IMG/VR virus record: IMGVR_UViG_3300009762_000029
Location: 1-25,193 of that record
Length of the DNA: 25,193 nucleotides
Strand: one strand, 5' to 3'
Origin: a virus
The first letter of the stretch is position 1. Each line of letters begins with the position of its first letter. Below are positions 1 through 25,193 of the stretch, one piece after another. Both the position numbers and the translations under genes were made by a program. The notes below the pieces were generated by a model. The model did not search any database and was not told where the DNA came from. It saw only the letters and a list, made by a program, of their open reading frames with translations.

Positions 1-169
1 AGTTGCGACCGCAATGCGCCCGTCTGCCTGCGATGTCCGTGAAGAAATTGTCGGCCAGTTCGTCGGCGCTTTCTCTGATGATGCGGCCCATCTCTCGGGC
101 GATCCATGCAGTTCGCTTCTCGGATCGCGCCCGCCACCGTCTCCACCGATGCTCACATGGGTGCTTCAT
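1..169 (-). CDS. Partial hypothetical protein, 3' end outside window
   Basis: An ATG at 169 opens a frame that stays open to base 1 (56 codons). GGAGAG-type purine-rich sequence lies upstream at about 10 bases. The visible N-terminus is basic (KHPCEHRWRRWRARSEKR), then a good amphipathic helix (TAWIAREMGRIIRESADELA, followed by DNFFTDIAG). Other frames here read poorly. It may be a further phage protein of unknown role; the call rests on coding character and on continuing the minus-strand, close-packed pattern. Confidence 0.5.
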   Translation of the reverse strand, partial: MKHPCEHRWRRWRARSEKRTAWIAREMGRIIRESADELADNFFTDIAGRRAHCGRN

Positions 170-207
170 TGGTCTTGCTCTCTCCTCTCGTTGCAATCTT
201 ACAACTT

Positions 208-1107
208 CTAGCGCTCACTTGTAAAGCACATGCCCTGCCAACTACAGGGCGGGGAGTCGCAGGATGGCCGCCGCATCGGCTCCTGTCTCCAGTCCGTGCC
301 GATCAACGCCTCCATCCTGTCGGCCTCGATGAGCACCTGATCGCGGAACTGCCGCGCCTGCTCGACCGAAGGCTGCCGCACGGGAACGTCCTTCATCGCC
401 ATGACACCATCCCGGTCCATCAGCCGCAGCCACGATTCCGGGTTGTTCCGCCGCGAGTCCTGGTACCACACGGGTTTCCAGTTCGGCCCGAGAGACTTCC
501 CTTCCTTGGTCTGGAAAGCGAAGCGGTGTGTGACCGCTGGGTGAGCGTATGCCCTGCACCATGCGGTGTGCTGATGGCTCCCCGATTGCCGGCCGATTTC
601 GATCACATGCAACACCATGGGCATCCCGGTTGCCGCGCAATCTCCGAAGACGTACCAGCCGTGCAACTCCCGCGCCAGGGTATTCCCGTTCAGGTAGTCC
701 ACGGCTACCCAGGAATGCAGTTCCCCGGAACAGTCGCGTAAGGCCCTACAGGACCATTTGTGGCGGTCGGACAGGATAATAGACGGGATGGGCTTCAGCA
801 ATGGAACTGAACAGGCGTGTGTGCGTGCCAGGACCACTTCTAGGATGCTGGTGAAGTCCTTCGCGAGCACGTACGGCTCCCCCTGCATGTCCAAACCGGG
901 CTTGGCTGCGGCTTCGAGGAATTGCGTAACCGCCTCTTGGGTGACCTTGCCGAGTTCCGCCCCTTCCCCGAGCTTGAGGATGGCCTCGCGGAGCACCAGC
1001 AGGAACAGGCCCTTCGGCTTCCACCGGCGAACTTCGTTCTGCTGATTGAGAAGCCACTGACGGGGGCAGCGCTGGAAGGTGGTCAAGGCGCCGGGCGTGA
1101 GGGTCAT
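208..1107 (-). CDS. RecB/Cas4-type PD-(D/E)XK nuclease-fold protein with 4 Cys, degenerate active site, 299 aa
   Basis: The start [20 protein letters not shown] matches the opening of RecB/Cas4/AddB-type nuclease domains, where an early Cys (C14) and three late Cys (C283, C288, C294; spacing x4 and x5) would hold a 4Fe-4S cluster. A following D (D137), an E-I-G stretch (E170) in place of the usual E/D-x-K, and a QHTAW segment (179-183) in place of QxxxY fit the nuclease order. The catalytic lysine is not present at the expected site, so activity may be lost or use another residue. The start overlaps the previous stop (TAATG), with AGAGG seven bases upstream. Phage Cas4-like proteins are known, though their role is unsettled. 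Confidence 0.6.
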   Translation of the reverse strand: MTLTPGALTTFQRCPRQWLLNQQNEVRRWKPKGLFLLVLREAILKLGEGAELGKVTQEAVTQFLEAAAKPGLDMQGEPYVLAKDFTSILEVVLARTHACSVPLLKPIPSIILSDRHKWSCRALRDCSGELHSWVAVDYLNGNTLARELHGWYVFGDCAATGMPMVLHVIEIGRQSGSHQHTAWCRAYAHPAVTHRFAFQTKEGKSLGPNWKPVWYQDSRRNNPESWLRLMDRDGVMAMKDVPVRQPSVEQARQFRDQVLIEADRMEALIGTDWRQEPMRRPSCDSPPCSWQGMCFTSER

Positions 1108-2921
1108 TACGGAGCCTCTGGGCGCTTTTGAGGTTTGATCTTTCCAGAGGCGTAATCCTCGTGCAACCTCTCCGCGTAGGAGTTCGCGCTATCAATGTCC
1201 TGGAAAATCCCGAGATGCTTACCTGTTCGCCGGTACGTAGAAATCGCCTCTTCATTCGACATGATGCGACCGTCTTCGCTCACAGTAGGAATCAACACCT
1301 CGCCTTCATCCGTCCCGATGCTGATGGATCTAACAGTGCTGATACTCCCGTCCGCGTTCCGGACAGAGGGGCGGTTCGTGAGGTCGATATTGCCCGGCTG
1401 CTTTAACCCTCGTGGCGGAGCCTCTAGGGTATTCTTCGGGGATGGCTGGTCCTCGCGGGTCGCAGCCATAACACCACCGACAGCTTGCGTTAGTTCTGAG
1501 GCTTTGGAAATCTCCCCGCTCCGCTCCAAGGCAATCGCCAGACGGCTCATTATGACGGGGTTGCGCGCCGCCATCCTCGTCAACGCGCCGATAGCCGCCA
1601 CTCCTCCACCGAGATGCCCCGCTAGTATTTCTCCCCCCGCAGACCCGAGCACGAACAGCGCCCAGTCATTGATCCAACTTGGACGCCTTCTGAGCGCCGA
1701 ATCGATGGCTTTCTTGAGGCGGATGTCCGTTGACATCGTGTCGTTGATAGCCTTGATCGGCGCCTCGGGGATTGTGTTTTCAATGCCGCGCTTGAGGCCG
1801 CGTGCCGCCAGCTTTCTCCCGGCAACCATCGGTGCCGGTTCAGCCCCTGCCGCGTATGCCGGGTCATGGATGATCTTGTACAGGTCTTCTTTCAAACGCT
1901 GCATATCTGCAACGCTGACATCCGTTACGCCGCGAGTCGCGGGGACCGTCTTCATTATTGGCTGTCCGCTTGCGTTCAGCAGCCCAGTGGAAGTTTGAGA
2001 AGCAGGGGTAGGCGCTTTGTAGCCCAGTGATTCCGCCCACCTATCCCTGGCTGCTTGCAGCGAGTTCGCGGCTGTCTTGTCCACCCGCGCCACTCTTTTG
2101 ATCCACTTGTCCACCGGGTTCAGCGCGGTGTCTATGGGTATCGTCCGGGCGCTATAAGGGGAACCGGGATCTTTCGTGAGGGAAGCGATAAGATCCTTAT
2201 TTCTTTCGATCTCCGGTTCGATCTTGTCCAGTGAAGCAGCCTGAACGGGTAGATGCAACTCCTTCAATCCGCGCTCCACCATCCCCTCGCGATTTGCGAG
2301 GGAAACGTTCACTGCGGGGCGAAGCGCCGCCTCATACGCCGCCTTCCCCGCTTTCGGAAGAACTTCCCCTGCGACTCTCGCGCCAGCCCCGACCGAACCC
2401 GCCACGCCCGCCGCCTTCAATGCCGCTTCTGGGTCTTTGGTCTGAACGAAGGTTTTCAAGCCGATGTCCAGCGCATCTCTCCCGGCTCCCACCAGCATCT
2501 TGATCCATCGCGGTGCGGTTGCCGCGGCCTTTACTTCGCCTCCGCCTATCGGGATGAAGAACTCGGCAAACTGCTCTGCCAAGTACGTTGCCTTCTCTTT
2601 CTCACCTGGCTCCAGGGCCTTATCGATTGTCTCTCGGGTCGCTTTCTTGGCTTTCGCCTGCTCAGGGAATATCCGGTCTATGATCGGTCCCCCGAGAATA
2701 ACGCTCTGCATGTCCGACAGGTTCAGCAGCGTATGCCCCGCACCCTTCGCCGCGCCGGTCACGGCCGATATTGCCGCGCTTCCCATCGCCTTCCCAGTCT
2801 CCAGCACCTTCTGACCAGTGGACAATGCGACCGTCGCAGATGCGGGCTTGGCCTTGTACTGCTCAAACTCATCCCCTCCGGCAGCGGGTGTCGATTTGTA
2901 CTGATCGAACTCGTCGGGCAT
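1107..2921 (-). CDS. Internal virion protein with C-terminal phage domain, 604 aa (gp16-like position)
   Basis: Residues 3-9 (DEFDQYK) and 17-23 (DEFEQYK) form a short tandem repeat at the N-terminus, as seen in several phage ejection proteins. A Gly/Ala-rich, membrane-active-looking region follows (about 45-85 and 420-450, with [20 protein letters not shown]). Residues 511-591 match a domain common in phage internal virion proteins: [16 protein letters not shown], then [20 protein letters not shown] and [11 protein letters not shown]. There is no visible transglycosylase motif, unlike T7 gp16. Stop overlaps next start (TAATG). The role is likely DNA ejection across the cell envelope. Confidence 0.75.
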
Positions 2922-4780
2922 TATTGAGTCTTTGCGTTCGGGTGCTTGGCCTTGAACGCCTCCACCTTAGACTCGGGGATGTCCCACTGATCCGCCCCTT
3001 CGACGAAGTGGATGGCCTTCTCCCCTGGCCCGGTGAGCGGTTTCTTGGATGCCGGGTCACCCGCCGCCGGGTTCATGCCGGGCTGCCCGTAAATCCCCAT
3101 TTGATCTAACAGCGCCTTTTTCTTCCGCTCCACGAATGGGATCACCGCGTCCTGAATCGCGGATCGAAACGCCTCGGGGGATAGATTCGGGTCCGTCATA
3201 GCCTTGCCCATCTCGCGGGACATGTCGGTTGCAGACCCATAGCCAAGAGCCCCGGACAGTTCGTCGGCGAATGCAATGCGTGCTGTTTTGAAATCCGAGT
3301 AATGATGGTTCCCGATGTTGATGCCGCCTGGGATGACGGCTGTGTTTAAGAGCGGTGAGCCCGTTCGGGTTGCCGCTTCCGAGAACTTCAGGAGATCGTC
3401 AACCCCAGATCGCACGTTGTCGAGAGACGCTAGCTGCTGTTGCACCTTGGGGCTACTTGCCAGCTTGAACCCCATCTCGAATTGCGCCGGATTAAAGTTG
3501 GGGTTAAGCTGACACGCTAGGTCAAAGATTGCAATCTTCTTTTGGTTCGCGTCCGCCGGCCCGGATGAGCGGGTAGCCAGCATGGATCGGAATTGCTGAA
3601 ACGTCATACCCCCGTATGCAAGTTTTTGAGCGATTTTGTACTCTCCCGATCCTGGCTTGATTTCCGCTGGGGGCGCGTCCTTCCTCAGTTCGTTGCCCAC
3701 TTGAACCGTAACTTTTGTGGCCTTCTCGTTTTGCTCCTTCACCCAATCGGAACGCGCTTGTTTCGTGGCGTCCGCTTCAGACATATTCGGGTTCTTGTCC
3801 ATGTACGCCTTGGCGCGTTCGCGGATTTCGGCTGCTTCCGGGGGTTCTGCTTTCGGGGCGGGAGTCTCTGGGTACAGCTTCCCGTCTTTGGTTTTTGTAT
3901 ACACCCCCTTTTCATCAGTCGGATTTCCGAAGGCGTCCTGCTTGCCTTTCACCGCTGAACCGGGGATGTTCTTCACATCCTCGCCCGGCGCATCTGCTGT
4001 GGGGTTGGCCGTCCCCAGAAGTTTCTTGTTCCGATACATCTTCAGGAAGGCTTTGGCGTCTTCAGGATCGAGTAGTGCGGCGGCTGCTTGGGCAGCGTCA
4101 TCCTGTTTTTTCTCTTCGGCGTCCTTCGCTTCCTGCTGCGCCCGGAGCCTCGCTCTTTCCAATCGCTCCGCTTCATTCGTCCTGAAGGTCTCTGCTACCT
4201 CCGCTTCCCGTTCTTTCGCTTCAGCCTCTTTCTTCTGCCGCTCTTCTCCGTACCCCGAATACACTGACGCCATCCCCCCTTGCTGCGCTGGAGGCGCAGG
4301 CTGCGCTGGTGGTGGGGCCGTAAGTGGTTGTGAACCCGGAGCGCCGCCTTGTTGGGCAGGTTTTGGCGGGGCTTGGAGAGGCCCAGTCTGTTGAGCTTGG
4401 GCCTGTGGGGCAGTCGCGGGCGGCTGTTGGGCGGGAGGCTGCGCTCCGGTTGCTTGCGGGGTAGGTTGCGCGGGCTGCTGGTCAGGAGTCTTCGCGCCCG
4501 TCAGTTGATTCTTCGGTGATGCCTGGTTCCCTTGGAATTTCTGTAGGAGCGGGATGAACTTGGCCACGCCCTTCCGGGATTCTGGGTTCAGTAGCTTCCC
4601 GAGTTCCTTTTCTGCGATGGCCTTGCCTTCCGCAGACGTATTCGGGTCCGATAGGGCTTTCCAGTAGAACTCGCGCTGCTCTTTTTTCTTCTGTTCCTCT
4701 TCGGAGTGTTTCCGCTCAATTCCTTTGAGAGCCCCTTGGGCCAATCCCGCAAAGAGCCCACCACCCTGGGAGTTCCCCAT
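2921..4780 (-). CDS. Internal virion protein, Pro/Gln-rich and coiled-coil, 619 aa (gp15-like position)
   Basis: The start has AGGAG seven bases upstream, and the stop codon of the previous gene overlaps that site. Residues 1-90 are charged and helical, 98-168 are Pro/Gln/Ala-rich and surely disordered, and 178-235 form a Glu/Lys/Arg coiled coil. The second half is folded and helical ([20 protein letters not shown] and [20 protein letters not shown]). Ejection proteins unfold to pass the portal, and long disordered and coiled regions fit this. Length lies between those of P22 and T7 proteins. The family is not recognised; position decides. Confidence 0.7.
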
Positions 4781-4790
4781 TGCTCATCTC

Positions 4791-5408
4791 CTAACCGAAA
4801 ACCCAGTTCATGTACGCCTCTCCGACAGCACTGCCAATCGCCCCTGCCGTGTTTGGATCGGTCGCTTTGCTCCCCGTGGCGTTGTTCAGGATCGAATTCG
4901 CCGAATCGCTTGACAGCCCGAGTAGCTGCATTGCGTTGGCCAGTTCCGTACTCCCGATCAGGTTTTGTAGCCCGGCGACTTGGGTTAGACCTTGTGCTCC
5001 CGTGGCCCGGCTTGTCTGCAAGTTTTGGTTGATGATGTTGTCGATACTCCCCTGCGTTGTCGTGGCCGCCGTCCGGTTTGCCGCAACCGTTCCGCCGGAA
5101 CGCCCTGTTCCGAAGGTCCCTTCTGCGTTGCGCGTTGCATCCGCGCCGGCTAATGTCGCGTTGATCGCCGGGGCGGAACTCGCCGCGGTTTGCGTGCGGC
5201 CCGCAGTCAGTAGGTTTTCGAAGTACTGCTGGGCAGTCCCGAGAGTCGATTTGGCCGTCCCAAGGTCCGTGGTCCCGGCCGCTTCCCCGGCCACACCATT
5301 ATTCATCCCTTGCGAGAACAGGTTCCAATCCGCCTGCGTTGCCGCAAGTTGATTCCCGCGATCTGTCTTCTGGCTGCCGCTCTGACCGATCCCCAAAACT
5401 CCGCCCAT
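4791..5408 (-). CDS. Internal virion (ejection) protein, T7 gp14-like position, 205 aa
   Basis: The product is Ala/Gly/Thr/Asn/Ser-rich with helical stretches (GSIDNIINQNLQTSRATGAQ, then AGLQNLIGSTELANAMQLLG). This low-complexity, helical, non-charged form is usual for the smallest ejection protein, which builds the outer-membrane pore (T7 gp14 is about 196 residues). GGAGG lies six bases upstream and the start overlaps the previous stop (TAATG). Position before two larger proteins of the gp15/gp16 kind supports the call; the sequence alone would not. Confidence 0.7.
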   Translation of the reverse strand: MGGVLGIGQSGSQKTDRGNQLAATQADWNLFSQGMNNGVAGEAAGTTDLGTAKSTLGTAQQYFENLLTAGRTQTAASSAPAINATLAGADATRNAEGTFGTGRSGGTVAANRTAATTTQGSIDNIINQNLQTSRATGAQGLTQVAGLQNLIGSTELANAMQLLGLSSDSANSILNNATGSKATDPNTAGAIGSAVGEAYMNWVFG

Positions 5409-5791
5409 TACGCGCCTCCGTTCCAGAGATACACCGGATGTTCGACTTTTGTCATCCCGTGCCGCTTTGCCAGCCGTTCCGATACCGGGGATTCACACAC
5501 AGTCAGGGCACCACGCGCATGGCTGTCGACCATGTACGAGTGCATCAGTTCTGCGAGATCCCGCGATACGTGGCCGTCCCGATGGTCTGCATCCGCCCAC
5601 TCCGGCCCGAGCACTGGAAAGAATTGAAGGCAGATGAACCCGACGAACGAAACATCATCCTCGAAGGCCCCGAGCACGCGGCATGTCGGCTGTGCGTCAT
5701 TGATGTTCAGCAGAGCCCACCCACGCTGGGCACAGACCGGGTTCACCCACGCCTCAATTTCATCATTCGAGAGCCACCGATACGAAACCAC
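5408..5791 (-). CDS. GNAT acetyltransferase-like protein, 127 aa, GTG start
   Basis: The start at GTG 5791 lies within three bases of the previous stop, eight bases after a G-run; the frame continues upstream but there overlaps the preceding gene. The product has a GNAT-like pattern: FVGFICLQFFPVLGPEWADA as central strand-loop, DGHVSRDLAELMHSYMVDS as a helix, and ALTVCESPVSERLAKRHGMT with HPVYLWNG at the end, as in N-acetyltransferases. The acetyl-CoA-binding QxxGxG/A loop is not clear. In T7-like phages a protein of similar size (gp13, about 138 residues) sits between nozzle and the gp14-16 internal virion proteins; this gene has the same place. It may be a virion component or an assembly factor instead of an enzyme. 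Confidence 0.62.
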   Translation of the reverse strand: MVSYRWLSNDEIEAWVNPVCAQRGWALLNINDAQPTCRVLGAFEDDVSFVGFICLQFFPVLGPEWADADHRDGHVSRDLAELMHSYMVDSHARGALTVCESPVSERLAKRHGMTKVEHPVYLWNGGA

Positions 5792-5793
5792 GA

Positions 5794-6246
5794 CTACTGC
5801 CCCCCGAACGCCACAACCAGCGCGCCGTCGTTGTTGTTGTCGGCGTCCAGGTAGAGCGTGTACGGGCTGAACGCATCGCGTCCGGTCCCATCCGGCGGGT
5901 ACCAGACAGATCCACCGGGCGCGAGCACCGCCAACATGCAGCCTGAATCGGTTCGGTTGCCGTTGCCGCCCGCCGCCGCCTGGAGCAAATACACGTACCC
6001 GGCATTCGGGACCATGCCGTTGTTGTTCGCCGCTGGCTGGAAACCTTGAAGCTGGAAACCTCGGAACGATGGAGTGTATTCGTCGGCATTGTTGGGGAAC
6101 GGGCCAGCCGTAGGCGTTCCCGGCGCATTGACGTTGTTCGCGTCGATATTCACCGACAGGGCAACAGGCGTTCCCGCCGTCGCCACCTTGACGAATCCGA
6201 GGCTGCAAATCGGCTGTGCGCGAAGTCTTTGTTTGCTGAGGGCCAT
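5794..6246 (-). CDS. Ser/Asn/Gly-rich structural-type protein, 150 aa
   Basis: The protein begins with MALSKQRLRAQP, is beta-rich and uncharged (TAGTPVALSVNIDANNVNAP, then AGYVYLLQAAAGGNGN), and ends in ADNNNDGALVVAFGGQ. It has a good ribosome site (GGGAGA, four bases before ATG). The composition fits a decoration or tail-associated beta-sandwich. It lies between nozzle and the ejection genes; a fibre, capsid-surface or tail-tip role are all possible. There is no recognised family. Confidence 0.62.
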   Translation of the reverse strand: MALSKQRLRAQPICSLGFVKVATAGTPVALSVNIDANNVNAPGTPTAGPFPNNADEYTPSFRGFQLQGFQPAANNNGMVPNAGYVYLLQAAAGGNGNRTDSGCMLAVLAPGGSVWYPPDGTGRDAFSPYTLYLDADNNNDGALVVAFGGQ

Positions 6247-6278
6247 ATCGTCTCCCGTCTATAGTTTACCCCTATTTG

Positions 6279-6461
6279 TCAAGGCTGAAGTTTTTTCACG
6301 GCCGCTTGCAACTCCGCGATAGTGGCGTCGTGCTGCTGCAATTGGCTTTGCAGGGCGTTGATGTTGTCGTACGCCACCCGCAGCACGTTCACGAGGTCTT
6401 GCGGGTGCTTCCCTTGAAGGGCCGCCGCGAGGTTCGGATATGCGGTGTTGGCGGTGCTCAC
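6279..6461 (-). CDS. Coiled-coil protein, 60 aa, GTG start
   Basis: The GTG start shares four bases (GTGA) with the upstream stop. The product ends in a heptad-rich helix (VLRVAYDNINALQSQLQQHD, then ATIAELQAAVKKLQP), typical of a short coiled coil. The N-terminal part (TAYPNLAAALQGKHPQDLVN) looks like a small helical domain. In tail modules such proteins can be fibre or virion assembly helpers. The role is unknown. Confidence 0.65.
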   Translation of the reverse strand: MSTANTAYPNLAAALQGKHPQDLVNVLRVAYDNINALQSQLQQHDATIAELQAAVKKLQP

Positions 6462-6718
6462 TTATGAAGCCGGAGTATTCTGTCCGCCCCCCAAGCCTTT
6501 GCCCATTCGATAGCATCCACAAGGGCGCAGGAGGGTACCATCGGCTCGTTTGGCTCCAATGTGGAGCCCACTAATTCCCCGGAAGCGTCACGGATCTGGG
6601 CGACGATTCCATCGCCAGCAGCGCCTACGCCACCGATCACAGCGAGTTGATACTCTCCACACGTCCCTGCGAAAAGAGCGGAGTGGTCTTGTCCATATCG
6701 AAGTCTCGGGATTTTCAT
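6458..6718 (-). CDS. Hypothetical protein, 86 aa
   Basis: The frame has starts at 6727 and 6718; MKIPRLRYGQDHSALFAG (6718) looks more natural and the upstream codons hold a stop (TAG) just before 6727. No ribosome site is seen. The product is a small mixed protein: a beta part (YQLAVIGGVGAAGDGIVAQI), then a helix with SCALVDAIEWAKAWGAD. It reads well as protein across its overlap with the nozzle end, which makes me trust this frame over the nozzle's. Stop overlaps next start (GTGA). No family is recognised. Confidence 0.62.
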   Translation of the reverse strand: MKIPRLRYGQDHSALFAGTCGEYQLAVIGGVGAAGDGIVAQIRDASGELVGSTLEPNEPMVPSCALVDAIEWAKAWGADRILRLHK

Positions 6719-9700
6719 GTTGAGCATAGTAGCCTATTACACCATGCAGCGCAAGGTCTCGTATAGGCGCCTTGGTCCAAAACTGACCGCCCAGGTCGCG
6801 GAACGGAACGGCGGGACCGCTCCGGCCCCACTGCGCCACCCAGACCGTCCAGTCATTGAGCCACAACTGGAACGGCCCGCTCGAAGTGGCGGAGAACCCG
6901 TACAACTGGCCCTTGTTCGCGGTGAGCGTGAACAGCGCCTTTTGATAGGAACCACCGGTGGCCGGAAGCGTGATTTGCGCTGGCGCCGTCCCGTCGAACA
7001 CGGTGATGGTCAGGGTGACATCGGTTGCCGAAGACCACGCTGCTTCGATGCGCGGGATCGTCCCGTAACCCTGGAGCCCTAATGACGATAACTGCGTGAT
7101 CCAACTCTGAACCGCTTCGGGAGCATCCTCAAAAACGTATTCAATGCCCCACTTCTTCCACGGAACCAAGTCTTGCGGCTCTTCGCGCACTTCATGAGCA
7201 TAGAACGGGGCGGCGAAGGAATACGGCAGAGTTGCCTCACCTGCGTGATTAACCACGGCGGGTTGGAGAACATGCAGGGTATCGGACTCCGCGTCTCGGA
7301 TCTGGATTGACTTCGGTCTCCCGAACGTGTCCGCATGAATGAGCACCCCCTGAAAGAATTTGTTATTCGGCTTCCCACAGTTCGTCCACTCGCCGAATCG
7401 ATCGGTTGTGATCTCCGGTTGCGGAATCACGGCAAGCTGCCACAAGTCCAAGCGCGTGGACTGCTGCACAACCGTGAAATCGTCGGTCCACTCCAACAGG
7501 AAGCCGAGGTACTTCTCCATCAATGATCCGCCAACGGAGATCGGCGCGAATGCCCGCCCTGGAGAAGCCGGAACTACCGTCGCCGGAGCCGCCGGAGCCC
7601 CGAGAGACATTGGCGTAACCGTGATCGGGGATGACGGCAGGCAGTCGAGGTACCCGTCTCCAAACTCCCCTTGTGACCGCTGATCTCCCCCGTCCCATTC
7701 GAACGTTGCGACCGTGCAGGAGATCGGCACGCTATTGTCGTTTACGTAGTTCTGCTCTTGGTAGACGTTCCCCTGCGAATCGGCTAGCAGCATCGCCGGG
7801 TACAGCGTTCCGCTCGACAGCAGGCTGCCAGCCTGTTGCTCTGGGGCGTAGTGCGATGCCATCGCCACCGCGCCGGCCGCGTAGATGTCTTGCGACCATG
7901 CCCCGGTGCGGAGATCGCACACCAGCGTCCGCTGTATGCCGCTCTTGTCTGGGTAGTCCGCGAACAGCATCTTGTTCACGTACGACAACCGAAACTGAGC
8001 CGCCCGGCTGTAATCGGGAGCCCACCACGTCACACCGTTGCGGACGATGTTCTGCCCCTGGATGCCCTGACCTTCTACACCCTCGTGCGGGAACAGATCG
8101 TACAGGTCTACGTCCGTCAACGATGAGAATGGGCCGCCGTTCGTCGCACAAATCCCATCCTTCGCCCAAAAGTAGACCTGCAACCCATCTTTGCAGCAGC
8201 CGAACGGGGAGATGATTCCGCGGCCCACAGGCTGCTCAATCTGGGTGTAACTCTGCGCTTGAGTGAAGCTGGGGTAGAGCGCCCACCAGCGGCTCACCGA
8301 CGCCACCAGAATGATGGTCTGGAGCACGAAGGGGTGCATCAGCGGCTCTGACGGTGAGCACAGTTCCAGGTAGTTCGTCTGGGGCGCTGAGTCGGGAGCG
8401 TACGATTGCTCCCAGTACACCCCCCCTGGCCTGAGTGGGTCTCCGACAGCGAAGAAAATGCCGTAGGCATCTGGTCCGTCCATGTACGGGAGAAACTGGC
8501 GGGCCACCACCGGCTCGTTTACGAAGAAGCTGTTCGCCGCTGCGATGTACCCGGCGCACTCCTGAATCTTGAACTCGTAGGACGTGGGGGAGAGTTGTAT
8601 CGGCCTGGCCGACAAGGTGAAGGTCTGCTGGCCGCCGATCTGCAACAGCGTTCCGGGAAGCCAGCGGAGGATGGAAGCGGGCCACGTCACCGTTGGATCT
8701 GTCACGATAATGCGCGTGCCGATCACCACGATTGTCCCGGTGCTCTTGAACGGGATGTCAATCGTGGGCCACGGCTCGAAATCCGTTTCGCTGATCTGCG
8801 CGCCCGCCGTGGCCGTGTCGTCGAAGTAGTTGTCGATGAAGTCTTGCCCGTACGGCGTGGTGCCTAAGTAGCGGTAGGACGTGACGCTCCCACCGTATCG
8901 GTAGATGTCGACCGTGTCGATCTGCGGGTCTCCCCCGTTCGAAACCGCTGAGGTCTTGACCAAGACCGACTGGCGCCGCGCCGTCACTCCGTACCGCATA
9001 GGTGGCGTCGGGTTACCCTGCGCTCCCGTTATGCTGGACCGGGGCTTCGCTTCGTACTGGTACGGGGCTCCCGTATCGCCGATGTCTGGGTTCCCACCGC
9101 CTCCCACCCACAGGCCGCCTAACGCCATGATGCAAGTGTCGGTTGTCACCAGTTGAATTTGGATACCCCCGCAAGCATTCAGGCTCCCATTGAGCGCGCT
9201 GATCGGGAAGTGAACCTCCACCACTTCTCCCGAGAGAAGCTGCGATGCCAACGATGCACCCGTGATCGAATACGTCAAGATGCTTGTTGTGTAGTCCGGG
9301 CTTGTCCCGCTGACATCAAACACGATGTTCAGAAACGTGACCGCCGCGATATTGTTCAGCAGGAACGTAATGTGAATGTAGTCATCGGGGGAGAACGCTG
9401 AAAACGATCCCGCTGGCAACGTGCGGCTCACTGTGCCGGTTCCCGTGGCCACGGTGGAGTCCACCATGGGGAACGTGACGTTGGAGTTGGACCCAACTGC
9501 CCCGTGAACCGTAATGCACCGAACTCCCGTGATGGTTTCCCCCGCTACGTGAGTTCCGGCTGTCGAGCACCGGAAGCAGCACGTTCCATTCGTTCCCTTG
9601 ACCACCCCGAGTACAAGCACGGTTTCCGAGTTTAGAGTCAACAGCGTGCCGCGCCCGATGCTGGCGCTGATGTCCACCGATGGGACGATCCAACACGCTC

Positions 9701-10469
9701 CGGTCGATCCCGACTCGTAGTAGATCGCCGTGATCGTACAGGTGGCGCACGCATCCCAGAACTCTTCCACCGGCAAGTCACCGGAACCAGAGAATGTCGG
9801 GAGCATCCCGTAGGAGTAGTATGGGATGCTCACCTGAAGGCTTTGCCGGGTTGACGTTACGGGGTCGTTGATTACCGTCCCCACTGTGTCGCTGATGAGA
9901 TTCCCGGTCGATAAGTTTCCTGCCGTCCCGCCAGCCGTCCATCCCGAGTAGTTGTTCGCGTTCAACTGGGTGAACGCAGGGTAGAGATCAGCCGCCTCAA
10001 GCGGAATCTGCGGCTCCGCGATCCCCACCTTGTACGCGATGATGGAGTTGCTGTTCGATGGAGCCGAGAGTTTCTGGTAGTCCCCCTGGCCTGCAACGTA
10101 CATCCACGTCTGCGGCGATGCACCGGGACGGAACGGGAGCATCGACACACCGTACCCGGCTGGCCCCGAGAGCGTTGTCGCTAATTCTCCGTTGTCCAGC
10201 ACGATCCGATTCAGCGTGTCGCGCGCCAAGATGCGCGGCTGATCGTCGGTCCCGAGCGCGGCGTACGTCCGCATGTCTGTGATCGCATTGTTGTGCCCCG
10301 TCGAGAACATCGGCACGAATCCGGGCCGCGTACGAATCGCCTGATCCGATGTTGCACGGATGTTCACCGCGCAGCCGTACTTGGTCGCAGGTATCGCGTC
10401 GGGGGTGTTGCGTAGGTTCACCCCGCCAAACCCGAAACGCCATCCTTGCGGCCTTTGGTACTCAGGCAT
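6588..10469 (-). CDS. Nozzle / tail tubular protein B-like protein, 1293 aa
   Basis: In podoviruses the nozzle ring hangs from the adaptor and carries the fibres (T7 gp12, P22 gp10). The N-terminus here has the family's opening pattern: FGGVNLRNTPDAIPATKYG (14-32), then CAVNIRATSDQAIRTRPGF (33-51), typical of nozzle proteins. The rest is beta-rich (many Thr, Gly, Ser, Val), consistent with propeller and barrel domains. At 1293 residues it is much longer than T7 gp12 (about 794), so extra domains are likely, perhaps a fibre-like or receptor part. The last 47 codons overlap the next gene by 140 bases in another frame and turn Arg/Trp-rich (RWRRRCWRWNRRPDP), so the real end may be earlier or altered. 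Confidence 0.75.
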   Translation of the reverse strand: MPEYQRPQGWRFGFGGVNLRNTPDAIPATKYGCAVNIRATSDQAIRTRPGFVPMFSTGHNNAITDMRTYAALGTDDQPRILARDTLNRIVLDNGELATTLSGPAGYGVSMLPFRPGASPQTWMYVAGQGDYQKLSAPSNSNSIIAYKVGIAEPQIPLEAADLYPAFTQLNANNYSGWTAGGTAGNLSTGNLISDTVGTVINDPVTSTRQSLQVSIPYYSYGMLPTFSGSGDLPVEEFWDACATCTITAIYYESGSTGACWIVPSVDISASIGRGTLLTLNSETVLVLGVVKGTNGTCCFRCSTAGTHVAGETITGVRCITVHGAVGSNSNVTFPMVDSTVATGTGTVSRTLPAGSFSAFSPDDYIHITFLLNNIAAVTFLNIVFDVSGTSPDYTTSILTYSITGASLASQLLSGEVVEVHFPISALNGSLNACGGIQIQLVTTDTCIMALGGLWVGGGGNPDIGDTGAPYQYEAKPRSSITGAQGNPTPPMRYGVTARRQSVLVKTSAVSNGGDPQIDTVDIYRYGGSVTSYRYLGTTPYGQDFIDNYFDDTATAGAQISETDFEPWPTIDIPFKSTGTIVVIGTRIIVTDPTVTWPASILRWLPGTLLQIGGQQTFTLSARPIQLSPTSYEFKIQECAGYIAAANSFFVNEPVVARQFLPYMDGPDAYGIFFAVGDPLRPGGVYWEQSYAPDSAPQTNYLELCSPSEPLMHPFVLQTIILVASVSRWWALYPSFTQAQSYTQIEQPVGRGIISPFGCCKDGLQVYFWAKDGICATNGGPFSSLTDVDLYDLFPHEGVEGQGIQGQNIVRNGVTWWAPDYSRAAQFRLSYVNKMLFADYPDKSGIQRTLVCDLRTGAWSQDIYAAGAVAMASHYAPEQQAGSLLSSGTLYPAMLLADSQGNVYQEQNYVNDNSVPISCTVATFEWDGGDQRSQGEFGDGYLDCLPSSPITVTPMSLGAPAAPATVVPASPGRAFAPISVGGSLMEKYLGFLLEWTDDFTVVQQSTRLDLWQLAVIPQPEITTDRFGEWTNCGKPNNKFFQGVLIHADTFGRPKSIQIRDAESDTLHVLQPAVVNHAGEATLPYSFAAPFYAHEVREEPQDLVPWKKWGIEYVFEDAPEAVQSWITQLSSLGLQGYGTIPRIEAAWSSATDVTLTITVFDGTAPAQITLPATGGSYQKALFTLTANKGQLYGFSATSSGPFQLWLNDWTVWVAQWGRSGPAVPFRDLGGQFWTKAPIRDLALHGVIGYYAQHENPETSIWTRPLRSFRRDVWRVSTRCDRWRRRCWRWNRRPDP

Positions 10470-11821
10470 TACTGCTCTTGCTCCATTCTTGGGTTCCGTT
10501 CCTCTTCAGTGCGGGACACATCCGCTAGTGCCCACTGGAACTGACCCATCGCCTTCAACTTCCGATTGTAGACCGCCGCCCGGTCCAGGAACTTCTGATA
10601 GAGCGGGATCGTCGCGGCAAACTCCTCGCCTCCCAGCTTGAACATGGCGATGTGCTGTGCCATGTCGAGGATCGAATCGTAGTCGCTCCGCGCAACCTGG
10701 ATGTAGTCCCCTGGGTTCACGGGTACCGGGGCGTTCTGCACCACGCTCAGAAGCGCCCCGTACGGCCCGGCGTCGGGAGCCGGGAAACCGACAAGGTTCA
10801 GACCCGTGGTGTAGCAGGATTGTGGCGGACCCTGCGCCGCCGCTTGCCATTGCGAGTTGAATCGATCCCCGTTCGTAACCGCGTCCACAAATAGCGGGAT
10901 GCCGTTCACCTGAAGGGAGAGAATCGACGATGCGCTCGAAAGGAACTGGAGCCCTTCAGCGTAGCGCTTTTGGCAGTACTCCGCCCGGAGCGTGTCCTTC
11001 GCATTCGACTCCCGAGATAGCAGATCCCCAAGCGCCCCCCACTTCACGATCCATGACCAATCGTCCGGGACGGAGAGCGGTTGTGCGCCCGGCGGGCTCA
11101 CGGCGCTCGCTACGCCACCGGAACGCACGCACAGCAGTTCGTACTGTCCAGTCACCGGGGGAACGTTGTCCACGTCGAATCGCGGTGGCGGTTCGGTTGC
11201 TTGCATCCACACGAACGGCGGCTGCTGAGAGCGGACTGTGTAGCCGGAGTCGAATGAGCGCTTCGCCCACACGTCGGACTGCTTCAGAATCGTCGGACTG
11301 AACCCCATCCCGGCGGCCGGAAGCCAAGTCACGCGGCGGATGTCGATTGTCGTATCCGGCAAGAGGATGCCCGCCCGCACAATCGGCGCATCCACCAATT
11401 GCCGAGTGACTGTGCAGCCGGTCGCGCCCAGCACTTCGTTTTGCCGGCGCGTGATGGCGTCCAGAATACCCGGCACGCTGAACTGCTTAGACCCAGACCA
11501 AGTGAGCGGGTACGTCGGCGTCGGCGGCTCAAGCAGATGGTACTCGATGGCCTGGACCAAGTAGTTGTCGGTGACGGCGTGCGGCCGGAGCGTGTTCGGC
11601 GCCACCGTTGAATCGGTGATGTCGTACCACCAGACGCCCTGCTGGAGAGGCATATTGAATTCGGCTCGCCAGAATGACGTGAGCGCGTTCCAGTTCCGCA
11701 GTGCCTCCACGATGGCAAGGGTGAGTTCCCCCGCCGCCCACTGCTGCATCCCAGAATCGTACAGGCGAGCCGCTAGAGCCGCTTGTGCATCCGAGAGCGT
11801 GGCGTAGGTGAAGTTCGGCAT
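10469..11821 (-). CDS. Connector-like structural protein, 450 aa
   Basis: The protein precedes the nozzle gene, as T7 gp11 precedes gp12. Its N-terminus (LSDAQAALAARLYDSGMQQW and TLAIVEALRNWNALTSFWRA) is a helix set like that of the 330-residue adaptor, followed by a beta-rich region (GVWWYDITDSTVAPNTLRP) and a C-terminal helical part with SAKDTLRAEYCQKRYAEGLQ-like helix (residues near 280-300, text slightly abridged). Proteins of this size and form are often annotated as phage adaptor, or tail tubular A-like. The overlap with the nozzle start (TAATG) links the two. It may be the true tail-A counterpart, with the 330-residue one a head-completion ring. Confidence 0.62.
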   Translation of the reverse strand: MPNFTYATLSDAQAALAARLYDSGMQQWAAGELTLAIVEALRNWNALTSFWRAEFNMPLQQGVWWYDITDSTVAPNTLRPHAVTDNYLVQAIEYHLLEPPTPTYPLTWSGSKQFSVPGILDAITRRQNEVLGATGCTVTRQLVDAPIVRAGILLPDTTIDIRRVTWLPAAGMGFSPTILKQSDVWAKRSFDSGYTVRSQQPPFVWMQATEPPPRFDVDNVPPVTGQYELLCVRSGGVASAVSPPGAQPLSVPDDWSWIVKWGALGDLLSRESNAKDTLRAEYCQKRYAEGLQFLSSASSILSLQVNGIPLFVDAVTNGDRFNSQWQAAAQGPPQSCYTTGLNLVGFPAPDAGPYGALLSVVQNAPVPVNPGDYIQVARSDYDSILDMAQHIAMFKLGGEEFAATIPLYQKFLDRAAVYNRKLKAMGQFQWALADVSRTEEERNPRMEQEQ

Positions 11822-12129
11822 TACCAGCCCGAATCTTCGGAAAACAGGCGCCTTTTGTGCCGCCTCTCCGCCCTATTTCTGTGCTGCATGTGCAATAGCC
11901 ACCGCGCCCGATTAAGGGAGAACTTCTTGGCTGCGTAAAGACTCACGAAATCCGTATCCGGCTCTTCCCAGTCTCCGCACATCGAGCAGTTGAAGGATAC
12001 CTCATCGGCCAGAGGTCCGTTGATAACCGCCAGTATCCGTTCGGAAACATGCACCAAGTACCATCGTTGGAACAAGTCTCCTTCCCTGTCCCTCCCCTTC
12101 CGTTCTACCCACTTGAACTCAAGATCCAT
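11821..12129 (-). CDS. Hypothetical protein, 102 aa, one Cys pair
   Basis: AGAGG lies seven bases before the ATG. A beta-like N-terminal part (FKWVERKGRDREG, then WYLVHVSERILAVI) precedes a CSMC pair (about 48-51) and a long basic helix (AKKFSLNRARWLLHMQHRNR, then AERRHKRRLF). One Cys pair with nearby His could bind zinc, but a full site is not evident. The stop overlaps the next start (TAATG). Function unknown. Confidence 0.65.
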   Translation of the reverse strand: MDLEFKWVERKGRDREGDLFQRWYLVHVSERILAVINGPLADEVSFNCSMCGDWEEPDTDFVSLYAAKKFSLNRARWLLHMQHRNRAERRHKRRLFSEDSGW

Positions 12130-12131
12130 AC

Positions 12132-12156
12132 CCTAGCCTCTCTCGCGCTGCGCGGC
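12132..12156 (-). repeat. Direct repeat, copy 2 (25 bases)
   Basis: This copy covers the last codons and stop of the 88-residue gene. It is 299 bases from copy 1 and has the same orientation and the same reading frame relative to its gene. On the minus strand it encodes AAQRERG and the stop, then leads into the next gene's ribosome site. Confidence 0.75.
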
Positions 12157-12399
12157 AGGAGCCCTTCTCCAGTTCCACAACTCCGTCTCCAGCCGGTGCT
12201 TGTCGATTCTGATGTGCAAAATCCCGTTCTGGATCTGAAAAAGCACCAAGGGGTCCATGGCCTGTGTTTCTGGGCACGCATCAGGTCTAGCCAAGTTGTG
12301 CTCCGCGTCCCCAATAAGTCCCAAACACCGTTCGATCACCAGGTCGTGTTCCGCGATTAGCGCCTCCAGCGCGGAATCTGGGTTCCATGTGTTGTCCAT
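12133..12399 (-). CDS. Hypothetical protein, 88 aa
   Basis: No family is recognised. The product is helical (NPDSALEALIAEHDLVIERC, GLIGDAEHNLARP and LVLFQIQNGILHIRIDKHR), acidic at the start and basic at the end. The start at 12399 lacks a strong ribosome site (GGCGGT just before ATG). It ends AAQRERG, and this end sits in the second copy of the repeat whose first copy closes the gene upstream, which suggests the gene arrived between two repeat copies. Confidence 0.65.
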   Translation of the reverse strand: MDNTWNPDSALEALIAEHDLVIERCLGLIGDAEHNLARPDACPETQAMDPLVLFQIQNGILHIRIDKHRLETELWNWRRAPAAQRERG

Positions 12400-12430
12400 A
12401 CCGCCATCTTACAACATCCCCCCGGAATCT

Positions 12431-12455
12431 CCTAGCCTCTCTTGCGCTGCGCCGC
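12431..12455 (-). repeat. Direct repeat, copy 1 (25 bases)
   Basis: This copy covers the last codons and stop of the 54-residue gene. It matches 12132-12156 at 23 of 25 positions, differing at the thirteenth and twenty-third base on the plus strand. On the minus strand it encodes the end AAQRKRG and the stop. Confidence 0.75.
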
Positions 12456-12596
12456 TCTTGCCTTCGAGAGAAGGATGGCTACGCGCTGCTTATTGGCTGC
12501 TTTCTTGCCTTTCTTCCGCCGGGTCTTCGCCAGCACTTTCGGCGGGTTGTGTTTCAGTTCATGGCCGGCCGCTTCAAGAGCTTCTTTGCTTGGCAT
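12432..12596 (-). CDS. Small basic phage protein, 54 aa (DUF6496-like C-terminal pattern)
   Basis: It starts at 12596, in TAATG overlap with the holin-like gene, and ends at 12432. The product is very basic; MPSKEALEAAGHELKHNPPK precedes VLAKTRRKKGKK and the pattern KQRVAILLSKARAAQRKRG. The last part resembles small basic phage and bacterial proteins whose ends read QAIAIALSEARKA (DUF6496-like); I recall this pattern from memory and cannot check it. Function unknown. Its final codons lie inside one copy of a 25-base direct repeat shared with the next gene's end. Confidence 0.68.
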   Translation of the reverse strand: MPSKEALEAAGHELKHNPPKVLAKTRRKKGKKAANKQRVAILLSKARAAQRKRG

Positions 12597-12901
12597 TATT
12601 GGCTGCTTTCCTCCACCTTCGTAACGGTCGTCTTCACGACTCCCGGAGGTGTCCGTGTTTCAGTGACCGTCGTTGTCATCGTGGGCACCGGATCAGTGTG
12701 CAGCTTGGCGAAGAACGCGATCAGGCCACTGAAGAGAAATGTCAGGCCCATATTCTTTAACAGGGCGCTGGGATTCTGAAGGTTGAACTGTTGCGGCGCG
12801 ATCACCATCGTGCTGAAGGCCGCACCGATGGCCCCTGAACCGCCGCCCAGGAATGCCGCGACCAAGCCCATTACCCAATTTCTCCAATCGAATCGTCCCA
12901 T
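12596..12901 (-). CDS. Holin-like protein, 101 aa, two membrane segments
   Basis: The start has AAGGAG five bases upstream. Residues about 9-34 (WVMGLVAAFLGGGSGAIGAAF, shortened) and 50-66 (MGLTFLFSGLIAFFAKL) form two membrane segments. The C-terminal 35 residues are Thr/Val-rich and polar (PTMTTTVTETRTPPG). Class II holins have two membrane helices and about 65-105 residues, so this is the best holin candidate here; timing of lysis would depend on it. No endolysin is in the window. The stop overlaps the next start (TAATG). Confidence 0.65.
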   Translation of the reverse strand: MGRFDWRNWVMGLVAAFLGGGSGAIGAAFSTMVIAPQQFNLQNPSALLKNMGLTFLFSGLIAFFAKLHTDPVPTMTTTVTETRTPPGVVKTTVTKVEESSQ

Positions 12902-12916
12902 GGGATCTCCTTCCAG

Positions 12917-13057
12917 TTAGAATCCGCCGCTGCGTAGACCTTTTGCGCGTCGATTTTGTCTTGTTCTACACCGGCGCGGTCGAGGCTCCGGGAACAACGC
13001 TCCGAAAACCACCAAGATGAAAGCTGCAGCTACAAAACAAACGGCCATAATCGTCAT
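12917..13057 (-). CDS. Small membrane protein, 46 aa
   Basis: ATG at 13057 is two bases after the preceding stop and has AAGGTG about five bases upstream, which fixes it over a longer reading. Residues 1-21 (MTIMAVCFVAAAFILVVFGAL) form one membrane segment, and the rest is strongly basic (PRPRRCRTRQNRRAKGLRS). A signal-anchored, cationic tail is common in small lysis accessory proteins such as spanin components, but no lipobox is present. It is the third of four membrane proteins in a row. Confidence 0.65.
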   Translation of the reverse strand: MTIMAVCFVAAAFILVVFGALFPEPRPRRCRTRQNRRAKGLRSGGF

Positions 13058-13059
13058 AG

Positions 13060-13287
13060 TCACCTTCTGAACAACGCAAACACTGAGATGGCAATGGAGA
13101 GCACGGCCATTAGCATCGTAAGGATCAGACCAGCACTCCACTCCTTCGAATGACGCTCCTCTGTCAGCGCCTCCAAAGCGCGCTTGGTATGTTGGTCGAT
13201 GGCATCGAACCTGACGTTGTAGAGCTTCTCGCGTTCATCGATGATCCGCTCGATGTAGTGCCGTAGAGAAATCTCGGGATCGTCCAT
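13060..13287 (-). CDS. Small protein with coiled coil and C-terminal membrane segment, 75 aa (holin/XhlA-like layout)
   Basis: A charged helix (about 5-50, with YIERIIDEREKLYNVRF, and AIDQHTKRALEALTEERHSK) is followed by a membrane segment at 51-71 (AGLILTMLMAVLSIAISVFAL) and a short basic tail. A helix then one membrane anchor is the layout of XhlA-type phage haemolysin-holin accessory proteins; a match by layout, not by motif. GGAG lies seven bases before ATG. Four bases separate it from the upstream gene and two from the downstream start. Confidence 0.72.
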   Translation of the reverse strand: MDDPEISLRHYIERIIDEREKLYNVRFDAIDQHTKRALEALTEERHSKEWSAGLILTMLMAVLSIAISVFALFRR

Positions 13288-13291
13288 CTAC

Positions 13292-13477
13292 TCACTCCAC
13301 CTCTCGAAGAGGTTCAATCGGGCCGTGGTTGATGCCGCACCGCGTCTCGACTGCTACTAGACGGCTCCCGTGATTTTCCAAACGGCGCGAGATGTGTTCC
13401 AATTTCCCGGCGGCTCGGGCCACAAAAAAAAGGATCACGGGAGTCAACAGCGGAAGCCATTTCAGTACGTTGTCCAT
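13292..13477 (-). CDS. Small membrane protein, 61 aa (lysis-cassette candidate)
   Basis: I take ATG 13477 as start; the frame is open further upstream, but that part overlaps the adaptor's end. AAAGGGA lies 11 bases upstream, so a TTG three codons earlier would be closer to it. Residues 5-20 (LKWLPLLTPVILFFVA) form one membrane segment, followed by a basic, amphipathic helix (KLEHISRRLENHGSRLVAVE). This matches small holin, pinholin or spanin-like proteins. It is the first of four consecutive membrane proteins. Confidence 0.65.
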   Translation of the reverse strand: MDNVLKWLPLLTPVILFFVARAAGKLEHISRRLENHGSRLVAVETRCGINHGPIEPLREVE

Positions 13478-13493
13478 AACCAAGATCGTCCCT

Positions 13494-14486
13494 TTACCAT
13501 GGCAATGGCGAACCGGCAACGCTGGCCGCCGAATTGTACCACCCGTTTAGGGTGTTGTATGACCATCCCCGCCGCAACCTCCGACTGTAGTTGTCAACCG
13601 CCGCGCGGTCCTGCATCCGATACTCGCGGAACAGGCGCCTGTATTCCGCCTTCGCGCCGGTAATCAGGAAGCGAAAGTCCGATCCCGTCATGCGGCTGTC
13701 CTGCTTGTTCGCTTCCGCCCACTCGTAAGCCTTGCCCTTGACAAGTTCCATAACGCAGTCTTCTCCGACTTGCGTTGGGAGCGTATCGCTCGCGTTCACC
13801 AGATCGACACCCTTTCGGAGCCCGTACAGTTGGTACGTCAGCACGTATTGCGGAGGCCCCCACAATTCATGCATCAGGTAGCCCGGCGTCAGGCTGGCCG
13901 GGTTCTGATCGACCTGGTATGGAACGACGTGCGTTGGGATGAAGAACAGCGAGCGTTGCGGGTCCTGGAAGTCTAGCCATGCTCGCGTCTTATTTGTCGC
14001 CAACTCGTTGTAGTTGATGATGTCCCGGATGCTCAACCACTGCCAGAAGTCCAACATCGGAGAAGGGTAGTAGCATTGGCTGATCGAGTACGGGACGTTC
14101 GTGCCGGACGGCTCCTGGTAGATCCGGTCGAGCGTGAGCACCACAGCGCTTGGGTTGGTCGCATCCAGGCCCCAGATGTTGTAGACCGTCCCGATCCCAA
14201 CTCGAAATTGCCGCTGGATTATTTGGCTGGGTGGCGAGAAGGCGACTGCATTTATCGCGGCTGAGGCCGCCGCATTGAACGTGACCGTGTTCTGCCCTTG
14301 CGTGACGGTCACTGTCCCGGCGTTGACGATTGCGGGCGAGGTCCAGTTGGCATCGAACAGGAGAAACGACCAGAGGCACTGGCGGCGTACATCGCGCCAC
14401 GCTCGATTCACAAGCGTCTTCGCGAAGTCGGGGGCCAGCTTGGGCACGAGCCCGCAAGTCTCATCAACCATTGAGCCGAAAGACAC
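13494..14486 (-). CDS. Head-tail adaptor (connector) protein, 330 aa, GTG start
   Basis: The protein probably forms the ring beneath the portal, as do T7 gp11 and P22 gp4. The N-terminal helices (ETCGLVPKLAPDFAKTLVNR, then AWRDVRRQCLWSFLLFDANW), a beta-rich insert, and a C-terminal helix set (LVKGKAYEWAEANKQDSR, then AKAEYRRLFREYRMQDRAAV) match that family's layout. The start is GTG at 14486, four bases after GGGAGG; an ATG five codons later lacks a ribosome site. It is unusually long for the family (gp11 about 196, gp4 about 166), mainly from the beta insert. A second protein of similar N-terminal form is at 10469-11821. Confidence 0.72.
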   Translation of the reverse strand: MSFGSMVDETCGLVPKLAPDFAKTLVNRAWRDVRRQCLWSFLLFDANWTSPAIVNAGTVTVTQGQNTVTFNAAASAAINAVAFSPPSQIIQRQFRVGIGTVYNIWGLDATNPSAVVLTLDRIYQEPSGTNVPYSISQCYYPSPMLDFWQWLSIRDIINYNELATNKTRAWLDFQDPQRSLFFIPTHVVPYQVDQNPASLTPGYLMHELWGPPQYVLTYQLYGLRKGVDLVNASDTLPTQVGEDCVMELVKGKAYEWAEANKQDSRMTGSDFRFLITGAKAEYRRLFREYRMQDRAAVDNYSRRLRRGWSYNTLNGWYNSAASVAGSPLPW

Positions 14487-14502
14487 GGAGCCTCCCGGCT
14501 GG

Positions 14503-14868
14503 TTAGATTCCGTTTACCGTCAAGCGGGCACCGACAGTGCTCATATTCGTGTTGTTCGCGACTTCCGTGCTGTTCGCCGCGGTGTAGGCTTGCACCGTTA
14601 TGGACGAGTAGACGGGCGCATACGTTTCGTTGGAGTTCGCCGACCCGGTGGGAGGAAGCGCCTTGTACTGGTACGTTGAGTTGCTGCCGATTCCCAAAAA
14701 ACTGAAGTGAGCGTCCTCGATCCCGACCATTCCGAGATCGCTGGCGTACAACTTGTCACCGCCAGCCAAGTAGTTGTTGTTGCCGAAGTAGTCGCCCTTC
14801 CATGTGATGCCGCCACGCGGGTTAGCGCGCGGGTAACCGGGAAGCGGAATCTTCAAGAGATTTGACAT
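14503..14868 (-). CDS. Ser/Asn-rich structural-type protein, 121 aa
   Basis: The protein is rich in Asn, Ser, Tyr, Gly and Thr with little charge (for example GDYFGNNNYLAGGDKLYAS and NSTEVANNTNMSTVGARLTV). A beta-sandwich structural protein, such as a decoration or head-completion protein, is the best guess. AAAGGTG lies about five bases before ATG. It is just before the head-tail adaptor gene. Its composition resembles the 255-residue protein after the capsid gene, but I cannot show shared ancestry by eye. Confidence 0.65.
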   Translation of the reverse strand: MSNLLKIPLPGYPRANPRGGITWKGDYFGNNNYLAGGDKLYASDLGMVGIEDAHFSFLGIGSNSTYQYKALPPTGSANSNETYAPVYSSITVQAYTAANSTEVANNTNMSTVGARLTVNGI

Positions 14869-14907
14869 CGTTTCACCTTTCGGCGGCCAGAAGCCGTCCT
14901 TCCAACA

Positions 14908-15255
14908 CTATACGCCAGTGTCGGGCGGTTTGGCTAGCCGGTCCTCTGTGGCCGTAATCAACTGGCCTACTTGCTTGAGCGCTTTTCGGCGTTCGCAGTA
15001 TGGCAGGCTGATGTCATTGGCTTTATCGACTAGCGCGGCAACGCCAGGCCCCCCGTCTTTCACCGCTTGATCGATCAGCCAATCCGTCACCATGCATTTT
15101 TGCGCGCTGCGGATATACAGGAGCGGTGCCAGAATAGCATCGCCCTCAAGAGTGCATTCCGCGTCATACGTTTTTCCGCCCGCCGACTTCGCCGAGAGAT
15201 GAACTCTGAGCACTGGAGCGCCGAACACCTCGGAAAACTTCGTTTTTATCGTCAT
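14908..15255 (-). CDS. Hypothetical protein, 115 aa
   Basis: The ATG overlaps the preceding stop (ATGA). A beta-rich N-terminus (VFGAPVLRVHLSAKSAGGKTYDAECTLEG without its edges) is followed by helices (VTDWLIDQAVKDGG and RRKALKQVGQLITATEDRLA). No family is recognised. The pair with the 77-residue gene makes a small co-expressed module between the glycosyltransferases and the structural genes. Confidence 0.68.
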   Translation of the reverse strand: MTIKTKFSEVFGAPVLRVHLSAKSAGGKTYDAECTLEGDAILAPLLYIRSAQKCMVTDWLIDQAVKDGGPGVAALVDKANDISLPYCERRKALKQVGQLITATEDRLAKPPDTGV

Positions 15256-15485
15256 GGGAGTTTTTCGATCTTCAGAGACCCCTCGACGCCCTTGTCAATC
15301 AGTTCCCCTGCCATCCGAAGGGTTCGGGAGAGGACTGCCCCGTTCCCCCTGATGCTCATGGAGTGGCCCTCGTGCATGATTTGTACGGACACCTCCCCAG
15401 TGTTGTCTTGGTGGTGACAAACCACCACATGCCCCAGTAAGGTCCCTTGCGTCCCGTCTGGGAGTACGAGCCGTTGGTTATCCAT
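15252..15485 (-). CDS. Hypothetical protein, 77 aa
   Basis: The start is clear: AAGGAG four bases before ATG, in the 8-base gap after the glycosyltransferase. The product has beta-like character with a His/Cys cluster (GHVVVCHHQD) and alternating hydrophobic strands (EVSVQIMHEGHSMSI), then a helix and a short strand (GSLKIEKL). I recognise no family. The stop overlaps the next start (ATGA), so the two are co-translated. The small beta-barrel look could fit a virion or nucleotide-binding protein; no evidence decides. Confidence 0.72.
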   Translation of the reverse strand: MDNQRLVLPDGTQGTLLGHVVVCHHQDNTGEVSVQIMHEGHSMSIRGNGAVLSRTLRMAGELIDKGVEGSLKIEKLP

Positions 15486-15493
15486 ATTGCTCC

Positions 15494-16189
15494 TTATATA
15501 ACCGTCTTTGCTAGTTCATCCGCCCATTCCTTCAGCCCCGGTGCATTCCCGTTGAAGTGGAGGAACATCGGGTAGCTCCCCGTCACCGTATTGAACGCCT
15601 TCCCATCGCGCATCTTGATGAGGTGCGCGTGCGGCCCGTACATGCTCTGAAATATCCGGCATTCCAAGTCCAGCGTGAAGGCGGCGCCATCCTGGTACAT
15701 GAGGTGTAGCAACTCCTGGGAAGTTCCGCCGGCCGTCTCCTGCCCTTGGTCCCAGCGCCACATCATCGCCTCCCACATGGCGATCAGTTGCTCACGCCGT
15801 CCGCAGTACTGCCCGCCGTTGATTGCGAACCAGCGGTGTCTCCCCGCCAGATGGGCGTACGCTTTTTCCCACGGGCCTTTCGGCCAGACCCACCATTCGA
15901 CGCTCATGATGAGATCCGGGGCAGAGTCGATAAGCACTTTCAACTCTTCTGGGTTCCACCGGCTGATGATTGTATCGAAGGTGTCCGTAGCAACGACGTA
16001 TTTCTCTTCGCGCGCCTTGAGCCATTCAATCGTCGAACGCAAATCCTCCATGCCGTGATGGGGCTCTCCCACCCCGAGCACTTGAAGGTTTGTCCCAAGC
16101 CGTGCCGCGGAATTACGGAGCGCCGCCCATCTTCCGTAGTCATCGGTATGCGCCCCACCAACCACCAGGATGCTCACCGAAGGCCCCAT
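15494..16189 (-). CDS. PLOD/procollagen-type glycosyltransferase-like protein, 231 aa
   Basis: The sequence matches the layout of PLOD-type (lysyl hydroxylase N-terminal) glycosyltransferase domains: VVATDTFDTII (D69-x2-D72) at the metal site, FAINGGQYCGRR at 121-131, a YQDGAAFTLD segment at 165-174 replacing the usual DDQ motif, an IFQSMYG part at 179-185, and HFNG at 211-214 near the end. These proteins move galactose or glucose onto hydroxylated lysine or other acceptors in eukaryotes; phage and giant-virus versions are known but mostly uncharacterised. The frame begins with GTG at 16201; I prefer ATG 16189. The start overlaps the previous glycosyltransferase's end by 16 bases. The TGC/Trp-rich middle (MSVEWWVWPKGPWEKAY) is unusual. 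Confidence 0.8.
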   Translation of the reverse strand: MGPSVSILVVGGAHTDDYGRWAALRNSAARLGTNLQVLGVGEPHHGMEDLRSTIEWLKAREEKYVVATDTFDTIISRWNPEELKVLIDSAPDLIMSVEWWVWPKGPWEKAYAHLAGRHRWFAINGGQYCGRREQLIAMWEAMMWRWDQGQETAGGTSQELLHLMYQDGAAFTLDLECRIFQSMYGPHAHLIKMRDGKAFNTVTGSYPMFLHFNGNAPGLKEWADELAKTVI

Positions 16190-16995
16190 CCCAGACCGCA
16201 CGCGCCGACAATGCGCCCGTCCTTCGTCCGCATCACTGGGTTGCCGAAACCGTCATGAATCAGTTCGCCTTCATCCGCAAACGCCGGCTGTCCGTTTGGA
16301 GTCGAGAGCACGGCCTTCATCTGGCGCACCTTTTGCTCATTCGAGATGTCGTACTGGTGCCACATAAACGGGTTCCCGCCGGTGCCATCCGGCCGCCGGA
16401 AGCCGAGTTTCCCGCAAATCTCGGACAGCGTTGTCGCCTTGAGGCCGTAGCGAGCGATGTTCCGCGACAGCACGTAATCGTCGATCAAGTGCTCAGGCTG
16501 ACAGCAGCCCGAGTGACGCTCTGCAATTGTAATGTGAATGTTCTCCAGCGCCGTTTCGAGCGACAGGTCTTCGAGTGGATGCCATAGGTCCAGGCACCAG
16601 TCGGACGCGATGGCACACCAGTTGCAACTCCCGATATGCCGTCCGTCGCGCCGGAAGTAGTTATCGTACGCCCATCGGATGCCCGCGAAGTCCTTACCGT
16701 TGTGGCAAACCGTATCCTTGCTCAAGTGGTCCGTGGGGTCGAACATCTCCGGCGAGATCAGCGTGTCCGCGTCGAAAAACAAATTCCAGTCTGCCCCCGT
16801 TTCCCTGGCGAGATCGCCAACCTGCAATTTTTCGTACGTGACCGGCATTGCGGTGAACCGCCGCTTCGAGATCACAAAGAAGTCGGCACCGATTTTCTTG
16901 GCGTACGCCTCCATCAGCGGGAACGTGAGGGATGTGATTTCTGGGCAGTAGTTGTTGATGCAGAGGGTGTAGATCGTTTTTTTCAGGTTCGCCAT
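16174..16995 (-). CDS. Glycosyltransferase, GT-A fold type, 273 aa
   Basis: GT-A enzymes transfer a sugar from a nucleotide-sugar donor using a metal held by a DxD motif. Here residues 75-77 of FFDADTLI are DAD, after a typical Rossmann-like start (KKTIYTLCINN...) and a variable region (YAKKIGADFFVISKR). Later residues ADEGELIHDGFGNPVM form an acidic C-terminal part. I chose ATG 16995 rather than TTG 17031, which directly follows the previous stop; neither has a strong ribosome site. The end overlaps the next gene, which encodes a different glycosyltransferase. Cysteines are unusually many (for instance HSGCCQPEH), possibly structural. Donor and acceptor are unknown; modifying a virion protein, phage DNA or the host envelope are the main options. 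Confidence 0.8.
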   Translation of the reverse strand: MANLKKTIYTLCINNYCPEITSLTFPLMEAYAKKIGADFFVISKRRFTAMPVTYEKLQVGDLARETGADWNLFFDADTLISPEMFDPTDHLSKDTVCHNGKDFAGIRWAYDNYFRRDGRHIGSCNWCAIASDWCLDLWHPLEDLSLETALENIHITIAERHSGCCQPEHLIDDYVLSRNIARYGLKATTLSEICGKLGFRRPDGTGGNPFMWHQYDISNEQKVRQMKAVLSTPNGQPAFADEGELIHDGFGNPVMRTKDGRIVGACGLGWGLR

Positions 16996-17031
16996 AGTGC
17001 CAATGGTAGCGCGAGGGTTAGAACATTGCAA

Positions 17032-17283
17032 CTACCACTGCCGCTTTATGCGGGCGATGACCCTGCGGAAATACCGGGAGACTCTGCGGTGGAGAGGGTA
17101 GGCTTCGGGGTAGCGCGCGATACAGTAGTCAACGCCGTACCGATCTTCAACCCGCTTGCGCGCTTCGGGGTCTGCTGCAATGGCTCGGGCTGCGAACAAG
17201 CGGCCCTTCTCCATTGCTATCGGATCGTCGAAACTTGAGGGTCTGACTGGGGGGCCGGGGATGGATGCCATGCCCCCCATCAT
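17032..17283 (-). CDS. Hypothetical protein, 83 aa
   Basis: The frame opens at TTG 17295, but two ATGs follow at 17283 and 17280; I take the first. No start has a good Shine-Dalgarno site, and a third ATG at 17271 sits close after a G-rich run. The product has a Met/Gly/Pro-rich N-terminus, a helical middle (AMEKGRLFAARAIAADPEARKRVEDR without the ends) and a strongly basic C-terminus (RRVSRYFRRVIARIKRQW). Its stop is directly followed by TTG codons of the glycosyltransferase frame. Function unknown. Confidence 0.6.
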   Translation of the reverse strand: MMGGMASIPGPPVRPSSFDDPIAMEKGRLFAARAIAADPEARKRVEDRYGVDYCIARYPEAYPLHRRVSRYFRRVIARIKRQW

Positions 17284-17301
17284 ACCGCTGGCCAAGGAGG
17301 A

Positions 17302-18069
17302 TTACCAGCGGTATGTTCGGCTCAGGCCGATGTCCACCAGGGAGTAGTTCCCGGCGGACGGGAGGGTCTCAGCCGGACCTACATAGCGCACCATGGCTTG
17401 ATCGATTTGGGTGTACGGGAGCGTAGCGGCGTTGTTCCCGCTCGCCGCGTAGTTCGCGCCCACCAACACGTTGAACAGGCCGACGCTGGCGTTCGAGTTC
17501 GCTGAGGACTGAGCCGCCAGGTACACGCCGCACCCGATTGCCGGCGTGCCGGTCAGCCCGGTTCCGAATGTCGAAGTCCCGTTATTGCCGGCAAACTGGA
17601 CGGTACACTTGCCGGATTCCTGGATGACCCATGAATTCCCAGCGCCCGGGTAGTTGATGAAGACGCCTGCAAACAGCGCCACGCCGATGTTGGCCGCCTC
17701 GTCGGATGTGACCTGGTACCTCATGTCCGTTTGCGGAGTGCTCACGTTGTTCGCGTTGCCGGGCGAAGCCGCGAGATCCCAGAACGCCGCGCGGCCGCGT
17801 TGCGGTACCGACGTGGAGTTTGGGTTCGTCCGCACGTATCGGTAGGTCCCCGTGTAGAGGTTACCAACAGAAGTGTTGGAGAGCGCCAGGGCGTCGGAAG
17901 GGCTCAGGATGAACCGATCCCCCGGAAGATTCGCGTCCCCTTGGGATGCAACGAACGGGGCTCCGGCCAGCGATCCGCCGACGACGGAATCTCCCGAGTT
18001 GTTCGAGTTCAGGTACTTTCCGTTGCTCAGATACGGAAAGGCTTGTTTTGAAAATCGTCCGCCTGCCAT
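17302..18069 (-). CDS. Probable head decoration or surface structural protein, 255 aa
   Basis: The protein is Ser/Asn/Gly/Ala-rich and beta-strand-like throughout (for example YRYVRTNPNSTSVPQRGRAA and AAQSSANSNASVGLFNVLVG), with few charged residues. That composition is typical of phage capsid decoration or fibre-like proteins. It starts with AGGAGG four bases before ATG, directly after the major capsid gene, as decoration proteins often do. No family is recognised. Its composition resembles the 121-residue product at 14503-14868 and the 150-residue one at 5794-6246. Abundant expression is suggested by the strong ribosome site. It could instead be a tail component. Confidence 0.65.
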   Translation of the reverse strand: MAGGRFSKQAFPYLSNGKYLNSNNSGDSVVGGSLAGAPFVASQGDANLPGDRFILSPSDALALSNTSVGNLYTGTYRYVRTNPNSTSVPQRGRAAFWDLAASPGNANNVSTPQTDMRYQVTSDEAANIGVALFAGVFINYPGAGNSWVIQESGKCTVQFAGNNGTSTFGTGLTGTPAIGCGVYLAAQSSANSNASVGLFNVLVGANYAASGNNAATLPYTQIDQAMVRYVGPAETLPSAGNYSLVDIGLSRTYRW

Positions 18070-18077
18070 ATTGCCTC

Positions 18078-19241
18078 CTATTGGCCGAACCCGACAATCT
18101 GCCAGTTGTCACGCGGCGAAGGCGTGTAGCAGTTCAGGGCATTCTGGTAGAACATCACTATCATGTCCGCGTTCGACTGCGAATAGACCGGAACGCCGAA
18201 GTGGTGGTTGTAGCGCGGACTGGCCGCTGGCCGAAGCTTCCAATCCTGCAACCGGAGTAGGAACAGCGGCTCACCGGGCTTGCAGGACGTGCTGGCCGGA
18301 TAGCCCGAGGCCGAGGATACCGTTGCCGGTGTGGTGAAGGGCGAAAGCGCGAGAGACATGCTCTGGGACAACCCGGTGGGCAGCAGAGCACCGAACTTCG
18401 TGGACGGTGCCAGCTTGTCCACGTGGATGAACATTTCCAGGATCTTCACGCCGGTCATACCGATACGCGCGTCGTTCTCCTTGCTGGCCGACATAGTCTC
18501 TTCGACGAAGGACTGCTGCGGTTGGATGCGCTTCAGCAGTTGGCCGAAGACCGCTTTGTTGCCGAGAGCGGTATCGGGCGGTTGGACGCACGCCAAATAG
18601 CCATCCAGGACCGTGGCGTAGTTGGTCGGGCCTACGTTTCCCGCTTGATCGCCGGCCCAGTACACGCCGGAGTTGATCGTCGAACTCACCGCGCCGTTGC
18701 GGAGTTGGTTGCCGTAGCTGGTGTAGACGTTTCCCAGGAAACCGGGGTCCACACCGTTGGAAAGGGCTTCATCCGCGCCGTTGATGTAGATCGACCGGTC
18801 CTGCAACACCGCGGTCGATGCTGCTTGCCCGTGGTAGTAGAAGTCGATGTTTATGTCCGTGGCGTACGATTCGACCGCGTTCTTCATGTACGCATCGTAC
18901 GTGCTCACCGCAGCGGCCGGCCCGGTGTTGATGACTTCGGTCTGCCACTCGTTGATCGGAATGTCGTAGGTGTACTCGCGGGGGGTGAAGGACAGCGCAG
19001 CCAAAATCTGCTGCTGAACGACCGTACGATCGGCTCCGGGAGTCGAGGCGCCGCCGTTGACCCGGTTGTACTGGAAGACTTCCTGCATGAACAGGCCGCC
19101 AGTGAACGGATCGTTTTGAGCGTAGTGGCGCATGATGCGCTGAAACGCGCCTTTAGCGAAGAAGTTGTCGTAAACGACATCCCTCTCCATTTCGGCGAGA
19201 GTTGTTGCTGAAATTTGGTCAAATGTCGGATCTGCGGACAT
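18078..19241 (-). CDS. Major capsid protein, 387 aa
   Basis: This is the likely coat protein, probably of the HK97 fold used by tailed phages. It directly follows the scaffold-like gene and has the best ribosome site in the block (AAAGGAG, six bases before ATG). The N-terminal part (about 1-110) has FFAKGAFQRIMRHYAQNDPFTGG and the strand-turn pattern FTPREYTYDIPINEWQTEVIN, typical of coat proteins with an N-arm and E-loop. A mid region is Asn/Gly/Thr-rich, and the C-terminus (LFLLRLQDWKLRPAASPRY, then PVYSQSNADMIVMFYQN) looks like the A/P-domain strands. Size fits. There is no protease domain or visible cleavage site. Confidence 0.82.
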   Translation of the reverse strand: MSADPTFDQISATTLAEMERDVVYDNFFAKGAFQRIMRHYAQNDPFTGGLFMQEVFQYNRVNGGASTPGADRTVVQQQILAALSFTPREYTYDIPINEWQTEVINTGPAAAVSTYDAYMKNAVESYATDINIDFYYHGQAASTAVLQDRSIYINGADEALSNGVDPGFLGNVYTSYGNQLRNGAVSSTINSGVYWAGDQAGNVGPTNYATVLDGYLACVQPPDTALGNKAVFGQLLKRIQPQQSFVEETMSASKENDARIGMTGVKILEMFIHVDKLAPSTKFGALLPTGLSQSMSLALSPFTTPATVSSASGYPASTSCKPGEPLFLLRLQDWKLRPAASPRYNHHFGVPVYSQSNADMIVMFYQNALNCYTPSPRDNWQIVGFGQ

Positions 19242-19258
19242 CGTTTACTCCTTTGGGC

Positions 19259-20122
19259 CTACTGCACCGGCCCCTTCATCTGGGTCTCCACTGCTCGGGC
19301 AATGCGCCTTGCAGCCCGATCTTGCTCCGTTCCGTCCTCCCAAGGCATCTTGTCCGTGCCGGGCCGCTTCGGGATGAAGGGGGTGTGGGACGGCAATGCC
19401 GTACGCATCATCGGGTTTCCGTACTGGGCCGCCATCTCGGCACGGGTTCGTTCCACCGCTTCCGCGGCGATCTTGTCATCGTGCTCTTTCTGTTTCGCGG
19501 CGGCCATCGCACTCCGCTTTCCCGGGAAGTCGAACTTCTCCGCGACAAACTGATCGAGCGGTTTCCGGGTTCCCTTGCACTCTTCGCGAAGCGCCTGCAT
19601 CCCGCGCATCTGCTGCCCGTTGACCACCGCCTCGTACTCGAAGAGGGACTTGCCCCCGGTGAGATAGGAGTACTCGGCTGCGATGTCGTGGGCCATCGTG
19701 ATCGCGCGTCCCTCCAAGTCCGAGAACTGGCCGTACGACTGCTGGAGGTCTGCCTTCGTCACGTACTCGGCCGTCTTGGCATCCTTCTCGACTGCGGCGG
19801 CGGCGGCGGCGACTTTGGCTTCGGCCTCCTCTGGGAGATAGTTGTACTCTCTGGCGATCTTTAGTTGGGCTTGGGCTTGGGCCAGCTTTTGCATCAGGTC
19901 TTGAGACTTCCGCTCTTCAGCGGTAAGACGCGGCTGCCACTCCTGGTCGAGTCTCATCTGCCACTGAGAATCGCGGTCCTTCAGCGTTTCAACTTCGGTC
20001 GAGATGGCGGCGTACTTCGTCTCCATCGATTCGCGGAACCTCTCGTTTTCGAGCAACGGCTTGACTGCATTTAAGTCCGCGTCCGTCCATCCTTGCGACT
20101 TAAGAATCTCTTCAAGTTTCAT
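19259..20122 (-). CDS. Scaffold-like capsid assembly protein, 287 aa
   Basis: Scaffolding proteins direct coat-protein assembly into a procapsid and then leave. This one lies directly between the head-entry genes and the major capsid gene, as scaffolds do, and is strongly helical: a Glu/Gln/Ala-rich region (about 65-120, with KLAQAQAQLKIAREY) likely forms a coiled coil. A run of six alanines within a longer Ala stretch is encoded by a GCC-type repeat (19794-19811). The C-terminus is basic (RRIARAVETQMKG), as expected for a coat-binding end. Length is near that of P22 and T7 scaffolds (about 300). The start has GAGGGA six bases upstream. No protease active site is evident. The call is from position and composition, not a recognised motif. 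Confidence 0.75.
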   Translation of the reverse strand: MKLEEILKSQGWTDADLNAVKPLLENERFRESMETKYAAISTEVETLKDRDSQWQMRLDQEWQPRLTAEERKSQDLMQKLAQAQAQLKIAREYNYLPEEAEAKVAAAAAAVEKDAKTAEYVTKADLQQSYGQFSDLEGRAITMAHDIAAEYSYLTGGKSLFEYEAVVNGQQMRGMQALREECKGTRKPLDQFVAEKFDFPGKRSAMAAAKQKEHDDKIAAEAVERTRAEMAAQYGNPMMRTALPSHTPFIPKRPGTDKMPWEDGTEQDRAARRIARAVETQMKGPVQ

Positions 20123-20132
20123 ATTCCATCCC

Positions 20133-20417
20133 TCACACTGGCGGGGCCACCGGCTCCGGGGCGGGCTGTGACTGCGCGAGCTTACTTTGCAGCCGGGCTA
20201 ATGCGTTGTGGATCTCGCGCACTTCCGACAAGGCAGCCGGGTACTTCATTCCCAGCCTCCGCGCCTTTTCAGCGATGTCGCGTACCCAAAGAACCGCTTC
20301 GGCGTTCGCATCGGGTTGTGGCGGCTGGGCGGAGATGAAGCCGCCGCCAGCGCCGGGGCCTTGCGGTTGAGGACGGGCTTCAGAGCCGGGGGCCGTCAAT
20401 GGTCCGCTCGGGGACAT
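20133..20417 (-). CDS. Hypothetical protein, 94 aa, Pro/Gly-rich ends
   Basis: The start lies one base after the preceding stop (TAACATG), with no strong ribosome site of its own, so coupling is likely. Residues 1-38 are Pro/Gly/Gln-rich and probably disordered. Residues 40-80 form a helix-rich core (WVRDIAEKARRLGMKY, then SEVREIHNALARLQSKLAQ). The tail is Pro-rich. The core resembles small helical proteins that sit between portal and scaffold in many podovirus genomes, but I cannot name the family. A scaffold-accessory or head-assembly role is inferred from position only. Confidence 0.72.
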   Translation of the reverse strand: MSPSGPLTAPGSEARPQPQGPGAGGGFISAQPPQPDANAEAVLWVRDIAEKARRLGMKYPAALSEVREIHNALARLQSKLAQSQPAPEPVAPPV

Positions 20418-20418
20418 G

Positions 20419-20520
20419 TTAGCCGATGTCGCCTTTCTTCTTGGAGCCGTACTTGTCGCCTCTCAGCTTCAAGCCAGGCTTTCCGTTGCCGCCCATTTTC
20501 TTTTTCGATCTGCTCTTCAT
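20419..20520 (-). CDS. Lysine-rich microprotein, 33 aa
   Basis: The ATG at 20520 has GGAG six bases upstream, a good ribosome binding site. The stop TAA lies one base before the next gene's ATG (20417). The product starts MKSRSKKKMGGNGKPGLKLR and has 12 Lys/Arg of 33 residues, in a Gly/Lys-rich, probably disordered chain. Its composition is like the 28-residue protein upstream, with no clear sequence match beyond Lys/Gly runs. The good ribosome site and tight coupling to the 94-residue gene make it more convincing than its neighbour. Function unknown; nucleic-acid binding is an inference from charge. Confidence 0.6.
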   Translation of the reverse strand: MKSRSKKKMGGNGKPGLKLRGDKYGSKKKGDIG

Positions 20521-20647
20521 GATTGGCTCCTGTTTTGAAAACTGCGGGGCGGCCGGTCGGTAGGACGCCCCTTTACTGCCGGTTGACCCTTTCACTCGGG
20601 GAGTGGACGCCTTTCAGCACCGCTCGTTTCCGGGATCAAGGGGTGGA

Positions 20648-20734
20648 CTAGCGCTTTCTGCCGCGCTTCTTGTTGTGCTTTTTGCCGCCGTGCTTGGGTC
20701 CCTTCTTGAAGGCGACCGGGCCGAAACCGAACAT
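20648..20734 (-). CDS. Lysine-rich microprotein, 28 aa
   Basis: A short frame runs from ATG (20734) to TAG (20648). The product begins MFGFGPVAFKKGPKHGG and ends KKRGRKR; 11 of 28 residues are Lys or Arg, with two His. AGGAG lies ten bases upstream, which is long but usable; an earlier ATG at 20742 is too close to that site and gives an out-of-frame Arg/Ser-rich product. It follows the terminator and precedes another tiny basic protein, with the scaffold and capsid genes beyond. Tiny basic proteins near capsid genes might bind packaged DNA or RNA or be a head-assembly cofactor; nothing shows which. It may also be non-coding. Confidence 0.45.
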   Translation of the reverse strand: MFGFGPVAFKKGPKHGGKKHNKKRGRKR

Positions 20735-20762
20735 ATGGGCATTGCTCCTTTCCCCCGGACAC

Positions 20763-20809
20763 AAAAAAAGGCCCAAGCAAAACCCTTTCGAGTCTTGCTT
20801 GGGCCTTTT
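20763..20809 (-). terminator. Intrinsic (rho-independent) terminator
   Basis: A perfect 15-base-pair inverted repeat (arms 20766-20780 and 20795-20809, core GGCCCAAGC/GCTTGGGCC) encloses a 14-base loop. On the minus strand it is followed by a run of seven T (20769-20763). The plus-strand side has only four T, so it works mainly on minus-strand transcripts. It lies after the portal operon and about 30 bases before the first capsid-operon microprotein, so it would end or attenuate upstream transcription. Confidence 0.9.
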
Positions 20810-20880
20810 CCGGTAACCGCGAGCCGATCTGCGCTGGCTACGCTAATCCAGGATGATTCCCAAACACCGTACCGTCACCA

Positions 20881-20910
20881 CGTATACACCAGATCGAAAA
20901 GCGTTGTCAA
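20881..20910 (-). promoter_or_regulatory. Candidate sigma70 promoter ahead of capsid genes
   Basis: A perfect TTGACA (20910-20905) overlaps the stop codon of the 71-residue gene. It is followed after 18 bases by TATACG (20886-20881, four of six consensus). Transcription would start near 20874 and run toward the intrinsic terminator at 20809-20763 and, on read-through, into the scaffold and capsid genes. The weak last two bases of the -10 box limit confidence. Confidence 0.45.
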
Positions 20911-21122
20911 GTGCCGAGTTTCCCGCGCTCCTCCGCAACGGCGTGCTGTATCGTCCCGCCGGGGCCGACGTGGATAAGCACGGACCCGAAGAAGCGCTCC
21001 GCCTTCAGGATATTCCCAATTTGCGCGATGTCTTCCCACGAGCGTACCTCGAATGTCCTCCGGCGGACAATCTCCTGCTGCTCATTGATGGGAGTTGGGG
21101 TCCAGGTGGCACTGAGCCTCAT
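20907..21122 (-). CDS. Hypothetical protein, 71 aa, coupled to portal
   Basis: The ATG at 21122 shares one base with the portal stop (TGATG), so translation probably re-initiates after portal. The same frame stays open further upstream, but that part is out of frame inside portal and was left out. The protein has an acidic/basic helix (INEQQEIVRRRTFEVRSWEDI) and a compact C-terminal strand-turn part (GSVLIHVGPGGTIQHAVAEE). I recognise no family. It is the last gene before a promoter-terminator island, and its stop codon overlaps the TTGACA element there. Confidence 0.68.
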   Translation of the reverse strand: MRLSATWTPTPINEQQEIVRRRTFEVRSWEDIAQIGNILKAERFFGSVLIHVGPGGTIQHAVAEERGKLGT

Positions 21123-23182
21123 CAGCTTTCTTTCACTATCGTGCGGGTCCCGCCGTCCTTCTGTGCCATTTGCGGCGCGGCCTGCCCGGAAGGTGGACGG
21201 CCGCCTTTTGACGTGCTCCCGCTTTGCTTCGATCCCGGCGCTCCACCCATCAGACCTTGCTCGATACCGAGAGTCTGAATGATCTTCTGCATCCTCGCGG
21301 CGAAGATCACTTCCTCTTCCTTCTCCGCTCGGAACCGGGCCTGTTCGGTGTTGCCTTCCGGCTTTTCCACGTTCGGGATGTCGCAGGACTCCATGATGGT
21401 GGCTCCACTGATCTGGATGCCGCGCTGGCGCAACTGGAGCAATAGCAGCCGGTGCGTCATTTGGGTGTATTCGTGTGCTGAGTGGGGTGTTATCCAGCAC
21501 CGAACTTGACCCATGAACCACTTAGACCGCTGCATCTGTGTGTACATCGACGGCTTGACTTCTTCGTTTTCGCCGTGAATCACTTCGCTCGGAAGATGCG
21601 ACGGGATGATGGAACTCGGGTTGTAATCGAATACCTGAAGAGATAGCCCATCCGGACCGAGGTACTGCATGAGCCGAGAAGTGTCCATGTACTGCAAGAC
21701 CAACCACCCAACCTGCGACCCTACCTGACCAAGCCCCTCCTCCATCGACCGGGAGATGTCCTTCACGATTGGTCCCTGCGCTGAAATCAGAGCTTCAAGT
21801 TGGTCCATTCCCTTGCCGAGTGCGCGCGCCTTCCCGAGTTCCAGGATGTCGCGAGTCTGGAACAGGTAGTCCAATTCCTCCGTCAAGTATTTGAGGACTT
21901 CGAGTTCCTCGGCGTGTATTCGGTAGACTTCCGCCGGGACTGCTGGCTCCAGCGGGTTATCGACCGCATCGCCGTCGTACCCGATGCGCGTATTTGGCTG
22001 AAACGGATCGAAGTCCTCGGCTTCCTTAGGGTTTACTCCGTTGATGTTGTACTTCAGCGGAAGGCCCTGAATCGCACGCACTTTGTTGACGCATCCGCGG
22101 CCGATCTCATCGATGGACTTTTGCAGTTCCCACCCGTCTCCGATAAGCGAGAAGCCCATCGGCTCCCAGGGCCACTTGTCGAGAGAGAACGGGATCAAGT
22201 CCAATTTCCCATGCCAGTTGAACGCCGGGCCGTCGTACGGGATGCAGTCCTCAGTCGAGATGATGAGGCGCCGCTGGGGGTAGATCCGCGCATCCAACTC
22301 ATTCGCCTTGCGCGGCTTTCCATCGGTTCCGGGGATTTCTTCGCCGTAGGACGGCACTTCGTAATACCAGGACGCCCCCGGCTCGCCCATCGCCATGCGA
22401 TGCCCCGAGGTGTTGATGCTGCAATCGTTGATGGTTGTCCAGCGCATTTGCACGTACTGATCCGAGAGCCTATCTTCCTGCTTACGTCGGAACCATGACG
22501 TAACGCGCTTCCATGCGTTCTGTTCGCCGGCCTTCCGTGCTTCCGCGGCATACCAGTATTTGCATTGGTCTGGTCGGATGCGGTCCTGATAGAGCGGGAA
22601 ACGCCAGTGGCCCTCGTAGATTGGAGTTTCGTCCAGCAGCGTCACCGAGTACGCGCGCTGGTAGTCCCCATCGGCGGGAAGTTGCACTGGTAGAACGCAG
22701 GGCTGGCCGTACGTCAACAGTTCGATGGTTCCGTGGCCTTGAAGGTCGCGTCTCCACACGGGACGAATCCAGCCGGTCCCCGTTGCCGCCGCATACGCCA
22801 ACACTTCTTTGATAGCTTGGTCCCAGTACCCCTCCAGGTACAGCGCCCAGACGGTTTTGTTCATCGCTAGGGCGTAGTCCTTGAACGCCTCGCCCGCGTT
22901 GTATCCCCAGAGTGGCCGGATGTTCGCGAGACCGGAGATCATTGTGCGGACGTTCGTTTTTAGCCGATGCCCCGAAAGGTGAGAGCGGTAGCTGAGTAGG
23001 GTGTTCTCCGTGTCCAGGCCACTTAACACGTCCAGGGATTTGCGCCAATCTCGGAAGCCGCGCTGAGATTCAGTCCATGCCGCTCCCTGCTCGACCGTCT
23101 CCCGAAGCCACCCAAGGCGGTACTTCTCGCTGGTTTCGGCTCCTGGTGCTTGCCACTCTTTCGGTACACCGGCGTCAAACAT
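21122..23182 (-). CDS. Portal protein, 686 aa
   Basis: The portal forms the dodecameric ring at one capsid vertex through which DNA is packaged and ejected. The call rests on size (podovirus portals are usually about 500-750 residues), on the acidic-aromatic helical character, and on position before scaffold and major capsid genes. Visible features include an N-terminal helical region (about 25-130), a central wing-like part with strands such as YEGHWRFPLYQDRIRPDQCKYWY, a region near 345-365 (IPFSLDKWPWEPMGFSLIGDGWELQKSIDEI) resembling portals that co-locate membrane/wing and stem helices, and a disordered Gly/Ser/Gln-rich C-terminus. The start is backed by GGGAGG six bases upstream. The stop shares its A with the next ATG (TGATG). 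Individual catalytic residues do not apply; homology was judged by eye. Confidence 0.85.
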   Translation of the reverse strand: MFDAGVPKEWQAPGAETSEKYRLGWLRETVEQGAAWTESQRGFRDWRKSLDVLSGLDTENTLLSYRSHLSGHRLKTNVRTMISGLANIRPLWGYNAGEAFKDYALAMNKTVWALYLEGYWDQAIKEVLAYAAATGTGWIRPVWRRDLQGHGTIELLTYGQPCVLPVQLPADGDYQRAYSVTLLDETPIYEGHWRFPLYQDRIRPDQCKYWYAAEARKAGEQNAWKRVTSWFRRKQEDRLSDQYVQMRWTTINDCSINTSGHRMAMGEPGASWYYEVPSYGEEIPGTDGKPRKANELDARIYPQRRLIISTEDCIPYDGPAFNWHGKLDLIPFSLDKWPWEPMGFSLIGDGWELQKSIDEIGRGCVNKVRAIQGLPLKYNINGVNPKEAEDFDPFQPNTRIGYDGDAVDNPLEPAVPAEVYRIHAEELEVLKYLTEELDYLFQTRDILELGKARALGKGMDQLEALISAQGPIVKDISRSMEEGLGQVGSQVGWLVLQYMDTSRLMQYLGPDGLSLQVFDYNPSSIIPSHLPSEVIHGENEEVKPSMYTQMQRSKWFMGQVRCWITPHSAHEYTQMTHRLLLLQLRQRGIQISGATIMESCDIPNVEKPEGNTEQARFRAEKEEEVIFAARMQKIIQTLGIEQGLMGGAPGSKQSGSTSKGGRPPSGQAAPQMAQKDGGTRTIVKES

Positions 23183-23333
23183 TGCGTGCCTCCCTCAGTT
23201 CCCTATAGTACGCCCTGCAACGAGGGCAGTAAATGAGCACTGGATAGCGCCATGTAAATTTGACCCGGTGGCAGCGCCAACAGGTCACGCGAATCCGCGT
23301 CGTGCAGAGCCACCACTTGAACCGGTTAAGCAC
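23175..23333 (-). CDS. Zinc-ribbon microprotein, 52 aa, GTG start
   Basis: A 159-base reading frame starts with GTG at 23333, six bases after a perfect GGAGG (23344-23340). It ends with TGA at 23175, inside codons two and three of the portal gene (8-base overlap). The product has two cysteine pairs, CWRC at residues 18-21 and CPRC at 36-39, spaced as in a zinc ribbon, within a very basic, aromatic-rich chain. The TRIRVTCWRCHRV stretch looks like a zinc-knuckle strand pair. Small zinc-ribbon proteins are common in phages and usually bind DNA or a protein partner; the target here is unknown. The coupling to portal suggests expression with the head genes. The Shine-Dalgarno, the exact overlap and the Cys pairs make chance unlikely. 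Confidence 0.72.
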   Translation of the reverse strand: MLNRFKWWLCTTRIRVTCWRCHRVKFTWRYPVLIYCPRCRAYYRELREARNV

Positions 23334-23345
23334 TCGGCACCTCCA

Positions 23346-23528
23346 CTACTTCGGAACTTCTATACCTACAATCAGAGCGCCATCGTGAGGACGAGGGATA
23401 CTGTACATCTTCCGGTGGAGGTAGAAGTCCGATGTTTCCCCTGTGATGTCTTGGAGCCGACGTTCCAGTACTTCAATGCGTGCTTGCTCCGGCACGTCAA
23501 GCCACCGTCTGAGCCACTTGCGGATCAT
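23346..23528 (-). CDS. Small hypothetical protein, 60 aa
   Basis: The ATG overlaps the preceding stop (ATGA) and has GAGGA about six bases upstream, which supports the start. The protein starts with a basic amphipathic stretch (MIRKWLRRWLDV), followed by a helical Glu/Arg segment (PEQARIEVLERRLQDI) and a short hydrophobic C-terminal strand (GALIVGIEV). I recognise no family. The N-terminal helix could bind nucleic acid or membrane, but that is only a guess. It sits in the short operon leading into the portal gene. Confidence 0.7.
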   Translation of the reverse strand: MIRKWLRRWLDVPEQARIEVLERRLQDITGETSDFYLHRKMYSIPRPHDGALIVGIEVPK

Positions 23529-24001
23529 ATCCTGTCCTCGATTTTGGTTGTGGAGTCGTTCTCTCGCGCCCAGAGGTAATAGTTGTGCTCGGTGAGGCGC
23601 TGCGCGTATTGATCGCGCTTTTTATCGTCTCGGAGGTTGAGCCAGGCTTGAATGAAAGCCCGCTCGTAGGGGCTGGTGGAAGACGACTGCATGATCTGCC
23701 GGAGCCGAGAGCCTGTGTCGCTGAATAGGCGCTCGCGCTGCTCTTGGTTGAGAGACCCTTCTTTTTCGATGCGCCGCTCCTCTTGCGCGATCAAGCGCTT
23801 CTGGAGCCGGTCCACGTCGGCCAGGGTTTCGGTTTCGTTCCAGTTCCACCCTTCCAACTTGTACTTAAGTTCGTAGACTTTGCGGGCCTGCTCCGGGTGG
23901 CCTTCATCGAATCCGGCCAAGAGGATCGGGTCCTCGGGTCCTCGGGTGAAGTAGATCACCGGGCGGAGAGTCCCACGGGCCATACCTGTGCGATCACTCA
24001 T
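23525..24001 (-). CDS. Hypothetical phage protein, 158 aa
   Basis: I do not recognise a family with confidence. The protein is charged and mostly helical. A short beta-like N-terminus (RPVIYFTRGPEDPILLAGF, residues 13-31) precedes a long Glu/Arg/Gln-rich region (about 60-105) and a C-terminal segment rich in Tyr, Trp, Arg and Asp. A second in-frame ATG lies six codons later (23983). No Shine-Dalgarno stands before either start, but a candidate promoter ends 7 bases before the first ATG. The stop overlaps the next start by four bases (ATGA), so the two are likely translated together. It lies two genes before the portal protein, where terminase-small-subunit or head-accessory proteins can occur, but nothing in the sequence proves such a role. 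Confidence 0.8.
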   Translation of the reverse strand: MSDRTGMARGTLRPVIYFTRGPEDPILLAGFDEGHPEQARKVYELKYKLEGWNWNETETLADVDRLQKRLIAQEERRIEKEGSLNQEQRERLFSDTGSRLRQIMQSSSTSPYERAFIQAWLNLRDDKKRDQYAQRLTEHNYYLWARENDSTTKIEDRI

Positions 24002-24008
24002 GCTTGGG

Positions 24009-24038
24009 ATTCTACCGCATGAGGCAGGGGGATTACAA
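24009..24038 (-). promoter_or_regulatory. Candidate sigma70-type promoter (TTGTAA-18-TAGAAT)
   Basis: On the minus strand TTGTAA (24038-24033, 4 of 6 consensus) is followed after 18 bases by TAGAAT (24014-24009, 5 of 6 consensus). It sits in the 102-base gap after the methyltransferase, just before the 158-residue gene. Only 7 bases separate the -10 box from that gene's ATG, so transcription from it would begin at or next to the start codon. No Shine-Dalgarno sequence would be included. Confidence 0.35.
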
Positions 24039-24103
24039 CTACGTCCTGAGCGTAGCCTGCACCGGCTCCCCGGTGATGAAGGCCATGTAACGGGGGGGGG
24101 CTG

Positions 24104-25193
24104 TCAAGAACTTTTTCGGCGCGCTCCGATTATCACAACATCGGAATCTAGCGTTGAAAACAGAACATCCTGGGAAAGCCGTCTGGCGGTCATGGCGACG
24201 TAATTCGCATTCAGCTCGATGCCGATAGCCCGGCGTCCTTGCTCTTTGGCAACCAGGGCCGTTGTTCCAGCTCCGCTGAATGGGTCCAGGACAAGTCCGC
24301 CGGCCGGGCACCCGGCCAGAACACACGGCAGGATCAACGCAGGCGGGAACGTGGCGAAGTGAGCTTCTGGAAACGGGTCGCCGTTGATGGTCCAGACATC
24401 GCGTTTATTCCTGGTTTCCGTGACTGTGACGAAAGCAGCAGTACCGTTTCCCGACGCTGACACGTTGGCTCCGGTGGCTTGGCCTCTCGAAAGCGACTTC
24501 TCACCTAGCGATACGTTTTTGCCGGCGTAGGTGGATCGCTCCGCTATTGCCGCAGCGTCGTACCAATATCGCTCGGACTTTGCCAGCAGGAAGATGTACT
24601 CATGGCTCCGCGTTGGCCTGTCTGTGACACTCTCCGGCATCGGAGCAGGTTTAGCCCAGATGATGTCTGAACGCAACCACCAACCCGCTTCCTGAAGCGC
24701 GAATGCAACTCGCCATGGGATGCCAACCAGGTCTTTCGGCTTCAGTCCGTCGGGCACCGCACGCTGGCTAAATTTCTCTCCTTTGAACTTCTGCCCGCCT
24801 GTGAACCCGTCCACCCCGTTGCGCTCAGCATCCGCACGCCCGATCGTTCCGCCGCTATAGGAGTCTCCCAAGTTCAACCACAGCGTCCCGTCATCCCGCA
24901 GCACCCGCCGCACCTCGCGGAAGACATCAACCAACCGGTCCACATAAGCCTCGGGAGTCGGCTCGAGTCCAATCTGAAAATCAATCCGGCGTGCGCCACA
25001 CTTACGACAAGTGCCATGGAACTGCTGCAACCCAACCGAAGTATCCCGATCTGATCCGCCGCCGTTTATCGGCGACGCTGGACCATCGCCGCATCTACGC
25101 GGCTGAAGATGATCGCACTCTGTGTCACCACCATCCCACATCGCCGTACCGTAATCTCGCAGTCCCCAGTATGGAGGACTGGTAACGCAGCAG
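24104..25193 (-). CDS. DNA methyltransferase (N4-cytosine/N6-adenine, beta-type order), 5' end outside window
   Basis: This gene transfers a methyl group from S-adenosylmethionine to an exocyclic base amine. The first ATG in the window (25141) is not the start. The frame is open upstream to the edge and encodes the catalytic motif TSPPYW just before that ATG, so the gene is truncated by the window; the first whole codon begins at 25192. After the catalytic motif come a Cys/His pair (ECDH) and a CRKC pair, a likely zinc-binding insert. Then come a conserved phage-methyltransferase stretch (EVRRVLRDDGTLWLNLGDSY) and, near the C-terminus, the SAM-binding motif DPFSGAGTT followed by GIELN. Catalytic motif before SAM motif is the beta order. 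About 362 residues are visible. It probably shields phage DNA from host restriction. Whether it modifies C or A, and its target site, cannot be read here. Confidence 0.93.
   Translation of the reverse strand, partial: CCVTSPPYWGLRDYGTAMWDGGDTECDHLQPRRCGDGPASPINGGGSDRDTSVGLQQFHGTCRKCGARRIDFQIGLEPTPEAYVDRLVDVFREVRRVLRDDGTLWLNLGDSYSGGTIGRADAERNGVDGFTGGQKFKGEKFSQRAVPDGLKPKDLVGIPWRVAFALQEAGWWLRSDIIWAKPAPMPESVTDRPTRSHEYIFLLAKSERYWYDAAAIAERSTYAGKNVSLGEKSLSRGQATGANVSASGNGTAAFVTVTETRNKRDVWTINGDPFPEAHFATFPPALILPCVLAGCPAGGLVLDPFSGAGTTALVAKEQGRRAIGIELNANYVAMTARRLSQDVLFSTLDSDVVIIGARRKSS

What the first reader, a model, noticed from the sequence alone, without database searches (positions are those of the whole stretch)
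15494..16995. Two unrelated glycosyltransferases side by side within the structural operon
One is a GT-A type enzyme with DAD and many cysteines; the other has the DTFD/INGG/HFNG set of PLOD-type enzymes. They overlap by 16 bases and lie between capsid/decoration and tail genes rather than with DNA-modification genes. That placement suggests the target may be a virion protein, possibly the Ser/Asn/Thr-rich surface proteins encoded nearby, or a host surface structure. A two-step, two-sugar scheme is possible. Glycosylated virion proteins are rare in phages.
Basis: partly seen in the sequence, partly recalled or inferred. Interest (0 to 1): 0.62.

Follow-up and report, generated by a model that had tools for sequence, protein, structure and literature searches.

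The report
Swappable sugar-modification cassette beside phage capsid genes
This soil phage carries two sugar-transferring enzymes in a slot between its head and tail genes where sister phages carry other modifying enzymes, or nothing, which suggests that these viruses decorate their own particle with custom, exchangeable sugars.

Summary
15494-16189(-) encodes a PLOD-type glycosyltransferase (Pfam GT_PLOD, 2.5e-14). 16174-16995(-) encodes a GT-A enzyme that matches no family library but has about 80 phage relatives and folds like PBCV-1 A064R, which glycosylates a viral capsid. 'Many cysteines' is incidental: only one is conserved.

Comparative genomics adds the main result. All seven phages of the close sister group keep the GT-A gene in the same slot, between the 255-aa post-capsid gene and the 121/330-aa connector genes. 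Its partner changes: radical-SAM protein (5), fused methyltransferase (1), PLOD enzyme (the window only). Three outgroup lineages have an empty slot. In the wider family, 24 of 66 non-redundant loci have a radical-SAM partner and 16 of 66 a methyltransferase (6 fused).

In slot-bearing phages the two proteins flanking the slot are enriched in Asn (8-15% versus 2-7%), while the major capsid and 330-aa proteins are not. This is one phylogenetic contrast, so it is only suggestive.

Best explanation (0.6): a virion-glycan cassette in which the GT-A enzyme adds a sugar and the partner extends or tailors it. Glycosylation itself was not tested. The PLOD enzyme lacks several collagen-glucosyltransferase donor residues, so collagen-type chemistry is not predicted.

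The parts
16174..16995 (-). GT-A glycosyltransferase (P0002), 273 aa, constant member of the cassette
   Evidence: No library match; about 80 viral relatives; invariant D75xD77, E55K56, R107, LWHPLE, D172D173, H213, K222; AF2 pLDDT 86, best PDB match PBCV-1 A064R
15494..16189 (-). PLOD-type glycosyltransferase (P0001), about 231 aa, variable member of the cassette
   Evidence: Pfam PF25342 2.5e-14; PDB R699 and LH3; residue comparison. Alternative GTG start at 16201
17032..17295 (-). 87-aa protein at the 5' edge of the slot; a similar 84-aa ORF lies at the same place in L111 (11365-11619)
   Evidence: Similar by eye (EKGRLFAARAIAADPEARKRVED / ERGRLMTAHLIANDPEARKRGED)
17302..18069 (-). 255-aa Asn-rich protein immediately after the major capsid protein; likely head decoration or fibre protein and candidate acceptor
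   Evidence: Conserved at 46-57% in sister phages; Asn 9.4% against 3.6-5.7% in slot-less relatives; fold not predictable (pLDDT 29)
14503..14868 (-). 121-aa Asn-rich protein at the 3' edge of the slot, candidate acceptor
   Evidence: Conserved in sister phages, weakly in L116, L117 and Tunturi_1; Asn 10.7% against 2.3-6.5%
15252..15485 (-). 77-aa protein between PLOD-GT and the 121-aa gene, unknown
   Evidence: No library match above cut-off
14908..15255 (-). 115-aa protein, unknown
   Evidence: No library match
13494..14486 (-). 330-aa tail/connector protein, conserved 3' landmark of the slot
   Evidence: Tunturi_1 gp11 'tail protein', 7e-56
18078..19241 (-). major capsid protein, 5' landmark
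   Evidence: PHROG 9953 major head protein; Tunturi_1 major head protein 7e-37
19259..20122 (-). scaffold-like protein
   Evidence: Conserved upstream of the capsid gene in sister phages
21122..23182 (-). portal protein
   Evidence: Tunturi_2 portal 6e-73

Best explanation
The pair is the local version of a virion-glycan cassette in a short-tailed phage that probably infects Acidobacteriota. During late gene expression the GT-A enzyme transfers a sugar from a nucleotide donor, with a metal bound at D75/D77 (retaining chemistry inferred from fold neighbours), onto one of the surface proteins encoded on either side of the slot (255-aa or 121-aa protein, probably at Asn-rich segments). The PLOD-type enzyme then adds a second sugar onto the first, as its family does on galactosyl-hydroxylysine. 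In sister phages the same first step would be tailored instead by a radical-SAM enzyme or a methyltransferase, so the surface glycan varies between close relatives. Shown here: gene identities, the predicted fold, the fixed slot, the swapped partner, and the Asn contrast. Inferred: that sugars are transferred, the order of steps, the acceptor protein and residue, the donors, and the biological role (shielding, stability or receptor contact).
For: Fixed slot with swapped contents: scaffold - capsid - 255 aa - [GT-A + partner] - 121 aa - 330 aa in the window, L025, L026, L067 and L111, and as far as the contigs reach in L031 and L045; partner = radical SAM in L026, L031, L045, L067, L111, fused methyltransferase in L025, PLOD in the window. 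Slot empty in L116 (10 bp between the flanking genes), L117 and Tunturi_1. Wider family, 66 non-redundant loci: radical SAM 24, Methyltransf_24 16 (6 fused), epimerase 7; neighbours include HK97-type, P22-type and Tunturi-like capsids and tail fibres. Closest solved fold is PBCV-1 A064R, a capsid-glycan rhamnosyltransferase whose third domain is a methyltransferase (PMC9614988). Asn content of the two flanking proteins is raised in every slot-bearing phage but not in the capsid or 330-aa protein. The family is nearly absent from hosts: 1 of 250 genomes of the host class. Phage relatives of the PLOD enzyme lie next to a collagen-like tail fibre in 12 of 14 marine loci, a precedent for a PLOD-GT placed beside a virion substrate. 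Acceptor-sugar residues E114, W118 and N218 of R699 are kept as E102, W106 and N217.
Against: No direct evidence of glycosylation. The Asn contrast is a single clade-level comparison. NX[S/T] sequons are at most slightly above chance in neighbours across the whole family. Capsid proximity across the family is not significant against random placement on long contigs (8 seen, 4.8 expected, P about 0.10). The PLOD enzyme has lost W48, K62 and D162/D163 of R699, so its donor is unknown and it could be weakly active. The fold match to A064R is generic GT-A level (TM 0.49 by query, 0.62 by target) and GT6/GT34 enzymes score almost as well.
Confidence: 0.6

Rival explanations
1. The enzymes modify a host surface glycan during infection (receptor masking, superinfection exclusion or O-antigen-type conversion), and the place in the late operon only sets timing.
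For: Phage GTs for host polysaccharide are common. Methyltransferase and epimerase partners would also fit host-glycan editing. A chromosomal copy exists in one Acidobacteriia MAG.
Against: No membrane segment is evident by eye in either protein and no flippase or GtrA-type partner was seen. The family is nearly absent from host genomes (1 of 250). The gene is embedded among virion genes in unrelated phages, not in a lysogenic-conversion site.
Confidence: 0.22
2. The enzymes glycosylate modified DNA bases to resist restriction.
For: Many phage GTs act on hydroxymethylated bases. A DNA methylase gene lies at 24104-25192.
Against: No thymidylate-synthase/hydroxymethylase family in 8 related phage records, with the control positive in 9 genomes. 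Tet/JBP also absent, but that search had no positive control. The gene is not linked to replication genes. T4-type DNA GTs are GT-B enzymes (own knowledge).
Confidence: 0.06
3. The enzymes modify a tail protein or other neighbouring virion protein, not the 255-aa or 121-aa protein.
For: Several family members lie beside tail-fibre or baseplate genes. Marine PLOD relatives sit beside a collagen-like tail fibre.
Against: In the window's own sister group the slot is between the 255-aa and 121-aa genes, and these two are the proteins whose composition tracks it.
Confidence: 0.1
4. The PLOD gene is a recent, functionally idle insertion next to an active GT-A gene.
For: It is unique to this phage among relatives and its donor-site residues are altered.
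Against: The frame is intact with a 16-base overlap. Metal (D73, D76), H215 and acceptor-side residues are kept. L002 (about 40% identical) shares the altered donor loop, so it looks like a conserved subtype rather than decay.
Confidence: 0.1

Closest known systems
PBCV-1 A064R (chlorovirus capsid-glycan enzyme; GT34-like GT-A domain + GT + methyltransferase)
   Same: Best solved-fold match of the GT-A enzyme. GT-A domain with DxD. Fusion to a SAM methyltransferase also occurs in the phage family (L025 and 5 others). Virus-encoded, with a virion protein as target in PBCV-1.
   Different: No sequence similarity detected. Phages of bacteria. Partner often a radical-SAM protein. Target unproven here.
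GT_PLOD family: human LH3 GT domain and mimivirus R699 collagen glucosyltransferase
   Same: Same fold family by sequence. Mn2+ ligands D83/D86 become D73/D76. E114, W118, N138, Q164, H216, N218 kept.
   Different: W48, K62, D162/D163 and K222 not kept. No hydroxylase domain in the gene, no accessory domain, no collagen-like substrate in the window.
Virion glycosylation in mycobacteriophages (Freeman et al. 2023, known here only through citing papers PMC12619734 and PMC10955285)
   Same: Phage-encoded GTs; glycans on capsid and tail-tube subunits.
   Different: Different phages and hosts. No homology tested. Interchangeable partner enzymes not described in the papers read here.
Tunturiibacter phages Tunturi_1 and Tunturi_2
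   Same: Homologous portal, capsid, connector and tail proteins.
   Different: Slot between capsid-side and connector genes is empty in Tunturi_1.

Membership tests
GT_PLOD (PF25342) fold family, for P0001 | Score above curated cut-off over most of the model | tested here: met
   53.5 bits vs 27, positions 5-224 of 246
GT_PLOD (PF25342) fold family, for P0001 | Metal-binding DxxD and C-terminal His | tested here: met
   D73, D76, H215 aligned to D83, D86, H216 of R699
Collagen galactosylhydroxylysyl glucosyltransferase (LH3, R699), for P0001 | Donor residues W48, K62 and polyacidic D162/D163 | tested here: not met
   Absent or replaced in P0001 and in L002; kept in marine phage relatives
Collagen galactosylhydroxylysyl glucosyltransferase (LH3, R699), for P0001 | Collagen-like substrate encoded nearby | tested here: not met
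   No Gly-X-X run of 10 or more triplets in the window
GT-A glycosyltransferase superfamily, for P0002 | GT-A fold with DxD | tested here: met
   D75xD77 invariant; the listed fold matches are GT-A enzymes
GT34 / A064R family, for P0002 | Sequence homology to the family | tested here: not met
   No such PDB or Pfam match with single sequence or profile
Virion-glycosylating phage GT | Glycan on a virion protein that depends on the GT | not testable with these tools
   Needs mass spectrometry of virions
Phage DNA-glycosylation system | Base-hydroxymethylating enzyme (thymidylate-synthase family) in the genome | tested here: not met
   0 of 8 related records; the window itself is a fragment, and the records may be incomplete

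The most novel reading that the evidence does not exclude
Phages of soil bacteria carry a modular virion-glycan cassette. A phage-specific GT-A family not in current libraries starts a glycan on Asn-rich surface proteins of the head, and a swappable second enzyme (radical-SAM protein, methyltransferase, epimerase or PLOD-type GT) gives each phage its own surface chemistry, including a radical-SAM step that I know of in no characterised virion.
Probability: 0.45. Interest if true: 0.78.

Novelty: new variant of a known kind. Interest (0 to 1): 0.63.

Why it matters
Virion glycosylation is documented in few phages. A fixed slot between head genes with an unchanging GT and an exchangeable tailoring enzyme would show that surface glycans of phages evolve by cassette exchange, much as bacterial surface polysaccharides do. 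It gives a concrete test set: seven sister phages with three kinds of partner, and three lineages with the slot empty. The GT-A family and its radical-SAM partner also lack any assigned function, so one mass-spectrometry result would annotate dozens of environmental phages.

Tried and rejected
(1) Cysteine-rich metal site in the GT-A enzyme: rejected, only one Cys is conserved. (2) Collagen substrate for the PLOD enzyme in the window: none. (3) Ser/Thr enrichment of candidate targets: does not track the cassette. (4) General enrichment of NX[S/T] sequons near the GT across the family: ratio 1.1-1.2, not convincing. (5) Enrichment of GT next to capsid genes across all loci: not significant on long contigs. 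(6) Fold of the 255-aa protein: AlphaFold failed (pLDDT 29). (7) Identity of the radical-SAM partner: matches many radical-SAM models only below their cut-offs. (8) DNA-modification genes in related phages: none for PF00303; the Tet_JBP search had no positive control. (9) Papers by Freeman 2023 and Pyle 2024 are not held.

Full report
What is there. The window is a 25.2-kb virus fragment, with its genes on the minus strand. Portal, capsid, 330-aa connector, 450-aa and 1293-aa proteins match Tunturiibacter phages Tunturi_1/2, podoviruses of Acidobacteriota (PMC11924767), so the phage is probably short-tailed with an Acidobacteriota host (inference). The two genes of the finding lie between the 255-aa gene after the capsid gene and the 121-aa/330-aa connector genes.

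The PLOD gene. P0001 passes the Pfam GT_PLOD cut-off with twice the required score. Its closest solved relatives are mimivirus R699 and human LH3. Using the published R699 structure (PMC11838735) and an alignment with R699, LH3 and phage relatives, the metal ligands (D73, D76), the UDP-stacking aromatic (F75 for Y85), N128, Q162, H215 and the acceptor-sugar residues E102, W106 and N217 are kept. W48, K62, the D162/D163 pair and K222 are not; the loop with W48 and K62 is read through LH3 and the marine phage relatives, because the R699 piece at hand starts later. L002 (about 40% identical, in a cluster of several putative GTs behind phage structural-type genes) shares the altered loops. The family can therefore be named, but collagen glucosyltransferase activity is not predicted. 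R699 O3 and O6 contacts come from K62 and from W118/D162, so a donor other than glucose is plausible (inference).

The GT-A gene. P0002 matches nothing in Pfam, PHROGs, NCBIfam or PDB sequences, yet relatives occur in at least 80 viral contigs. They share an invariant DxD, EK, LWHPLE, DD, H213 and K222. The model (pLDDT 86) is a GT-A fold. Its first hits are PBCV-1 A064R, then GT6 and GT34 retaining enzymes; in the viral library, GT34 proteins. A064R domain 1 is a retaining, Mn-dependent rhamnosyltransferase of the PBCV-1 capsid N-glycan, and its third domain is a methyltransferase (PMC9614988). The family is essentially viral: 1 hit in 250 genomes of the host class.

The slot. Seven phages with a close capsid gene (window, L025, L026, L031, L045, L067, L111) carry the GT-A gene behind the 255-aa gene and, where the contig reaches that far, before the 121-aa gene (the L045 contig ends first). 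The partner is radical SAM in five, a Methyltransf_24 domain fused to the GT in one (L025), and the PLOD enzyme only in the window. L116 (capsid 50% identical) has the two flanking genes 10 bp apart, and L117 and Tunturi_1 also lack the insert. L116 carries a different set of glycan-type genes a few kb downstream. Across 66 non-redundant loci the partners are radical SAM in 24, Methyltransf_24 in 16 (6 fused), an epimerase in 7 and PLOD in 1. The loci are embedded in virion genes of unrelated phages (HK97-type, P22-type and Tunturi-like capsids; tail fibres). Nearness to capsid genes alone is not above chance on long contigs.

Candidate target. Asn content of the 255-aa family is 7.8-15.2% with the slot filled and 3.6-5.7% without; of the 121-aa family 8.8-12.6% versus 2.3-6.5%. 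Capsid (5.9-8.5 versus 6.8-7.8) and 330-aa (4.6-7.5 versus 5.3-5.5) proteins do not differ. Ser+Thr does not track the slot. The NST/NSS segment conserved in the 255-aa family of slot-bearing phages reads ATATAS in L116. Over 63 loci the nearest upstream same-strand gene has 5.75% Asn against 4.58% expected from other genes of the same locus (none of 20,000 permutations), but such genes are often virion surface proteins, so this is confounded. The clade contrast is one evolutionary event. This evidence is suggestive only.

Precedent from PLOD relatives. In marine phages (Roseobacter phage CRP-6 gp58 and IMG/VR contigs) the PLOD domain is part of a GT25 + GT_PLOD + 2OG-Fe(II) oxygenase protein encoded just downstream of a tail-fibre gene with 22-129 consecutive Gly-X-X triplets: 12 of 14 loci with enough upstream sequence. 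In CRP-6 all 26 Lys of the repeat are at the Y position. The 2OG-oxygenase match by Pfam alone is weak (0.0037), but PHROG 61 covers the whole protein. This is a precedent for a phage PLOD-type GT placed beside a virion substrate; it is a separate finding.

Assessment. The constant first enzyme, the exchangeable second enzyme, the fixed place among head genes, the empty outgroups, the fold relation to a capsid-glycosylating enzyme and the composition change of the flanking proteins all favour a virion-glycan cassette. Host-surface modification remains possible; DNA modification is unlikely. Sugar transfer, acceptor and donor are untested.

Noticed in passing
L022:8287-11899 (Roseobacter phage CRP-6 gp60, gp58); L089-L104: Marine phages encode an LH3-like protein (GT25 + GT_PLOD + 2OG-Fe oxygenase) just downstream of a collagen-like tail fibre with up to 129 Gly-X-X triplets and, in CRP-6, Lys only at the Y position: apparently a complete phage collagen hydroxylation/glycosylation system. 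I found no paper describing it.
   Followed up: partly
L067:11134-12228, L013:10666-11586 and 22 further loci: Undescribed radical-SAM family with CxxxCxxC plus four further invariant Cys (SPASM-like), linked to the GT-A gene in 24 of 66 loci; no NCBIfam model above cut-off.
   Followed up: partly
L116:13344-20069: Sister phage with empty slot carries another glycan-type cluster after the 330-aa gene: TPR/GT9-like, two Methyltransf_24, epimerase, GT9-like.
   Followed up: partly
L024:9983-10822: A GT-A family member 58% identical to P0002 sits alone in chromosomal context (SMC and other host genes) of an Acidobacteriia MAG.
   Followed up: partly
L026:11171-11902, L111:13083-13709, L008:10666-11088: Proteins with the look of GIY-YIG homing endonucleases lie between the GT-A and radical-SAM genes, which might help the cassette move.
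   Followed up: no
L112:16813-18369: Three tandem copies of the 121-aa family in the L026 phage.
   Followed up: no
window 24104-25192: DNA N6/N4 methylase gene upstream of the portal gene.
   Followed up: no
L002:2270-6382: Cluster of a MptE-like protein, GT2-type enzymes and a PLOD-type GT behind phage structural-type genes.
   Followed up: no
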